Shown piece by piece: positions 1 to 64,000 of a DNA stretch of 64,000 nt. Source of the DNA: an uncultured bacterium (GTDB lineage Bacteria; Planctomycetota; UBA1135); contig CALFOT010000110.1 of NCBI GenBank assembly GCA_937919925.1, forward strand, positions 124,001-188,000. The letters run 5' to 3'. The notes under the pieces were generated by a model. That model was not told where the DNA came from, made no database searches, and saw nothing but the letters and a program-made list of their open reading frames with translations. The translations under genes and the position numbers were made by a program. Numbering within the stretch: position 1 is the stretch's first letter; the number at the start of each line of letters is the position of its first letter.

Positions 1-1
1 C

Positions 2-571
2 ACCGTGATTACCGGTGGAGGTCCTGGCGCCATGGAGGCTGCGAACCGTGGGGCTCAGGAGGCGGGGGGCCAATCGATTGGCTTGAACATCGATTTGCCG
101 ATGGAGCAAACACCCAACCCTTATCAAGACGTGGAACTGAACTTCCGCTACTTCTTTGCGCGTAAGGTCTGCTTCGCAAAATACGCACTGGGGTACGTGG
201 TGCTTCCAGGTGGTTTTGGCACCATGGATGAATTTTTTGAAGCGCTGACTTTAATCCAAACCAAGAAAATGAAGGATTTCCCCATTGTCCTAATGGGTAT
301 TGAATATTGGAGCGGGTTGGTAGATTGGATAAAAAGTTCGATGGTGGCCGAAGGCACGATTTCCGCCAATGATCCGGAAATGTTCTACCTCACGGATGAT
401 CCCGCTGAAGCCGCGGCTGTCATCCACCGCGCATTGGAAGAAGGTTCACACATTCGACCAGAATGGCGCGGTCCAATGGCCGATGCACGCAAACAAGCTG
501 CGCGCATCAACGCCACCAAAAGGATTCAGCAACGCAGTGCAAATCACAAAGGCAAGCACAAGCCCGAGTAA
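2..571 (+). CDS. LOG family phosphoribohydrolase, 5'-truncated
   Basis: Partial gene; the frame is open to the window edge and its true start lies upstream. The visible 189 residues carry the two family signatures: TGGGPGAMEAANRGA at the left end and PGGFGTMDE about 70 residues in. LOG/TIGR00730 proteins hydrolyse cytokinin riboside 5'-monophosphates or other nucleotides to base plus ribose 5-phosphate in the cytosol. After the Rossmann-like domain there is a basic tail of about 35 residues that is not part of the core. The gene ends in TAATTA and directly abuts the convergent efp stop codon, with no room for a separate terminator. The true substrate cannot be told from sequence. Confidence 0.88.
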   Translation, partial: TVITGGGPGAMEAANRGAQEAGGQSIGLNIDLPMEQTPNPYQDVELNFRYFFARKVCFAKYALGYVVLPGGFGTMDEFFEALTLIQTKKMKDFPIVLMGIEYWSGLVDWIKSSMVAEGTISANDPEMFYLTDDPAEAAAVIHRALEEGSHIRPEWRGPMADARKQAARINATKRIQQRSANHKGKHKPE

Positions 572-1153
572 TTAGGCGAGGTCTTCTTCTTTAGCGCGCG
601 AAAGAAACTCGCCAGTTTCGGTGCTGATTTTGATGAATTCATTCGCAGTGATGTAGCCAGGTACACGCACCTCTAAACCAGTCTCACAAACCGCACCTTT
701 CTTTTCAGCCGTTGCGGTATCGCCCTTAGCGGAAACTTCTGCCTCTGTAACTTTCAAAATTACCGCAGTGGGTAGATCAATGCTGATGGCGTGATCTTCA
801 AAGAAGGTCAAAAGGATTGGCTGATTCTCACGCACAAACTGCATGGCTTCTGCAACCAAACCTGCGCCAAGGAAATACTGTTCATAGTTTTCAGAATCCA
901 AAAAGACAAAAGAGTCACCATCTTTGTACAAGAAAGTACAGCCGCGTTTATCGAGGTGGGCGCGCTCCAAAGTCTCATCGGAGGTCATGCGCATTTGCTT
1001 CGTTTGGCCAGTTTGATGATGTTTGCACTTAATCTGGTTAAAGGAGCCCCCTTTTCCGGGCTTACGAAACTCATAATCGGTAACGACCCAAAGGGCGTTG
1101 TCGATGAGAAGGATTTGCCCTTTGCGGACCTGGTTTGCTTTGATGGTTGGCAT
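572..1153 (-). CDS. efp: Elongation factor P
   Basis: 193 residues with the usual three beta-domains: an N-terminal KOW-like domain, a central OB domain and a C-terminal OB domain ending in FIKISTETGEFLSRA. EF-P binds ribosomes stalled on polyproline and stimulates peptide-bond formation. The tip loop reads EFRKPGKGG, so the residue that is modified in many bacteria is Lys34. No epmA/epmB or earP gene is in the window, so the modification cannot be predicted. A short Lys/Glu insertion (about residues 142-151) sits between domains II and III. The gene is monocistronic with a TAGAAT box 28 bases upstream of the ATG. Confidence 0.95.
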   Translation of the reverse strand: MPTIKANQVRKGQILLIDNALWVVTDYEFRKPGKGGSFNQIKCKHHQTGQTKQMRMTSDETLERAHLDKRGCTFLYKDGDSFVFLDSENYEQYFLGAGLVAEAMQFVRENQPILLTFFEDHAISIDLPTAVILKVTEAEVSAKGDTATAEKKGAVCETGLEVRVPGYITANEFIKISTETGEFLSRAKEEDLA

Positions 1154-1181
1154 GGTTGGGTAGGCGCTACAACAGCCGCCT

Positions 1182-1187
1182 ATTCTA
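1182..1187 (-). promoter_or_regulatory. Candidate -10 element of efp
   Basis: TAGAAT on the reverse strand, 28 bases before the efp ATG, in the 78-base efp/rpoN gap. A recognisable -35 is missing (TTTTCC at 17 bases spacing). It is supported mainly because the same hexamer recurs ahead of many other genes in this window. Confidence 0.4.
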
Positions 1188-1231
1188 ACCTCGCGCGGCA
1201 GCGGGGAAAATCACGATTGCTGATAAGCGAA

Positions 1232-2659
1232 TCAGTGAGCGCGGCGCATGGTGCTAGATGGAATCTCCAGGGCCTGGCGATACTTGGTCACAGTCCTGCG
1301 TGCCACTTTGGTGCCATCCCGTTGGCGCAAAATTTTAACAATCTCTTCATCGGACAAAGGATGGCCTTTATCTTCCGCACCGACGATCCCCTTGATCCGT
1401 TCCTGAATCGAGACCCGCGAACGATGGCCACCCTTAGCGGTGCTTTGGCCACCCGAAAAGAAGCTTTTCAACGACATAATCCCCTGCGGAGTTTGTGCAT
1501 GTTTGCCACGAATCGCGCGCGAAACGGTACTGATATGCACGCCGACGGCATCGGCAACTTCTTGCATTTTCAAAGTCTGCATCCGCTCTGGACCGTGGAC
1601 CAGAAAATCACGTTGGCGAGTCACCAGTTCCTGCGAAATCTTGGTGAGTGTTTCGCGTCGTTGTTGCACAGCATCGAGAAACCAACGCGCCCGCTCGATT
1701 TTTTTCAATAAAAAAGCATGCAAGCGTTTATCGCCTTTGGCCCGCTCCAGCGCCTCTTGTGCCTTACGGGTTAAACGGACATCGGGGATACCATCCCGAA
1801 CCAAACGGATATCCAGTTGGCCATCCTCATTTTCCTCGATAATGACATCGGGGAATATCGTCTGATTATAATCTTGTTCAAAATCGCCCAAGGGGCGTGA
1901 ATCGAAATGGGCCAGCACTTCAATGGCCCGGCGCACTTCCTCTACCGTTAAATCCTCAGCTTTGGCAATCTGAGGAATACGATTGGCCAGCAAATCATCG
2001 AAATAATCGATTAAAATTTTCCGGGTGACATAATGCTCCTGCTCGAGCGCGTTCAATTGCAGTAAAAAACATTCACGCAAATTTTCGCAGCCGATTGCCG
2101 GGTGGGATATGAGGCGAATCCGCGCTAAAGCGAGGTCCAGAGCCGCGTAACTGACCCCACTGACTTCGGCAACTTCGGCGAGGCCGCCAGGCAAAAAACC
2201 CCGCGCATCCAAAAAGTGGAAAATCAGCTCCGCATTGTGAACCACTAACGCCGGCTCATCGCGCATCCGCATTTCCGCTAAAATAGAATCTTCTGTGTGC
2301 GCTTCGGGTGCCGCCACGTTCTGTACCATGTCATAATCACTTTCCTCACTGGATGAGCTTGCGGAACGCGAAGGAGCTCCCTCCAGCAGGTTGCCAAGGT
2401 TCTCCAAATCCAACTCCACGGGGTCGGGCTGGTGGTCTTCCTCGCGTTTGTCGGGTAACTCGTGAGAGTTGGCGGCATTCTGGTCGGCACTGTCTGCGCT
2501 CTCAGGAGTCTCCAAAAATGGGTTGTCCTCTAACTCCAAAGCAATCCGATCAAGCAGCTCTGGCATGGTGAGTTGCAGAATCTCCATGGCTTGAATCATC
2601 TGCGGCGACTGGGCTAGTCGCTGCTCAAGTCTCAAATTCTGGTTATATTCCAGGCGCAT
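1232..2659 (-). CDS. rpoN: RNA polymerase sigma-54 factor
   Basis: 475 residues in the sigma-54 order. Region I (residues 1-48) has the LxQxLxxSPQMIQAMEILQL pattern that binds activators. An acidic, low-complexity region II follows (about 50-115), then the core-binding domain, then the DNA-binding part with a helix-turn-helix (VADAVGVHISTVSRAIRGK) and the RpoN box ARRTVTKYR near the C terminus, which reads the -24 promoter element. Sigma-54 holds polymerase at GG/GC promoters until an AAA+ activator remodels it. A sigma-54 activator gene lies about 1 kb away on the other strand. The gene is divergent from the agmatinase-like gene with a 42-base gap. Confidence 0.96.
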   Translation of the reverse strand: MRLEYNQNLRLEQRLAQSPQMIQAMEILQLTMPELLDRIALELEDNPFLETPESADSADQNAANSHELPDKREEDHQPDPVELDLENLGNLLEGAPSRSASSSSEESDYDMVQNVAAPEAHTEDSILAEMRMRDEPALVVHNAELIFHFLDARGFLPGGLAEVAEVSGVSYAALDLALARIRLISHPAIGCENLRECFLLQLNALEQEHYVTRKILIDYFDDLLANRIPQIAKAEDLTVEEVRRAIEVLAHFDSRPLGDFEQDYNQTIFPDVIIEENEDGQLDIRLVRDGIPDVRLTRKAQEALERAKGDKRLHAFLLKKIERARWFLDAVQQRRETLTKISQELVTRQRDFLVHGPERMQTLKMQEVADAVGVHISTVSRAIRGKHAQTPQGIMSLKSFFSGGQSTAKGGHRSRVSIQERIKGIVGAEDKGHPLSDEEIVKILRQRDGTKVARRTVTKYRQALEIPSSTMRRAH

Positions 2660-2701
2660 CTGCCAAAGTCTACCTCACTCCAGCCTCCAGTTACCAAACT
2701 C

Positions 2702-3598
2702 ATGAAAACTCTTGACCCTGGCGCCTTCCTTGGATTGGAAGGCCATGACTGCCGACCGGATGCTCCGGGGGTGGTGATTGCGGTGCCTTATGAAGCCACC
2801 ACGACCTACAAAACTGGGACGGCTCTCGGTCCGGCGGCCATTTTGAACGCTAGCCAACAAGTTGAATATTACGACGAATGGCTGGAGGATGAAGCGCGTC
2901 GCTATGGCGTGCGTACTGCAGCCGCGGTTGTTTGCGATGGGCCGCCGGAGCAACTTGCCGATGAATTGGAAGTTATTGTAGGTGCTCATTTGGATGCGCA
3001 ACGCTTCCCGCTGATTCTCGGTGGCGAACATTCGATCAGTCTTGGATCCATTCGCGCCGCGGCCAAGCGCCATCCCGATTTAGTGGTGCTCCATCTGGAC
3101 GCGCACCCTGATTTACGCGATGAATATGATGGCACGCGGTATGGGCACGGTTGCGTGATGCGCCGGGTTTGGGATTTGGGTGTACGCATCCATGCCTTTG
3201 GGTTGCGCGCCATCTCGCCACATGAACGTGATTTTTACCCCACCCAAACCACGGCCACCTACGTCGGCGCGCGCGAATTGCTACCGCTGCATGGACCGGA
3301 ACGGGTGGAACGCATCCTTGCGGGGCTGCCGGCGGGGCCGCTGTGGCTGTCGTGGGATATTGACGGCCTAGACCCTTCGATCGTGCCGCATACCGGCACC
3401 CCTGAGCCTGGTGGCGTCGATTGGTACACCGTCAGTGAATTGCTACGGCAACTCGATGTGCACAAACGCCACATTGTGGGGGCGGAACTGGTCGAACTAT
3501 TGCCGCTTCCTGGGCATCACGCCTCCGATTTTGCCTGTGCCCGTCTGGCCCACCGGATGCTGTTAGCAGGACTGCGATCGCACGCGCGGCGCACGTAG
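2702..3598 (+). CDS. speB: Ureohydrolase, agmatinase-like
   Basis: 298 residues of the arginase/agmatinase fold. All six dimanganese ligands are visible: His110 in GGEHS, Asp133, His135 and Asp137 in DAHPD, and Asp219 and Asp221 in SWDIDGLDP; Glu262 is in the position that binds the guanidino group. The reaction would be agmatine to putrescine plus urea, the second step of the arginine decarboxylase route to polyamines. Length and overall pattern fit agmatinase better than arginase, but neither speA nor a carbamoylputrescine gene is nearby, so formiminoglutamase or guanidinobutyrase cannot be excluded. It is followed 9 bases later by the response regulator gene. Confidence 0.85.
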   Translation: MKTLDPGAFLGLEGHDCRPDAPGVVIAVPYEATTTYKTGTALGPAAILNASQQVEYYDEWLEDEARRYGVRTAAAVVCDGPPEQLADELEVIVGAHLDAQRFPLILGGEHSISLGSIRAAAKRHPDLVVLHLDAHPDLRDEYDGTRYGHGCVMRRVWDLGVRIHAFGLRAISPHERDFYPTQTTATYVGARELLPLHGPERVERILAGLPAGPLWLSWDIDGLDPSIVPHTGTPEPGGVDWYTVSELLRQLDVHKRHIVGAELVELLPLPGHHASDFACARLAHRMLLAGLRSHARRT

Positions 3599-3601
3599 AA
3601 T
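3596..3601 (+). promoter_or_regulatory. Candidate -10 element before the response regulator
   Basis: TAGAAT overlapping the stop codon of the agmatinase-like gene, 7 bases before the next ATG. The position would give a leaderless or very short leader transcript and the -35 region is poor, so this member of the TAGAAT set may be chance. Confidence 0.22.
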
Positions 3602-3607
3602 CTCTTT

Positions 3608-4963
3608 ATGGATATCCTCCTGGTCGAGGACGAACGCACTCTGGCAATCCCTTTGGCAGATGCCCTCAGCACGCGTGGTCATAGCGTCAAATTATTCCAC
3701 GATGGTGCCGCCGCGTTGGCGTGGCTCAATGAGCACCATTGTGAGTTGGTGGTTACCGATGTGCGTTTACCGGGCGCCGATGGCATCAGTATTTTGCAAC
3801 GTGCGCGGAGCCAAGACCCTCCTTGCGAAGTACTCGTGATGACCGGTTACGCCACCGTCAACCAAGCTGTCGACGCGATGCGCGGTGGGGCCATCGGCTA
3901 TCTGCAAAAGCCCTTCCCCATGGAGGCGCTGTTGACCCAAGTGGAGCGGGTTGCGGAAACCCGCGCGATGCAACTGGAGTTGCGGCGGTTGCGCGAACAA
4001 GTCGGAGGGGCGGCACATCAGTTGACTGGCACTTCCGTTGCGGTGGGGGAAATCAACAAACGCATACAGAAAGTTGCTGCGCAAACCGTCACGGTTTTGA
4101 TCACTGGCGAAAGTGGCACCGGCAAAGAACGAGTGGCGCGGGCGCTGCATCAACTCGGCGTCGGTGCCGAAAAACCCTTCGTGCCCGTAGCGTGTACAGC
4201 AATACCCGCCAGCCTGCTTGAGGGCGAGTTATTTGGTTTCCGCAAGGGTTCTTTTACTGGAGCAGATGAAGATCGCAGTGGCTTGTTAGAGGAAGCCGCC
4301 GACGGCACTCTGTTTCTGGATGATATCGATGACGTGCCCCTCGAAGCACAGGCGAAACTGCTGCGGGTGCTGCAGGAACGCGAATACAGTCGTATTGGCG
4401 GACATAGTCTGCGGCCTCTGCGCGCCCGTGTTTTAGCCGCCACCAAGATTGATTTGCTGCAAGCCGTAGCAGCGGGCACCTTCCGCGAAGACCTCTACTT
4501 TCGCCTCAACGTGGTGCCGTTGCGTCTCGTTCCGCTGCGTGAGCGCACCGAAGATATTCCTGCTCTACTCGGCGCATTATTACGCCGCTGGGATCCGGAA
4601 GGTCGGCATCGCATCGCACCGGAAACCTTGCGCAAACTGATTTTGCACCCGTGGCAAGGTAACGTGCGTGAATTAGAAAACGCATTGCGGCGAGGACTGG
4701 CTTTGGCGGGCCGTTCACGCATTTTGCGTCTGGAACATTTGTTGCCTGGTGGGGTTGGCTCGCATTCGGTGCGCGGGCAAGACGAGATCGTGCCACTGCG
4801 GGAGGCGGCAGCGCGCGCGGAATCAGAAAGTATTCGCGGCGCCTTAGCGGAAACCGGCGGCCGCAAACAAAAGGCGGCTGATTTACTGGGCGTATCGCGC
4901 AAAGTTCTGTGGCAAAAAATGAAGGAGCTTGGGCTCGAAGAAGCCAAGGATAGCCCGCAATGA
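3608..4963 (+). CDS. Sigma-54-dependent response regulator (NtrC class)
   Basis: 451 residues in three parts. The receiver domain (1-120) has phospho-acceptor Asp51 in VVTDVRLP, Thr79 and Lys101. The AAA+ domain (about 140-375) has Walker A GESGTGKE (167-174) and the GSFTGA loop that touches sigma-54. A Fis-type helix-turn-helix closes the protein (KAADLLGVSRKVLWQKM). Phosphorylation should license ATP-driven opening of sigma-54 polymerase. The Walker B stretch reads GTLFLDDID, with Asp where most family members have the catalytic Glu. No histidine kinase gene is adjacent, so the input is unknown. It overlaps the next gene by ATGA. Confidence 0.95.
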   Translation: MDILLVEDERTLAIPLADALSTRGHSVKLFHDGAAALAWLNEHHCELVVTDVRLPGADGISILQRARSQDPPCEVLVMTGYATVNQAVDAMRGGAIGYLQKPFPMEALLTQVERVAETRAMQLELRRLREQVGGAAHQLTGTSVAVGEINKRIQKVAAQTVTVLITGESGTGKERVARALHQLGVGAEKPFVPVACTAIPASLLEGELFGFRKGSFTGADEDRSGLLEEAADGTLFLDDIDDVPLEAQAKLLRVLQEREYSRIGGHSLRPLRARVLAATKIDLLQAVAAGTFREDLYFRLNVVPLRLVPLRERTEDIPALLGALLRRWDPEGRHRIAPETLRKLILHPWQGNVRELENALRRGLALAGRSRILRLEHLLPGGVGSHSVRGQDEIVPLREAAARAESESIRGALAETGGRKQKAADLLGVSRKVLWQKMKELGLEEAKDSPQ

Positions 4964-5721
4964 GTCAGCCTTTGGCGCGTTATTTAGCCGGGGAGAAGCC
5001 AGTCGTGGTATACGCCAAAGCCGCGGCAGTGTTCACTGATTTGCACTTGAGCCCATCCCATCCTGAGGAGATTCAAACCTTTGTGGCGCACTTGGTACCA
5101 CTGGCCGGCCGCGCTGATGCATTGATCATTCTTGGCGATTTATTCGACGCCTACCTTGGTCGCGAAGATTTCCTCCACCCTGTTTTTGATCACCTACGTG
5201 CGGCGATTCGTTTCTTGCATGACCGCGGTTGCCCCACTTACCTCGTCCGCGGCAACCGCGATGTCCTGCTCAGCGCGAACGATGGCAAGCACCTAGGTTT
5301 TGTGGTTGTTGATAGCATTCTGCTCCAAATCCCCCATGGCTCGCGCGTGTTATTGACTCATGGCGACGCCTTCTGCCTCGCTGATTTACCCTATCAACGG
5401 CTGCGCCGGATTTTGCGTTTTCCAGGCTTGCGCACCTTCTTGCGTGGGTTGCCTTTGCGGTTGCGCCGCAGGATTGCGCGCCGCTTGCGCGGCTACAGTG
5501 TGCAGGAAGTGGCACGCAAGCCACTGGATAGCTTGGCTCTGACCCTCAGTCAGGTGGCCGAGACGATGCTCGAAGTCGAGGCGGAATTTGCTGTTATTGG
5601 CCATTTGCACGCCTTTGCGCGCCATGATTTGGGTTCTGGACGCACCCTTTTGGTGTTGCCAGCCTGGGATCTGGGCACCGCAGCAAGGATGGTCCCGGAA
5701 ATGCTTGACGAAACCATCTAA
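4960..5721 (+). CDS. lpxH: Calcineurin-type phosphoesterase, LpxH-like
   Basis: 253 residues. The metal-binding series of the LpxH family is present in order: TDLHL, LGDLFD, GNRD, LTHGD and GHLH. LpxH cleaves UDP-2,3-diacylglucosamine to lipid X and UMP at the inner membrane, the fourth step of lipid A synthesis; the basic stretch rich in Leu/Arg (about residues 150-180) fits a membrane-facing helix. A lipid A role agrees with waaA at 46 kb. The symbol is a family-level guess, because related YbbF-like phosphoesterases have other substrates. Its start overlaps the response regulator stop by four bases, so the two are co-transcribed. Confidence 0.72.
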   Translation: MSQPLARYLAGEKPVVVYAKAAAVFTDLHLSPSHPEEIQTFVAHLVPLAGRADALIILGDLFDAYLGREDFLHPVFDHLRAAIRFLHDRGCPTYLVRGNRDVLLSANDGKHLGFVVVDSILLQIPHGSRVLLTHGDAFCLADLPYQRLRRILRFPGLRTFLRGLPLRLRRRIARRLRGYSVQEVARKPLDSLALTLSQVAETMLEVEAEFAVIGHLHAFARHDLGSGRTLLVLPAWDLGTAARMVPEMLDETI

Positions 5722-5732
5722 AACACTAGAAT
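5705..5732 (+). promoter_or_regulatory. Promoter of cmk-rpsA
   Basis: TTGACG (5705-5710), a 16-base spacer and TAGAAT (5727-5732), placed 11 bases before the cmk ATG and overlapping the end of the lpxH-like gene. This is the best-formed sigma-70-type promoter in the window and anchors the reading of TAGAAT as a -10 box. Confidence 0.6.
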
Positions 5733-5743
5733 TTCTCGGCTTC

Positions 5744-6436
5744 ATGGCCGCGGAACCACAATTCCATAGCCTGCCCGTTGTTACCCTAGATGGGCACTCT
5801 GGATCAGGCAAAAGTACTTTGGCTCAGCGTTTAGCTGAGAAGCTAGGCTGGTCCTACTTGGATTCTGGTGCCTGGTACCGCGCGCTCACTTGGGCAGTAC
5901 TGGAAGCCAATGGGGATACTTGCAATGCGCAGGTCGTCCTCGACACGCTCTCTTCCATACAAATCGAATCGGATGTTCACGGCCAGGTGCTAGTGAATGG
6001 CGTGCTGCTTGGTAACGAGCTACGGAGTGCCACCATTGATCAAATGGTTTCCAACGTTGCTGATCACGTCAACGTCCGCACAGCTCTTAACCAACGCATG
6101 CGCCAAATGCTGCACAAGCCTGGCGTGTCAGGGCTGGTCGCCGATGGCCGTGATGCTGGCACTGTGATCTTCCCGGATGCAGCTTTGCTGGTCTTCGTGC
6201 AGGTACCACTGGCTGTGCGTGCTGCTCGGCGTCAAGCACAGAATGAGCGCAAAGGCATCGATTCGAATCTCCGCAGCATTACCACCGCACTCGCCGATCG
6301 CGATGCACGTGATGCCGCCCGCGGAGACGCGGCCCCGCACATTACCGCGCGGAGTCGCTTGCTCGACAACTCAAAACAAACCGTTGAGGAGGCAATCGGT
6401 TGCCTTCTTACTTGGACCGGACAAACACAAGTTTAG
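5744..6436 (+). CDS. cmk: Cytidylate kinase
   Basis: 230 residues. P-loop DGHSGSGKST is at the N terminus, followed by YLDSGAWYRA (most family members have YLDTGAMYRA), DGRDAGTVIFPDA and the lid arginines in DRDARDAARG. It phosphorylates CMP and dCMP to the diphosphates. I chose ATG 5744 because it lies just before the conserved beta-strand leading to the P-loop; the frame is open further upstream only inside the lpxH-like gene. Its 3' neighbour is rpsA, a pairing conserved across many bacterial phyla. Confidence 0.94.
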   Translation: MAAEPQFHSLPVVTLDGHSGSGKSTLAQRLAEKLGWSYLDSGAWYRALTWAVLEANGDTCNAQVVLDTLSSIQIESDVHGQVLVNGVLLGNELRSATIDQMVSNVADHVNVRTALNQRMRQMLHKPGVSGLVADGRDAGTVIFPDAALLVFVQVPLAVRAARRQAQNERKGIDSNLRSITTALADRDARDAARGDAAPHITARSRLLDNSKQTVEEAIGCLLTWTGQTQV

Positions 6437-6498
6437 CCATAAAAGTTCAAGATGCTCACGCTAACGACACTCACCGAACACCCAAGAAAATTTTAAAC

Positions 6499-8427
6499 AT
6501 GGTCTCCAAAGACCTCATCCGGCGCTACGACCTCAATGACGAGGAACTCGAACGCCAACTAGCCTCCGCCCTAGGCGATTCCGAAGCCGCCAGCATCTCC
6601 GCACTGATCGGGGACAACGTCGGTTCCGTGGAACGCGACCAAATCGTGCCCGCCCGGGTCCTGAGCATTGATACTGAAAACGGTTTCGTATTGCTCGACA
6701 TCGGCGGCAAAGCCGAGGCTCCAGTCGCCATCACTGAATTTGACGGCGACGTGCCAGAACCAGGCAGCACCATCGAGGTGTTCTACCGTGGCGATGATCG
6801 CCACACCAACGTGCCCGTGGTATCGAAGAAAGATGCTGATCGCGAACGCGCTTGGAGCAAGATTGTTGGTATTTATGAGCCTGGCGACATCATCGAAGGT
6901 GAAGCACAAAAACTCATCAAAGGCGGCCTACTGGTTGCTGTGGATGGCGTTCAGGTATTCCTGCCGGCCTCGCAGATTGACATTCGCCGAGTTTCCAACC
7001 CACTCGATTTTATCGGGCTCATGGTGCGCGCAAAAATCGTCAAGATCGACGAAGAGCGGCGCAACATTGTTATTTCACGCCGCATGCTGCTTGAAGAAGA
7101 GCGCATGGATAAGCGTTCCACCTTGCTGGATGACATTGAAGAAGGGCAGGTGCGTACCGGTGAAGTGAAAAACATCGCTGATTTCGGCGCTTTCGTCGAC
7201 CTCGGTGGCATGGATGGTTTGTTGCACGTTACCGATATGTCTTATGGCCGGATCAAACATCCGCGTGAGATGGTGCGCATCGGTGACAAAATCGAAGTTT
7301 ATGTCCTTTCGATTGACCGCGCCCGTAGCCGCGTAGCCCTGTCTCTGAAGGCTCTGACCAAGGATCCTTGGGAAGGCATTGGGGAACGTTTCCCACAGGG
7401 AACCACCCACAAAGGGCGTATCGCCAACATTGTGCCTTACGGATTGTTTGTGGAGGTGGAGCCTGGTGTCGAAGGTTTGGTACACGTTACCGAACTGTCC
7501 TGGACACAGAAGAACCCCAACCCTGAGGGTCAGTTCGAAAAAGGGCAGGAAATTGAGGTGCAAGTCAAATCCATCGATATGGAGAAGAAAGAGATGTCTC
7601 TTTCGGTTCGCGAAGTGGAAGGTAACCCATGGGATCGCATCGCCGAGCACTACGCTCCAGGTACTGTGATTGAAGCAACCGTGAAAAACCTCGCTTCATA
7701 TGGTGCCTTCGTGGAAATCGAAGAAGGTATTGATGGTTTGTTGCACAACTCCGACTTCCACTGGACGCGCAAAGTTCAGCATCCATCGGAAGTGGCGCAC
7801 AAGGGTGATCGCATTCAGTGCGTAGTGCTTGCTGTGGATCGCGAGAAGCAACGCATCTCGTTGGGTCAAAAGCAACTCACCAAGAACCCTTGGGAAGATT
7901 ACATTCCTGCGAACTACCACGTCGGCGACATTTTGTCGGGTGTGATTAGTAAGCACATTTCGGCCGGTGCTTTTGTGAAGCTCGAGGATGATCTCGAAGC
8001 CTTCATGCACTACAGCACCTTGCCGCAAGAATGGCATGAGAATCCTGAGAAGCATTGCCTACCCAACATGCGCGTTGAGGTTCGTGTGGTCCGCGTCGAT
8101 TGTGGCGAGGAACGTATTGGCCTGAGCTTCATTCACTCCGAGTTTGAAGAGAATGCGGAAATTCGCACCAAGTGGGAAGAAAGCTTAGCGGCGAAGGCCG
8201 CGAAGAAGGCTGCCAAGCAGGCCGCAAAGGCTGCTGCTGCCGATGCTGCTGATGCTCTCGACGATGATTCTGATGATGAAGTGGATGCCTTGTCCGATGA
8301 TACGGATATCGTGGCTCCACCAGCACAAATCATTGCCGCAGCACCAAGCAACCTCCAGGCAAAGGAAGTTTCTGAGGCAGCTGCCACAGAAAGTCCAGAC
8401 ACTCTTAAGGAAACCCCTACCGAGTAG
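6499..8427 (+). CDS. rpsA: 30S ribosomal protein S1
   Basis: 642 residues with six S1/OB repeats at roughly 47-115, 127-197, 211-283, 297-370, 384-456 and 470-547; repeats 3-5 are the most typical (for example NIADFGAFVDLGGMDGLLHV). S1 recruits mRNA to the 30S subunit, which matters here because many genes lack a clear Shine-Dalgarno. A tail of about 95 residues follows: an Ala/Lys helix-like segment, then an Asp/Glu-rich run and a low-complexity end, longer than in E. coli S1. ATG 6499 is chosen because the family-like sequence begins there; upstream the frame only overlaps cmk. Confidence 0.95.
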   Translation: MVSKDLIRRYDLNDEELERQLASALGDSEAASISALIGDNVGSVERDQIVPARVLSIDTENGFVLLDIGGKAEAPVAITEFDGDVPEPGSTIEVFYRGDDRHTNVPVVSKKDADRERAWSKIVGIYEPGDIIEGEAQKLIKGGLLVAVDGVQVFLPASQIDIRRVSNPLDFIGLMVRAKIVKIDEERRNIVISRRMLLEEERMDKRSTLLDDIEEGQVRTGEVKNIADFGAFVDLGGMDGLLHVTDMSYGRIKHPREMVRIGDKIEVYVLSIDRARSRVALSLKALTKDPWEGIGERFPQGTTHKGRIANIVPYGLFVEVEPGVEGLVHVTELSWTQKNPNPEGQFEKGQEIEVQVKSIDMEKKEMSLSVREVEGNPWDRIAEHYAPGTVIEATVKNLASYGAFVEIEEGIDGLLHNSDFHWTRKVQHPSEVAHKGDRIQCVVLAVDREKQRISLGQKQLTKNPWEDYIPANYHVGDILSGVISKHISAGAFVKLEDDLEAFMHYSTLPQEWHENPEKHCLPNMRVEVRVVRVDCGEERIGLSFIHSEFEENAEIRTKWEESLAAKAAKKAAKQAAKAAAADAADALDDDSDDEVDALSDDTDIVAPPAQIIAAAPSNLQAKEVSEAAATESPDTLKETPTE

Positions 8428-8442
8428 TCAACTAAGGGCTCC

Positions 8443-9744
8443 ATGCGCCTTCTTACATTCACTGCCCCCAGCCTCTTTGCTGGGGGCAGTTTGTTTATTG
8501 GCGGCTTGATAGCTTTGTGCATGACTTCATGTGCCAACGATCCCGTCCAGCCGAGTCTTCCTGTAGAGGCTGTGGTGGCGGGTGATGAGCAGGAAGCGAA
8601 TTCTTCGCACGCCAAAGTGAAAGATTTGGGTGCTGTCGATTTCAGCGCCGATCCTTTTGCCGCGGAGAGCGCTGCTTTTGCCACTCAGGAACCCGTGACA
8701 CCCACGGCACAAACGGAACCTGAAGCAGAAGTAGAAGCAGTCCAGGAACAGTCTCAGGAGCCCACCAAGGAATTTTTCTTTGGCGAAGATCCCATGGATG
8801 ACCCGGATGTTGAATATGTTGGCAACGAAGCGGATTCCTTGCACAAAAATAGTGACGGTAGTGCCCGCAGCAAACCACCCCAAAGCCAACTGATTGAATT
8901 GGAAGCAGCACCGACGCTGCATTACGATGAAGATTTTACCCAACTCACTTCGCAACTCAATCTGGCGATGCTGCAGGCGCGGTTAGTCGCGGATGAACTT
9001 TCAAATGAAGCAAAAGTGGTGGTGCCGGCGGGTATTCGTACATTTGGGGAAGTTTTGCCGATTTCTTTCGAAACGCGCAACCCCTTTGGAGAGCCCGTGG
9101 AGCTGCTTCCACCCAGTACTGGATTGCTCTTGGAATTAGATTGGACCGTCACCCGCTGGTTACCTCTAGGCGCAAGTGATCGCGTGCAACGCCACCGTTA
9201 CTATCTGCTGAATCAGTGGTTCCTGCTCGAATCCGACCAGACCTTCCGTGAATTTACCGATCTGCCATTGCAGCTCGAGGGGGATTGGGGTTCTGTCTGG
9301 ACGGTCGAAGTCGATGCCCGAATCCGTTGTGCCGGAGCCATTTTTGCGGGCAAGCAGTTGCCCGTACACAGCATTGAATTTGCAGCAGCCCGTTTCTTGG
9401 TGCTGCCGCCGGGTTGGCAACAGTTCGAAAAGAACCCATTAGCATCTTTACAGCGTGTCCTCAAAGTGCGTACGCGCCAGGTTGATCGGCATGTTTTAGT
9501 ATGCGTAGCCTTACTGCGCGGGGATGACCGCTATCGCGGAGTTGAGGTGCTATTAGATGGGTTGCGTAATGCTCCAAATGATGGGCGTCGCCTGACCATT
9601 ACGCAGGCTTTGCAATGGCTAACTGGCGTCCAACTCGGAAGTTTGCCAGCGGACTGGCTTCGGTGGGCGGAACTTCGCAAACTATCGGCCTCCCCAAATG
9701 GGAAAGACCATGAGCCTACTCCAGGAAATCCAACGTCTCAGTAG
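8443..9744 (+). CDS. Lipoprotein of unknown function
   Basis: 433 residues with no family I recognise. The N terminus is a signal peptide ending at a lipobox-like MTSC (Cys30), predicting export and lipidation. An acidic Glu/Pro/Gln-rich linker (about 35-150) follows, then a folded region with Trp-rich segments. The start is uncertain: from ATG 8443 the signal peptide is encoded through the terminator-like hairpin at 8461-8490, while TTG 8491 would begin just after it and still leave a hydrophobic stretch and the lipobox, but no positive N-region. The 3' end overlaps tyrS by about 35 bases. Confidence 0.72.
   Translation: MRLLTFTAPSLFAGGSLFIGGLIALCMTSCANDPVQPSLPVEAVVAGDEQEANSSHAKVKDLGAVDFSADPFAAESAAFATQEPVTPTAQTEPEAEVEAVQEQSQEPTKEFFFGEDPMDDPDVEYVGNEADSLHKNSDGSARSKPPQSQLIELEAAPTLHYDEDFTQLTSQLNLAMLQARLVADELSNEAKVVVPAGIRTFGEVLPISFETRNPFGEPVELLPPSTGLLLELDWTVTRWLPLGASDRVQRHRYYLLNQWFLLESDQTFREFTDLPLQLEGDWGSVWTVEVDARIRCAGAIFAGKQLPVHSIEFAAARFLVLPPGWQQFEKNPLASLQRVLKVRTRQVDRHVLVCVALLRGDDRYRGVEVLLDGLRNAPNDGRRLTITQALQWLTGVQLGSLPADWLRWAELRKLSASPNGKDHEPTPGNPTSQ
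8461..8499 (+). terminator. Intrinsic terminator after rpsA
   Basis: A perfect 12-bp stem (8461-8472 with 8479-8490) and a 6-base loop, followed by TTGTTTATT. It lies 33 bases after the rpsA stop, and inside the first codons of the next lipoprotein gene if that gene starts at 8443. Confidence 0.7.
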
Positions 9745-10900
9745 CGAAATCATCTCGGCGGATCAGCTCGAGAAGATGCTTACTCAATCAGCTGCCGGTG
9801 GTGCACCGCTGCGGGTTAAATTTGGCATTGATCCCACTTTTACCGATGTGCATCTCGGCCATGCAGTGCCGATTCGACTACTGCGTTTGTTTCAAAAGCA
9901 CGGGCATTTGCCGGTATTGATTATCGGCGATGGCACCGCCCGCTTGGGCGATCCCACGGGCCGCAATGACCAGCGCCCTCCGTTGACCGAGAAGGATGTG
10001 GCGCGCAACTCCGCCACTTATTTGGAGCAAATCGGCACGCTCGTAGATTTGTCTCCGGGCGCAAGCGAAGTGCGTCAAAATAGCGAGTGGTTTGGCAAAA
10101 TGGATTTTTTTGATTGCTTGAAACTTGCTTCTGCGTCCACCGCAGCACGCTTGCTGGAGCGCGAAGATTTCAAAAATCGTATGCGCGAGAATCTGCCCGT
10201 CCATTTACATGAAATGATGTACCCTCTGATGCAAGGTTATGATTCCGTGCAAGTGTGTGCCGATGTCGAACTTGGTGGCAACGATCAGTTGTTCAATTTA
10301 CACATGGGCCGCCAAATGCAGGAGCGTGCTGGCCAACGCCCACAAGTGTGCATCACGACCCCATTATTAATGGGAACAGACGGCCGCAAGATGTCAAAAA
10401 GCTACGGTAATCACGTCGGGCTAAACGCCAATCCTAACGATATGTACGGCAAGGTCATGAGTCTTTCTGATGAAGGAATGGGGGAGTGGTTTCGTCTGGC
10501 CACTGATTTCAGCGATGCCGAAATTGCTGTTTTTCTCAGCGGCCACCCACGCCTAGCAAAAGATGCTTTGGCACAAAGTATTGTAGGCGGCATTTACTCT
10601 GTCAAGGCTGCCGTATCCGCCGCCGACGCCTTCATTCAGCAGTTTCGCAACAACGAAACCCCCGCGGACATTCCGCTCAAGAAAATCGCCGTAGGCAGCT
10701 ACGCATTGCCTGCGTTGCTGAAAGATGTTGGCTTAGGCGCATCGACCACCGAAACGCGCCGTTTGATTGCTGGGGGCGGAGTGCGCATGAATGGCACTGT
10801 GATTCAGGATGTCAATTACCTGGTGCAGATTGAAGCCGATGGAGAAGCCTTGCTTCTACAGGTAGGCAAGCGCCGTTTTGTGCACGTGTTAGCCAACTAA
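9710..10900 (+). CDS. tyrS: Tyrosyl-tRNA synthetase
   Basis: 396 residues, class I synthetase. FGIDPTFTDVHLGHAVPI contains the HIGH-type motif (HLGH) and KMSKSYGNHVGL is the KMSKS loop. The C terminus (about 330-395) is an S4 RNA-binding domain (TRRLIAGGGVRMNG) that holds the tRNA-Tyr anticodon arm. It activates tyrosine with ATP and charges tRNA-Tyr. Met 9710 is favoured; an in-frame ATG at 9698 would add four residues. Either way the start lies inside the 3' end of the lipoprotein gene, suggesting translational coupling. The reverse-strand gene begins 28 bases beyond its stop with no visible terminator between. Confidence 0.95.
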   Translation: MSLLQEIQRLSSEIISADQLEKMLTQSAAGGAPLRVKFGIDPTFTDVHLGHAVPIRLLRLFQKHGHLPVLIIGDGTARLGDPTGRNDQRPPLTEKDVARNSATYLEQIGTLVDLSPGASEVRQNSEWFGKMDFFDCLKLASASTAARLLEREDFKNRMRENLPVHLHEMMYPLMQGYDSVQVCADVELGGNDQLFNLHMGRQMQERAGQRPQVCITTPLLMGTDGRKMSKSYGNHVGLNANPNDMYGKVMSLSDEGMGEWFRLATDFSDAEIAVFLSGHPRLAKDALAQSIVGGIYSVKAAVSAADAFIQQFRNNETPADIPLKKIAVGSYALPALLKDVGLGASTTETRRLIAGGGVRMNGTVIQDVNYLVQIEADGEALLLQVGKRRFVHVLAN

Positions 10901-10928
10901 GGTCGTGACCATTGAGGAAAGCTCTGCT

Positions 10929-12665
10929 TTAGTCGGCACAGGGCTCTGCCAATGGAGCCAGAAGCATTTCCATGATGTCGATAGCGTTGCCATCTGAGGC
11001 GCTCGTTCCGGTGTAGCCAAGTTCATCCAGAACGGCTTGTTCTTCTGCCGAGCGTTTCGCGCCGACCAGCACCGACCGCTCCGATTTTGGTAGTTTCCGA
11101 TTGGCTACTTCGGCAACCCGGAAATCACCGCAATAGGCAGCGACGGCTTGCTGGAAACGCGGATCTTGTGGGCTTAAAGGGTGCAGTTCCAGCGGATCGT
11201 TGTGGCGGTCAAAAACTAAAAACGGCGAGTTCAAAGAACGCACAATTAACGGCAAGGTTTCGAGAATCTCTTGCTCGTGGCTTTCTGGATTCGCCCGAAA
11301 CTGGCGCAGGATGGAGAACTCGGCATTACGCCAACCGTCTCGAATGTTGAGCCCATGGGCTTTACGGTGGCCGCCACTGAAAATGCGTTGAAACGCCGAG
11401 CGCGGCTCACCTTGACCATCCACAAGTTCGCGCATACTGAAGCCCTCAGCTTCCTCCAAGCTGTTGGCGCCAGCATAGTCAAGTAAAGTTGGCGCACTAT
11501 CGTAAATGCGCGTCAGTGCACTCACCCGCCGGCCTTCCGGAGTAAGGCCTGGAACGCGCAGAATCATGGGGATACGGCATTGCTCTTGAAATAAAGTGGA
11601 GCGGTGGCCGATGCTGCCGTGGTCAAAAAATTCATCACCGTGATCGGCAACCACCATGATGATGGTACTTTCATAAAGGCCTTGGTCTTTTAACTGCTTG
11701 ATGATTGCTCCGATATGTCGATCAACCCAGTGAATCTCCGCATCGTATAAAGCCTTCACATGCTCCAAATCGCGGTCGCCGATTAAGCGCTTGAAGGGCT
11801 TTTCAAATTCCATCACGCGCTCATCAAAATACCAGTTGGAACCATCAAATGGCCCTTGGTAGCCTGGATCAAACAACACATCCAAACCCTTTTCCGCCAA
11901 GTCTGGAATGTGATCATAGTGGGCATCAAAATAATGCAGGAATAGGAAAAAGGGTTGCTCTGCGTCAGCCTGTTGCTGGCTAAGGAATGCCGCGCCAAGC
12001 GCATTGATACGCGGCGAAGTGATATCCCAATGAGAAATTCGGTCGCGTAGATTTTTTATCAGAAGTTCATCCATCGGCTGCATGCCAACCGCTGCACGTT
12101 TGTTGTTTTCAACCGTAATGCGCGCCAAAAAATCCTCTTGGGAAGACATACCAGATTGATAGTCATCAAAGCCGCGATCAAAGCCGTAACGCGGATCCAG
12201 GAACGGGCCGGAAAAGTAACCGGCAGTGCGCCAACCAGATTCTTGAAAGCGCTGCGCCAAGGTGGTGCGCAATGGGTCGAGCTGAAACTTATCTGTTTCC
12301 ACCCCATGACGTAAATCCGAAAGCCCAGTCATCAGCGCCATATGGGTGGGCAAAGTCCATGAGGAGGTCGTCCAAGCATCTTCAAAAACGACACCCTCCG
12401 CAGCCAACGCATCTAAGTTTGGGCTCACGGCAATATCCGCGGCGTAGCGTGGTTTGTGCCCATAAGTACCCACGTGATCGCGGCGCAGCGAATCGATACT
12501 GATCAATACCACGTTGCGGCGTTGGCCATCCCAGTGTGGATCTGGCCAACCCTGCACCGAGGAGGCGCCACCGCCGCAAGCAGTACCCAAAAAACCGAGC
12601 AAAACCAGGCCGACGTAGGGCACCCAACTGGATGTAAAACGCAAAGAATCAAAGTGCATCATCAA
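10929..12665 (-). CDS. Alkaline-phosphatase-fold lipoprotein, sulfatase-like with Thr nucleophile
   Basis: 578 residues. A signal peptide ends at LGTAC (Cys30), so the protein is probably an exported lipoprotein. The fold is PF00884-like: metal-binding SIDSLRRD (Asp58), then TLPTH (104-108) where true sulfatases have Cys/Ser-x-Pro-Ser-Arg, and VADHGDEFFDHG near residue 345. Thr104 in place of the formylglycine Cys/Ser means it should not be an arylsulfatase; the Thr nucleophile recalls phosphoglycerol and phosphoethanolamine transferases, though the multi-span membrane domain of those enzymes is absent. Substrate is unknown. It is second in an operon with the DUF1573 lipoprotein, 2 bases apart. 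Confidence 0.8.
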   Translation of the reverse strand: MMMHFDSLRFTSSWVPYVGLVLLGFLGTACGGGASSVQGWPDPHWDGQRRNVVLISIDSLRRDHVGTYGHKPRYAADIAVSPNLDALAAEGVVFEDAWTTSSWTLPTHMALMTGLSDLRHGVETDKFQLDPLRTTLAQRFQESGWRTAGYFSGPFLDPRYGFDRGFDDYQSGMSSQEDFLARITVENNKRAAVGMQPMDELLIKNLRDRISHWDITSPRINALGAAFLSQQQADAEQPFFLFLHYFDAHYDHIPDLAEKGLDVLFDPGYQGPFDGSNWYFDERVMEFEKPFKRLIGDRDLEHVKALYDAEIHWVDRHIGAIIKQLKDQGLYESTIIMVVADHGDEFFDHGSIGHRSTLFQEQCRIPMILRVPGLTPEGRRVSALTRIYDSAPTLLDYAGANSLEEAEGFSMRELVDGQGEPRSAFQRIFSGGHRKAHGLNIRDGWRNAEFSILRQFRANPESHEQEILETLPLIVRSLNSPFLVFDRHNDPLELHPLSPQDPRFQQAVAAYCGDFRVAEVANRKLPKSERSVLVGAKRSAEEQAVLDELGYTGTSASDGNAIDIMEMLLAPLAEPCAD

Positions 12666-12667
12666 AA

Positions 12668-13771
12668 TTAAGAATCAGAGCGTTGCGGTAAAATCGTAAA
12701 TGGAATTTCCAAAACGGGTGTCATCTCATCGCCCGTCGGGATTTGTACCGTGCCGCTCTGACTGACGCTGGGCGGTTCTCCTTGATATTCCACTTCAAAT
12801 ATTTGGCTAATGCCGTTCTTACCTTCCAAGGGTAGGGCGGGCCCCGCTGTGAGGCTGAGACCGTGTGCGGCAAAATCATCGTAAATCAATGCGGACAAAT
12901 CTTGGCCTGCGCTGCGCTGTACCAGAACCAATTGAACCTTGCGCCGCTCGCGTTGGGGATCAAAAAGCAATCGCGTGGGAGAGAAAGACAAATCCGGTTG
13001 CGCGATGCCTTGCACGACAACTTTGATAGGTGGGCCTCCTTGCAAATCCGTAAACATGCGGAATTCTTCGGCGAACGCACCTTCCGGTAAATACTCAGGG
13101 CCGGTGAAGCTGAGTTGGTAAGTTAATTGATCCGTCTCCGCCACGCTGATGCGCGCGCTTTTCACATGCCAACCGTTTTGCTCAAAATCAATGTCCAAGC
13201 CAAAAAAAGCTGTGTCGTGAGCCACCACTAATGCAGTTGCAACAGGCCGCGAACGAATACCGATTTGACCCAGTTCCACCGCCCAGGGAGACACTGCAAA
13301 GGGAGTCCAAATATCCGCTCCCCACTGCAAAACAATGCCCGGGTAATCACGAAAGACAACGGGGATAGAACCGACTCGACGCGAAGCCGGTTGGCGGTAG
13401 CGTGAAGTATCTAAGGTGAAGTGTAACTCAGCGATTTCACCCGCCGCCAACTCCAGGTTCAGGCGTTTCCCATCCAAACGCCGTTGATGAGTGTCGCCAG
13501 AGCGGGCCGGCAGAACCAAATCTGCAGAAACACACTGACAGGAAAAAGGCCCAATACGGCTGATCAGTAGGGGTTGCTCAGAAGTGTTTTGCAGAGTATA
13601 GATTGTGCTGGTACGCTCGCCGAAAGTCACACTGCCAAGGTCCGCGAAATCTGGAGAAATCTTCAACGGCGCCGCCGCGGCGATGGGTTGCGGGGAATCG
13701 GAAGAACCGCAGGCACCGCTCCAAAGGGCCAAAGTCGCGAAGGCCAGAGCCGGAGATAGGAGAAAGCGCAT
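12668..13771 (-). CDS. DUF1573-like lipoprotein
   Basis: 367 residues with a signal peptide and lipobox-like WSGAC (Cys21). Residues 40-95 resemble the DUF1573 Ig-like repeat ([19 protein letters not shown], then a Cys-x-Cys), a domain common in secreted proteins of Bacteroidetes and Planctomycetes. The rest is beta-rich, consistent with further Ig-like modules, with a Gln/Pro-rich end. No enzymatic motif is visible, so it may be an envelope adaptor. It leads the operon with the phosphatase-fold lipoprotein; the divergent gap to glyA is 46 bases, so the two promoters must overlap. Confidence 0.68.
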
Positions 13772-13817
13772 GTTGCACTTATCCTACAATACCGCTCGCG
13801 TTACTGTTCCCATTGCC

Positions 13818-15107
13818 ATGCATTCCACGAAATTCATCCACCCTGCTCCTTACCCGCTCACAGCAGTTGCCGATCCCCAAGTTCACGCCTGCCTAGTGGG
13901 CGAATGGCGTCGCCAAGAGGAAGGTATTGAACTCATCGCTAGCGAAAACCAAACTTCACTGGCAGTTATGGAGGCTGTCGGCTCCACGCTTACGAACAAA
14001 TATGCCGAGGGCTACCCCGGCCGCAGGTATTACGGGGGCTGTGAAGTTGTTGATGTACTGGAGGATCTTGCCAAAGACCGTTTGAAGGAGTTGTTTCAAG
14101 CCTACGGCGCCAATGTGCAAAGCTCCAGTGGTTCCCAAGCAAATCAAGCTGCCATGCTGGCCTTGCTGCAGCCTGGCGAGACCGTTTTGGCCATGGATCT
14201 GAATCACGGTGGACACTTAACTCATGGCCATCCTAAGAATGCTTCCGGCGCGTACTACAAGTTCGTGCACTATGGGGTCAGCCCAGAAAACGAGCGGATT
14301 GATTACGACGCCTTGCGCGTCTTAGCCTTGGAAAGCAAACCGCAGTTACTACTTGCCGGGGCCAGTGCTTATCCTCGGATTATTGAATTTGAACGCTTAG
14401 CAAGCATTGCCAAAGAGGTTGGGGCGAAATTCATGGTGGATATGGCTCACATTGCTGGGCTAGTTGCTGCTGGCTTGCATCCTTCGCCGGTGCCGCATGC
14501 CGACGTCTGCACCATGACCACTCATAAAACTTTGCGCGGTCCACGTGGGGGTGCGATTGTCGCCACCAAAGAGTGGATCAAGCAAATCAACTCCGCTGTT
14601 TTCCCAGGCATTCAAGGTGGCCCCTTGATGCATGTGATTGCCGGTAAAGCTATCGCCTTTGCTGAGGCCCTGCGCCCTGATTTCCGTGTCTATCAGCAGC
14701 AAGTTCTGGATAACGCCCAAACCCTGGCCAAAGCCTTAACGACTCGAGGTTACCGTTTGGTTTCTGGTGGCACGGACAACCATTTGATGTTGGTCGATTT
14801 ACGCGGCCCAGACGGCCCAGGGATTACTGGCCGGGTAGCAGAGCATGCGCTGCATGAAGCGGGTATCACCGTCAATATGAACTTGATTCCTTTTGACCCG
14901 GAGAAACCAATGTTCACTTCCGGTATTCGCATCGGTACCCCAGCCGTCACAGCGCGTGGTTTTGGTGCCGCTGAAATGGAGCAAATTGCCGCGTGGATGG
15001 ATGGCATTTTGCGGGCCCCAGAAGACCAAACATGGCAAGCGACAGTACGTTGCGAAGTGCGCGCTCTCTGTGCGCGCTTTCCGATCTACCCTGAACTAGC
15101 TTCCTAG
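13818..15107 (+). CDS. glyA: Serine hydroxymethyltransferase
   Basis: 429 residues. [11 protein letters not shown] and [15 protein letters not shown] at the N terminus are strongly conserved, and the PLP lysine lies in [12 protein letters not shown]. The enzyme interconverts serine and glycine with tetrahydrofolate, feeding one-carbon units to purines and to methionine, consistent with purE, metK and ahcY in the window. ATG 13818 is chosen because the conserved sequence starts shortly after; the frame is open upstream only across the divergent gene. TACAAT at 13785-13790, 28 bases before the ATG, could be the -10. The stop TAG overlaps the mtnA stop in a shared palindromic CTAG. Confidence 0.96.
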
Positions 15108-16183
15108 AGCGAAAGACTGTTGACGTATGCTTGCCAAGCGCTTTGGCCAGCGCCGTGTGCTTGGTAAATTCCGTGCTCCGTAATGATGTGCGTGACTAAT
15201 CCAGCCGGGGTCATGTCAAAGGCAGGATTAAAAACGCCTACCCCAGTGCGCGCACCATCTTCACCGTAGAGTTCTTCGGCGTCGCGTTGTTCGATCGGGA
15301 TTGCAGCGCCACCTGCACACTGCGGATCAATCGTCGTGGCTGGTGCTAAGACATAAAATGGTATGTGGAAGCGTTCGGCGAGCACGGCCAGCGGGAAGGT
15401 GCCGATTTTATTAGCAACATCACCATTGGCAGCGATGCGGTCGGCACCAACCAAAATCAAATCAATCTTGCCGCTGGCCAATAAAGTGGCGGCTGCCGCA
15501 TCCGCCAACACCGAAACTTCAATGCCATGACGCGCGAGTTCCCATGCAGTTAGCCGTGCACCTTGGCGCAGCGGCCTCGTTTCATCGGCAAACACGTGAT
15601 AACGCAAGCCGCGGGCGTGACCGAGATGTAAAGGAGCAAGCGCAGTGCCAAGGCCGCCGGTGGCCAGAGCGCCAGCATTACAGTGGGTGAGGACTGTGCT
15701 GCCATCTGGGACTAGCGGTAGAGCATTTTCGGCGATGGCCAAACATGCGTCGGCGTCGGCATCGTGAAAAGCAATGGCAGCATCCAACAAGAGGGCAGTC
15801 CATACATCCACATCCGCATCCGCATCCGCATCCGTAGCAGCGGCCAGTTGTTCGCCAACCGCCAGCATTTGCGCCACCCCAACCGCAAGGTTGACCGCGG
15901 TGGGGCGTGCAGCCGCAATCAGGGCGCCAGAAGCGCGCAGTTGTGTGAGCCACTCGCTGGGTTGCTTGGCATCTAAAACGCCGAGCACCATGCCATAAGC
16001 GGCGGCGCAACCCAGAGCCGGAGCACCACGCACGCATAAGCGTTGGATGGCATCCACCAATTCTGCAACAGTGTGGAGATGCATCTCAATTTGGATGCGC
16101 GGTAGTCTGGTTTGATCCAGCAGCAGCAAAGATCCCTCCGCCCAACGCAGAGTGGAAAAGCCAAGTTCAAGGCAGGGGCTCAT
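15104..16183 (-). CDS. mtnA: S-methyl-5-thioribose-1-phosphate isomerase
   Basis: 359 residues of the aIF2B/MtnA family. CVRGAPALG binds substrate, the catalytic Cys is in THCNAG and the catalytic Asp in GADRIAANG. It converts methylthioribose 1-phosphate to methylthioribulose 1-phosphate, the isomerase step of methionine salvage. A region near residues 115-150 is unusually rich in Asp-Ala pairs and is encoded partly by 6-base repeats. No mtnB/C/D or MTA phosphorylase is in the window. It is last in the operon with the alpha-CTD protein, ruvA and purE, 12 bases after purE. A generic eIF-2B-like sugar isomerase is the alternative. Confidence 0.9.
15805..15834 (-). repeat. Hexanucleotide tandem repeat inside mtnA
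   Basis: Five tandem 6-base units read CATCCA then four CATCCG on the plus strand. On the coding strand they give alternating Asp-Ala/Val pairs. Because the unit is a multiple of three, copy-number change would alter protein length without breaking the frame. Confidence 0.8.
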
Positions 16184-16195
16184 GGTATGGTTCCT

Positions 16196-16699
16196 TTAGG
16201 ACTGCAAACGGTCTTGCAAAGCGCGGTCTTTGACTAAGACCTGGTCATGTTGTTGCTTGCGAAAATCATCCAACTTTTGGGCTATGCTGGCATCGGCAAC
16301 GCCAAGGATTCGCAGCGCGGTCAAGGCGGCATTGACTGGCCCACCAACGCCTACTCCCACGGTAGCCACGGGCACTCCGCCCGGCATCTGCACCGTTGCA
16401 AGCAGAGCATCCAAACCACCCAACGGCGGGTTATCCATAGGGATGCCAATCACTGGCAAACTGGTGTGTGCAGCAATCACCCCAGCCAAGTGAGCGGCAC
16501 CACCGGCCGCGCAAATGATGACTTCCAGTCCGCGGGCGCGCGCACTACTGGCAAAAGCACACGCTTCCTCAGGAGTGCGGTGAGCGCTGAGCACGCGCAC
16601 TTCAGCGGGAATGCCAAAATCGCGAAGGGTTTTTACAGTAGCTTCGAGGCGCGGGAAATCGGAATCCGATCCCATTAGCAGGGCAATGCGAGCAGTCAT
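16196..16699 (-). CDS. purE: N5-carboxyaminoimidazole ribonucleotide mutase
   Basis: 167 residues, the class I PurE length. GSDSD near residue 10, SAHRTP, and [10 protein letters not shown] form the active site, with the His of SAHRTP the catalytic acid/base. It moves the carboxylate of N5-CAIR to C4 in de novo purine synthesis. Class I enzymes normally need PurK, which is not here. The start overlaps the ruvA stop by ATGA, so it is translationally coupled to ruvA, an unusual repair/purine pairing that probably has no functional meaning. Confidence 0.95.
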
Positions 16700-17298
16700 G
16701 AGTTTGATCCTAAAGCAAAACGGAGGAGTTCTTGAAAATCAGCGTCGGCGCCAAGCTCGGCGAAGGCGGCGCGCGCACTGGTTTCGGCAACCGTGGTGCT
16801 GGCGCCGAGTTGGACGAGCACTCGCTCTAAATCCGTGGTGGTTTGGAGGGCAGCCCTAGGAGCAGCTAGTAAAGAACTAGCAGCGCCCGGCTGGTACAAA
16901 TCTTCGAGGTGATCACGCAGTTCCACGATCAAGCGTTCGGCAGTCTTTTTGCCCACACCCTTCATCGCCGTCAAGCGTTTGGTATCGCCATCTAAGATGG
17001 CACGCACCATTTCATTAGGCGGCAAAGAGCTCAATAAGCCGAGTGCCGAAGATGGGCCAATACCATTGACTTGGAGCAAACGGCGAAACAAGGCGCGCTC
17101 GGTGAGGCTCTCAAATCCATACAGGACCTGCGTGGTTTCACTCACCGATAAATGCACCGGCAAGCGATGTTCCCTACCAATTTCCAATCCCGCGGCGCAA
17201 CGACTACTGACGGCAACATGCCAACCTACGCCGCCGACGTCTAGAATTACCCAAGCCGCTCCGACTTCGTCGATGCGGCCGTGAAGGTATTCGTACAC
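16696..17298 (-). CDS. ruvA: Holliday junction helicase subunit RuvA
   Basis: 200 residues with a GTG start. An N-terminal OB domain (YLHGRIDEV...VGWHVAV), paired helix-hairpin-helix motifs (LLQVNGIGPSSALGLL and MKGVGKKTAERLIVEL), a variable Ala-rich linker, and the C-terminal domain III that contacts RuvB. RuvA tetramers bind four-way junctions and load RuvB for branch migration. Neither ruvB nor ruvC is in the window, so the usual ruvCAB cluster is split. It lies 12 bases after the TPR/alpha-CTD gene and overlaps purE. Confidence 0.95.
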   Translation of the reverse strand: MYEYLHGRIDEVGAAWVILDVGGVGWHVAVSSRCAAGLEIGREHRLPVHLSVSETTQVLYGFESLTERALFRRLLQVNGIGPSSALGLLSSLPPNEMVRAILDGDTKRLTAMKGVGKKTAERLIVELRDHLEDLYQPGAASSLLAAPRAALQTTTDLERVLVQLGASTTVAETSARAAFAELGADADFQELLRFALGSNS

Positions 17299-17310
17299 GA
17301 TCTTGTGGTG

Positions 17311-18669
17311 TTATTCCTGGCCGTAATCTTCGCCACGGCCACTACGCAAGCGCAGGCCATACTCTTCCAGCTTTTTCTGTAGCTCGTTGAGTGAGGTAAT
17401 CCCGAAATTAGGCATACCCAGCAAATCTTCCTCGGAGTACAACAGAATGTCGCTAACGCGTTGCAAGTTCAAGCGCTCCACCAATGCACGGTGACAACGT
17501 ACCGACAAGTTCAAAGTGCTGATTTGCAGATCGAGCGCCTCGCGCTGCTCTTCACTGAGCTTGCCGAGCCATGCTAGTTCGGTTTCAATATCGATCGAAC
17601 GCGAAGCATCAAACTCATCCGGAATCACGAAGGTGCCGTCGTCACGACGAATACCTAGGCGCAGGCCTTTTAAGTTCAACACGCGCTTGATCTCGTTGAG
17701 AGAAGTTTCGCCGAAATTTTTGAACTCCAGCAAATCTTCTTCGGTGTGAGAAACCAACTCGCTGAGCGATTTGATATTCATGTTGGTCAGGCAGTTACGC
17801 GCGCGTACCGACAATTCGAAATCCGATATCGGAGTACGCAGGACTTTCATCAACTGGTCTTCTTTCAACTCGCGGTTTTCATCGTAGAACATGTCTAGCG
17901 AATCATGCGAATCGTGGAAGTATAAGCGTGCTACCTGGTTATTTGGATCGCGGCGTAAAACGGCTCCAAAGCAGCCGCAAGCGCGTTCGAAGTCATTGCG
18001 GTCTTCATAAAGAATCCCCAAGTTCAACAATACTGCGGCGGGAATTGGCAGAGAAGTAAGGAAGCCTTCGTAAAGGCTAACGGCTAGAAGCTCATCACCA
18101 TGTAAATCGGCGCGAAAAGCAAGACGAAAGCGTGCGGCAAAATGCTTGGGATCAAGCTCGATAGCACTGCGATAATCAACGGCGGCAGCTTCATAGGCGC
18201 CGTCGAGTTCTTTGCGACGCCCAGCGAAGTAAAGCTGATCCGTTGCCGACAACTGCGCCACTTTCAGCGCAGCGATAAATTCTTCAGCACGATTATCGGC
18301 GAGCAGAGCATGCAAAGTACAAGCTACCAGTTGTGGGTCTTGCGACTGGTGCGAACCTTTCAAGGTTGCGCAGGCTGCAGCAAAATTACCTAACTCAAAC
18401 TCGCTGTTGCCCTTTACGAAAGTATCTAACTCACTGGTGTGGCCAACAAAATCGAGAGCTTTTTGGTATTCGCCTGTGACCCACGAACCCATTGCCGCGA
18501 GCACTTGGTTGCCACCATTACGGGCTTCACGCACTGCGGACTCAAATTTCTCCGCATTGGCAAGATTGGTGATAAAGCGACTGCGCGCATCCACCAAAGC
18601 GGACGGGGTGCTAGGAGGTGCAGCGAAAAACGCGGCGGAATCAACTACGGGGGCCTGAGTAGCTTGCAC
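17311..18669 (-). CDS. TPR protein with two RNA polymerase alpha-CTD-like domains
   Basis: 452 residues from GTG 18669. The first 250 or so are helical with TPR-like repeats (for example YRSAIELDPKHFAARFRLAF). Two alpha-CTD-like helix-hairpin-helix domains follow at about 279-340 and 381-442. Domain 1 keeps Arg289, Asn292, Cys293, Gly320 and Ser323, matching E. coli alpha R265, N268, C269, G296 and S299 used on UP-element DNA; Thr replaces K298. Domain 2 keeps the Arg (391), Gly (423) and Ser (426) but has Arg and Ala at the N268 and C269 positions. There is no alpha N-terminal domain, so this is not RpoA. Frame extends to TTG 18816, but a TAGAAT box at 18723-18728 argues for the later start. 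Cytosolic; function unknown, perhaps a transcription modulator. Confidence 0.82.
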   Translation of the reverse strand: MQATQAPVVDSAAFFAAPPSTPSALVDARSRFITNLANAEKFESAVREARNGGNQVLAAMGSWVTGEYQKALDFVGHTSELDTFVKGNSEFELGNFAAACATLKGSHQSQDPQLVACTLHALLADNRAEEFIAALKVAQLSATDQLYFAGRRKELDGAYEAAAVDYRSAIELDPKHFAARFRLAFRADLHGDELLAVSLYEGFLTSLPIPAAVLLNLGILYEDRNDFERACGCFGAVLRRDPNNQVARLYFHDSHDSLDMFYDENRELKEDQLMKVLRTPISDFELSVRARNCLTNMNIKSLSELVSHTEEDLLEFKNFGETSLNEIKRVLNLKGLRLGIRRDDGTFVIPDEFDASRSIDIETELAWLGKLSEEQREALDLQISTLNLSVRCHRALVERLNLQRVSDILLYSEEDLLGMPNFGITSLNELQKKLEEYGLRLRSGRGEDYGQE

Positions 18670-18722
18670 TTGGCTTATGACTTGAATTTTAGTACCCCAG
18701 CCGAATCGGCAACGGGCCGCAC

Positions 18723-18752
18723 ATTCTAGAGTCGCGCCCGATACAACGCCAA
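18723..18752 (-). promoter_or_regulatory. Promoter of the TPR/alpha-CTD-ruvA-purE-mtnA operon
   Basis: On the reverse strand TTGGCG (18752-18747), an 18-base spacer and TAGAAT (18728-18723), 53 bases before GTG 18669. It lies in the divergent gap with murA. Confidence 0.45.
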
Positions 18753-18801
18753 TCTTCAGGTGGGCTGGAAACCATTGGCCCTTGGCGTCAAACTGCTGAC
18801 A

Positions 18802-20085
18802 ATGGATTGTTTCCAAGTGGTCGGCGGTAATGCTCTAAATGGGGTCGTAGCTGCTTCGGGGTCGAAAAACGCTACCCTTCCTCTGTTGGCTGCAGGTTTG
18901 CTGCTGGAGGGGCGCTCCACATTAGCGGGCGTTCCAGATTTGCGCGATATCGACACCATTTTGGAACTGCTCCGCGAGCTGGGTATGGTTTTTGAGCGCC
19001 ACGGCGACTGCCTCTCTCATGCAGTGGTGGATTCTGCGGTCACCGCTGCCCCTTACGACATTGTGCGCCGTATGCGCGCTTCCATCTGTGTGCTTGGCCC
19101 ATTGTTGGCACGCCGCGGAGCCGCCAAAGTGCCATTGCCGGGCGGCTGTGTTTTTGGTCTGAGGCCGGTCGATTTGCACGTGCGCGGCCTACAAGCTTTA
19201 GGTGCTGAGATCACCCAGGAGTTCGGCTGCTTGATCGGCAAAGCTCCAGCCAAAGGTTTACGCGGTGCCGTCATCGACCTACGTTCCGCTTTTGGCTCTA
19301 CGGTTCTGGGCACGGTGAATGTCATGCTCGCAGCGGTTTTAGCGCAAGGGACTTCGCTCATCCGCAGTGCTGCACGCGAGCCTGAGGTGGTGGAAGTGGC
19401 CAACTATTTATGCGCGTGCGGGGCGCAAATCAGCGGCGCTGGCAGTGATTGTATTGAGATTCAAGGCGTGGATTCGTTACGCGCGGTGCCGTGGCGGGTA
19501 CCTGCCGATCGTATTGAAACGGGCACTCTGTTGCTCGCCGGGGCGATTACCCGCGGCAAGGTGCGCGTGGCCGGTTGCCGTCCGCTGGATTTGAGCGCGC
19601 TGCTCCACCTGATGCTTGCCAGTGGCTTGAAAATTACCACCGGTGTGGATTGGATAGAAGTGGATGGAGGTTCGGGTGATTTGCACGCTGTGCCTTGTGA
19701 AACGGCTCCATTCCCTGAATTTCCCACGGACCTACAAGCGCAATGGATGGCCTATTGCACCCAGGTCGCCGGCATTTCGAAGATCACCGAAGGGGTTTAT
19801 CCAGAGCGATTTATGCATGTGCCAGAACTGCAACGCCTCGGTGCAAATTTGGAGCGTTGTGGCGCCACCACCTTGGTTCACGGTCCCAGTTTTTTGATGG
19901 GGGCCCCCGTTCTGGCCTCCGATTTACGTGCCAGCGCCAGCTTGGTTTTGGCCGGTTTGGTGGCGCAAGGAGAAACCACCGTGCGTCGGGTTTACCATTT
20001 AGACCGTGGCTACCAGCGCTTGGAACAGAAGTTGGCAAGTTTGGGGGCCCATGTGCAACGCCTGGTCGATTCCGATAAGCCCTGA
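18802..20085 (+). CDS. murA: UDP-N-acetylglucosamine 1-carboxyvinyltransferase
   Basis: 427 residues of the EPSP synthase fold. Lys22-Asn23 in SGSKNATLP bind substrate and the active-site Cys is retained in PLPGGCVFGLRPVDLH, predicting fosfomycin sensitivity at the enzyme level. It transfers enolpyruvate from PEP to UDP-GlcNAc, the first committed step of peptidoglycan synthesis. ATG 18802 fits the family N terminus (MDCFQVVGG); an in-frame ATG at 18760 would add 14 residues not seen in homologues. Peptidoglycan synthesis is informative because it was once thought absent in planctomycetes. Confidence 0.95.
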   Translation: MDCFQVVGGNALNGVVAASGSKNATLPLLAAGLLLEGRSTLAGVPDLRDIDTILELLRELGMVFERHGDCLSHAVVDSAVTAAPYDIVRRMRASICVLGPLLARRGAAKVPLPGGCVFGLRPVDLHVRGLQALGAEITQEFGCLIGKAPAKGLRGAVIDLRSAFGSTVLGTVNVMLAAVLAQGTSLIRSAAREPEVVEVANYLCACGAQISGAGSDCIEIQGVDSLRAVPWRVPADRIETGTLLLAGAITRGKVRVAGCRPLDLSALLHLMLASGLKITTGVDWIEVDGGSGDLHAVPCETAPFPEFPTDLQAQWMAYCTQVAGISKITEGVYPERFMHVPELQRLGANLERCGATTLVHGPSFLMGAPVLASDLRASASLVLAGLVAQGETTVRRVYHLDRGYQRLEQKLASLGAHVQRLVDSDKP

Positions 20086-20102
20086 GCCGAGCACAAAAGC
20101 AC

Positions 20103-20131
20103 TTTATTCGCCCGGGCTGCGGCGCTAGAAT
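20103..20131 (+). promoter_or_regulatory. Promoter of ffh
   Basis: TTTATT (20103-20108), a 17-base spacer and TAGAAT (20126-20131), 20 bases before the ffh ATG in the 66-base murA/ffh gap. Confidence 0.45.
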
Positions 20132-20151
20132 GCTAGATTCCCCAGCGCATC

Positions 20152-21543
20152 ATGCTCGAGAATCTCACCAAGTCGTTTTCCTCCGTGCTCGACCTTTTCA
20201 AAGGTTCCGGCAAGTTGTCCGCTGCCGATATCGAGGCCGGTCTGCGCGAGGTGCGGCGTGCGTTGCTGGAGGCCGATGTCAATTTCAAAGTTGCCCGCGA
20301 CTTCAGCCAGAAAATTGGCGAGCAGTTACTCGAAGAGGGCAAGCTCAAGGGAATCACCGGCGCGCAGCAAGTCATCGGTATTTTCCATCAAGAGCTCACC
20401 GCTCTGATGCACTCCGATGCGTCCGCTCTGCCAAAGAATCCTGGCCATCCGATGGTGCTGCTGCTGGCCGGCTTGCAGGGAGCTGGTAAAACCACCACCG
20501 CCAGTAAGTTGGCGCTGTGGATGCGCACTCGTCAAAATCGCCGCGTGTTGCTCGCCGCATGTGACTTGCAGCGCCCAGGAGCAGTGGATCAACTGGTCAC
20601 GCTTGGGAAACAGCTCAATATTGATGTTTACTCCGAGGATCCAAATGGCAAGGGTGTGGATCCCGTCGGCGTGGCCCAGCGCGCGCTGAAGAAGGCCAAA
20701 GAGGGCAATTATGATGCCTTGATCGTGGACTCCGCGGGTCGTCTGCACATCGATGATGCGCTCATGGAGGAGATTTCGGCCGTTCATAAAGCAGTCAAGC
20801 CCGATGCCACCTATTTAGTTCTAGATGCAATGACCGGCCAAGATGCGGTCGAATCGGCTCAAAGTTTCAGTAACACGCTTGCAATTCATGGCGTGATTTT
20901 GACCAAAATGGATGGCGACACGCGGGGCGGTGCGGCGCTGTCCGTGCGTGAGGTCACTGGCAAGCCCATTTCCTTCTTGGGAGTTGGGGAGAAGCCAGCA
21001 GACCTCGAAGAATTCGATGCTTCCCGCCTCGCAGGGCGTATTTTGGACATGGGCGACGTCGTCGGCCTGGTCGAGAAAGCGCAAGAAGCTTTCGATGAAG
21101 AGCAGCAGGCGGTTGATTATGAGCGCTTAATGCAAGGTAAATTCACCATGCAGGACCTGTTAGATCAGTTCCGCATGATGAAAAAAATGGGTTCTATGAA
21201 GAAGTTGATGGGCATGATGCCAGGAATGGGTAAAATGTCCGGCCTTTTGGAGTCTGTGGATGACTCACAGTTTGGTCGCATGGAGGCCATAATTTTGTCC
21301 ATGACTCCAGCTGAGCGTCTCCATCCGGAGATTCTCGATGGCAAAAGACGCCGCCGCATCGCCCGGGGATCCGGGGTAGAAGTGTCGGATGTCAATCGCC
21401 TGTACAAATCGTTCCAGCAGATGCAGAAGCAGATGAAGACCATGAAGAAGATGATGTCCGGTGGGCGCTCCAAAACGCGCATGCTGAAACAGCTCGGAGC
21501 TTCTGGTCAACTGCCAAACATGCCTGGTTACAACAAGTCTTAA
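20152..21543 (+). CDS. ffh: Signal recognition particle GTPase Ffh
   Basis: 463 residues. N domain (1-90), G domain with LAGLQGAGKTTTASKL (G1), DLQRPGAVDQL, VDSAGRLHID (G3) and TKMDGDTRGGAALSV (G4), then the methionine-rich M domain (about 310-440) that binds signal sequences and SRP RNA (RRRRIARGSGVEVSDVNRL). It targets nascent membrane proteins to FtsY. No SRP RNA gene is seen nearby. It heads a translation-themed gene string, with rpsP 23 bases downstream, as in many bacteria. Confidence 0.97.
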   Translation: MLENLTKSFSSVLDLFKGSGKLSAADIEAGLREVRRALLEADVNFKVARDFSQKIGEQLLEEGKLKGITGAQQVIGIFHQELTALMHSDASALPKNPGHPMVLLLAGLQGAGKTTTASKLALWMRTRQNRRVLLAACDLQRPGAVDQLVTLGKQLNIDVYSEDPNGKGVDPVGVAQRALKKAKEGNYDALIVDSAGRLHIDDALMEEISAVHKAVKPDATYLVLDAMTGQDAVESAQSFSNTLAIHGVILTKMDGDTRGGAALSVREVTGKPISFLGVGEKPADLEEFDASRLAGRILDMGDVVGLVEKAQEAFDEEQQAVDYERLMQGKFTMQDLLDQFRMMKKMGSMKKLMGMMPGMGKMSGLLESVDDSQFGRMEAIILSMTPAERLHPEILDGKRRRRIARGSGVEVSDVNRLYKSFQQMQKQMKTMKKMMSGGRSKTRMLKQLGASGQLPNMPGYNKS

Positions 21544-21566
21544 TAAACCAAACAGAATCAGCCAAG

Positions 21567-21941
21567 ATGGCAGTTGTCCTGAGATTGAAGAGGATTGGAC
21601 GTCGTAATCGTCCTTTCTACCGTATTTGTGCGATGGACCGGCAGACCCGCCGGGATGGTCGCGCAATTGAAGAACTCGGCCACTACTCTCCGATTAATCC
21701 GGAGAAAGGTAAGCATTTCGAGCTCAAAATTGAGCGCGTCTTGCATTGGCTCTCCGTGGGTGCGCAACCATCGGAAACCGTGCTGTCTCTGATTGAGGAA
21801 GCCGGGATCGATGTCGCTGCAGCACGGCGTGGGGAAGCAGTTGTCCCTGAAGTCGTGGCCCCTGTGGCAACTTCAGTTACAGCTCCGGCCGAAGTTGTTG
21901 CGGAAGCAGCACCGGCAGCCGCGGAAGAATCCGCATCCTAA
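21567..21941 (+). CDS. rpsP: 30S ribosomal protein bS16
   Basis: 124 residues. The first 80 are canonical S16 (VVLRLKRIGRRNRPFYRI, then LGHYSPINPEK). A roughly 40-residue Ala/Val/Glu-rich tail follows, an extension that many phyla lack. S16 stabilises the 5' domain of 16S rRNA. In most bacteria rimM, trmD and rplS follow; here they are absent and the next gene encodes an unrelated DNA-binding-like protein. Confidence 0.96.
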   Translation: MAVVLRLKRIGRRNRPFYRICAMDRQTRRDGRAIEELGHYSPINPEKGKHFELKIERVLHWLSVGAQPSETVLSLIEEAGIDVAAARRGEAVVPEVVAPVATSVTAPAEVVAEAAPAAAEESAS

Positions 21942-21957
21942 TCCTTAGGATACAAGG

Positions 21958-22875
21958 ATGGCGGCGATAATCCGTACCGCCGAGCTCGGCGAATTTCTCC
22001 ACCGCATAGAGACCAAGGTCTTCTATGTGCCGCCGCGTCCTGAAAAAATGACGGCACTGGAACGTCTACTTGCACTTGTGTTGCAAGGTGATGGTTCCTA
22101 TGCGGTGGCAGCCAAATGCGTGAAAGGGTTCCAAGAAGCCTTTGTTTCGTGGAATGAAGCACGCGTGGCCCGTCACTATGAAATCCAAGATGTGATCGAA
22201 GCACAGGGCGTGGCGGACGCTGCTTTGCGCTCGAAGCTCACCCAGGAGTATCTGCGCAGAGTGTTCGGCCTGCAGAATCACTTGGATTTGGATTGGCTAT
22301 ACGATGCATCCTCCGAACGCCGCGAAACCTTGCTCGACGCCGTGGGTGTGGCGCCGGAGCACGCGCGCTTTGTACTCGACTTGGATTCTTTGGATGAAGA
22401 CGATGAAGACTTTGGTGGCGCCCCGGTCACCCCATCGCTGAAACGCATGTTCAGCCGCCTCGGTTGGCTGCCGGCTAACCCCAAGGAATCGGTGATTCGC
22501 GAAATCATGAAACCTCTGATGGAAGGCGACAATCTCTACCCGAACTTCATTGCCTTAGCGATGTTGGCTATGCAGTTGCCGGTCAACAAGCCGAAGCATT
22601 GTTTGAAAGCCGCAGCCTTGATTGATTTCTACAAGCAACGCAATTCGATTGCGGATGAAGATCTTGCCGCTCTGTTAGCGGGCCTGGATTACAACTACCC
22701 GCTGGTGCATACCGGTTTTGGTAAGAAAAAGGCTGCTGCTGCGAAGACGACCCCCAAAAAGAGTTCCAAAAAAGTCGCCAAGAAAGTTACCAAAAAGGTT
22801 ACCAAAAAGGTCGTCAAAAAAACTGCCAAAAAAGTAACCAAAAAGGTCGCTAAGAAACAAGCGACGGAAAAATAA
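21958..22875 (+). CDS. HhH-GPD-like protein with histone-H1-like lysine tail
   Basis: 305 residues. Residues about 10-245 are helical and resemble the endonuclease III (HhH-GPD) layout seen in planctomycete proteins: an N-terminal LERLLALVLQGDG segment, a helical middle, and a pseudo-hairpin VGVAPEHARFVLDLDS where EndoIII has its HhH motif. The catalytic Lys expected in that hairpin and the four-Cys iron-sulfur loop are missing, so glycosylase activity is doubtful. The last 45 residues are a Lys-rich tail of KKVT/KKVA units like bacterial H1 homologues. I infer DNA binding, perhaps nucleoid-associated; the fold assignment is tentative. It sits 16 bases after rpsP and 8 before maf, which has a strong AAGGAGG site. 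Confidence 0.6.
   Translation: MAAIIRTAELGEFLHRIETKVFYVPPRPEKMTALERLLALVLQGDGSYAVAAKCVKGFQEAFVSWNEARVARHYEIQDVIEAQGVADAALRSKLTQEYLRRVFGLQNHLDLDWLYDASSERRETLLDAVGVAPEHARFVLDLDSLDEDDEDFGGAPVTPSLKRMFSRLGWLPANPKESVIREIMKPLMEGDNLYPNFIALAMLAMQLPVNKPKHCLKAAALIDFYKQRNSIADEDLAALLAGLDYNYPLVHTGFGKKKAAAAKTTPKKSSKKVAKKVTKKVTKKVVKKTAKKVTKKVAKKQATEK
22768..22857 (+). repeat. Tandem KKxx-coding repeat (H1-like tail)
   Basis: Seven and a half 12-base units encode Lys-Lys followed by Val/Thr and Ala/Thr/Val (KKVA, KKVT, KKVT, KKVV, KKTA, KKVT, KKVA, KK). Codon use varies between units (AAA or AAG, GTC, GTT or GTA), so the repeat is maintained at protein level and is not a recent DNA duplication. Confidence 0.85.
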
Positions 22876-22883
22876 GGAGGCCC

Positions 22884-23465
22884 GTGCCTTTGGTGTTGGC
22901 GAGCGCTTCCCCGCGACGGCGGGCTTTACTGGAAGCTCTATCTTTGCGTTTCACCGTCGTTGCCGCTGCCGGAGATGGCCCCGTGAGTTCTACGGATCCC
23001 GGCAAACGGGTGCTGGGCCATGCGTGGTTTAAGGCCCACGAAGTAGCCAAAGACCACCCAAGCGCTTGGATTTTGGCGGCCGATACTTTGGTTTTTGGCG
23101 CTGGTGAGTTTTTTCCGAAGCCACAGAATCGTGAGCACGCAGGCGAAATGTTGGAGCGCTTGATTGCTTTGGGAGTCCATCAGGTTTGGACCGGAACTTG
23201 GCTGTTAAGCCCCCAGGGCGATGAATTTCAGCACCTTGAAAGTGCAGAAGTGTCCTTCGCACCCATTCCCTGTGCGGAGCGTGAGTCCTACTTGGATGGG
23301 GTGGAGTGGGCCGATAAAGCCGGAGCCTATGCCATTCAAGGTTGGGCCGGGCAGTACACCACTTTGCTGGAAGGTGAGTTTGACACCGTGGTTGGATTGT
23401 CGAAAACAGCAATTTTTGCGCTATTTGAGCAAGCAGGGCTTTCGCCCGCAGCTTTCCGACGCTAG
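22884..23465 (+). CDS. maf: Maf-like nucleoside triphosphate pyrophosphatase
   Basis: 193 residues with a GTG start preceded by a consensus AAGGAGG about 5 bases away. LASASPRRRALL at the N terminus is the Maf signature, and AADTLVF plus WADKAGAYAIQGWAG complete the active site. Maf/YhdE proteins hydrolyse dTTP, UTP or modified nucleotides to monophosphates and are linked to division arrest. The stop codon overlaps the TAGAAT box proposed for rpmE. Confidence 0.92.
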   Translation: MPLVLASASPRRRALLEALSLRFTVVAAAGDGPVSSTDPGKRVLGHAWFKAHEVAKDHPSAWILAADTLVFGAGEFFPKPQNREHAGEMLERLIALGVHQVWTGTWLLSPQGDEFQHLESAEVSFAPIPCAERESYLDGVEWADKAGAYAIQGWAGQYTTLLEGEFDTVVGLSKTAIFALFEQAGLSPAAFRR

Positions 23466-23468
23466 AAT
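23463..23468 (+). promoter_or_regulatory. Candidate -10 element of rpmE
   Basis: TAGAAT overlapping the maf stop codon, 35 bases before the rpmE ATG. The -35 position at 17 bases reads TTTCGC, a weak match. Confidence 0.38.
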
Positions 23469-23503
23469 ATCCGACCATTTCCCGGTAACGAGAGCGAAGA
23501 AAG

Positions 23504-23707
23504 ATGAAGGAAGGAATCCACCCAAACTACGTCGACTGTCACGTCAAGTGCGGTTGCGGTGTCGAGTTTAATACCCGTGGCACTCGTCCCGAGATCCATG
23601 TTGAGATTTGCTCGTCTTGCCATCCGTTTTACACCGGGAAGCAGAAGTTCGTCGACACCGCTGGTCGCGTCGATCGCTTCCAAAAGCGCTACGGCAAAAA
23701 GGACTGA
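23504..23707 (+). CDS. rpmE: 50S ribosomal protein bL31, zinc form
   Basis: 67 residues. MKEGIHPNY is the family start. The Cys set (Cys12, Cys16, Cys18 and a CSSC pair) shows the zinc-binding C+ version rather than the zinc-free paralogue used in zinc starvation. It sits at the central protuberance bridging to the 30S. A GAAAG purine stretch lies directly before the ATG. prfA follows 35 bases later, a common rpmE-prfA order. Confidence 0.96.
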
Positions 23708-23742
23708 GCCCTGGAGGCCTCCATGCCTAAGGAGAACCTGGC

Positions 23743-24816
23743 GTGAGTCTGGTAGATGTATTGCGCGGACGAGTTGAGAAATTCGAAGCCCGGCAGAAAG
23801 AATTAGAGACCGCGGTTTCTGATCCTGAAGAGTGCAACAAACCTACCTTTCCAGGTTTGCTGCGTGAGCTAGGGGCGCTACAAAAATTGTTAATCCCGTG
23901 GCAGAAATACACTGCCGCAGCAGATGAGATCAACGAAGCGAAAGAGTTCTTGAACGGAGATGATCCGGGCATGAAAGAACTTGCCGAGGCCGAATTACCG
24001 GATCTCGAGGCGCGGTTTGAAATCCTCGAACAAGATATTCTTGACCGCGTGCTAGAGGATGACCCGGATGCCGATCGGCCAGCTTTGATTGAAATTCGTG
24101 CTGGAGCAGGCGGGGATGAAGCTGCCTTGTTTGCCGGTGATTTGGTCGAAATGTATACCCGTTATGCCACCGTGCGCGGCTGGCAGAACGAAATTGTGAA
24201 CTTCTCGGAATCGGAATTTGGCGGGTTCAAAGAGATTGTTTTGAAGTTCAGCGGCGAAAACGCCTTCCGCACCATGCGTTATGAATCGGGTGGGCATCGC
24301 GTGCAACGCGTGCCGGCTACCGAAACCCAAGGACGGATTCATACTTCTGCGGCTACTGTAGCGGTGATGCCCGAGGTCGAGGCTCTCGATTTTGAATTGG
24401 ATCCGGAAGAGTTGGAAATCACCGCGATGCGCTCATCGGGCCCCGGAGGGCAGCACGTCAATAAAACATCTTCGGCCATCCGTGTGATCCATTTGCCTAC
24501 TGGTATGCAAGTGAAATGCCAAGATGATAAGTCTCAGTTGCGCAATAAAGCCAAAGCCTTGGATCTACTACGCTCGAAATTGTACGAGATCGAACGGATG
24601 AAACGCGAGGCTGAGCGCTCCGAGTTGCGGCGCACCCAAGTGGGTAGCGGTGACCGTAGCCAGCGAGTGCGCACTTATAACTGGCCACAGAACCGCGTAA
24701 CTGATCACCGTATTGGTACTAGTTTCAGCCTAGAGAAAATCCTCGAAGGCCATCTTGACCCCATCTTTGATGCCTTGCAGGCTGCGGACCGCGAAGCCAA
24801 GCTTGCAGCCCTGTAA
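23743..24816 (+). CDS. prfA: Peptide chain release factor 1
   Basis: 357 residues with a GTG start. The anticodon-like PAT tripeptide of RF1 is in RVQRVPATETQGRIHTS and the catalytic GGQ in SSGPGGQHVNKT. RF1 reads UAA and UAG. The Gln of GGQ is the target of the methyltransferase encoded by prmC two genes downstream, so enzyme and substrate are near each other as in many genomes, separated here by a membrane protein gene. Confidence 0.97.
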   Translation: MSLVDVLRGRVEKFEARQKELETAVSDPEECNKPTFPGLLRELGALQKLLIPWQKYTAAADEINEAKEFLNGDDPGMKELAEAELPDLEARFEILEQDILDRVLEDDPDADRPALIEIRAGAGGDEAALFAGDLVEMYTRYATVRGWQNEIVNFSESEFGGFKEIVLKFSGENAFRTMRYESGGHRVQRVPATETQGRIHTSAATVAVMPEVEALDFELDPEELEITAMRSSGPGGQHVNKTSSAIRVIHLPTGMQVKCQDDKSQLRNKAKALDLLRSKLYEIERMKREAERSELRRTQVGSGDRSQRVRTYNWPQNRVTDHRIGTSFSLEKILEGHLDPIFDALQAADREAKLAAL

Positions 24817-24843
24817 TTTGGTCCACCTGCACGACACCCTGCG

Positions 24844-25875
24844 ATGAAAAATAAAGAAACGGAAATCATGTCCCTCGGTTCGGCTTTTGAAGTCGTCGAA
24901 GAACAACCTCAAGCCTCTGCGGCAACTGCGCCGCGACCACCCGCCGGCGCCCCGACTGGTCCTACGCCACTGCGTAAGAGCGTGAGCGGTGGCAGTATCG
25001 GCTTATTGATTGCTTTGGCCGGTCTGATGAGTCCCTACGGTGCTCCGCAATACCAAGGCGTCGCTGCCCTAGCGATTGCTTTGCTGGTGTGGAATCTGGT
25101 GAGTTCTGGGCTGGCGCGCGTCAAGCCAACTTCAACCGCGCTGAAACCCTTCGGCCCCGCTTTAGCCATGGTTGCAGGTGCCCTGGGTATCGCTTTCCAA
25201 GAGGGTTCGGGTTTGCTCGGTGGTATTTTGGCGGTAGTGGGTGGTTTGCTTGCCATCGCCGCTCCAGCCATCCACAAAGGCGCGGATGCGAAGCTGCCTC
25301 CTGCACCACCCGATGCACCAGTAGATGAGCAGTTTTCGAAGTCTTTCCTCGCTTATATGTTGGTACTCATCAGCCTGCCAATGGCTTGGGCGAATGGGGA
25401 AGGGTCTTCTGGTCTCGCTACCTATTTGGGCGTCATTACTTTCTTATGCTGTGTACTTGGCCTGTGGGCTTCGTGGGCTGGCATGTGGAAAATGTGGTCC
25501 ATGCCTGCGGTGACTTCCGGCATGCTGGGCCTGGTGCTGTTCCTGGCCCCAGTAGAAGCGGTGCTGCTGGGTTTGTTTGGTGTCGCACGCGTAGCCATGG
25601 GCGCAAAAGCACCCAGTATCCTCGCCAACGCTTGGCCGGGTGAAGGGGCGCAAGATTTACTGCAGTACGGATTGCCCGCTCTGCTGACCTTGGTGGGTGG
25701 TGGCTACGCTGGATACGAATTATTCCATGGTGCTAAAAAGGGCCTCGCTGCGAATAAAGCGAAGCAAGAGGCCGAGGTTGCCTCGCGCAAAGCGGCCCGC
25801 GCAACGCGTCGCGGGGATGCACCCGCAAATGCTGACGGCAACAAGGAAAAGTCCGCCAAGCCCAACAAGAAGTGA
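24844..25875 (+). CDS. Multi-span membrane protein of unknown function
   Basis: 343 residues, no family recognised. A cytosolic N-terminal stretch rich in Pro/Ala (1-45) precedes about seven or eight hydrophobic segments between residues 48 and 300 (for example GGSIGLLIALAGLMS and SGMLGLVLFLAPVEAVLLGLFGV), with small Gly/Ala-rich helices. The C terminus (about 300-343) is highly charged, Lys/Ala/Arg-rich and probably cytosolic. It lies between prfA and prmC; whether it has any role in termination is not indicated. A second in-frame ATG (24868) could be the start. Confidence 0.7.
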   Translation: MKNKETEIMSLGSAFEVVEEQPQASAATAPRPPAGAPTGPTPLRKSVSGGSIGLLIALAGLMSPYGAPQYQGVAALAIALLVWNLVSSGLARVKPTSTALKPFGPALAMVAGALGIAFQEGSGLLGGILAVVGGLLAIAAPAIHKGADAKLPPAPPDAPVDEQFSKSFLAYMLVLISLPMAWANGEGSSGLATYLGVITFLCCVLGLWASWAGMWKMWSMPAVTSGMLGLVLFLAPVEAVLLGLFGVARVAMGAKAPSILANAWPGEGAQDLLQYGLPALLTLVGGGYAGYELFHGAKKGLAANKAKQEAEVASRKAARATRRGDAPANADGNKEKSAKPNKK

Positions 25876-25880
25876 ATGAG

Positions 25881-26762
25881 ATGCACTTCGAAGGGCCGCG
25901 TCGAGACTTTTTGCTCGACGCGGCCCTTCGCGTTTTAACTTCCATCCACAGCGAGGACCCAGCGTGGTGGGCGCGCGAGTTATTGTGCCGTTGTTTGGGT
26001 TTCACCCGGGTTGCTTTGCAAATGGCTCCCAAGGCTGCCGTCAGTACCAGCGAGCAGCAACAATTTGCTTCTTGGCTACAACGCTTTGTTGCTGGCGAGC
26101 CACTCGCTTATTTAGAAGGAAGCTGTGGTTTTTACGGTCGCGAGTTTGCTGTCGATGCCCGCGTTTTAGTGCCACGCCCGGATAGCGAGAGCTTGATTGA
26201 GGCGTCTCTGGCTCTACTGGATCCCACCCAAGCGCTCACCATTGCTGACCTTGGCCTTGGTTCGGGTTGCCTGCTGCTCACTTTGCTTGCTGAGTTGCCG
26301 CACGCACAGGGCATTGGTATTGATGTCAGCGCCGCGGCGCTAGCAGTGGCCTCTCAAAACTGTGCAGCAATGGGGCTCACCGCACGCTGCCAACTGGTGC
26401 AGGGTTCTTGGCTTGCCCCTTTGAGTGCACAGGCGCACTTGGATTTAATTATTTCCAACCCACCGTACATCACACCTGGAGAAGAAATGGGCCCCGGCGT
26501 AGCGCAATACGAGCCGCATTTGGCGCTCTTCACCGCAGCCAACGATCCACTGGGCCCATACCTAGCCATCCTGGAACGGGCGTCAGCCTGCCTACGCGCC
26601 GAAGGCTGGCTTATTTTTGAAGTGGGCGCAGGACGCTCGAAACAGGTGCAGGAAGCCGCAATGAGTGCAGGTTTTCGGTGGGTGGAAACCCGGGTTGATT
26701 TGGGCGGCGTGCCGCGCGCGGTGGTGCTCCAGAATCAGGCGCAGACTTGTCGCTCGAGGTAG
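25881..26762 (+). CDS. prmC: Release factor glutamine methyltransferase
   Basis: 293 residues. The SAM site is DLGLGSGCLLL and the NPPY motif (ISNPPYITP) positions the Gln side chain of RF1/RF2. The N-terminal helical domain (WWARELLCRCLG) is the substrate-binding module. It methylates the GGQ glutamine of release factors. ATG 25881 has a purine-rich AAGAAG 6-11 bases upstream; GTG 25872, overlapping the previous stop as GTGA, is the alternative. Codons 4-17 are encoded by a perfect hairpin. The 3' end overlaps pilZ on the other strand by 28 bases. Confidence 0.92.
   Translation: MHFEGPRRDFLLDAALRVLTSIHSEDPAWWARELLCRCLGFTRVALQMAPKAAVSTSEQQQFASWLQRFVAGEPLAYLEGSCGFYGREFAVDARVLVPRPDSESLIEASLALLDPTQALTIADLGLGSGCLLLTLLAELPHAQGIGIDVSAAALAVASQNCAAMGLTARCQLVQGSWLAPLSAQAHLDLIISNPPYITPGEEMGPGVAQYEPHLALFTAANDPLGPYLAILERASACLRAEGWLIFEVGAGRSKQVQEAAMSAGFRWVETRVDLGGVPRAVVLQNQAQTCRSR
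25889..25937 (+). terminator. Terminator-like hairpin inside the prmC start
   Basis: A perfect 17-bp stem (25889-25905 with 25914-25930), an 8-base loop and a trailing CGTTTTAAC. The arms belong to the first codons of prmC, so it may terminate or attenuate the upstream rpmE-prfA-membrane protein transcript, or hinder prmC translation. Confidence 0.62.
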
Positions 26763-27115
26763 CTGCGGATGGCGTCCGCCGAGCCTGGATACAGGTCCTG
26801 GAAGAACAAAGCCACTTCATAGTGGCCTAGAGCAGGCGATAAGCGCTCACAGCGCACCACGACGCCTTCTCCTTCCGCCTTCAGGCTCTGGCCATCTGGC
26901 ATTTGGAAGTTAAACGAGAAGTGCACGTGGGTCATCATGCGCAGTGGCGACTCGGCGAAAAAGCAGGCTCCTGATTGAGATAAGTCGCGCACACGCAGGG
27001 GAATCTGACCATCCAGGACGATTGGCAAATCCTGAACATGAAGCCGACTGTGCCGCCGCCGCTCGCGATTGGCATCCCAATTCATCTTTTCTGTCTCTGG
27101 GTTGTTTTGGGGCAT
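26735..27115 (-). CDS. PilZ domain protein
   Basis: 126 residues, essentially a single PilZ domain. Both halves of the c-di-GMP site are visible: the RxxxR of RRHSR (about residues 20-24) and DLSQSG (about 44-49). It is a likely cytosolic c-di-GMP receptor; its target (motility, polysaccharide, adhesion) cannot be told, as no GGDEF/EAL or pilus gene is adjacent. It is a single gene, convergent and overlapping with prmC and divergent from ssb, whose candidate -10 lies 5 bases from its start codon. Confidence 0.85.
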   Translation of the reverse strand: MPQNNPETEKMNWDANRERRRHSRLHVQDLPIVLDGQIPLRVRDLSQSGACFFAESPLRMMTHVHFSFNFQMPDGQSLKAEGEGVVVRCERLSPALGHYEVALFFQDLYPGSADAIRSYLERQVCA

Positions 27116-27119
27116 GTCC

Positions 27120-27125
27120 TAGAAT
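27120..27125 (+). promoter_or_regulatory. Candidate -10 element of ssb
   Basis: TAGAAT 72 bases before the ssb ATG, in the pilZ/ssb divergent gap. No good -35 at 16-18 bases. A start here would give a leader of about 65 bases containing the hairpin at 27143-27180. Confidence 0.38.
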
Positions 27126-27142
27126 AACCTGAGTGGGCGGAA

Positions 27143-27180
27143 ACGGCCAATCCCCCGGTTCAACCCTGAATCGGGGCCGT
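27143..27180 (+). promoter_or_regulatory. Stem-loop in the ssb leader
   Basis: CCGGTTCA (27155-27162) pairs with TGAATCGG (27167-27174) through one G-U pair over a 4-base loop; outer arms ACGGCC (27143-27148) and GGCCGT (27175-27180) extend it with a 6-base bulge. It ends 16 bases before the ATG and has no U tract, so it looks like a leader structure and not a terminator. Confidence 0.45.
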
Positions 27181-27196
27181 TTCACCCGCAGCAATC

Positions 27197-27694
27197 ATGG
27201 CATCTTTTAACCGCGTCATCCTCATGGGCAATTTGACCCGTGATCCCGAGGTCCGTCAGGCTCAGAACGGAACTTACATCACTAAAGTCGCTTTGGCCGT
27301 CAACGAGCGTATGCCCGACGGACAAGGTGGATGGAAAGATGAAGTCAGCTTCATCGACATTGTAATTTTCGGCAAGCGTGCCGAAGCCTTTGGACGCTTT
27401 ATGCGCAAAGGCAAACCAGTTTTGGTGGAAGGTAAACTTCGTCAAGGGCGGTGGGTCGATAAAGAGACGCAACAAAACCGCAGCAAACTGGAAGTCATTG
27501 TAGACAACTGGGAATTCGTCGGTGGAGGACGCGAAGAAGGCGGCAACGATGGCGGCGGCCAGGATGGTCCATACCAAAGCAGTTCGTCCCCACAGCGGCA
27601 ACCAGCGAGCGCACCCGAGTTTCCGCAGCCTTCCGATTTTAGCGGCGGTTCCAACTACGGCGGGGGTGGCATCCCGGATGATGTCCCCTTTTGA
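27197..27694 (+). CDS. ssb: Single-stranded DNA-binding protein
   Basis: 165 residues. The OB fold occupies 1-108 (FNRVILMGNLTRDPEVR at the start, EVIVDNWEFVG at its end). A Gly/Asn/Gln/Ser/Pro-rich linker follows, and the tip reads DDVPF, the acidic docking tail for repair and replication partners. It coats ssDNA during replication, recombination and repair. It is not paired with rpsF/rpsR as in many bacteria; the downstream neighbours are moaD and moaE. Confidence 0.95.
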   Translation: MASFNRVILMGNLTRDPEVRQAQNGTYITKVALAVNERMPDGQGGWKDEVSFIDIVIFGKRAEAFGRFMRKGKPVLVEGKLRQGRWVDKETQQNRSKLEVIVDNWEFVGGGREEGGNDGGGQDGPYQSSSSPQRQPASAPEFPQPSDFSGGSNYGGGGIPDDVPF

Positions 27695-27717
27695 AATGCC
27701 GAATTAACGCCGAGGAA

Positions 27718-27960
27718 ATGATCACTTTCAAAGTGTTGCTGTTTGCTGGCCTGCATGAGATTTGTGGAACTCCATTTCTGTCTGTGACGGTTACAAACGA
27801 TGCGCGCGTGATGGATTTAATCCACGCCGCCGAACAACTTTGTCCCTCCTTGGTGGGGCAAGTTTTTCGCGTCGCGGTAGATTCACGCTACGTTGCTGCA
27901 GAAACGAAGCTGCCAGCTCTTGCAGAGATTGCCTTCATTCCACCTGTTTCGGGGGGCTAA
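27718..27960 (+). CDS. moaD: Molybdopterin synthase small subunit
   Basis: 80 residues, beta-grasp fold, ending in PPVSGG. The terminal Gly-Gly is thiocarboxylated and inserted in MoaE, where it donates sulfur to precursor Z. ATG 27718 follows GAGGA and gives the usual length; the frame opens slightly earlier inside ssb. moaE starts 4 bases after its stop, so the two subunits are made together. No other molybdenum-cofactor gene is in the window. Confidence 0.92.
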   Translation: MITFKVLLFAGLHEICGTPFLSVTVTNDARVMDLIHAAEQLCPSLVGQVFRVAVDSRYVAAETKLPALAEIAFIPPVSGG

Positions 27961-27964
27961 CGCG

Positions 27965-28408
27965 ATGCCTGGTTCGGAATCGTTGCCATGCCCATTTGCG
28001 CTACGCTTAACGGATGGCCCGGTAAGTGGCCATTGGGCTTTGACGGCGGTTGCTGGCGCCGATGCCGGCTGTTCTTTGGTGTTTTACGGCAGCGTGCGCG
28101 AAACTGGGCGGCAAGGTGTCGTGACCCACTTGTACTACGAAGCCTATGCGCCGATGGTCACCACAGAGTTGCAGGCCATTGCGGAAGAAATCCAAGCGGA
28201 GTTTGATGTTTTAAGAATCGCCATCGAGCATTCGGTAGGCACTGTCCCACTCGGCCAGTATTCGGTCGCTGTGGCCATTGCTGCCGCTCACCGCAAACAA
28301 GTTTTTGCGGCTTGTGCACGTTTGATGGAGGAACTCAAAATGCGTGTACCCATTTGGAAAAAAGAAATGTACCGCGACGGCAGCGAATGGCTGGGCCGCG
28401 GCTCCTAA
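27965..28408 (+). CDS. moaE: Molybdopterin synthase catalytic subunit
   Basis: 147 residues. CSLVFYGSVRETG and LYYEAY are the conserved core, HRKQVF is the HR motif, and the catalytic lysines are in ELKMRVPIWKKE near the C terminus. With MoaD it forms the heterotetramer converting cPMP to molybdopterin in the cytosol. ATG 27965 is taken because it follows moaD directly; the frame continues upstream only inside moaD. Confidence 0.94.
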   Translation: MPGSESLPCPFALRLTDGPVSGHWALTAVAGADAGCSLVFYGSVRETGRQGVVTHLYYEAYAPMVTTELQAIAEEIQAEFDVLRIAIEHSVGTVPLGQYSVAVAIAAAHRKQVFAACARLMEELKMRVPIWKKEMYRDGSEWLGRGS

Positions 28409-28414
28409 TCACTC

Positions 28415-29047
28415 ATGCTTGAAATCCACGAAATACCAGTCACGCCCTTTCAGCAAAATTGCACCCTTTTGGTGTGCAGTGACAGCGGCGCCGCCGCCGT
28501 TTGCGATTGTGGTGATGCAGAACCAGTACTGGCCCGGATCGCCGATTTAGGTGTCGATGTGAAACAAATTATTGCTACCCATGGGCATTTAGATCACGTC
28601 GGCGGGACCTATGCTCTGCAGCAGGCCCTCAAAGTGCCGTTTTGGTTTCCGCAGGGCGATGCTTGGCTGCTTGCCGAACTGGCCCAGCAAGCCAGAATGT
28701 ATGGTTTTGCACCCATCACGCCACCGGTGCCGGATGGTGATTTGCCGATTGGGGTCGCCGTGAAAATCGGCAACTCCAGTTTGGAAGTTCGTCATTGCCC
28801 TGGGCATACGCCTGGGCATATCATTTTCTTTGACCCTGCTGATTTGCAGGTCGTGGTGGGTGATGTGCTTTTCCAGGGCAGTATCGGCCGTACGGATTTT
28901 CCGCGTGGCTCACTGACCGACCTCACCAGGTCCATTCAGCAGCAACTTTACACCTTGCCTGCGCAGACGGTAGTGCATTGTGGCCACGGCCCAACCACCA
29001 CGATTGGCCATGAGGCGAAACACAATCCTTTTGTGCGCGCCGTCTAG
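28415..29047 (+). CDS. Metallo-beta-lactamase-fold hydrolase, glyoxalase II-like
   Basis: 210 residues. THGHLDHVGG supplies the HxHxDH zinc ligands, CPGHTPGH the next His, and GDVLFQGSIGRTDFP plus HCGHGP complete the site. This is the short YcbL/GloB-like class without the C-terminal substrate domain of true glyoxalase II. Likely a thioester hydrolase of small-molecule substrates; the exact one is unknown. It starts 6 bases after moaE and may share its transcript. Confidence 0.85.
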   Translation: MLEIHEIPVTPFQQNCTLLVCSDSGAAAVCDCGDAEPVLARIADLGVDVKQIIATHGHLDHVGGTYALQQALKVPFWFPQGDAWLLAELAQQARMYGFAPITPPVPDGDLPIGVAVKIGNSSLEVRHCPGHTPGHIIFFDPADLQVVVGDVLFQGSIGRTDFPRGSLTDLTRSIQQQLYTLPAQTVVHCGHGPTTTIGHEAKHNPFVRAV

Positions 29048-29119
29048 CCATTCTTTGCGGTTCTTTGCGCTGCTTTTACACAGCTTCGAATGGCCCGCCA
29101 AGCTAACCTAATAGCCGTC

Positions 29120-30739
29120 ATGGAGCGCGAATCCCTAGAAGTTGATGTGTTGGTTGTGGGCGCAGGCCCTGCCGGCCTATCTTTTGCTTTGCAGCTTGCC
29201 AAACTTGCCGAGCAGAAATCAGCCGAACTCGCCATTTTAGTGCTGGATAAGGCAGAAGAAATTGGCCACCACTCCTTAAGTGGGGCGGTGTTAGATCCAC
29301 GCGCGCTACTGGAAATGTATCCGCACGCCGAGTCCGAAGGTTTTCCCATTCACGCCAAAGTCACGCAAGATGCCATGTTGTGGCTCACAAAAAGTGGCAA
29401 GAAAACTTTTCGCGGCGCCTTCTGTCCGCCGCAGTTTAAAAACCACGGCAAATGGATCACTTCCATCAATCAAATGGTGAAGTGGTTGGAACAAAAAGCC
29501 GAAGGCGCAGGCATGGAAGTTTACCCAGGTTTTGCCGGTGCCGAAGTCCTCTACGGCGACGGCGGCGAAGTCACTGGCGTGCGCACGGTGGATCAGGGCG
29601 TCGGCAAAGATGGTACCCCACAAGCCAACTTTCAGCCCGGTATGGATATTCATGCAAGGCTCACCGTTTTCGCCGAAGGCACTCGCGGTTCTTTATCCAA
29701 GCAACTGATTGCCAAGAAGCAACTCGACCGTGATTGCAACCCGCAAATCTGGGGGGTAGGGGTGAAGGAAATTTGGGAAGTTCCACACACCATCGAAGGC
29801 CATGTCTATCACACCGGCGGTTGGCCCTTGGATAAGTCCATCTATGGAGGCGGCTGGATTTACGGCTTGCCAGATAACCGTTTATCGATTGGTTTTGTGA
29901 TGGGCATGGATCACGGCAACGCGGCCTTTGATTATCACGCCAAGATGCAAGAGTGGAAAACCCATCCGCACATGCGTGCGCTGCTACAAGGTGGCAAACT
30001 GATTCGTTTTGGCGCAAAAACAGTTCCTGAAGGCGGTTTATTTTCCATGCCACGCTCCTGGGGCGATGGTTTTTTGATAATTGGTGATAGCGCTGGATAC
30101 ATGAATGCCGCGCGTTTGAAGGGTTTGCACCTCGCAATGAAATCAGGTGTACTGGCTGCCGAGGCCGCTTTGGCAGCACTTGTGGATACCCAAGGTTTTG
30201 CCACGGGCGCGAACTTGTCGATGGTGGATTCGCTGTTTCGAAACAGTTGGGCCTACCAGGAACTATGGAAGGTACGCAACTTCCGCCAAGGATTTCAAAA
30301 AGGGTTTTTTGCCGGCGCAATTGGTGCTGGCCTTGCCGCTCTGAGCGGTGGCAAGTTACCGAGCGGGCGCAAGCCGATGATCTCCGACCACGATTTGTAT
30401 GTGCAAGGTCGCACCCATGACCCCAAGCCTAAGTTTGATAACGAACTCACTTTCGATAAACTTACCGATGTCTTCCACTCGGGCTCGGTGCACGAAGAAG
30501 ATCAACCTTGCCACTTGGTGGTAGGGGATACCAGCATTTGCGTGGACAAATGCACTCAGGAATATGGCAACCCTTGTCAGCATTTCTGCCCCGCGGCGGT
30601 TTATGAGTGGGAGGAAGGCGCGTTAATGATAAATGCGTCGAACTGTGTCCACTGCAAAACCTGCGACATCGCCGATCCATACCAAAACATCAACTGGGTG
30701 GTACCGGCCGGTGGCGGCCCGGTCTACACCGGCATGTAA
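29120..30739 (+). CDS. Electron transfer flavoprotein-ubiquinone oxidoreductase
   Basis: 539 residues. The FAD-binding VLVVGAGPAGLSFALQLA is at the N terminus, LSGAVLDPRAL follows, and the C terminus has the [4Fe-4S] ligands (CPAAVYEWE and CVHCKTCDI). It passes electrons from ETF, reduced by acyl-CoA and other dehydrogenases, to ubiquinone at the membrane. ATG 29120 matches the family start (MERESLEVDV); ATG 29090 in frame is possible. ETF alpha and beta genes are not in the window. It indicates a respiratory chain able to oxidise fatty or amino acids. Confidence 0.93.
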   Translation: MERESLEVDVLVVGAGPAGLSFALQLAKLAEQKSAELAILVLDKAEEIGHHSLSGAVLDPRALLEMYPHAESEGFPIHAKVTQDAMLWLTKSGKKTFRGAFCPPQFKNHGKWITSINQMVKWLEQKAEGAGMEVYPGFAGAEVLYGDGGEVTGVRTVDQGVGKDGTPQANFQPGMDIHARLTVFAEGTRGSLSKQLIAKKQLDRDCNPQIWGVGVKEIWEVPHTIEGHVYHTGGWPLDKSIYGGGWIYGLPDNRLSIGFVMGMDHGNAAFDYHAKMQEWKTHPHMRALLQGGKLIRFGAKTVPEGGLFSMPRSWGDGFLIIGDSAGYMNAARLKGLHLAMKSGVLAAEAALAALVDTQGFATGANLSMVDSLFRNSWAYQELWKVRNFRQGFQKGFFAGAIGAGLAALSGGKLPSGRKPMISDHDLYVQGRTHDPKPKFDNELTFDKLTDVFHSGSVHEEDQPCHLVVGDTSICVDKCTQEYGNPCQHFCPAAVYEWEEGALMINASNCVHCKTCDIADPYQNINWVVPAGGGPVYTGM

Positions 30740-30779
30740 TCCGGTACTCCAGTCCTCTCTGAACTCGCTTAAATACTCG

Positions 30780-32225
30780 ATGCAAACCATTCTCGCTGAT
30801 TCCGCGACCACCAGTCGCACCCAACTCCTTGCCATTTTGGTGCCGAAAGGTGCCAAACCAACCCTTCCTGCAGAAGCTCCTTCGATGAGCTCGTGGAAGG
30901 CCGATTTTGGTGATGAGAATGGTGCCACCTTGATGCTGCGCGGAGAAGCTGGCAAACGCTGGTTACTGATTCGCGTGCCGTCGGCCAAGGAAACAAACGC
31001 CGAAGATGTGCGTGCCTCCGCAGGTCGTGCGCGCAACAAAGCTGAAAAACATGGCATGACTTCGGTTGCAATTGATTTGGGCTTGTTGCCCAATCATGCG
31101 GACTTTGCGCAAGCTGCAGCCGAAGGTGCTGGAATGGCCAGCTATCACGTTGGGGTTTGTAAAACCGACCGTAAGAAAAATGGTGTCAGCAAAGTTTTGA
31201 TTGTGGGAGCTGGCAAGGCCAAAGCGACCAAGGAAGCGATCAAGCACGGCAAGTTTGGCGCAATGGCCAATATTTTCACCCGCGAATTGCAAAACTTGCC
31301 GCCCAATATTTTAAACCCAAAAGAGTTCGCCAAACGAGCACGCAAGGTCTGTGCGGGTTCTCCCAAGACCACCATCAAGATTCTTGGTGAAAAACAGATG
31401 GCGGAACTTGGCATGGGTTCGTTGCTGGGCGTTTCGCAAGGTGCTAAGAATGAAGCCCAGTTGGTACACATGGTCTACAAGCCTGGGAAAAAGGCCAAGG
31501 GCAAGATTGCCATTGTGGGCAAAGGTTTGACTTTCGATTCGGGTGGTATTTCTTTGAAGCCTTCCGCGGCGATGGAGGATATGAAGTTTGATATGTCTGG
31601 TGCCGCGGCGGTGCTTGGAGTGTTCCACGCATTGAGCAAAGGTGCGGAATGCCCCTACGAAGTGCATGGCATCCTTGGCTGTGTAGAGAATATGCCGGGC
31701 AGCAATGCACAGCGTCCTGGCGATATTGTCACAGCCATGAACAAAATGACCATCGAGGTGCACAACACCGATGCCGAGGGTCGTTTGGTGCTGGCTGATT
31801 GTCTTACATACACAGCTCGTAAAGTGAAGCCAGATCGGATTTACGATATGGCCACTTTGACTGGTGCCGCGATTCACGCCTTAGGTCATTTGCATAGTGC
31901 GGTGCTCGGTACCGACCAAAAAGCCATCGACCAAGTCCTCAGCAAGAGTGCTGCGCTTGGAGAACCTTGCTGGCAGTTGCCCCTCAATGAGGATTACCGC
32001 AACCTCACCCGTGGAAAATACGCAGATTTGCAAAACATCTACGCACCGGGCCAAGGAGCTGGCACGATTGCCGGTGCTGCCTTCCTATCCTTCTTCGTGG
32101 ATGAAGTGCCTTGGGTACACCTCGACATCGCTGCCACAGCTTGGGTTGGCCCTAGCCGCTCCTACATGTCGTTTGGTGGCCGTGGCGTGATTGCCCGTAC
32201 GATTTTGGAAGTCCTGCGCGACTAA
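30780..32225 (+). CDS. pepA: Leucyl aminopeptidase (M17)
   Basis: 481 residues. The M17 signature NTDAEGRLVLADCL and metal-binding VGKGLTFDSGGISLKP are intact, as is the bicarbonate-site region MATLTGA. The N-terminal alpha/beta domain (1-160) is present but divergent, as usual. Hexameric, dimetal, cytosolic; releases N-terminal Leu and other residues. ATG 30780 is chosen because upstream codons overlap the ETF-QO end and show no similarity. A clear intrinsic terminator follows. Confidence 0.94.
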   Translation: MQTILADSATTSRTQLLAILVPKGAKPTLPAEAPSMSSWKADFGDENGATLMLRGEAGKRWLLIRVPSAKETNAEDVRASAGRARNKAEKHGMTSVAIDLGLLPNHADFAQAAAEGAGMASYHVGVCKTDRKKNGVSKVLIVGAGKAKATKEAIKHGKFGAMANIFTRELQNLPPNILNPKEFAKRARKVCAGSPKTTIKILGEKQMAELGMGSLLGVSQGAKNEAQLVHMVYKPGKKAKGKIAIVGKGLTFDSGGISLKPSAAMEDMKFDMSGAAAVLGVFHALSKGAECPYEVHGILGCVENMPGSNAQRPGDIVTAMNKMTIEVHNTDAEGRLVLADCLTYTARKVKPDRIYDMATLTGAAIHALGHLHSAVLGTDQKAIDQVLSKSAALGEPCWQLPLNEDYRNLTRGKYADLQNIYAPGQGAGTIAGAAFLSFFVDEVPWVHLDIAATAWVGPSRSYMSFGGRGVIARTILEVLRD

Positions 32226-32261
32226 TCCACTCTTAGGCAGTAGCAGGAACCCTCTCGCGCT

Positions 32262-32293
32262 AGAGACGACCTTGCGGGGTCGTCTCTTTTTTT
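32262..32293 (+). terminator. Intrinsic terminator of pepA
   Basis: AGAGACGACC (32262-32271) pairs perfectly with GGTCGTCTCT (32278-32287) over a 6-base loop and is followed by six T residues. The reverse side has no U tract, so it serves pepA only. Confidence 0.88.
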
Positions 32294-32339
32294 ATCACGC
32301 AGTACGCGCGCTCTTACTGATACGAAGATGTGATGTGCC

Positions 32340-33665
32340 TTAACGAGCGTTCATGGGCACAAAATCGCGCCGTGCATAACCCGTGTAGATTTGGCGTGGA
32401 CGCACGATGCGATTCGCCGGATCAAGCATCATTTCTTCCCAGTGTGCTAACCAGCCAACCATTCGGCCTACAGCAAAGAACACAGTGAAAGTCTGAGGGC
32501 GGAAACCCATGGCCGAGTAAATCAAACCCGAGTAGAAATCGACGTTAGGGAACAGTTTCCGTTGCGAGAAGTAGTCATCTTCGAGAGCGGCTTTCTCAAT
32601 CGCCTGTGCAATTTCCAATTTTTTATTGGTACCTGCAACGGCAATCACCCCGCTTGCCAACTTGCCGATGACCATGGCGCGTGGATCGTAGTTTTTATAC
32701 ACGCGATGGCCAAATCCCATCAGGCGACGGTCGCCTTTCTTACAGGACTCCAGGAACGCCGGAACGTCTGAGACATCGTCAATTTCAGCAAGCATCTCAA
32801 GAACTGCGGAGTTGGCGCCACCATGCAGAGGGCCGTGCAAAGCGGCAGCGCCAGCCGTGACCGCTGAGAAGGGGTTGACTTGGGAACTTGCAACCGCGCG
32901 TACGGCGTTGGCCGAGCAATTTTGCTCATGGTCAGCGTGCAGCACTAAAAGTGTGTCCATAGCTTTCACCATGGCAGGCTCTAACTGGGGTTCTACACCG
33001 GTAGGCGTGAGAATCATATGGAGGAAATTCTCCACGTACGACAATTCTGGGCGGACTTCCGTTGGACCAAAGCCCCGCCGGTGGCGAAAGCCCAAGGCAG
33101 CCAGAATCGGGGTCATGGCAATCAGGCGCATGGTGTGTTTCCGCCGCACCACGGGATCCAAGACCACGTGTGCATCGGGATACTCACAAGACAGCGCCGC
33201 TAAGGATGCTTCCAACATCGACATCGGGTGCAGCCTAGGGTCCATTGCATTTTGCAATGCCACAACACTGGCAGGGATGACCATCAGCGTTTGAATTTCT
33301 TTCTCAAAAACCTCCAGTTGCTCCGCTGTAGGGAGTTCACGGTGCAAAATCAGATAACAAACTTCGAGATAAGTACAGTTCTGCGCAAGTTCTTCGATGC
33401 GGTACCCGCAGTATTCCAGGATGCCTTTTTCGCCATTGATGAAACAAATCGAACTTCTGCAAACTGCAGTATTGGTAAGACCTGGATCGTAGGGCATCAG
33501 ACCAAAGTCCTCCTCATGAACCTTAATGGCTCGCAAACCCATTGCCGGCACCGTTTCGTCGGTGATGGGGAGGTCGTATTGGCGGCCAGTACGGCAGTCC
33601 GAAACGGAGAGAAGGTCCTGCTGTGAAGTGACGCCGGGAGCGAAATTAGCTGCTTGCTTTTCCAT
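32340..33665 (-). CDS. gltA: Citrate synthase, type II
   Basis: 441 residues. The three catalytic residues are in place: His in LHGPLHGGANSAVL, His in MGFGHRVYKNYDPR and Asp in PNVDFYSGL. The N-terminal beta domain and length fit the hexameric, NADH-sensitive type II enzymes. It condenses oxaloacetate and acetyl-CoA. ATG 33665 (MEKQAANF) is preferred; the 18 extra codons upstream are not family-like. The tRNA-Leu-like gene lies 76 bases upstream on the same strand and might be part of the same transcript. mdh, sucC and sucD elsewhere in the window complete a TCA theme. Confidence 0.96.
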   Translation of the reverse strand: MEKQAANFAPGVTSQQDLLSVSDCRTGRQYDLPITDETVPAMGLRAIKVHEEDFGLMPYDPGLTNTAVCRSSICFINGEKGILEYCGYRIEELAQNCTYLEVCYLILHRELPTAEQLEVFEKEIQTLMVIPASVVALQNAMDPRLHPMSMLEASLAALSCEYPDAHVVLDPVVRRKHTMRLIAMTPILAALGFRHRRGFGPTEVRPELSYVENFLHMILTPTGVEPQLEPAMVKAMDTLLVLHADHEQNCSANAVRAVASSQVNPFSAVTAGAAALHGPLHGGANSAVLEMLAEIDDVSDVPAFLESCKKGDRRLMGFGHRVYKNYDPRAMVIGKLASGVIAVAGTNKKLEIAQAIEKAALEDDYFSQRKLFPNVDFYSGLIYSAMGFRPQTFTVFFAVGRMVGWLAHWEEMMLDPANRIVRPRQIYTGYARRDFVPMNAR

Positions 33666-33741
33666 GATGACAATGGCCAAAAGTGGCCGTAAGAAGACAG
33701 TGATTGTCGCAGGTTCCAATCAATCCCTCAAGGTCTTTTAT

Positions 33742-33817
33742 TGGTAGGGGAGACGGGACTCGAACCCGCACTGGAAGGATTTTAAGTCCTTTGCCTCTGC
33801 CATTGGGCTACTCCCCC
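33742..33817 (-). tRNA. tRNA with anticodon UAA (tRNA-Leu-like), class I variable region
   Basis: 76 nt including an encoded CCA. Acceptor GGGGGAG pairs with CTCCCCT (G1-U72 wobble), discriminator A73. D stem GCC/GGC; anticodon stem AAGGA/TCCTT with loop CTTAAAA, so the anticodon is UAA (codon UUA, Leu). The T arm is GCGGG-TTCGAGT-CCCGT. The variable region is only CCAGT, five bases, whereas bacterial tRNA-Leu normally has a long class II arm. The body resembles tRNA-Gln more than tRNA-Leu. GATAAT about 20 bases upstream could be a -10. The antisense strand gives a well-known false protein signature (GDGTRTRTG), confirming the tRNA nature. Confidence 0.88.
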
Positions 33818-33853
33818 TGGATTGAAACCTGCGGGGCATTATCCTTCATCCTC

Positions 33854-34249
33854 ATGGATTTCCTACCCCGACTTTGGTGCGGTTTTGGCGCCTTACTCCT
33901 TGCCGTGGCCATTGCTCTCGCTGCTTGGCATGCGCATGGCCTCGTAGAACAGCTTGAAAGCCCCGCTTACCTTGCTTTTGGACGTGCTTTGCAGCAACAA
34001 TACGTTGCTGGCCTTGGCCTCATTGGAGCTGGGATTGTACTCCGTGGCGGGGCATCGCGCCTTGGCCACCTCGCTGCAGCCGGTATTTTGCTCGGTGCAG
34101 TGATGTTTTGCGGCGACGTTTACCTGGGTGCGCTTACCGGCGCAGCCCTCGGAATGGCCCCCTTTGGCGGCAGCGTGACGATTCTCTCTTGGGTCGTCTT
34201 TGGCGGCGAAATCCTCTTTTCCGGGAAGCGCCTGCAGGGATTTTCCTAA
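33854..34249 (+). CDS. DUF423 family membrane protein
   Basis: 131 residues, four hydrophobic segments. The N-terminal pattern (LLLAVAIALAAWHAHGL, then YLAFGRALQQQYVAGLGLI) fits DUF423/YgdD, small inner-membrane proteins of unknown role. ATG 33854 is chosen because the longer open frame runs antisense through the tRNA gene. It fills the space between the two reverse-strand tRNA genes, its stop lying only 3 bases from the tRNA-Cys 3' end. Confidence 0.78.
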   Translation: MDFLPRLWCGFGALLLAVAIALAAWHAHGLVEQLESPAYLAFGRALQQQYVAGLGLIGAGIVLRGGASRLGHLAAAGILLGAVMFCGDVYLGALTGAALGMAPFGGSVTILSWVVFGGEILFSGKRLQGFS

Positions 34250-34252
34250 ATA

Positions 34253-34327
34253 TGGAGGCGACGCCCGGAATCGAACCGGGTTAACGTGATTTGCAATCAC
34301 GTGCCTGAGCCATTCGGCCACGTCGCC
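34253..34327 (-). tRNA. tRNA-Cys (GCA)
   Basis: 75 nt including an encoded CCA. Acceptor GGCGACG/CGTCGCC, discriminator U73 (the tRNA-Cys identity base), anticodon stem CGTGA/TCACG with loop TTGCAAA giving anticodon GCA, and T arm CCCGG-TTCGATT-CCGGG. A single tRNA gene with its own promoter upstream on the reverse strand. Confidence 0.96.
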
Positions 34328-34338
34328 CTAGGCGCGGA

Positions 34339-34367
34339 AGTGTATGCCGCGCCGGCTTCATTGTCCA
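34339..34367 (-). promoter_or_regulatory. Promoter of tRNA-Cys
   Basis: On the reverse strand TGGACA (34367-34362), a 17-base spacer and TACACT (34344-34339), ending 11 bases before the first tRNA base. Spacing and position fit a sigma-70-type promoter. Confidence 0.5.
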
Positions 34368-34430
34368 TAAACAATCGTGCGGATTTGCCGATATACTGTC
34401 GCTGCGAGTCGTGTTCGGCTCCAGATTCTG

Positions 34431-34673
34431 ATGAAAAGAAAGCTCTTCTGCACGATTCCACAAAAACTGATCAAACAGCCGCTGCTGTTCACGCTGGTGA
34501 ACCGTTTTAAGGTGGTGCCCAATATTCGCGGCGCCTCGGTCACAGAAACCATTGCGATTTTGTCGCTGGAGTTAGAGGGCGACGACGCCAATGTGGAAGA
34601 GGCCATCTCCTACCTGAAGGAAGAAGGGGTGCAAGTCGAAATCCTCAAAGAAGGCGAGGAACGCGCCATTTAA
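34431..34673 (+). CDS. NIL-domain protein
   Basis: 80 residues. Most of it is one ferredoxin-like ACT-type domain of the NIL family (SVTETIAILSLELEGDDANV, then AISYLKEEGVQVEIL), the module found at the C terminus of the methionine transporter ATPase MetN and in some ferredoxin-like proteins. Stand-alone NIL proteins are small cytosolic and of unknown function; methionine or sulfur-compound sensing is the usual guess. ATG 34431 starts after the divergent tRNA promoter; TATACT at 34392-34397 might be the -10. Ends before a bidirectional terminator. Confidence 0.75.
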   Translation: MKRKLFCTIPQKLIKQPLLFTLVNRFKVVPNIRGASVTETIAILSLELEGDDANVEEAISYLKEEGVQVEILKEGEERAI

Positions 34674-34691
34674 CCGCACACTTTCGTCCAT

Positions 34692-34733
34692 AAAACAAGG
34701 CCGACGGCAGCACTGCCGTCGGCCTTGTTTTGT
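34692..34733. terminator. Bidirectional intrinsic terminator
   Basis: A 16-bp inverted repeat (ACAAGGCCGACGGCAG and its complement) flanked by AAA on the left and TTT on the right. It separates the convergent NIL-domain and zinc-ribbon genes and can serve both directions. Confidence 0.9.
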
Positions 34734-34746
34734 TACTCCAGCAGCT

Positions 34747-36354
34747 TTAGTCGAAAGGATCTTCTGCGGGGCCAACCACGCCACCCTTCAGTTGGGCCGC
34801 TTTATCTTTAGCTTCTTTTTTTGCCGCAGCGGAGGAAGAGAAATTTGCCCAAGCATCATCATTTTCAATGTACTTTTCAACCCAAGCTTTCTGCCACACG
34901 CCCACAATCTTTTTGTTGAAAAGCACGGCCTTTGCCCAAGCTTCCGAGCCAGCTTCTAGGTTGGCAGTCGATTCCCAGCCATAGTTGGTGCCTTGGCCAA
35001 TCTTGATGAGAAGTTCATTCAATGTCGATGCCTGGAATAGTCCATCCTTATCTTCAAAGTTCACTTTCATCATCGCATTGACAATCGCTGGATAAGCACC
35101 ACGCGGGTAAGACTCCACCAACCGCAAGCCAGCGCGATTCGATTGGGCTCCGGAATCCTCCAGGAACAGCGCAAGATCCTCTTGAATCTCTGTCCATTCT
35201 GCGGCACTGTTACCGCTCCACTTCTCAAGTTGCGGAACTTGCTCCAGATGGATGATTTTGTAATCGATGACGCCCCGCGTGGAGATTGCTTCTCCCACCG
35301 CCGGAACTACCCAATCGACACCCGATGCTGGAATCACGACCGGAGCTGGTTTGACCTTAGCAGCGGGATCTACTGTAGAGGTACCATTTGCGTCAGCAGC
35401 ATCCAAGTTCTCGGACTCCGCGGCGACCGGCTGAACTTCCTTCCCTTCGTTGCCTGCCAACGGCAGAACCTCCTTTGCGCCAGGATTTGAGGCATTCGCG
35501 GCTGGGGCCTGGTCAGCAGGAACCTGCACCGTATTTTCACCTTGGGCAGGTTCAGCATCGGGGCGCATCATCCACCAAGAGCCTCCACCAATCAGAGCGA
35601 GCACAAACACGCCAACAATCACCATCGGAGCCTTGGACTTTTCGACCTCCTCCTCTTCCTCTCTGTGACGACGGCGGCTAGAAGCACTCGTGCGGCTAGT
35701 ACCACCAGGACGACGGGTGCCACTTGGTTTTGGCAAACGCGCATCGCGCTGGGTTACCGGCGCGTTCGAAAGCGTTGCTGCCGCAGGAGTGACATCTCGT
35801 TTGGCTTTAGCTTTGGCGATAATATCGGCAGCAGAAGATTTGTGCTCCGGTGCCACGTCAGCTTGCGCTTCGGCTGCGCGTTTGGCCTTGGCCTTGGCAA
35901 TGATGTCGGCAGCAGCTGGCTTATTGGCGGTAGCTGCTGCAGGTGGTGTCGGCGCAGCCACTTTCGCAATTGGCTTGATGGGCGCCACTGGCTTGGCACG
36001 CTGCAGCGCTTGGATTGGGGCTGGAACCTTCACCACCGGCTTGATGGGTACGGCTGGTTTACGAACCTCCGGAACCTCCGGAATCTCCGGAATCTCTGGA
36101 GCGGCGACCTCACGATCGATGGACTTGGCCTTCTCCGGACGTTCCGCCTTCGGGCGCGCGTCGCCTAACGGAGCTGCCAAAGGTTTCTGCGCCGGGGGGG
36201 CCTCAGCCGCTGTAGGCAAAGGCGGAATATCCACCGTACCGTCACAACTTTGGCACTTCACCTTGAGGGCGGTTACCGATGCAGGAATGTCGCCATAACG
36301 TTGGCCACACTTGTTACAAATGCCGATGCGTTCAGACATGTTAGGAGTTGTCAT
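34747..36354 (-). CDS. Zinc-ribbon, Pro/Ala-rich single-pass membrane protein
   Basis: 535 residues. An N-terminal zinc ribbon has Cys13, Cys16, Cys34 and Cys37. A low-complexity Pro/Ala/Lys/Val region follows (about 40-215) with a IPEIPEVPEV run and two copies of ADIIAKAKAKR. A basic then acidic stretch (RRRHREEEEEVE) leads to one transmembrane helix (APMVIVGVFVLALIGGGSWW, about 243-262) and an extracytoplasmic domain of about 270 residues with no recognised family. The architecture of zinc ribbon, linker, helix and outer domain is typical of planctomycete proteins. The start could also be Met6. Function unknown. Confidence 0.75.
   Translation of the reverse strand: MTTPNMSERIGICNKCGQRYGDIPASVTALKVKCQSCDGTVDIPPLPTAAEAPPAQKPLAAPLGDARPKAERPEKAKSIDREVAAPEIPEIPEVPEVRKPAVPIKPVVKVPAPIQALQRAKPVAPIKPIAKVAAPTPPAAATANKPAAADIIAKAKAKRAAEAQADVAPEHKSSAADIIAKAKAKRDVTPAAATLSNAPVTQRDARLPKPSGTRRPGGTSRTSASSRRRHREEEEEVEKSKAPMVIVGVFVLALIGGGSWWMMRPDAEPAQGENTVQVPADQAPAANASNPGAKEVLPLAGNEGKEVQPVAAESENLDAADANGTSTVDPAAKVKPAPVVIPASGVDWVVPAVGEAISTRGVIDYKIIHLEQVPQLEKWSGNSAAEWTEIQEDLALFLEDSGAQSNRAGLRLVESYPRGAYPAIVNAMMKVNFEDKDGLFQASTLNELLIKIGQGTNYGWESTANLEAGSEAWAKAVLFNKKIVGVWQKAWVEKYIENDDAWANFSSSAAAKKEAKDKAAQLKGGVVGPAEDPFD
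36063..36098 (-). repeat. 9-base tandem repeat in the zinc-ribbon gene
   Basis: Four tandem 9-base units, GAACCTCCG twice then GAATCTCCG and GAATCTCTG on the plus strand, encoding repeated Ile/Val-Pro-Glu. Changes in copy number would keep the frame. Confidence 0.85.
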
Positions 36355-36394
36355 TACGTGGTTGGCGCGGTGGGGAGTGCCGCCGGCCTGTGGC

Positions 36395-36400
36395 TAGAAT
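36395..36400 (+). promoter_or_regulatory. Candidate -10 element of uvrB
   Basis: TAGAAT 17 bases before the GTG start of uvrB. No convincing -35 and no recognisable LexA box nearby, so SOS control is not supported by what is visible. Confidence 0.38.
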
Positions 36401-36417
36401 AGTGTCCCCCGAGCCCT

Positions 36418-38406
36418 GTGGTGACCTCTTCCTTTCATCTCGTTTCTGATTTTGAGCCCTGTGGCGATCAGCCTCAAGCTATCGAACAACTTGTCGATGG
36501 TCTCCAGGACCCCTCTGCGCGCCAAATTCTGCTCGGCGTCACCGGTTCCGGTAAGACATTTACCGTGGCTCAAGTGATTCAGCGTCTGCAAGTTCCCACC
36601 CTGGTGCTTGCCCCGAATAAAACTCTGGCCGGCCAGCTGTATGGTGAATTGCGCGAGTTATTCCCCTCGAATGCGGTGGAATACTTCGTTTCTTACTACG
36701 ACTACTTCCAGCCCGAAGCCTATATTGCGTCCTCCGATACCTATATCGAGAAAGATGCGCGGATTAATGAGCGCATCGACCGGTTGCGTAATGCCGCCAC
36801 GGCCGCGCTGCTCACGCGTAAAGATGTGATTGTGGTGGCCTCTGTTTCGTGCATTTACGGTCTTGGAGATCCGGAAACCTACCAGGGGCTGGCTCTGAAA
36901 ATCAAAGTAGGCACGCTGACGCGTCGTGAAGAATTGGTGCGGGGCTTAGTCCGCACCCAACACGCGCGTGCCGAAGTTGATTTTCGCCCAGGCAGTTTTC
37001 GCCTGCGCGGACCGGCGGTGGAGGTGTGGCCTATACACGAGCAAGATCGCGTGTTGCGGATCGAATTAGAGGGCGACCGCGTTGATTCTTTGCTGTTTGT
37101 GGATCCGCTGACCGGAGAAATCCTGGAGGAACCGGATGAGATTTCGATTTACCCGGTGGGCCATTATGTGCAGCCAGAAGATAAAATCCCGCAAGCGAAA
37201 ATCAGTATTCGCGCCGAGATGGAGCAACAAGTGCGCGCCTTGCGGATTGCTGGGCGTGAGATTGAGGCGGAACGGCTAGAGCGCCGCACCCTTTCTGATT
37301 TAGAAGACTTAGAAGAGCTCGGCTACTGTTCAGGAATTGAGAACTACTCCAGCCACTTTGAAGGTCGCGCCGCAGGGCAACCACCCTTCACGTTGTTGAA
37401 CTATTTTCCGCGCGACTTCTTATGCGTAATCGATGAGAGCCATGTCACTTTGCCGCAGGTCTACGGCATGGTACGTGGCGACCAAGCGCGCAAACGCAAC
37501 TTGATTGAATACGGTTTCCGTTTGGAATCTGCGCTCGAGAATCGTCCTTTAGCAGAACACGAGTTTGAGCCTTTGCTGGCGCGGGTGATGTATTTGTCAG
37601 CAACTCCCGGCTGGCGCGAACAGGCCATCGTGCACCAGGATCCGGTCGAACAAATTGTGCGCCCCACAGGTCTGGTGGATCCACCCGTTGAAATTCGTCC
37701 GGCCATCGGCCAAGTGGAAGATGCCTTGGCAGCCATGCAACCGGTGATTGCCGCAGGGGAGCGCATCTTGGTGACCACTCTCACCAAACGCAGCGCCGAG
37801 GATCTCACTGAATTTTTGCAGGAGCATGGACTCAAAGCGCGTTATCTACACGCCGACATCGATACTCTCGAACGCAGCGAGCTATTGCGCGATTTACGCC
37901 TTGGCGTGTTTGATGTTTTGGTGGGGATTAACCTGTTGCGCGAAGGGCTAGATTTACCCGAGGTTTCTTTGGTGTTGGTTTTCGATGCGGACCGCGAAGG
38001 CTTTTTGCGTTCGGCCACTTCTTTAATTCAAACCTGCGGCCGCGCCGCACGCAATGCCAATGGGCGGGTGGTGTTGTATGCCGATCGCATGACGAAATCG
38101 ATTCAGGCCACCATCAGCGAAGCCGAACGCCGCCGCGTCATTCAAGTTGCTTACAACACCAAACATGACATCGTGCCGAAAACAATTCGCAAGCGGATTG
38201 TTGATTCTTTGGCCACGATGCTCGGCAGTGTGTCGCAGCCAACGCCAGGCCAAGCGCGCCTTCCGGCAGAGGAAATCGAAGCGAAGATTAGTGAACTAGC
38301 AAAACAAATGCTGATGGCGGCATCCTCTCTAGACTTTGAGCAAGCCATCCGTTTGCGCGATGAAGTGCGGCGTTTGGAGGCCGCATGTTTGGAGCTCGGT
38401 CCTTGA
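36418..38406 (+). CDS. uvrB: Excinuclease ABC subunit B
   Basis: 662 residues with GTG start (the next codon is also GTG). Walker A GVTGSGKTFTVAQVI, the beta-hairpin region YYDYFQPEAYIASSDTYIEK that clamps DNA, helicase motifs DESH, YLSATP and QTCGRAARN, and a C-terminal UVR helix pair (AKISELAKQM...) that binds UvrC. It verifies damage delivered by UvrA and positions UvrC. uvrC follows with a 2-base gap, so the two are one operon; uvrA is not present here. Confidence 0.97.
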   Translation: MVTSSFHLVSDFEPCGDQPQAIEQLVDGLQDPSARQILLGVTGSGKTFTVAQVIQRLQVPTLVLAPNKTLAGQLYGELRELFPSNAVEYFVSYYDYFQPEAYIASSDTYIEKDARINERIDRLRNAATAALLTRKDVIVVASVSCIYGLGDPETYQGLALKIKVGTLTRREELVRGLVRTQHARAEVDFRPGSFRLRGPAVEVWPIHEQDRVLRIELEGDRVDSLLFVDPLTGEILEEPDEISIYPVGHYVQPEDKIPQAKISIRAEMEQQVRALRIAGREIEAERLERRTLSDLEDLEELGYCSGIENYSSHFEGRAAGQPPFTLLNYFPRDFLCVIDESHVTLPQVYGMVRGDQARKRNLIEYGFRLESALENRPLAEHEFEPLLARVMYLSATPGWREQAIVHQDPVEQIVRPTGLVDPPVEIRPAIGQVEDALAAMQPVIAAGERILVTTLTKRSAEDLTEFLQEHGLKARYLHADIDTLERSELLRDLRLGVFDVLVGINLLREGLDLPEVSLVLVFDADREGFLRSATSLIQTCGRAARNANGRVVLYADRMTKSIQATISEAERRRVIQVAYNTKHDIVPKTIRKRIVDSLATMLGSVSQPTPGQARLPAEEIEAKISELAKQMLMAASSLDFEQAIRLRDEVRRLEAACLELGP

Positions 38407-38408
38407 GC

Positions 38409-40205
38409 ATGGCGCCAGATTTTGACCAGCAACTAAAAACGGCGCCAGCACGGCCTGGTGTTTATCTGTTTGCGGATGCCGAAGAGCGGATTTTGTATAT
38501 CGGTAAGGCCATGGATTTGCGCCGCCGCGTGCAGGTTTACCGGCGCGAAGGGGCCGATGGCAGGGTGCGTTTGAAAGAGCTATTAAGGGTGGCAAAAAGC
38601 GCGGAATTCCGCGTTACAGACACCGACAAAGAGGCCATTCTCCTCGAAGAGCGTCTCGTCAAACTACACCAGCCACCACTCAATGTGCTGCTGAAAGATG
38701 ACAAATCATTTTTGTGGGTGTGGCTAGATACGACGCACACTTGGCCACGCTTGGCTCTCGCCCGCGTACGTACCTCAAAAGGTGAATTTTTTGGGCCGTA
38801 TCCCAATGCCAGTGCCGCCCGACGGGCCAAGCGTTTGCTACAAGGCGCATTTGGTATGCGCGATTGCAGCGATCACACTTTGGCCAATCGCTCCAGACCC
38901 TGTTTGAAGTATGGCATTCATCTGTGCAGTGCTCCGTGTGTGGCGAAAGTCAGCCCTGCGGACTACCGCGTTGCCTTGGATGCCGCTCGCGAAGTTTTGC
39001 AAGGCAAAGTGGAACAACGCTTAGCGCTTGAACAGATCCATATGCAAAGTGCTTCGGCGCGCCAGGACTATGAAATTGCCTTGCGCTCACGCGACCGCAT
39101 CAAAGCTTTGCAAGCCTTAGCTGAGCCGCAGAAAGTCCGCCTGGATGCCAGCACGGATTTCGACGTGCTCGGTGTGGATGAGCGTGGCTACTTTGCCTTG
39201 CTGCAATATCGCGATGGCGAATGGTTGCACACACGGAAAGGTTTTTTGCCCTTCCACGAAGATCCTGCAAGTGCGGTTTCTCAGCTCCTCGTGGCCCTTT
39301 ATCGCGATGATGCTGAAATCGTTCCGCAAGTCTTTGTGGGCGCCATGCCGGAGGAACAGGCAGGGCTGGAACAATGGTTAGCCGCGCGCTTTGGCCGCAA
39401 AGTACGTATTTTTGCCCCACAACGCGGTGCCAAGCGCGCTTTGGTACGGATGGCCGAAAGCAATGCGCGCGCGCAGAGTGGCGCAATCGCTAGCTCGGCT
39501 TGGCCAGAGGTCGCGCAAAGGATTGCCGCCCTTGTGCACATTCCACCACCGGCAATCATCGATTGCATCGATGTCTCGCATTTGCAAGGTCACGAACGCG
39601 TGGCCTCCAAAGTGCGTTTTATTGAGGGCCGGCCAGCGCGTGGTTTCTATCGGCGTTACTTAGTCGGCGACGGCACCGGCAATGATGATTTTGCCGCCAT
39701 GCGGGAAGTGGTCGGACGTGTTCTGGCGCGCGCGCATGAGGAAGGCTTGCCGGACTTACTCATTTTGGATGGGGGACGCGGTCAACTTTCTTCTGGCCTC
39801 GAAAGTTTGGCCGCAAGTCCTTGTGAACTCCCCATCGTAGCATTGGCAAAAGCGCGCAAAGGCCGGGGACCGGTCGCCGCTGAAGAGCGTCTGTTTGTGG
39901 CTGGTCGCGAACTGCCCATAATTTTGGAGCGGGCGAGCCCCGAACGATTGTTTTGTCAACGCATCCGCGATGAAGCACATCGCTTTGCGATTGGCTACCA
40001 CCGCAGCCGTCGAGAAAATTTGCGCTTGGTGCTGGAGCAAGTCACCGGCATTGGCCTACGCAAACGCAAATTGTTGTTAGATTTTTGCGCGGGAGATCTG
40101 GCCAAACTGAGGGACGCGCCAATGGCTGATTTAACCGCTCTCCCGGGTATTACCAAAGATTTGGCGCTCGCTCTGAGAACACACTTGCAGCGGGTTTTGC
40201 CTTAA
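38409..40205 (+). CDS. uvrC: Excinuclease ABC subunit C
   Basis: 598 residues. The N-terminal GIY-YIG nuclease (PGVYLFADAEERILYIGKA) makes the 3' incision; the central UVR helix binds UvrB; the C-terminal RNase H-like nuclease (IDVSHLQG, GDGTGNDD, LILDGGRGQLS) makes the 5' incision; and a tandem HhH closes the protein. Four Cys in the CSDHT...CLKYGIHLCSAPC region fit the iron-sulfur cluster reported in UvrC. Start ATG 38409 lies 2 bases after uvrB. It converges on the recombinase gene with 7 bases between stops. Confidence 0.95.
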   Translation: MAPDFDQQLKTAPARPGVYLFADAEERILYIGKAMDLRRRVQVYRREGADGRVRLKELLRVAKSAEFRVTDTDKEAILLEERLVKLHQPPLNVLLKDDKSFLWVWLDTTHTWPRLALARVRTSKGEFFGPYPNASAARRAKRLLQGAFGMRDCSDHTLANRSRPCLKYGIHLCSAPCVAKVSPADYRVALDAAREVLQGKVEQRLALEQIHMQSASARQDYEIALRSRDRIKALQALAEPQKVRLDASTDFDVLGVDERGYFALLQYRDGEWLHTRKGFLPFHEDPASAVSQLLVALYRDDAEIVPQVFVGAMPEEQAGLEQWLAARFGRKVRIFAPQRGAKRALVRMAESNARAQSGAIASSAWPEVAQRIAALVHIPPPAIIDCIDVSHLQGHERVASKVRFIEGRPARGFYRRYLVGDGTGNDDFAAMREVVGRVLARAHEEGLPDLLILDGGRGQLSSGLESLAASPCELPIVALAKARKGRGPVAAEERLFVAGRELPIILERASPERLFCQRIRDEAHRFAIGYHRSRRENLRLVLEQVTGIGLRKRKLLLDFCAGDLAKLRDAPMADLTALPGITKDLALALRTHLQRVLP

Positions 40206-40212
40206 GGAAGTT

Positions 40213-41157
40213 CTAACCGCGTGGGTGATGTAGTTTGTGATAAGACTGCAACTGCTCCACTTCCAAATGCGTGTAACGCTCTGTGGTGCGCAAATCGGCG
40301 TGGCCAAGAAACTCTTGCACACTGCGTAAGTCGCCGCCACCAAGCAACAAATGCGTCGCGCAGGAATGGCGCAAAATATGCGGATGAATGGAGGCGTCTA
40401 AACCAGCACGAAGTGCATGTTGTTGCACAATACGAAAAGCGCGATGCCGATCCAAAGCCCGACCACTCTTTGAAAGCAGCACATGGCGAGTGTTTTGTTG
40501 GCGCGTGCGACGCCCTGCGTGCAACCACCTCTCCACACGATCGCGTGCATTGCCCCCAAAGGGAACCAAGCGTTCCTTATTGCCTTTGCCGAGCACGTGC
40601 AGAATTCCCGGTGCCGTGTCGCCGTCGAAAGCGCGTAGGCTTAAACCATCCAACTTTAGACCCACGGCCTCGCTAACGCGTAAGCCGCCACCATAAAGCA
40701 GCGCCAACAACGCCCGATCGCGTTGTCCAATCCAACTCTCTGGATCGGGCGCATTCAGTAACAGCAGCGCATCTTGCGGGCTCAACACTTCTGGAAGACG
40801 CTTCCACAAATGGATTTTCCCGGACACGCAGGTAGGATCTCGGCCCTGCAAACCCTCTTCGGCACGCAACCAACGAAACAAACCACGCAAACTGGACAGC
40901 AGCCTCACCTGACTGGCCGGGGCAAGGCCTTCCGTGCGCGTTTCGGCCAACAAATCGGTGACATCATCTGGGGCTAAGTCTTGCCAGGATAATAATTTGC
41001 GCTTGCCAAGGAAATCCGCGGCGCGACCCAAATCCCGTCGGTAGGCTGCAATCGTGAGTGGCGCAAGCCCGGCCTCAGCCGCCAAACTACCCACATACTC
41101 GTCGATGCGAGCCTGCATTTCCGGAGGGACCGATTGACCTTGTGTTTCCGCAGCCAC
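40213..41157 (-). CDS. xerD: Tyrosine recombinase XerC/XerD
   Basis: 314 residues. N-terminal SAM-like core-binding domain (1-105), then the catalytic domain with Arg in GGGLRVSEAV, Lys in LGKGNKERLVPF, HILRH, GHADLRTTERYTH including the nucleophile Tyr. Resolves chromosome dimers at dif during segregation. Full length, no adjacent attachment site or cargo, so this is the housekeeping recombinase and not an integrase; whether it is XerC or XerD I cannot tell securely. The promoter of dksA on the other strand overlaps its first codons. Confidence 0.92.
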   Translation of the reverse strand: MAAETQGQSVPPEMQARIDEYVGSLAAEAGLAPLTIAAYRRDLGRAADFLGKRKLLSWQDLAPDDVTDLLAETRTEGLAPASQVRLLSSLRGLFRWLRAEEGLQGRDPTCVSGKIHLWKRLPEVLSPQDALLLLNAPDPESWIGQRDRALLALLYGGGLRVSEAVGLKLDGLSLRAFDGDTAPGILHVLGKGNKERLVPFGGNARDRVERWLHAGRRTRQQNTRHVLLSKSGRALDRHRAFRIVQQHALRAGLDASIHPHILRHSCATHLLLGGGDLRSVQEFLGHADLRTTERYTHLEVEQLQSYHKLHHPRG

Positions 41158-41163
41158 TAGAAT
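41134..41163 (+). promoter_or_regulatory. Promoter of the dksA-like-lspA-pyrD genes
   Basis: TTGACC (41134-41139), an 18-base spacer and TAGAAT (41158-41163), 44 bases before the dksA-like ATG. The -35 lies inside the divergent xer coding region. Confidence 0.58.
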
Positions 41164-41207
41164 CTCGCTCCCTGTGTAGGAAGCCCCTCTAGATTAACGT
41201 CACGACC

Positions 41208-41573
41208 ATGCTCACAAAAACCCAGCAAAAGAAGTATCTGCCGGTCCTCCTGGATATCCTCGAAAAACTTGGCGTCAAGCTGGGGCGCATGGGCGAAGCC
41301 GTGTTGCTCGGCGAAGTGGATGCCGCCGATGCGGATGGCGAAGACGGCGGTGGCCAAAGTTATTCGCGTGAAATGCAGATTGGCTTGCTGGAGAACGAGG
41401 AGTTCATTCTCAAAGCGGTGCGCGCCGCCGTGAAGCGGATTGAACTGGGCACCTTCGGCTCGTGCCAAGCTTGCGATGAATTGATTCCACCACGCCGCCT
41501 GGAGGTTCTTCCGTACACTTCTTTTTGCTTGGCCTGCCAAAAGAAATTGGAAAAGGGCGAGTTTGAAGAATAG
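41208..41573 (+). CDS. DksA/TraR-type zinc-finger protein
   Basis: 121 residues. A coiled-coil-like N half with an acidic tip segment (GEVDAADADGED) and a C4 zinc finger (CQACDELIPPRRLEV, then CLACQ). DksA-type proteins enter the RNA polymerase secondary channel and, with ppGpp, tune rRNA and amino-acid promoters; acidic residues at the coiled-coil tip are the active part. Shorter than E. coli DksA (151), and the tip motif is only loosely matched, so a YbiI/TraR-like or other zinc-finger role is possible. Its last codons overlap the lspA start by 11 bases. Confidence 0.8.
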   Translation: MLTKTQQKKYLPVLLDILEKLGVKLGRMGEAVLLGEVDAADADGEDGGGQSYSREMQIGLLENEEFILKAVRAAVKRIELGTFGSCQACDELIPPRRLEVLPYTSFCLACQKKLEKGEFEE

Positions 41574-42150
41574 CTCCAGTCCAAGTAGCACGACCAACCG
41601 CGGCTTCCAACGCCCTTGGTTTTGGCTATTGGTGATTGGCTTGATTGTTGCTGACTTGCTCAGTAAACAAGCCGTTTTCGCAAGTGTAGGCGAGCATCAA
41701 CCACGCGTGCCGCTACTTGGTGAGTGGCTATCCTTCTACTGCATCCGCAATGCCGGCGGAATTTGGGGGCTGGGAAATGATTCTGAGTGGGTCACTCCCG
41801 TTTTGACCGTGGTGCGTATGCTTGCCGTGGTGGCCTTGATTCTGTTCGTGCGCAAACAAGCAGATTCCAACCGCATGGGATTGTTCACCCTTGGGCTATT
41901 ACTCGCCGGTGCCGTCGGCAATCTGTACGACAATCTTTCCGCTTGGCTGCCGTGGCCTGGCGACGGCAAAGTACGCGATTTTATTTTAGTCGACATTGCG
42001 GAACCTTCGTGGTGGCCACTTGGATGGCCGCTGGATCCGTTTCCGGTGTTCAATCTGGCCGACGCCTGCATCTCGATTGGTTTCCTCCTGCTCATCACGG
42101 GTTGCTCCAAGCTGCACTTCCAGCCCACGGCAGCCAGCCAGCAGAAGTAG
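41563..42150 (+). CDS. lspA: Lipoprotein signal peptidase
   Basis: 195 residues with a TTG start overlapping the dksA-like gene. Four transmembrane helices. The catalytic aspartates are in GNLYDNL (family GNxxDR, with Asn in place of Arg) and FNLADACISIG. NAGGIWGL corresponds to the NxGAAFG motif. It cleaves prolipoproteins before the lipidated Cys in the inner membrane; at least five predicted lipoproteins in this window would be its clients. An extra loop of about 25 residues lies between the two catalytic Asp motifs, rich in Trp and Pro. Confidence 0.88.
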   Translation: MKNSSSPSSTTNRGFQRPWFWLLVIGLIVADLLSKQAVFASVGEHQPRVPLLGEWLSFYCIRNAGGIWGLGNDSEWVTPVLTVVRMLAVVALILFVRKQADSNRMGLFTLGLLLAGAVGNLYDNLSAWLPWPGDGKVRDFILVDIAEPSWWPLGWPLDPFPVFNLADACISIGFLLLITGCSKLHFQPTAASQQK

Positions 42151-42159
42151 ACTCTACGC

Positions 42160-43077
42160 ATGTTGCGTACTGCGATCGGCAGCCTTGAGCTGGATTCGCC
42201 CATCCTCACGGCCTCGGGAACTTTTGGCCATGATCCCAGCGCCTTGGCCTTTTTGCAGCCTGGCGATTTGGGAGCTCTGGTACTCAAAACCGTCACCCGC
42301 GAACCACGCTTTGGAAATCCGCCGCAACGTCTTGCTGAATTTCCAGGCGGCTTACTCAATGCCATAGGCCTGGAGAACAAAGGTCTCGAGTATTGGCGGG
42401 AAACGGTTGCTCCGCAGCTCGCAGCGGTCCCGGTCCCGGTGGTTGCCAATGCCGGCGGACATTCCACTGCCGATTATGTAGCCATGACAGCAGCGTTCGA
42501 CGCCATGGCAGAAGTCGCCGCGATTGAGTTGAATCTGTCCTGTCCAAATGTAGAGGGAGGTACTCAGTTCTCCACCGATGTTGCCGCGCTCGAACTGGTG
42601 GTGCAACTGTGCCGCGCTGTCACCAACAAACCCTTGTGGGTCAAACTGTCACCCAACGTGGCCAGCATCGTGCCTTTCGCGCAGGCTGCCGAAGCTAGTG
42701 GCGCCGACGCCCTGACGGTCGCAAACACCCTGATTGGCATGCTGGTGAACTGGCGTACACGCCGCCCGGTGCTCGCAAACGGTACTGGTGGAATGTCTGG
42801 GCCAGCGGTTCGCCCATTGGTGCTGCGGCTGGTTTGGGAGACCGCGCGGGCCGTCACCATCCCGGTGATTGCCAGTGGTGGCGCCTCGAACGCCGAAGAT
42901 GTGCTCGACTATGTAGTGGCTGGAGCCACCGCGGTGCAGGTCGGAACTGCAGTTTTTCGCCGCCCGGGGGTGATTTCAGAGATTGCTACGGACCTCCGCC
43001 GGCTGCTTCAGGAAGAAAATACCAGTCTTCAGGAGCTCCGCGCTTCGCTTGTCTGGCCGTTTCCATTATCCTGTTAG
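42160..43077 (+). CDS. pyrD: Dihydroorotate dehydrogenase, class 1
   Basis: 305 residues, TIM barrel. FMN-binding SPILTASGTFG, KTVTREPR, and the catalytic Cys in ELNLSCPNVEGG mark class 1, in contrast to the Ser of class 2. NGTGGMSGPAVRP and IASGGASNAEDV bind the FMN phosphate. Class 1B enzymes work with PyrK and NAD; no pyrK is here, so 1A versus 1B is undecided. Oxidises dihydroorotate to orotate in pyrimidine synthesis. It lies 9 bases after lspA. Confidence 0.92.
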   Translation: MLRTAIGSLELDSPILTASGTFGHDPSALAFLQPGDLGALVLKTVTREPRFGNPPQRLAEFPGGLLNAIGLENKGLEYWRETVAPQLAAVPVPVVANAGGHSTADYVAMTAAFDAMAEVAAIELNLSCPNVEGGTQFSTDVAALELVVQLCRAVTNKPLWVKLSPNVASIVPFAQAAEASGADALTVANTLIGMLVNWRTRRPVLANGTGGMSGPAVRPLVLRLVWETARAVTIPVIASGGASNAEDVLDYVVAGATAVQVGTAVFRRPGVISEIATDLRRLLQEENTSLQELRASLVWPFPLSC

Positions 43078-43081
43078 GCTT

Positions 43082-43113
43082 CTTTGCGTGACGGCCCCTT
43101 GCCGTTAGCGAAG
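43082..43113 (+). promoter_or_regulatory. Hairpin in the secA leader
   Basis: CTTTGC and TGACGGC (43082-43095, one bulged G) pair with GCCGTTA and GCGAAG (43101-43113) over a CCCTT loop, 13 base pairs with two G-U. It ends 13 bases before the secA ATG and is not followed by a U tract. Confidence 0.45.
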
Positions 43114-43126
43114 AGTTCCTAGCATC

Positions 43127-45949
43127 ATGGTCGACATTGAAGCAATCACAGATTCCCTAAAGGGCCTTGGAGAAGGTTTAGGGCGCACCCTCAACAAGGT
43201 ATTCGGGTCCCAGAACGCGCGCGTGGTCAAGCGCATGGCGCCGCTGGTCAAAGCCGTTGCCGAGCAAGAGACTTGGGCAGAGGGACTTACTGCGGAACAA
43301 ATCCAGCAGCAAACCCTGACCTGGAAAGAGGAGGTTGCCAACGGCCGCTCTTTGAATGATATTCTGCCGCAAGCTTTTGCCATGGTCCGCGTAGCTTCGC
43401 AACGCACCTTAGGTTTACGCCACTACGATGTGCAAGTGATTGGCGGTGCGATTTTGCACTCCGGTTCCATTGCCGAGATGGCCACCGGCGAAGGCAAAAC
43501 TTTAGTGGCCACACTGGCTGCCTACCTCAATGCCCTCGCCGGCAAGGTGTTCGTCGTTACCGTCAACGATTATCTTGCGCTGCGCGATTCCGAATGGATG
43601 GCTCCGGTTTATCGCTACTTAGGTTTGCAAGTCGGTGCGATTCAATCGAGCATGGCCCCCCAAACGCGCCATCCGATTTACGCTGGCGACATCATTTACG
43701 CCACCAACAACGAACTCGGTTTCGATTACTTACGCGACAACATGAAGTCGCGGGTGGAAGATCAAGTCCAGCACTCACTGGATTTTGCGATTATTGACGA
43801 AGTCGATTCCATCTTGATTGACGAAGCGCGTACGCCGTTGATCATCAGTGGCCCGGCCACTGGCAATGCCGAAAAATATCGGATTGGTATGCAAGCTGCA
43901 CGCAAGCTGGAGGTGGATGAGCACTTCGAAAGCAAAGAGAAAGAGAAGTCTGCGGTTCTCACTGAGGAAGGCATTATTGCGGCGCAACTTTCGCTGGGCA
44001 TTGAAGACTTCTACAGCGGTGCGGAAAACATGGAGTGGCCACACATTATCGAGCAGTGCTTGCGTGCTTTGCACCTGTACTTTGATGAAGTGGATTATGT
44101 AGTCAAAGATAGCGCCATCATTATCGTCGATGAGTTCACTGGCCGCCTGATGGAAGGGCGTCGCTGGGGGGATGGATTGCACCAAGCGGTGGAGGCGAAG
44201 GAGGGTTTGCGACCGAAGGCCGAGAATCAAACGCTCGCTACGATTACTTTCCAGAACTACTTCCGCCTGTATGGCAAGTTGTCCGGCATGACCGGTACTG
44301 CGCTTACCGAAGCCGGTGAGTTCGCGAAAATTTATGACTTGGATGTCGTGCAAATTCCATCCAACCGGCCCATCGTGCGCAAAGATGACGCTGATGTGGT
44401 GTTTTTGGAAACTCCTGATAAGTGGAAGGCCATCGCCAAAGAAATCGCTACGGCAAAAGACAACGGCCAGCCGGTGTTGGTGGGCACTACCAGCATTGAA
44501 AACTCAGAGTTGTTGTCCGGGATTTTGAATCGCCGCGGTATCCAGCACCATGTGTTAAACGCCAAACAGCACGCGCGCGAGGCGGAAATCATTGCCCAAG
44601 CCGGCAGTAAGAGTTCGGTCACTGTGGCCACCAACATGGCGGGGCGAGGTACCGATATTGTGCTCGGCGGTAATGTCGAAGCGATGCTGCCACATTTGCT
44701 GGTGCAGCGCAAAATCGATGCCAGCGATGAAGTTGCCGTACAGGCCTTGTTGCAGGAACTCAACGCCGCGCATGAAGGCGAACGGCAAGAAGTCCTGGCT
44801 GCCGGTGGGTTGTATGTCATTGGCACCGAACGTCACGAATCGCGGCGGATCGATAACCAGTTACGGGGTCGTTCCGGTCGTCAGGGCGATCCCGGTCGGT
44901 CGCGCTTCTTTCTGTCTTTGGATGATCCGCTGATGCGGCGTTTTTACAAAGATTGGGTGAAGAACTTCCTCTCCAAAGCAGGCATGGGTGGTGGCGAACC
45001 AGTCGAATCAAAAATGGTTTCCAATGCGATTAAAAAAGCGCAAGGCAAAGTTGAGGATTACCACTTTGAGATTCGTAAAAATTTGCTCGAATACGATGAA
45101 GTGATGAACGAGCAGCGCCGCATGATTTACGAGCAGCGGCAAAGTGCTCTGATGGCGGAAGGCCTGCGTGACCGAATTGATTCCATGGCCGAACAAGTCA
45201 TCAATCATGCAGCCGAGCTCTATGGTGGGGATGGTCGCGATGTGGAGCCCGATTGGGAGGCTCTGAACACTTGGGCCGAACGCAAATGGGCTTACCGTGA
45301 TGGTCCAGAGGTCCTAGAAAAGGCGGGTATTAACGGCAGCGCACCCTTCATGCTGCAAGACTTTCGCGCCAAATATGTGGAGCGCGTCGAAAAATACGGC
45401 AACGAGACGATGCAAGCGTTAGAGCGTTTCTTGATGCTCAACTCAATTGATACCAAGTGGAAAGAGCATCTCTATGTGATGGACGCGCTGCGTTCCGGTA
45501 TCAACTTGCGCGGTTATGCGCAGGTCGATCCGAAAAACGAGTACAAACGTGAAGGTCTCGAACGCTTTGAGGAACTCCTCTTTCACATTGCCGATGACGT
45601 AACCAACTACGTGTTACGGGTCGAAATGCGCAGCGAGGATGAACAGCGGCTTGGCCGTGCTTATGAAGGCCAAAATGCCGCACACCCTGCGTTTGGTGGC
45701 TCTGTTTCGCAAGCACGTCCGCAGGCGCCACGCCGCCAGGTTGCCGTCGGTTACACGGCTCCAGGCGCGCGTAAACCAGCACCAGCTAGTGGCGATGACA
45801 CCACTGCGGCGATGGAAGCCGCTTCGCTGCCGCTTACTGATTCGGGCCAACAAAATCCAGATGCGGCCAAGCCCCGTGCTGCACGCAATGCGCCCTGCCC
45901 TTGTGGTTCGGGCAAAAAATACAAGCAGTGCCACGGCAAGTCCGACTAA
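43127..45949 (+). CDS. secA: Preprotein translocase ATPase SecA
   Basis: 940 residues. Walker A MATGEGKTL near 120, IIDEVDSILIDEARTPL (DEAD motif), helicase motifs TNMAGRGTDI and GRSGRQGDPG, the helical scaffold, and a C-terminal SEC-C zinc motif CPCGSGKKYKQCHG that binds SecB and phospholipid. It drives secretory proteins through SecYEG. A variable Ala/Pro/Gln-rich linker of about 80 residues precedes the zinc motif. yajC at 55 kb is another Sec-associated gene. Confidence 0.98.
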   Translation: MVDIEAITDSLKGLGEGLGRTLNKVFGSQNARVVKRMAPLVKAVAEQETWAEGLTAEQIQQQTLTWKEEVANGRSLNDILPQAFAMVRVASQRTLGLRHYDVQVIGGAILHSGSIAEMATGEGKTLVATLAAYLNALAGKVFVVTVNDYLALRDSEWMAPVYRYLGLQVGAIQSSMAPQTRHPIYAGDIIYATNNELGFDYLRDNMKSRVEDQVQHSLDFAIIDEVDSILIDEARTPLIISGPATGNAEKYRIGMQAARKLEVDEHFESKEKEKSAVLTEEGIIAAQLSLGIEDFYSGAENMEWPHIIEQCLRALHLYFDEVDYVVKDSAIIIVDEFTGRLMEGRRWGDGLHQAVEAKEGLRPKAENQTLATITFQNYFRLYGKLSGMTGTALTEAGEFAKIYDLDVVQIPSNRPIVRKDDADVVFLETPDKWKAIAKEIATAKDNGQPVLVGTTSIENSELLSGILNRRGIQHHVLNAKQHAREAEIIAQAGSKSSVTVATNMAGRGTDIVLGGNVEAMLPHLLVQRKIDASDEVAVQALLQELNAAHEGERQEVLAAGGLYVIGTERHESRRIDNQLRGRSGRQGDPGRSRFFLSLDDPLMRRFYKDWVKNFLSKAGMGGGEPVESKMVSNAIKKAQGKVEDYHFEIRKNLLEYDEVMNEQRRMIYEQRQSALMAEGLRDRIDSMAEQVINHAAELYGGDGRDVEPDWEALNTWAERKWAYRDGPEVLEKAGINGSAPFMLQDFRAKYVERVEKYGNETMQALERFLMLNSIDTKWKEHLYVMDALRSGINLRGYAQVDPKNEYKREGLERFEELLFHIADDVTNYVLRVEMRSEDEQRLGRAYEGQNAAHPAFGGSVSQARPQAPRRQVAVGYTAPGARKPAPASGDDTTAAMEAASLPLTDSGQQNPDAAKPRAARNAPCPCGSGKKYKQCHGKSD

Positions 45950-45956
45950 CTGCTGC

Positions 45957-47270
45957 ATGAGTTCCAGTCGGCCGCCGCGAAGTTGGACAGCTTTCTTGCT
46001 GTACGATTTGCTGCTGTTGTTGGCTGGCTTGCTACTTCTGCCGTTTGTCGCATGGCGGGTGTTACGTTCGCGTGATTTCCGGCGTAGCTTGCCGCAACGC
46101 TTCGGTTTCGTGCCCCACTTACCAGCGGCGCCGGGGCGAGTCTTACTGCACGGTGTGTCGGTTGGTGAAGTCAAGGCTTTGCGCCCATTAGTACTCGAAT
46201 TTCAACAACAATATCCAGATCGCGATTTAGTCATCGCATCGAGCACTCCAACTGGTTTGGCCGCCGCGCGTAGCCTCTACACGGATTTGCAGGTGGTCGC
46301 CTATCCGTTAGATTTACCGGGCGCGGGCCGACGTTTTCTCGCCCGCGTCAAACCTACTTTAGTGGTGTTAGCAGAGCTGGAAATCTGGCCAAACTTTTTG
46401 CGTAGTTGCGCCATTTTGAAAATTGAAGTTGCGATTGTGAATGGACGCATCACCGAGCGTTCTATGTCGGGTTATCGGCGCGTGCAACGCTGGTTACCGC
46501 AGTTTGAGCGCATTGCTTTATACGGCGTACAAAACCAACGTTACGCCGAACGCTTTCATAAACTTTCGGTGCCAAAAGATCGCATTGTGGTGACCGGAAA
46601 CCTCAAATATGACAACCTGCCCACCGCAACGGATGACCTTGCCTTTCAAGCCTCAGTTTGGCGAGGTTGGAGCCAAACTGCGCAAATGGTAGTTTGGGCT
46701 TCTACCCACGAGCCGGAAGAACTACAGCTCTTGCAAGCATGGCTTCAACATCCAGCCAGTGTCAAATTCGTTGCCATTGTGGTGCCACGCCACCCGCGAC
46801 GCTCCGGCGCCTTGCTGCAACAACTGCAACGCGAAATGGGAGCGCGTCCGTTATTGCGCTTGAGTGACTGCCGGGAGCGTGTCCAACTGCCAGCAGGAGC
46901 AGTGCTGTTGGTCGATGCTTTTGGCGAACTCGAAGCGATTTATCGTGGAGTACGTGGAGCTTTTTTAGGTGGCAGCTTGGTGGCCCATGGTGGCCAAAAC
47001 ATGCTCGAAGCGGCCGCCGTGGGGGTGCCGGTGGTGGTGGGGCCGCATACTGAGAATTTTCTCGAGGAGGTCGCCAAGCTGGCGGCGGGTGATGGCTTGA
47101 AGGTGGTCAAGGACCCTGCCGAAGTGGTAGAATGGCTAATCCTTTGGTTGCAAAATCCTGAAATCGCCGCAATTTGTGGGCGAAATGCCACCAAGACTCT
47201 TGAATCTGAACGCGGAGCCGCGCAAAGTACGATTCTTGCTTTGCAGAAGTCTGGCCTGTTGGTCGTCTAA
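45957..47270 (+). CDS. waaA: 3-deoxy-D-manno-octulosonic acid transferase
   Basis: 437 residues. An N-terminal membrane helix (LLYDLLLLLAGLLLLPFVAW), then the GT-B fold with HGVSVGEVKALRPL (catalytic Glu), LAELEIWPNF and the donor-site GGQNMLEAAAVGVPVVVG. It adds Kdo to lipid IVA on the cytosolic face of the inner membrane. With the LpxH-like enzyme it shows the cell makes lipid A with a Kdo core. ATG 45957 lies 7 bases after secA; the longer frame upstream only overlaps secA. Confidence 0.93.
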   Translation: MSSSRPPRSWTAFLLYDLLLLLAGLLLLPFVAWRVLRSRDFRRSLPQRFGFVPHLPAAPGRVLLHGVSVGEVKALRPLVLEFQQQYPDRDLVIASSTPTGLAAARSLYTDLQVVAYPLDLPGAGRRFLARVKPTLVVLAELEIWPNFLRSCAILKIEVAIVNGRITERSMSGYRRVQRWLPQFERIALYGVQNQRYAERFHKLSVPKDRIVVTGNLKYDNLPTATDDLAFQASVWRGWSQTAQMVVWASTHEPEELQLLQAWLQHPASVKFVAIVVPRHPRRSGALLQQLQREMGARPLLRLSDCRERVQLPAGAVLLVDAFGELEAIYRGVRGAFLGGSLVAHGGQNMLEAAAVGVPVVVGPHTENFLEEVAKLAAGDGLKVVKDPAEVVEWLILWLQNPEIAAICGRNATKTLESERGAAQSTILALQKSGLLVV

Positions 47271-47288
47271 TGCGCTCCCCGGTCAAGC

Positions 47289-47311
47289 GGATTCCCGCCC
47301 AACCGGAATCC
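47289..47311 (+). promoter_or_regulatory. Inverted repeat just before metK
   Basis: GGATTCC (47289-47295) and GGAATCC (47305-47311) form a perfect 7-bp stem over a 9-base loop, ending 4 bases before the metK ATG, where a ribosome binding site would be. The whole waaA/metK gap is only 45 bases and I could not match it to a known SAM riboswitch class. Confidence 0.35.
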
Positions 47312-47315
47312 TCTC

Positions 47316-48572
47316 ATGGAAAGAAAACTTTTTACATCCGAATCGGTGTCGATGGGGCACCCTGACAAAGTCTGTGACCAAGTCAGCGACGCCATCCTTG
47401 ATGCCTGCCTACGCGAAGACCCAATGTCCCGGGTTGCCTGCGAAACGATGGTTACCACCGGCACTGTGGTGGTTGCTGGCGAAATCACCACCACCACTTA
47501 CGTCGATGTCCAAACCGAGGTCCGCAATGTGCTGCGTGAAATCGGCTACACCCAAGCGGGCATCGGTTTTGATGCTGATTCGTGTGGGGTGCACGTTTTG
47601 ATTCATGGCCAATCGCCAGATATCAAACAAGGCGTGGATGGCGAAGGTGGGCAGGACAAAGCTCCCACGGGTGCCGGGGATCAAGGCATGATGTTTGGTT
47701 TTGCCTGCCAAGAAACAGATTCGCTGATGCCCGCGGCGATTCACTGGTCGCATCGCTTGGTGGAAAAGCAAGCGCAAATGCGCGCCGATGGCGAACTGCC
47801 CTGGCTACGCCCCGATGCCAAAGCTCAAGTGACTTTTGCTTACGAAGGTAACAAACCAGTCGGCATTGAAACGGTCGTGCTTTCCACGCAAACGGAAGAC
47901 ATGGATATTGCCATCATCCGCAAAGAAGTGGAAGAGAAGATTGTGCGCGCGGTGTTGCCACCGGAACTGTTGAGTAAGGCCACTCAATTTCACATCAACC
48001 CCACGGGCAAGTTTGTGGTGGGCGGGCCGCACGGTGATGCTGGGCTGACCGGCCGTAAAATCATCGTCGATACTTATGGCGGTTATGCTCGTCACGGTGG
48101 CGGCGCATTCTCCGGCAAAGATTGCACCAAAGTGGATCGTTCCGCCGCCTATATCGCACGCTGGGCCGCGAAGAATGTGGTCTCTGCCGGTTGGGCCGAA
48201 CGCTGTGAAATACAACTCGCTTATGCCATTGGTGTGGCAAAACCAGTGTCGATCTGTGTCGATACTTTCGGCACCTCCACGGGTATGTCCGATTCTCAAA
48301 TCGAACAACACCTGCGCCATCTCCAAGATTGGAATGGATTCAGCGCCTTCACCCCGGACTGGATTATCGGCAGACTCGGTCTGCGGGCACCTACGGGGTA
48401 CTGTTGGGATGCTGACGGCAAATACGACGCCGAAGCAACCCGCAACTCGCAAGGCTGGACTTACCGTAAGTCTGCTTTCCACGGCCATTTTGGGCGAGAT
48501 CTCTTCCCTTGGGAGAAACTCGACCTGGTCACCGAACTAAAGACCCTGGCCGACGTCGGGGCTACCTGCTAA
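47316..48572 (+). CDS. metK: S-adenosylmethionine synthetase
   Basis: 418 residues. [21 protein letters not shown] is nearly invariant; [12 protein letters not shown] is the substrate signature and [19 protein letters not shown] the P-loop-like phosphate site. It makes SAM from methionine and ATP, supplying the methyltransferases here (PrmC, MiaB). It pairs with ahcY 14 bases downstream, so the synthesis and recycling ends of the methyl cycle are co-transcribed. Confidence 0.97.
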
Positions 48573-48586
48573 GCCCCTCTCCTGTC

Positions 48587-49861
48587 ATGACTACTGTCAC
48601 CGAAAACGTAAAATTTAAGATTGCCGATCCTTCCCGCGCTGCCGAAGGCCGCCTGCTGATTGATTGGGCCGAATCCCGCATGCCCGTGCTGATGTCTTTG
48701 CGCGAGAAATTCGCCAAAACCCAGCCGCTGAAGGGCCAGAGGATTACTGGCTGCTTGCACGTCACCAAAGAAACTGCGGTGTTAATTCGTACGCTAAAAG
48801 CTGCGGGTGCCGAAGTTGCTTGGTCAGGGTGTAACCCACTGTCCACGCATGATGCTGTGGCTGCCGCTTTGAGCGAAGAAGGCATTGGCATTTTCGCTTG
48901 GTATGGCCAAAACACCGAAGAATTCTACTGGTCCATTGACCGGACTTTAGATTTCAAGCCCACGCTCACATTAGATGATGGTGCAGATTTGATTTTCCGC
49001 GTGCACTTCGAGCACCCGCATCTTTTTGCTGGCATCATTGGCGGCTCCGAAGAAACCACCACCGGTGTACATCGCTTGCGTGCGATGGCCGCAGATGGCA
49101 AGTTGATGTACCCCGTGATTGCGGTCAATGATGCCGAAACCAAATGGGATTTCGACAATGTTTATGGTACCGGTCAATCATCTTTAGATGGCATTTTGCG
49201 TGCTACCTCTGTGTTGCTCGCCGGTAAAAACTTTGTCACCGCTGGTTACGGCCATTGTGGTAAAGGTTGCGCCATGCGCGCCAAAGGTATGGGTGCCAAC
49301 GTCATCACCACCGAAATCAAGCCCACCGCTGCACTCAAAGCAACGCTCGAAGGCGTGCGGGTGATGACCATGGATGAAGCCGCCAAAGTGGGCGATGTGT
49401 TCATCACCACCACCGGCATGAAAGATGTCATCGTCAAGCGTCATTTTGCCTCGATGAAAGATGGTGCGATTGTGTGCAACACCGGCCACTACGACTGTGA
49501 GCTGAATCTCAATGATTTGAAGGAACTCACCGTTAGCAAACGTGAAATGCGCCCCAACTGCGTTGAGTACACTCAAGCAGATGGCCGCCGCATTTACGTG
49601 CTCGCCGAAGGGCGCTTAGTGAACTTGGCTGCTGCGGAAGGTCATCCCTCGGAAGTGATGGATATGAGTTTCGCCAACCAGTTCCAAGCAATGCTGATGC
49701 TTGCCGAGCGCGGCAAAGATTTGAGCAACGGCGTGCATGAACTGCCTGAAGAGCTGGATCAACAGATTGCCAAAATCAAACTGGATTCGATGGGCTTGGC
49801 GCTTGATGTGCTCACCCCGGAACAGGTCATTTACGCCACTGATTACTCCCAAGGAACCTAA
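48587..49861 (+). CDS. ahcY: Adenosylhomocysteinase
   Basis: 424 residues. TGCLHVTKETAVLI, SGCNPLSTHDAVAAAL, the NAD-binding AGYGHCGKGCAMRAKG and C-terminal ATDYSQGT (family ...D.YRY end is shortened) identify SAH hydrolase, which splits SAH to adenosine and homocysteine. The NAD site is closer to the short bacterial/archaeal form without the 40-residue insertion. ATG 48587 follows metK; upstream codons in frame overlap metK and are unrelated. Confidence 0.95.
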   Translation: MTTVTENVKFKIADPSRAAEGRLLIDWAESRMPVLMSLREKFAKTQPLKGQRITGCLHVTKETAVLIRTLKAAGAEVAWSGCNPLSTHDAVAAALSEEGIGIFAWYGQNTEEFYWSIDRTLDFKPTLTLDDGADLIFRVHFEHPHLFAGIIGGSEETTTGVHRLRAMAADGKLMYPVIAVNDAETKWDFDNVYGTGQSSLDGILRATSVLLAGKNFVTAGYGHCGKGCAMRAKGMGANVITTEIKPTAALKATLEGVRVMTMDEAAKVGDVFITTTGMKDVIVKRHFASMKDGAIVCNTGHYDCELNLNDLKELTVSKREMRPNCVEYTQADGRRIYVLAEGRLVNLAAAEGHPSEVMDMSFANQFQAMLMLAERGKDLSNGVHELPEELDQQIAKIKLDSMGLALDVLTPEQVIYATDYSQGT

Positions 49862-49870
49862 TACTCAAAC

Positions 49871-50545
49871 ATGAAGTTAAAGCACTCCGTCAGTGCTGCG
49901 ATTCGTCGCGGCTTCACTTTGCTAGAAATGATGATCGTCATCATGATCATTGGAATTTTGAGCACCTTCTTGGTTGTGCAGGTGCCGGAGATGCTTGACA
50001 ACGCGAACTTGACTGCCAGTGAGCAAAATATGAAGCGTATGTTCATGGGGCTAACCACGTGGCGGCAAAACCACAGTGGTCAATGGCCCAGTGATTCAGG
50101 GCAAAAGTTCTTCCTGCGCCCATGGAAAGATGGCATGGTTGAGAAAACCGAAAGTAATGCCAAAATGTACTTCAGTCCGGCAGAGTCTTTTGAAGATGTT
50201 TTGCGCTTTAACGGCATGGAGCAAGAAGATCTCAGTGTCATCGAATACCTCAATGACTGGGATTCCATTGGCCCGGGTTACACCAGCTATGCAGGCTTTG
50301 ATTCTGGTGGCGACCGCGAGGTCTTCCGCGAGTTAAAACGTAATCCTGGCCTCACCACTATCGTTTCCGATGCCCACATGATGCACCGTTTCGCGATGAT
50401 TTACATGACGGGAGACGGTGTTGCCCACCGCATGTTGAAGGCCGACATGGAAGAGGAATACGGCATTGATTTCGAAGGTGGCGACGATGTCGAAGTGGGC
50501 CCCGGCTGTGAAATCAAAGAATTCCAGAGTGTTTCGAATAACTGA
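49871..50545 (+). CDS. Type II secretion/type IV pilin-like pseudopilin
   Basis: 224 residues. A short basic leader ends in RRG, followed by FTLLEMMIVIMIIGILSTF with Glu5 of the mature protein, the prepilin peptidase and N-methylation signature. The rest is a hydrophilic periplasmic domain, acidic toward the C terminus, with no further pilin motif recognised. Single pseudopilin genes of this kind, often with DUF1559-like tails, are abundant in planctomycetes; this one does not obviously carry DUF1559. Likely inserted by Sec and assembled by an apparatus encoded elsewhere. It overlaps miaB by one base. Confidence 0.85.
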   Translation: MKLKHSVSAAIRRGFTLLEMMIVIMIIGILSTFLVVQVPEMLDNANLTASEQNMKRMFMGLTTWRQNHSGQWPSDSGQKFFLRPWKDGMVEKTESNAKMYFSPAESFEDVLRFNGMEQEDLSVIEYLNDWDSIGPGYTSYAGFDSGGDREVFRELKRNPGLTTIVSDAHMMHRFAMIYMTGDGVAHRMLKADMEEEYGIDFEGGDDVEVGPGCEIKEFQSVSNN

Positions 50546-51951
50546 TGCTCGCTGAGGAAATTTCCGTCCACAAGAACACCCGCAGCTTCAACCTGCGGGT
50601 GTTCGGCTGTCAGATGAATGTTTACGATGGTGAACTGATTCGCGCGTCGTTTTTGCAACGTGGCTGGCTAGACAGCGACGATCCAACCAACGCCGATGTC
50701 GTGTTGTTCCATACATGTTCGGTGCGCGAGCAAGCAGAGGAGCGTGTGCATGGTTTGTTAGGGGAGTTACGACGGCGCAAAAAAGCGAATCACAAAGTGG
50801 TGATTGCGGTGGTGGGCTGTATGGCTGATCGCGAAGGTCGCGCCTTATTTGACCGTGAACCCCATGTGGATATCGTTTGTGGCTCGCGCCATTTTCCCGA
50901 ACTTGCGGATATGGTCGAACGCGTCATCGGCGGGGAAGAACGCATTTGCGAGCTGGGCGAATCACCAAACAAGGTGGATGAACCCGAGCGCAATCTAGCG
51001 GGCTTCCCGGGCGGTTATCAGGCGCATGTGGCGGTGATGCGCGGCTGCGATATGAACTGCACTTATTGCATCGTACCGAGCGTACGCGGACGCGTAGAGA
51101 GTCGTCCAGCAGCGGAGATCATCGAAGAAATCGCACGCTTGGTGGAGCACGGTGTCACAGAGGTTCACTTGCTGGGCCAAACGATTGATTCTTATGGGCG
51201 TGATTTACCGCGCGCCACCCGCCCTGATCTAGCGTTGTTGCTCGATGAGTTAGAAAATATTGAACCACTCAAGCGCATCCGCTTAGTCACCCTACATCCA
51301 AGCTATGTGGATCAGCGTCTCGCGGATGCCATGGCGCGCAGCAGTAAATTCATGCGGCTGCTACCAGTACCCATGCAGTCGGGTAGCGACCGCGTCTTGA
51401 AGGAAATGAAACGGGGCTATAACACGGATCTGTATCGGCAGCGCATCGCCATTTTGCGCGCGGCTATGCCCGATTTAGAACTGGTTTCCGATTGGATTGT
51501 TGGCTTCCCTGGCGAAACGGATGCTGATTTTGAAGAATCGGTCGTGGCCATGGAAGAGCATAATTTCTTGCAGAGTTATGTGTTCCAATATTCACCACGC
51601 CCGGGCACGGTGGCCTTTGATATGGCCGATGATGTGCCCAAAGAGGTCAAGGCAACTCGTAATCATCGTTTGCTCGATTTGCAACGCAGGATTGCTCGGC
51701 AACGCTCGCCGCGATTGGTTGGAACCACCTGCAGCATCATGTTGGAATCTCGCTCCGAGCGCAACGCTGGGCAGTGGATTGGGCGTACTCGTACCGGCCA
51801 TTATGCATTATTGCCCGATCAACCTGGTTTGGCTGCCGGCCGTGAAGTTGCGGTGCAACTCTTGGAACACAATGGTCGCGAACTCATCGCGGAGTTGCTC
51901 GGAGAATTAGTACCCGTCGCCAGATTTGATCACGAGGAGTTCCCAGTTTGA
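50545..51951 (+). CDS. miaB: tRNA-2-methylthio-N6-adenosine37 synthase
   Basis: 468 residues. The N-terminal domain has its three Cys (FGCQMN, TCSVREQ, VGCMADR) for the auxiliary cluster; the radical SAM CxxxCxxC is RGCDMNCTYCIVPS; a TRAM domain ends the protein. It methylthiolates i6A37 in tRNAs reading UNN codons, so it would act on the tRNA-Cys(GCA) encoded here, and on the UAA tRNA if that carries i6A37. Start ATG shares a base with the pseudopilin stop (TGATG). Confidence 0.95.
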   Translation: MLAEEISVHKNTRSFNLRVFGCQMNVYDGELIRASFLQRGWLDSDDPTNADVVLFHTCSVREQAEERVHGLLGELRRRKKANHKVVIAVVGCMADREGRALFDREPHVDIVCGSRHFPELADMVERVIGGEERICELGESPNKVDEPERNLAGFPGGYQAHVAVMRGCDMNCTYCIVPSVRGRVESRPAAEIIEEIARLVEHGVTEVHLLGQTIDSYGRDLPRATRPDLALLLDELENIEPLKRIRLVTLHPSYVDQRLADAMARSSKFMRLLPVPMQSGSDRVLKEMKRGYNTDLYRQRIAILRAAMPDLELVSDWIVGFPGETDADFEESVVAMEEHNFLQSYVFQYSPRPGTVAFDMADDVPKEVKATRNHRLLDLQRRIARQRSPRLVGTTCSIMLESRSERNAGQWIGRTRTGHYALLPDQPGLAAGREVAVQLLEHNGRELIAELLGELVPVARFDHEEFPV

Positions 51952-53081
51952 ACCCGCACGATACCGCTTTGCTTGAACGCGCCTTCGCGGAGGCCGAAAA
52001 GGGCGAGTGGTTATGGACTGCGCCCAACCCGCGAGTGGGGGCGCTGGCGTTGCAAAACGGCCATGTGGTTGGTTTTGGATACCATCAACGTTTTGCCCAA
52101 GCACACGCCGAAGAGGCCGCCTTAATCGATGCCGGAGCTAGCGATGGTGAGCGGGCGCGCCGCAATTGCGTGGATGAAATCGTCGTTACCCTGGAGCCTT
52201 GTTCGGCGCGTGGTGGAGTCAAGAAACGTCGGCCTTGTGTGGAGTGGATACTCGAAGCAGGCATTCAACGCGTGGTGGTGGGGGCAGTGGATCCCGATCC
52301 GCGTCATGCAGGAAAAGGTCTGGAACAATTACGAGCCGCAGGTGTAGAGGTGGTGCTGGGCGCCGGCCAAGCGCGCTTTGAGCAACAAAATCCAGCCTTC
52401 CTCGCGGCTTTGCAGCATCCTGCGCGTCCTTGGGTGTTGTTGAAATGGGCTGCAACTTTGGATGGCCGCACCGCCGCGCAAAGTGGCGATAGCCAGTGGA
52501 TTACTGGTGCCCCAGCGCGCCTAGAAGTGCATCAACTGCGTGCGCTTGGTCATGCCGTGATGGCCGGGAAAGGCACCGTCCAGCACGATAACCCGCGCTT
52601 GACGGCACGCGATGCGCTTGGCCATTACAATCCAAAAGTTGCGCGGGTTTTGGTGGGGGCGGCAGCAACCATCACTCCAGCCGCGGCGTTGTTGCAGGAT
52701 GCTTGTCCGCGCATCTGGATAGAACGCCCGGCTACGACCTTACCGAGTTGGGCCACGCAGTTGGATCACGTTATGGAAGTAGATTGCGACGCCGACGGGC
52801 AGTTCCATCTTGAAATGGCTCTGCAAAAGTTAAGCTCGGATTTTCAAATCGGTCGTCTGTTAGTAGAAGGCGGCGCACGTTTGCATGGCAGTTTGCTTGC
52901 GGCGGGTTTGGCAGATGCTTTGGTGCGCTACGAAGCGCCCTTACTTCTGGGCGGCGGGCGCGGAGCTGTCGAAGGGCAAGGTGTCGCCCACCCGCGGCAA
53001 GGTTGGCATTTACACAGCGAAGAACGACAGCAATTGGGCGTGGATTTGCGCCGTGCATTTCTCATCCAAAACGCCTCGTGA
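51948..53081 (+). CDS. ribD: Riboflavin biosynthesis deaminase/reductase
   Basis: 377 residues with a TTG start overlapping the miaB stop (TTGA) and a GAGGAG site 8 bases upstream that supports it. The deaminase half (1-145) has AHAEEAAL and TLEPCSARGG with a second Cys in RRPC for zinc; the spacing between them is slightly different from the usual PCSHxGxTPPC. The reductase half has KWAATLDGRTAAQSGDSQWI and LLVEGGARLHGSLLAAGL. It performs two steps of riboflavin synthesis. ribE/A/B/H are absent here. Confidence 0.92.
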   Translation: MNPHDTALLERAFAEAEKGEWLWTAPNPRVGALALQNGHVVGFGYHQRFAQAHAEEAALIDAGASDGERARRNCVDEIVVTLEPCSARGGVKKRRPCVEWILEAGIQRVVVGAVDPDPRHAGKGLEQLRAAGVEVVLGAGQARFEQQNPAFLAALQHPARPWVLLKWAATLDGRTAAQSGDSQWITGAPARLEVHQLRALGHAVMAGKGTVQHDNPRLTARDALGHYNPKVARVLVGAAATITPAAALLQDACPRIWIERPATTLPSWATQLDHVMEVDCDADGQFHLEMALQKLSSDFQIGRLLVEGGARLHGSLLAAGLADALVRYEAPLLLGGGRGAVEGQGVAHPRQGWHLHSEERQQLGVDLRRAFLIQNAS

Positions 53082-54865
53082 GAATCATCTCCCTCGTGTT
53101 GATGGTGACTTGCTGCGCGGGTTGCGCCACTGCTCCGCAGGCGCAATTTCAGGATGTCTCTCCCCAACAACAACAGCTGCAAGAACTATTGTGGCATGGG
53201 GAGCGCGCTGCTGCCTTAGAACTACTCAAGGCCAATAGTTGGGTACACCGTGGCAACGTGGCGTTGGAACGAGAACGCCAAGACCTACGCCTACGCCTTG
53301 GCCAACGCGAAGCAGTTCTGCTGGAACTACAAAGCTGGCTACAGCAGAACCCGCAATCAGCGGATCTAAACTATTTGCAAGCACGCTTGCTCGAAGATCC
53401 CATTGGCCGTTTCCAGGCTCTCAGGGAGTTGCACAAGAAGCACCCGCAACATTCCTGGAGTAGCATTGGCTTGATCGCAACCGCCCAATTACTGGAACGC
53501 TGGGGGCTTGCCGAACGTTGGCTTGCCAGCACGCATCCTTCGCCCCAGAATGAAGCTTTTTTGCGGATTGTCCAAGCTCGCCAACTTGCGCATCAGGGCA
53601 AGCCTAATCTTGGTTTAGAGCTACTCGCCGCGGATGCTTTCCAGCACCATTTCGAGCGCTCTCTGCGCGAATATTGGAGTCTTGCTGCCTCTAGTGATAA
53701 CCATAATGAAGCCCGCCGTGCCAGCAGTGAGTTAGCACTGCGCCGTGTCGAACAAAGCCAGCCTGACATCAGCACACGTATCGATTTAGCCTTTCAACGC
53801 TTGCTCGGGGAATGGCATCTGTGTCAGGATTTATCGCTCGACGAAACTTTGCTTCTGCTGGATGGTTGGTGCGAACTTGCTGGCGCGCCTTCAGGTTGGG
53901 CACAGGTAGACAGTTACGCACTCGCCGGAGTAGCGCGTTTGATTCATCCGGAAACTATTTTCGGCGGAGTCAGTTTGGAGTGGGCCGATGCCGAGCGCTA
54001 CTTACTGGCTGGATCCGCGCTCGGGCGCAGCACCGAGTTGCATTTACTGCGCGATGTCGTGGTGATGCGCCTTGATTGGCCCCAGCATGAAATGCCGATT
54101 GAGATGGTGGCCGCGCGTAGCGTCATGTCGCCCCAAGCCCAAACCGCACAAGGGGGCACTGTGTTCCGCGGCTTTTATTTGCGCCTGGATAGTTTGGAGC
54201 GTGGCGCCGAACAACTTCAACGCGAGCTACAACAAATTTTACAACGGAACCCGGAATTCGCCACGCTGAATGGGGCGTCTTCAACGACTCCCGCTGGCCC
54301 CTTGGAATCGCAACAATTGCCAACACGCCTACGCCTCCAGGCTTTGGCCACGACCCACAGCAGTGTCCGCGATTTGGAACTGGTGCATCTCGCTATGCAT
54401 GAAGCAGGCCATCTTGGTGAAGTTTTAAATTGGCTAGACCTGGGCCTACCCGTATTCGGTGTGGGTGCCAGTTTCTTAAATTCCCAGCTGGAATTAGGCA
54501 ACCCATTACTGTGGTTGGAATACCGCGCGCAATTACGCGCTGTGGCCAGTGGTTGGCAACCCGGCTGGGCTTTAGCGGAGGTAATTGATCGTGGCCAAAA
54601 TCCACGTGACCCGTACTATGCGCCTTATCGCCTCATTCTGAGCGATTTAGTGCAGTTAGCAGAGTTCTACAACTGGCCGCCGCTGGCCGATTGGGATCAA
54701 CTAGACCGCGGCAGCATCGTGGCCTTAGCCCGTGAACTGATACGCCTTAAAGGTTTTGAGCCTAGCCCTGATTTAGGTACCGACCGCGTGGTGCAAAGCT
54801 TATTGGATTTCAATCTCCTCGAGCAAGCGCCAGGCGACCGGGTTTTGCCCGTGCAGCTCCACTAA
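53078..54865 (+). CDS. TPR-like lipoprotein with HEAGH metallopeptidase motif
   Basis: 595 residues with GTG start overlapping the ribD stop (GTGA). The N terminus is a signal peptide ending in CCAGC, so it is a predicted lipoprotein. The body is helical with TPR-like spacing of Leu/Ala/Trp. At residues 441-445 is HEAGH in VHLAMHEAGHLGEVLNW, and Glu481 in WLEYRAQLRA could be the third zinc ligand of a gluzincin. I infer a periplasmic, membrane-anchored peptidase or protein-binding factor, but the family was not recognised. The last 66 bases overlap yraN on the opposite strand. Confidence 0.7.
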   Translation: MRIISLVLMVTCCAGCATAPQAQFQDVSPQQQQLQELLWHGERAAALELLKANSWVHRGNVALERERQDLRLRLGQREAVLLELQSWLQQNPQSADLNYLQARLLEDPIGRFQALRELHKKHPQHSWSSIGLIATAQLLERWGLAERWLASTHPSPQNEAFLRIVQARQLAHQGKPNLGLELLAADAFQHHFERSLREYWSLAASSDNHNEARRASSELALRRVEQSQPDISTRIDLAFQRLLGEWHLCQDLSLDETLLLLDGWCELAGAPSGWAQVDSYALAGVARLIHPETIFGGVSLEWADAERYLLAGSALGRSTELHLLRDVVVMRLDWPQHEMPIEMVAARSVMSPQAQTAQGGTVFRGFYLRLDSLERGAEQLQRELQQILQRNPEFATLNGASSTTPAGPLESQQLPTRLRLQALATTHSSVRDLELVHLAMHEAGHLGEVLNWLDLGLPVFGVGASFLNSQLELGNPLLWLEYRAQLRAVASGWQPGWALAEVIDRGQNPRDPYYAPYRLILSDLVQLAEFYNWPPLADWDQLDRGSIVALARELIRLKGFEPSPDLGTDRVVQSLLDFNLLEQAPGDRVLPVQLH

Positions 54866-55165
54866 GGCCAAATCAATCCGCAGACTTTGCTGCGGTGGGG
54901 CGCGCAAGGCCAACCATTCGGCCGCTCGGCCTAAGCGAAAACGCTGGACTGGGCCCAGATTGTCTTCTCCCTCTAACCAACTCAAAAGCGAACGCGCCTT
55001 CACTTCCACAAGGACTAACACCTGATTCGGATCGTGGCAAAGCAAATCCACTTCGGCATAAGGCGTGCGCAAATTGCGCGCCAGAATGACCCAGCCCAAA
55101 TCTTCTAAACCGCTGGCAACCAGCGACTCGGCATGCTTACCCGCGTCTTGACGTTTACTTGGCAT
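54800..55165 (-). CDS. yraN: UPF0102 (YraN-like) nuclease-fold protein
   Basis: 121 residues. The PD-(D/E)XK-like core reads ARNLRTPYAEVDLLCHD and LVLVEVKARS, matching the family consensus with Glu-x-Asp and Glu-x-Lys. YraN proteins resemble Holliday-junction resolvases but their role is unclear. ATG 55165 (MPSKRQDAG) is preferred over 55183. Its 3' end overlaps the lipoprotein gene antisense by 66 bases. yraN often neighbours rnhB and rpsP-rplS; here it follows yajC. Confidence 0.85.
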   Translation of the reverse strand: MPSKRQDAGKHAESLVASGLEDLGWVILARNLRTPYAEVDLLCHDPNQVLVLVEVKARSLLSWLEGEDNLGPVQRFRLGRAAEWLALRAPPQQSLRIDLALVELHGQNPVAWRLLEEIEIQ

Positions 55166-55198
55166 CTTGCGGTAACACCGCAAGAATCATCAAGAGGC

Positions 55199-55642
55199 TC
55201 AACTCTTGGCGACGGTGCTTTCCTCTACTGGAGCAGACGCGGTGCGGGACACAGCGATACGGTCAAATTTCAAACGTACGTTATCGGCAACTTTTAACGT
55301 GATGGTTGCTTCATCCAACGCCGCCACCGTGCCATGCAAACCACCCGCCGTGACCACTTGATCACCTTTGCTGATGCTCGTTTGAAAACTCTCACGCTGC
55401 TTCTTGCGCTTGCTCTCTGGCCTGATCACAAACAAGTACATAAAGACAAAGAGCATCGCCAGCATAATCCAAAAGCCATTGGAGCTTGCTGACGGGGTTT
55501 CTTTGGCCGCGCCGGAGGCAGGATCTACCTGGCCAACTTCAGCTTGTAATGCGGGCTTGGCGGGCGCACCTTCCTCGGCAAAGGAGATGGCAGCGCGTTC
55601 GCCTTCTTGGAAGGTCAGAGTGATTTCGTGGTAGTCTCGCAT
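55199..55642 (-). CDS. yajC: Preprotein translocase subunit YajC
   Basis: 147 residues. One transmembrane helix (FWIMLAMLFVFMYLFVI) followed by RPESKRKKQ and the cytosolic beta-rich domain GDQVVTAGGLHGTVAAL is the YajC pattern. The N terminus is longer than usual, about 65 extra residues with a beta-like start. The long open frame to 55687 includes a TAGAAT box at 55674-55679, so ATG 55642 is preferred. YajC associates with SecDF; no secD or secF follows here, unlike the usual yajC-secDF order. Confidence 0.85.
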   Translation of the reverse strand: MRDYHEITLTFQEGERAAISFAEEGAPAKPALQAEVGQVDPASGAAKETPSASSNGFWIMLAMLFVFMYLFVIRPESKRKKQRESFQTSISKGDQVVTAGGLHGTVAALDEATITLKVADNVRLKFDRIAVSRTASAPVEESTVAKS

Positions 55643-55673
55643 GATTCGGTCGCTTGCGCGATAATGACCGAGC

Positions 55674-55679
55674 ATTCTA
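55674..55679 (-). promoter_or_regulatory. Candidate -10 element of yajC
   Basis: TAGAAT on the reverse strand 31 bases before ATG 55642, within the yajC/mnmA divergent gap. Confidence 0.38.
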
Positions 55680-55695
55680 ACGTGCAAACACCCAA

Positions 55696-56799
55696 ATGAG
55701 TACCGAACGTGTTCTAGTTGCCCTATCCGGGGGAGTCGATTCCAGTGTGGCCGCGCTGTTGCTGCAGCAGCAGGGCTATGACGTCGTCGGCGTGTTCCTG
55801 CGCAATGGGGTGGAGAAACCCGCCAGCGGCCCCAGCAACAAGCAGGGCTGCTGTTCGGTGGAGGATTCCCGCGACGCCGCCCTGGTTGCCGACAAGTTGG
55901 ACATTCCGTTCCATGCCATCGATATGGAGACGGAATTCGAAGGGATTATGGATTATTTTGCGCACGCATATCGCCTGGGCAAAACTCCGAATCCTTGCGT
56001 GATTTGCAATCGCGATATCAAGTTTGGCGCCATGTGGAAACTTGCCGATTCCATCGGCGCCAAGTACTTGGCTACTGGCCATTACGCACGCGTCGTCCAA
56101 GGTGCTGCAGGGGCGGAATTGCACCGCGGTTTGGATCCACACAAAGATCAGTCTTATGTGCTGTTTCCAATCGGTCCAGAGCGCCTCGCGCGCGTTTTAT
56201 TGCCGGTTGGAGAGCTGCAAAAATCACGCACGCGGCAACTGGCAGCCGCCGCCGGCATGCCGGTTTTTAATAAGCCTGACAGCGTGGAAATTTGTTTTGT
56301 GCCGAGTGGCGACTACCGCGAATTGTTACGCGCGCGCGGTGGCCTTGGCTTGCCTGGCCGCATTCTTGATACTTCGGGCAAACAGCTCGCGCTTCATGAT
56401 GGCCATGCCGGCTTTACTCGCGGACAACGGCGTGGACTAGGTTTTGCAGCAAGTCAGCCCATGTATGTTGTGGATATCAACCCGCAAAATGGCGACGTGT
56501 TAGTGGGACCACGCCAAGCCACCGGCTGCCGCAGCGCCATGGTCACGGGCTTTCAGACTTTTGCCTTTGAACTCCCGCAGCAATCCGAGTGGCTCGATGT
56601 TACGGCCCAGTTTCGCAGCACACCCGGCGGAATCCCCGCACAAATTCAACGTCGTGAGGGCGATTTCATAGAAGTCCGCTTTGCACAAGCTGCCGAAAGT
56701 GTGAATCCTGGGCAGGGGCTTGCCGTCTACCAGGGTGACCGTTTGCTCGGTGGTGGGTGGATTGATACCACCGAGTTAGAGTGCGGTTTTCAGGTTTGA
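55696..56799 (+). CDS. mnmA: tRNA-specific 2-thiouridylase
   Basis: 367 residues. ALSGGVDSSVAALLL is the PP-loop; the catalytic Cys pair is in NPCVICN and SVEICFV; HKDQSYVLF positions the tRNA. It thiolates U34 of tRNA-Lys, -Glu and -Gln. It overlaps no neighbour and is divergent from yajC. With miaB, two tRNA sulfur-modification enzymes lie within 6 kb. Confidence 0.96.
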   Translation: MSTERVLVALSGGVDSSVAALLLQQQGYDVVGVFLRNGVEKPASGPSNKQGCCSVEDSRDAALVADKLDIPFHAIDMETEFEGIMDYFAHAYRLGKTPNPCVICNRDIKFGAMWKLADSIGAKYLATGHYARVVQGAAGAELHRGLDPHKDQSYVLFPIGPERLARVLLPVGELQKSRTRQLAAAAGMPVFNKPDSVEICFVPSGDYRELLRARGGLGLPGRILDTSGKQLALHDGHAGFTRGQRRGLGFAASQPMYVVDINPQNGDVLVGPRQATGCRSAMVTGFQTFAFELPQQSEWLDVTAQFRSTPGGIPAQIQRREGDFIEVRFAQAAESVNPGQGLAVYQGDRLLGGGWIDTTELECGFQV

Positions 56800-56902
56800 A
56801 AGCTAGAAAGTCCGTGTATCCAGGCGGTAGTCAGCGCTTATGACTTGTTGCGAGGCGCCGCGCTGCTTACTGTGGCAGAGCCGTCTATGCCTTCCCTTCC
56901 AC

Positions 56903-57910
56903 ATGACTGACCTACACTTCTGCAACTTCTGTGATCAATCGGTACCGATTGGCAAACTCGATAGCGGCGAAGCCATTCGCCATGGTGGGCGCGTGGTTTG
57001 TCCCACCTGCTGCGATACCCTCTCCATGGCCACCCGCGGCCAATCTGGCCATAAGCGTGGTGGATGGCTTGGAATATTCATCGGCCTCATTGGCTGGGCT
57101 GGCCTCGCTTTCCTCTATCTGCAGCAAGATAGCGCGCAAAACAATGGCGTCACCAATCTAAATGCGGCGGTGATGCAACTATCCGAAGCCAACACATTGC
57201 AAGACAGCACTTTTGCACAGTTTCGCAGCCGCAACGAGGAGCAGTTGGACGAGTTCAAAGCAATTGTGCAACAAGGTTTTTCCACTTCGTATCAACAGAT
57301 CGCCGGGCTCGATGAAGCGCTTACCAAGGTACGCGGCCAAGTGGATCGTTTAGAAGGGCTCGCGGATGGCCAAGCTGGCTTGGAACAAGAAACCCAAGCG
57401 TTGCGCACCCAAATGCAAATCACCGAAGATAGCGTGCGTGAAGTGCGCAAAGGGTTAGAATTTTTGCGCGATGGTTTCGCCGATCTGGAACGCAAAATGG
57501 TGGTTGCCACGGCCGCGCCACCAGCAGAAAGCGGTTTATCCACTGAAGTTCAGGCGCTCCTCAAAAACCTGAAAGCCGATGATCCGTTAACTCGCGTCGC
57601 GGCGATTGAAGAACTTGGCAAACACCAAGACCCAGCATTGATTCCCTACGTGGAACCCATGCTGCAAGACCCCTACGAGATGAATCGTTTTTACGCGGCT
57701 TTCACTTTAGGTGAATGGCAAGCGATGGCGTCGGTACCGGCTTTGATTGAAGCCCTCGACGATGACTTCGCGTTTGTTGCTGACGCCGTGAATGAAGCTT
57801 TGATCAACATCTCTAAAGAAGACATGGGGTTCGATTCCAAAGGCAGTGCTGCCGATCGCAAAAAGTCGATCAGCCGGTGGCAAGCCTGGTGGAAAAAGAA
57901 CTCTGAGTAA
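56903..57910 (+). CDS. Zinc-ribbon, coiled-coil, HEAT-repeat membrane protein
   Basis: 335 residues. An N-terminal CxxC...CxxC zinc ribbon (HFCNFCDQS and VVCPTCCDT), one transmembrane helix (WLGIFIGLIGWAGLAFLYL, about 55-73), a coiled-coil of Gln/Glu/Leu heptads (about 85-205), then two to three HEAT-type repeats (LTRVAAIEELGKHQDPALI and ASVPALIEALDD). No catalytic motif. The plan resembles the zinc-ribbon protein at 35 kb. ATG 56903 begins the zinc ribbon; the frame is open from 56840 but without similarity. The 103 bases before it hold nothing I recognise. Confidence 0.75.
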   Translation: MTDLHFCNFCDQSVPIGKLDSGEAIRHGGRVVCPTCCDTLSMATRGQSGHKRGGWLGIFIGLIGWAGLAFLYLQQDSAQNNGVTNLNAAVMQLSEANTLQDSTFAQFRSRNEEQLDEFKAIVQQGFSTSYQQIAGLDEALTKVRGQVDRLEGLADGQAGLEQETQALRTQMQITEDSVREVRKGLEFLRDGFADLERKMVVATAAPPAESGLSTEVQALLKNLKADDPLTRVAAIEELGKHQDPALIPYVEPMLQDPYEMNRFYAAFTLGEWQAMASVPALIEALDDDFAFVADAVNEALINISKEDMGFDSKGSAADRKKSISRWQAWWKKNSE

Positions 57911-57919
57911 CGACCCACA

Positions 57920-58261
57920 ATGAAAACCATAAAAACTCTCATCTTTTTCGCTGCAGCCGCCGTTTTGGTGTCCTGCACTGCCGGCCCGAAGCAACTACAG
58001 CGTTCTGTCGATGACTGGGACCAAGAGTTCTACGTCGAAGACCCCCTGTTGAATGGTGTGCTGCATGTCATTCCTGTCATCCCTCTGATTGAAGTGGTTG
58101 CCATTATCGGCGATAGCCTCATCGTCAATCCGTGGTACTTCTGGTCCGAGGATGTTTGGGATAAGCAAGGCACCAACTTCAATCACGCCACCGTGTCTGA
58201 TGCCGATGGGCACCTTGACAGCTTGGCACAGAAGCCCAACAAGGGCTTCATGAAGAAGTAA
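57920..58261 (+). CDS. Small lipoprotein, DUF3332-like
   Basis: 113 residues with a signal peptide ending in lipobox VLVSC. The mature part has two hydrophobic stretches (NGVLHVIPVIPLIEVVAIIGDSL), a Tyr/Phe/Trp segment (IVNPWYFWSEDVW) and a polar tail. The arrangement resembles DUF3332 lipoproteins, which end in a similar NxxFW motif, but I hold this with moderate confidence only. It lies 9 bases after the HEAT-repeat gene, so both may be made together. Confidence 0.72.
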   Translation: MKTIKTLIFFAAAAVLVSCTAGPKQLQRSVDDWDQEFYVEDPLLNGVLHVIPVIPLIEVVAIIGDSLIVNPWYFWSEDVWDKQGTNFNHATVSDADGHLDSLAQKPNKGFMKK

Positions 58262-58275
58262 GCACGCACATTGAT

Positions 58276-58326
58276 GGGGGCGCGGTTGTAGAATCCCGCC
58301 CCCAAGCGTGGCCTCATCCCGGCCAC
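58276..58326 (+). promoter_or_regulatory. Candidate mdh promoter and inverted repeats
   Basis: GGGGGCG (58276-58282) and CGCCCCC (58297-58303) flank TAGAAT (58289-58294), a candidate -10 in the loop of the inverted repeat. A second hairpin, GTGGCC (58308-58313) with GGCCAC (58321-58326), sits 16 bases before the ATG. No U tract follows either, so an operator or leader role is more likely than termination. Confidence 0.42.
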
Positions 58327-58342
58327 CCCTACCCCGAAATCA

Positions 58343-59278
58343 ATGAAAGTCACCGTAGTTGGAGCCGGATTTGTCGGCATGACCTGTGCCCAGCGCCTTG
58401 CTGAACAGGAAGTCGCAGAACAGATTGTGCTAATCGATGTCCTCGAGGGCCGCCCACAGGGCATCGCACTCGACATCAACCAGGCCGCTGCTATTGAGGG
58501 TTACCAAGCTCTCGTGGTGGGCACCAATAAGCCAGAGGACACCTACGGGTCCGATTTATTCATCATGACTGCGGGGCTACCGCGCAAACCAGGAATGGAT
58601 CGCTCGGATTTGGTAGAAGTCAACGGCAAGATTATCAATGCGGTTGCTGCCTACATTAAGGCTGGTTCCCCCGAAGCGCGTGTCATCGTAGTTTCCAATC
58701 CACTCGATACCATGGTGTATTTGATGGCCGCGAAGCTTGGTTTCGACAAAGGCCGCGTGGTTGGAATGGCGGGCGTTTTAGATAGCGCGCGGATGGCATT
58801 CTTCATCTCGGAGAAAAACCGAGGCGGCGTGAAAGACACGCGCTGCATGGTGCTTGGTGGCCACGGTGATTCGATGGTGCCGGTGCCACAGTTCAGCACC
58901 GTGGATGGTGTTTCGATTCAAGCCTTGCTGCCTGAAGACGAAATCAATGCCATCAACCAGCGCACCAAAACCGGGGGCGCCGAGATTGTCAATCTGCTGA
59001 AGACTGGCTCGGCCTTTTATGCACCTTCCGCTGCTGCCGTGGCGATGGCCAAATCCATCTTGCGCAACGAAAACCGTCTGCTGCCCACCGCAGCCTTCTT
59101 AGATGGCCAGTACGGTCTGAAAGACATCTACATGGGTGTGCCGTGTGTGCTGGGTAAAAATGGTGTGGAGCGTATCGTCGAACTGGAACTGGATGATGCT
59201 TCGCGCCAAAGCTTGCATACTTCCGCCGATGCGATTCGCGCCGATTTAAATTCGTTGCGCGAAAAAGGTTTGCTGTAA
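58343..59278 (+). CDS. mdh: Malate dehydrogenase, LDH-like
   Basis: 311 residues. NAD-binding GAGFVGMTCAQRL, substrate-selecting Arg in TAGLPRKPGMDR (malate form), SNPLDTMVYL and the catalytic His in GGHGDSMVP. It interconverts malate and oxaloacetate. Lactate dehydrogenase is excluded by the Arg in the specificity loop. pyk follows 10 bases later. Confidence 0.95.
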   Translation: MKVTVVGAGFVGMTCAQRLAEQEVAEQIVLIDVLEGRPQGIALDINQAAAIEGYQALVVGTNKPEDTYGSDLFIMTAGLPRKPGMDRSDLVEVNGKIINAVAAYIKAGSPEARVIVVSNPLDTMVYLMAAKLGFDKGRVVGMAGVLDSARMAFFISEKNRGGVKDTRCMVLGGHGDSMVPVPQFSTVDGVSIQALLPEDEINAINQRTKTGGAEIVNLLKTGSAFYAPSAAAVAMAKSILRNENRLLPTAAFLDGQYGLKDIYMGVPCVLGKNGVERIVELELDDASRQSLHTSADAIRADLNSLREKGLL

Positions 59279-59288
59279 TAGCATTCGC

Positions 59289-60737
59289 ATGATCAAACGC
59301 CCGTCTTCAAAAACCAAGGTTCTCGCTACTTTGGGGCCAGCTTGTAGCAGTCCCAAAATTATTCGAGAGATGATGAAGGTGGGCGTGAACGCCTTCCGCC
59401 TCAACATGAGTCACGGCGACGTGGAAAGTCGTACGCAAATGATTGCTGCGGTGAAAAAAGCGCGCGCCGATCTTGGCATTGCCATTACGATTATGGCCGA
59501 TTTGCGCGGGCCGCGTATTCGCCTGGGGCGGCTGGAGTCAAAAATTTCGCTGCAGCGGGGCAGCAAGATTGCCATCAAAGCTGCAACCAAAATGGGCCGC
59601 GATGGCGTTTTGCCGGTGGACTATCCGCGCTTGCTGCGCGATTTGAAAGTTGGCAACCGGGTGTTGATTCGGGATGGACGCATTGCCCTGAAAGTCCTTG
59701 CTTTTGAGGCCAACATAGTGCTTTGCCGGGTGCTCACGGGTGGGGAAGTGAGTTCCAACCAGGGCGTCAATCTGCCTGATAGTGTGGTTTCCGCTCCAGC
59801 CTTATCGGCCAAAGATCGTGCCGATATTTTATTTGCTGTGGAACACGAATTGGATTGGCTAGCCCTTAGTTTTGTCCGTTCTGCTGCAGATATCAAGGCT
59901 GTCCGTCGCCAGTTGGAAAAGCATCACTTTGATATGCCCATCGTGGCCAAAATTGAGCATCCGCTGGGTATTCAAAACCTCGCAGAGATTATGGATACCG
60001 CCAATGGCATTATGGTCGCACGCGGCGACTTGGCGGTGGAAATGGGGCACTCCGTCGTGCCCACGCTGCAAAAGCGCATGATTCGCATGGCGCTTGAGCA
60101 CAGTCTGCCGGTGATTGTGGCCACGCAAATGCTCGAAAGTATGATTGACGCACCGCAGCCAACGCGTGCGGAAGTATCCGACGTTGCCAACGCCGTAATT
60201 GATGGCGCGGATTGTGTCATGCTGTCCGGCGAAACGGCAGTGGGGCAATATCCAGTAGAAACTTGCCGCTTTATGAAAGAGATTGCCATGACCACCGAGG
60301 GGCTGCAATTCCAGGATAATTGGCGTTTGCGGCCCAGTATTGAGCCCCATGGCGGACAACAAGCCGGTAGCCCCGAAATGGCCACCGTGAAAGCCGCCGT
60401 ATGCGCTGCGGAGAATTCCAAGGCCAAGCTCATTCTCGCCTTTACGGAGTCCGGGCGTTCCGCTAGACTTGTCGGTTCGTTCCGCGGTCAAGCTCCCATT
60501 GTGGCGCTCACGACTAATGATCGAAGTTACCACCGGATGTCCCTCATGTGGGGAGTGCGGCCCGGAATGCTCACCAAAGTAGACCGGATTCGAGAAATGC
60601 ACCGCTTTGCGGCGCGCTATCTTGAAAAGCATCACGTTTTGCGTCCAGATCAGTTTCTGGTTTCTTTAACTGGCACTTTTGCGGTTTCTGGAGCTACCAA
60701 CACCGTCCGTCTCATCCGCTTCCATCAGCTCGTCTAG
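59289..60737 (+). CDS. pyk: Pyruvate kinase
   Basis: 482 residues. KVLATLGPACSS and FRLNMSHGD open the TIM barrel; MADLRGPRIRLG, KIEHPLGIQN and GIMVARGDLAVEMG are substrate motifs (the last has Ala where most have Gly), and SGETAVGQYPVE marks the barrel end. The C-terminal domain (GRSARLVGSFRG) carries a regulatory site. It makes pyruvate and ATP from PEP and ADP. It follows mdh in one operon; rpmH starts 22 bases after. Confidence 0.95.
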   Translation: MIKRPSSKTKVLATLGPACSSPKIIREMMKVGVNAFRLNMSHGDVESRTQMIAAVKKARADLGIAITIMADLRGPRIRLGRLESKISLQRGSKIAIKAATKMGRDGVLPVDYPRLLRDLKVGNRVLIRDGRIALKVLAFEANIVLCRVLTGGEVSSNQGVNLPDSVVSAPALSAKDRADILFAVEHELDWLALSFVRSAADIKAVRRQLEKHHFDMPIVAKIEHPLGIQNLAEIMDTANGIMVARGDLAVEMGHSVVPTLQKRMIRMALEHSLPVIVATQMLESMIDAPQPTRAEVSDVANAVIDGADCVMLSGETAVGQYPVETCRFMKEIAMTTEGLQFQDNWRLRPSIEPHGGQQAGSPEMATVKAAVCAAENSKAKLILAFTESGRSARLVGSFRGQAPIVALTTNDRSYHRMSLMWGVRPGMLTKVDRIREMHRFAARYLEKHHVLRPDQFLVSLTGTFAVSGATNTVRLIRFHQLV

Positions 60738-60759
60738 GCGAGCCTCATAAAGAAAACCA

Positions 60760-60903
60760 GTGAAAGGCCGCAAGACCAAGATTCGCAAGTCCAACGTAAA
60801 GCGTAACAAGTACGGCTTTCGTTCCCGCTCCAAGACCGCAGGTGGGCGCAGTGTGATCGCTCGCAAGCGCCGTAGGCACGGCAAATTTGTCAGCCCTGCG
60901 TAA
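60760..60903 (+). CDS. rpmH: 50S ribosomal protein bL34
   Basis: A 47-residue highly basic protein with GTG start, easily missed because of its size. VKRNKYGFRSRSKTAGGRS and IARKRRRHGKF match the bL34 core (family KRKRxHGFRARMxTxxGR, VLxxRRxxGRxxL). It binds 23S rRNA. No clear Shine-Dalgarno. Unlike almost all bacteria, rnpA, yidC and dnaA are not adjacent: it is 22 bases after pyk and faces a reverse-strand membrane-protein gene. Confidence 0.9.
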   Translation: MKGRKTKIRKSNVKRNKYGFRSRSKTAGGRSVIARKRRRHGKFVSPA

Positions 60904-60973
60904 ACGCAGCGGATGGCGTCTTGGGGGCGAGCTACGGAACAGGATTCCGTTCACCCATGCCCCGGAACTGGTT

Positions 60974-61942
60974 TCAGTTCCTAGGCGCACGGAGCCAGGC
61001 GCCCCGTGCGTCTAATTTATCTGCTAGCTCACGCAACTGAGCCGGAGTCATCTCCGCGATGATTTCCAAACCGCCCGGGTGCAAGCGCAGCAAGCGAATC
61101 ACATCGCGACGCATAGCCGCTTTGACAATCTCCGATTGCGAGGAAAGAGCCGTTGCGGGATCTTCCTCAGCAGTGGCTTCTTCGACTACCCGCATATATT
61201 TGTGCGCCACGGTGAGCAGTTCTGGGTTCGTTTTCACTGCACTGCGCGCATTGCTTAAAGGTGTTGCTGCGCTTGGTTGGCTGAAAAAGAACCTCACCAC
61301 CACCGTGTTGCCTTGTTTCACAGACTCCAACTTGGCCTTGATTTGCACGCCGGAATCACCTCCCGGGGCAAGTCCTTGCAGTTTCCCATTCCAATTATGC
61401 AGCGAAAGATCCGTGTCCAGATAGTTGGCTTGTTGGGCTTGAGGAGCGGAAGGAGCAAGATGACCGCCATGTGTAGGCCGCGCGCCGGTGGCGGCAACCT
61501 TGCGCAAGGCATGGTTCTGGACTGGAGTGGACGGTGGGAGCGGTAGAACCTTGGTGGCACTTGCTGCATCTAATTCTTGAGCCACCGCGGGCTCCAAGAG
61601 TTCCACCGGGAAAGTAGGCTGATCCGATTTCTTGGCGCTCCCGGCCTGCTTGGCCAACGGGAACTCCACATTGCCAAAATCATTCAAAAAATCGAGAGGC
61701 GGCACTTCATCGCCCATCAAAAAATTTGTGGAGCCAACGAGATGGGAGGCAGGAGTAATGGGGGTGGGCAAAGCGTCACTGGGCGCGGGCACCATTTCTT
61801 CACCCTTGCCATCACGGCCTATAGCCAGCTTATCTCCCTTGGATGTTGCTCCTGCAAAGAAGTTGCTAAGGAAAGAAAAGGTTAGGAGGATAATTCCAAT
61901 CCAAACCAGGACAAAATTGGGGCGTTGAGGGGCAAGGCTCAT
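60974..61942 (-). CDS. Single-pass membrane-anchored protein of unknown function
   Basis: 322 residues. One N-terminal transmembrane helix (FVLVWIGIILLTFSFLSNFF, about 10-29) with a short cytosolic tip, then an extracytoplasmic part that is Pro/Ala/Gln-rich to about 190, a beta-like segment and a helical C-terminal 70 residues. No family recognised. Met 61942 is chosen; the frame is open to 62161 but those codons lie in the divergent sucC region. It is not RnpA or YidC, which could have been expected next to rpmH. Confidence 0.62.
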   Translation of the reverse strand: MSLAPQRPNFVLVWIGIILLTFSFLSNFFAGATSKGDKLAIGRDGKGEEMVPAPSDALPTPITPASHLVGSTNFLMGDEVPPLDFLNDFGNVEFPLAKQAGSAKKSDQPTFPVELLEPAVAQELDAASATKVLPLPPSTPVQNHALRKVAATGARPTHGGHLAPSAPQAQQANYLDTDLSLHNWNGKLQGLAPGGDSGVQIKAKLESVKQGNTVVVRFFFSQPSAATPLSNARSAVKTNPELLTVAHKYMRVVEEATAEEDPATALSSQSEIVKAAMRRDVIRLLRLHPGGLEIIAEMTPAQLRELADKLDARGAWLRAPRN

Positions 61943-62052
61943 CAGTTTGGGGACGGGGTCAAGGGAGGGAAGGTTCCAAAAAGAACGGAAGACCCTTTCC
62001 GGCTTTCTATCGCCATCGTAACCTATTCGGTTTCCAGCAAACGGAATACCCC

Positions 62053-63222
62053 ATGAAAGTTCACGAATACCAAGGAAAGGAAGTGCTGGAACGCTACGGC
62101 GTCCGCACACAACGTGGCATCGTCGTCGATACCCCAGAGCAGGCTCATGCGGCTTTCGCACAGCTAGGGGGCGATTTAGCGGTGGTTAAGGCCCAAATTC
62201 ACGCCGGAGGTCGCGGCAAGGGTGGTGGCGTCAAACTCGTGAAAAGCGCTCAGGAAGCCGCTGACGTCACCAAAAAGATGCTCGGCATGATGCTCAAAAC
62301 GCACCAAACCGGCCCTGAAGGGCAGATGGTGCGCAAGGTTTTTATCTGTGAAGGCCTGGATTTAGCACGCGAACTTTACGTGGGCATCGCGCTGGACCGC
62401 TCCCTTGGCAAGCCGGTTTTGATGGTCAGTGCGGAAGGCGGCATGGAAATCGAAACCCTCGCTGTAGAACGCCCGGAAGCGCTGCTCAAATTGGCGTTCG
62501 ACCCACTGATGGGTTTGCAGGCGCACCAAGCCCGGCGCGCGGCATTCTTTCTGGGGCTAGACGGCGCGTTAAGGAAGAAGGCCGTGCCGTTTTTGATGGC
62601 GTTGGCAAAAGCTTACATCGACCTAGATTGTGAGATTGCGGAGATTAATCCATTGGTCATCACCGAGGACCAAGAAATCGTGGCCTTGGATGCCAAGATG
62701 AATTTTGACTCGAATGCCTTGTACCGGCATCCAGATATTGCCGCCATGCGCGACGAAAGCGAGGAAGATCCAAAGGAAGTTGCGGCATCCAAATTTGATT
62801 TGAACTACATCGCTTTGGATGGATCGATTGGCTGCATGGTGAATGGTGCAGGTTTGGCGATGGCCACCATGGATACGATTCAACAACACGGCGCAGCACC
62901 GGCGAACTTCTTGGATGTAGGTGGTGCGGCAACAGAAGAAAACATCACCGAAGCCTTCCGGATTATTCTTTCCGACCCCAACGTAAAAGGTATTTTGGTG
63001 AACATTTTTGGCGGCATCATGAAGTGCGACATTGTCGCGCGTGGTGTGATTGGCGCGGCGCGTGCGGTTGATTTGCACGTACCGTTGGTGGTTCGCCTCG
63101 AAGGAACCAATGTGCAAGAAGGTCGCGCGCTGCTGCAATCAAGCGGGCTCAACATCACCCCGGCATCTTCGCTAGACGAAGGCGCCACTCTCATTTGTCA
63201 GGCTGTGCAAGCCGGAGTCTAG
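62053..63222 (+). CDS. sucC: Succinyl-CoA synthetase beta subunit
   Basis: 389 residues. ATP-grasp N-terminal domain with [15 protein letters not shown] and [18 protein letters not shown], then the CoA-ligase domain with [14 protein letters not shown] and [15 protein letters not shown]. With the alpha subunit it converts succinyl-CoA, ADP and phosphate to succinate and ATP. The 110 bases before it hold no promoter I can name. sucD starts 10 bases after. Confidence 0.97.
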
Positions 63223-63232
63223 GAATAGCAAC

Positions 63233-64000
63233 ATGGCCATCTTCATTACCGCCGCCACCAAAGTCATTTGTCAGGGCTTCACGGGCAAAAACGGCACCTT
63301 TCACAGCGAGCAAGCGCTTGCCTACGGCACCCAATTAGTGGCTGGCGTCACCCCTGGCAAAGGCGGGGAACTGCATTTGGGTTTGCCCGTGTTTAACACC
63401 GTCGCCGATGCTGTTGCTGCCACCGGGGCCGAAGCAAGTGTCATCTACGTGCCCGCGCCATTCGCTGCGGACTCGATTCTGGAAGCCGCCGATGCCGGCA
63501 TCAAACTGATTGTGTGCATCACCGAAGGTATTCCGGTGATGGACATGCTGAAGGTGAAAGCTGCGATCAAAGATTCCGGCGCGCGTTTGATTGGCCCGAA
63601 CTGCCCAGGAGTGATTACTCCTGGAAAAGAGCAGGGCTGCAAAATCGGCATCATGCCGGCGTATATTCATAATCCCGGCAGCGTCGGCATTGTCAGCCGC
63701 TCGGGTACTTTGACTTACGAAGCCGTGTGGCAAGTCACCCAGGAAGGATTAGGCCAATCGACTTGCGTTGGCATTGGCGGCGACCCAATCCCTGGCACCA
63801 ATTTTGTGGATGTGCTGCGCGCTTTCCAAGACGATCCCGAAACGGATTCCATCATCATGATTGGCGAGATTGGTGGCACCGCCGAAGAGGAAGCTGCGGA
63901 GTTCATCAAGAATTACGTGACCAAGCCGGTGGTTGGTTTTATTGCCGGTCGGACCGCACCTCCAGGCAAGCGTATGGGCCACGCAGGCGCCATCATTTCT
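63233..64000 (+). CDS. sucD: Succinyl-CoA synthetase alpha subunit, truncated by the window
   Basis: The first 256 codons are visible; the 3' end is beyond the window. [18 protein letters not shown] starts the CoA-binding domain, [12 protein letters not shown] is a conserved Asn-Cys-Pro motif, and the phospho-histidine lies in [10 protein letters not shown] close to the edge. Alpha carries the phosphorylated His and binds CoA. sucC-sucD order is typical. The frame has no stop in the window. Confidence 0.95.

Follow-up and report, generated by a model that had tools for sequence, protein, structure and literature searches.

In bacterial RNA polymerase, the standard module for docking and for UP elements is the C-terminal domain of the alpha subunit (alpha-CTD), which the alpha N-terminal domain tethers to the core. 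A gene on the minus strand of the window (the whole 64,000-nucleotide stretch of planctomycete DNA that was analyzed) encodes a predicted protein that lacks this tether and joins two alpha-CTDs to a TPR-like half. To our knowledge, transcription in the Planctomycetota has been little studied. The gene and its parts are laid out as follows:

17311..18669, minus strand: TPR/tandem alpha-CTD protein (P0001), 452 aa, recognized by its translation, domain matches and conservation in the phylum
17839..18606, minus strand: helical TPR-like half with capping helices, residues 22–277 (Pfam TPR_2, 1.6e-9; all-helical model, pLDDT mostly >80)
17650..17832, minus strand: alpha-CTD domain 1, residues 280–340 (profile, residue and fold matches to alpha-CTD)
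17554..17649, minus strand: variable linker joining the two alpha-CTDs, residues 341–372 (11% identity across 21 genomes; low pLDDT)
17347..17544, minus strand: alpha-CTD domain 2, residues 376–441 (profile match; R265 kept, N268 and C269 lost)

A spurious or chance open reading frame at 17311–18669 is ruled out by conservation across the phylum. Orthologs open with an ATG (MSQV...), and the window has ATA at that place, three codons upstream of 18669 (18669–18681). The nearest usable start is the GTG at 18669, three codons downstream of the ATA, where the gene probably begins.

Identity of the Two Alpha-CTDs

The original prediction described a TPR-like half followed by two tandem alpha-CTDs without the alpha N-terminal domain, and this layout was confirmed by profile searches with alpha-CTD and TPR models, both of which found their domains. 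In Pfam, RNA_pol_A_CTD (PF03118) matched twice (whole-protein E 3.1e-35; 120 bits, cut-off 23.8). Matches to more than one TPR model were also obtained, the best at E 1.6e-9. The RpoA models of NCBIfam matched in their C-terminal part only, with scores under their cut-offs; for instance, TIGR02027 matched only over its positions 220–296 (113.6 bits vs. a cut-off of 227.8), and the RpoA N-terminal domain is absent. A separate rpoA in the same genome is intact, single and ordinary (338 aa). Scored with the alpha-CTD model, domain 1 reaches 80 bits, compared with 64 bits for this real RpoA.

An AlphaFold2 model built from 18 orthologs (mean pLDDT 84.5) places helices at residues 22–277 and alpha-CTD-type elements at residues 280–340, followed by a loose linker and a second alpha-CTD-type set at residues 373–441. 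In a Foldseek search of the PDB, this predicted model, which is not a solved structure, matched the Caulobacter alpha-CTD on AT-rich DNA (9zum_E; TM 0.86 by target length, 1.5 Å, 44% identity, E 6.4e-4), and the remaining fold matches were mostly generic TPR superhelices. Among PDB sequences, the best alpha-CTD matches were RpoA chains, covering residues about 265–347. The C-terminal part was also modeled from a single sequence; that model was poor (pLDDT 44) and was left out of the evidence. The original prediction had allowed that the two domains might prove to be generic HhH pairs unlike alpha-CTD; the profile scores and the 9zum fold match rule this out. Judged by profile and predicted fold, both domains are true RNA polymerase alpha-CTDs.

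Conservation of the DNA- and Sigma-Contact Residues

Mean pairwise identity across 21 genomes from about 19 families is 71% for domain 1, 53% for the RpoA CTD, 55% for the RpoA N-terminal domain and 43% for domain 2, and it is 20–35% in the TPR half (20–43% over residues 22–277, which include the capping helices) and 11% in the inter-CTD linker. Individual residues were counted in 60 genomes for domain 1 and in 58 for domain 2 and are numbered here as in E. coli alpha, where positions 265, 268, 269, 296, 298, 299 and 302 are established DNA contacts and positions 259 and 261 established sigma contacts. In the protein of the window, the domain 1 equivalents are D283 (D259), E285 (E261), R289 (R265), N292 (N268), C293 (C269), G320 (G296), S323 (S299) and E326 (E302).

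In domain 1, E261, V264, R265, N294, G296, T298, S299 and E302 are invariant in all 60 genomes, N268 and C269 are each kept in 59, and position 259 is D in 55 and E in the remainder. The DNA-contact set of R265, N268, C269, G296, S299 and E302 is complete except for K298, which is replaced by T. The original prediction, which credited domain 1 with five of these residues (R265, N268, C269, G296 and S299), was right on all five but too modest, as the canonical set extends to E302, D259 and E261. Nor does the T at 298 make the match a partial one, since 20 of 21 planctomycete RpoA proteins carry exactly the same T. Domain 1 also has E in place of K297 (60/60), and E stands there in some planctomycete RpoA CTDs as well. 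Positions 271, 273 and 287, which face activators, are variable or not the same in domain 1 and RpoA (M273 vs. mostly A or E).

The sigma-contact face D259/E261 is kept in domain 1, and region 4 of the genome's own sigma-70 has counterparts of R596 and R603. On this mapping, sigma would offer a partner surface for D259/E261, which is compatible with such a contact and does not discriminate between explanations. The RpoA CTD of the window's family departs from the usual pattern, with T264 and V299 in all members and R259 in most (L002:1444-2460, L152–L160). Domain 1 shows none of these changes in this family: position 259 is D or E, position 264 is V and position 299 is S.

Domain 2 keeps R265 (56/58) and E302 (57/58), whereas N268 is found in only 7 of 58 genomes and C269 in 26, leaving the DNA-contact set incomplete; position 268 is K or R in most genomes. 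Its loss of N268 and C269 in the window's protein was correctly predicted. Two family members (L141 and L145) end soon after domain 1 and are missing domain 2, which seems to be dispensable in some lineages.

Distribution and Origin

The protein is a core gene product of the Planctomycetota, near-universal among the sampled genomes. A profile search within the phylum, a check that the original prediction had proposed, covered 244 genomes at least 85% complete (172 genera, 74 families). A best match was counted at E < 1e-35, as RpoA's own CTD can reach about 1e-20; a match of some kind was found in all 244 genomes, and 239 of them passed this threshold. The five above it (G029, G106, G127, G152 and G232) are all drafts. 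In G232, which belongs to the window's family, the protein is absent and rpoA is kept, reflecting either a draft gap or a real loss. Each of 20 genomes checked with the RpoA model has one rpoA and both domains of the TPR/alpha-CTD protein. Two genomes have extra weak alpha-CTD-like matches outside rpoA and outside this family (G083:C27:71911-72225 and G120:C4:55088-55339), in frames of 1405 and 221 aa, respectively.

A tree of 70 CTDs over 66 columns, weak in detail, groups the domain 1 sequences (97/93) and the domain 2 sequences (98/90) in clades of their own and places planctomycete RpoA CTDs with those of E. coli, B. subtilis and other bacteria (97/87). This tree argues against a recent copy of the genome's own rpoA and favors an origin of both domains before the sampled phylum diversified. 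A phage or plasmid gene was rejected: phage, plasmid and viral collections held no full-length relative, and there was no PHROG match.

Genomic Context

The gene heads a run on the minus strand, as originally predicted, and lies divergent to murA:

16696..17298, minus strand: ruvA, the next gene downstream after a 12 nt gap (TIGR00084, 2e-47)
16196..16699, minus strand: purE-like gene (AIR carboxylase), third in the run (PF00731, 1.4e-56)
18802..20085, plus strand: murA, divergent and upstream (TIGR01072, 4.5e-140; in the ORF at 18760, the match begins with residue 15)

An mtnA-like gene, named by eye, follows purE in the run. When the next recognized downstream gene (same strand, within 700 bp) was recorded in 60 genomes, it was ruvA in 41, spoIID in 6 and queH in 3; in 9 of the 60, the gene adjoins queH or spoIID without ruvA. 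In deep lineages, the order is the gene itself, ruvA, ruvB, queH, spoIID, tgt, yajC and secD. Two genomes of one family have ruvC between the gene and ruvA, so that ruvC-ruvA-ruvB lies directly downstream. YebC is the gene usually found upstream of ruvC; replacement of YebC by the TPR/alpha-CTD protein is ruled out, as YebC is encoded elsewhere in 12 of 12 genomes tested.

The same gene order in other bacteria is a housekeeping arrangement. The linkage to ruvA is thus real and ancient but probably of this housekeeping kind. Because genes for repair, tRNA modification, the cell wall and secretion are mixed in it, the operon says little about function. The suggested link to junction processing keeps its positional basis, now conserved through the phylum, and is weakened by the presence of queH, spoIID, tgt, yajC and secD in the same operon.

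A Possible Alpha-CTD in Trans

At a probability of about 0.5, the preferred explanation is that the protein is a vertically inherited, Planctomycetota-wide transcription factor working as an alpha-CTD in trans; we infer for it DNA binding, a contact with sigma or polymerase, a regulatory role and a partner of the TPR half. Domain 1 would be an alpha-CTD that is not attached to the polymerase core and would most likely bind close to promoters, entering the minor groove of A+T-rich, UP-like DNA. Its D259/E261 would touch sigma region 4, like the promoter-proximal RpoA alpha-CTD in E. coli, and the TPR half, together with the more variable domain 2, would recruit a partner protein or supply a second contact. 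As a result, an alpha-CTD position could be added or blocked at chosen promoters. The fold, the DNA- and sigma-contact residues, the extreme constraint, the near-universality and the separate intact rpoA are in favor of this explanation. Against it, the neighbors are repair, tRNA-modification and secretion genes and include no transcription genes, and the E at 297 in domain 1 could weaken a phosphate contact. In a broader form, which we consider unlikely, the protein would be a general promoter factor, a stand-alone alpha-CTD acting in trans at a large share of promoters, where it would make the UP-element and sigma contacts that in other bacteria fall to RpoA's own CTD, here the faster-evolving one.

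A conserved DNA face does not imply polymerase and could serve DNA binding in repair or in the nucleoid. The alpha-CTD may have been re-used, for instance, as a DNA clamp of an accessory to recombination or replication, acting with RuvABC and making no polymerase contact. The position next to ruvA in most genomes, and before ruvC-ruvA-ruvB in two, would fit such a role; however, the operon is shared with genes of other processes, the 9 genomes with a queH or spoIID neighbor lack the ruvA linkage, and DNA binding alone leaves the invariant sigma-contact residue E261 unexplained. We consider this role unlikely. A structural, nucleoid-like protein binding A+T-rich DNA in general is the least probable of the alternatives. 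Two potential DNA-binding domains on a flexible linker would suit it, but domain 2 mostly lacks N268, often lacks C269 and is altogether absent in two genomes, and TPRs are unusual in nucleoid proteins.

The strong constraint on domain 1 could also be that of a decoy, which would titrate or redirect activators or regulators that normally bind the RpoA CTD, with the TPR half as a regulated input; alpha-CTD copies without the N-terminal domain cannot join the core polymerase as alpha. Against a decoy, it is the DNA face that is conserved, with the activator-facing positions 271, 273 and 287 variable or different from RpoA. We consider a decoy unlikely, ranking it between the RuvABC accessory and the nucleoid-like protein.

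Public automatic annotation presumably labels such proteins "alpha C-terminal domain-containing" or "TPR protein." Literature searches found no paper describing the TPR/alpha-CTD protein, and a keyword search of the main text of the Planctopirus limnophila essential-gene paper (PMC10632474) did not find it. Alpha-CTDs and alpha-CTD fusions are known already. What looks new from the sequence comparisons is a near-universal tandem alpha-CTD on TPRs, slower-evolving than RpoA's and with one domain seemingly competent for DNA binding. That nearly every genome has such a slower-evolving alpha-CTD, free of the polymerase and mounted on a scaffold, suggests that promoters are wired differently in the Planctomycetota.

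Comparison With Known Systems

The TPR half resembles TPR scaffolds such as designed CTPR proteins, OGT and APC/C subunits in the generic superhelix only and points to no specific family. Alpha-CTD-like modules outside RpoA are suggested by weak matches to the BREX kinase PglW, the beta' model PRK14906 and the small protein PRK07758, but these have other partner domains, and the matches are far under the curated cut-offs. For PglW, the scores are 24.6 bits vs. a cut-off of 990 (NCBIfam) and 19.1 bits with E 6e-5 (PADLOC); a BREX/PglW defense gene is ruled out, as this weak match, made via the alpha-CTD, is the only one. The closest likeness is to the RpoA alpha-CTD itself (PF03118), which both domains resemble by profile and fold and whose DNA- and sigma-contact residues domain 1 keeps. 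Unlike RpoA, the protein has TPRs in place of the alpha N-terminal domain and so would not assemble into the core as alpha, and its domains fall in clades apart from all RpoA CTDs.
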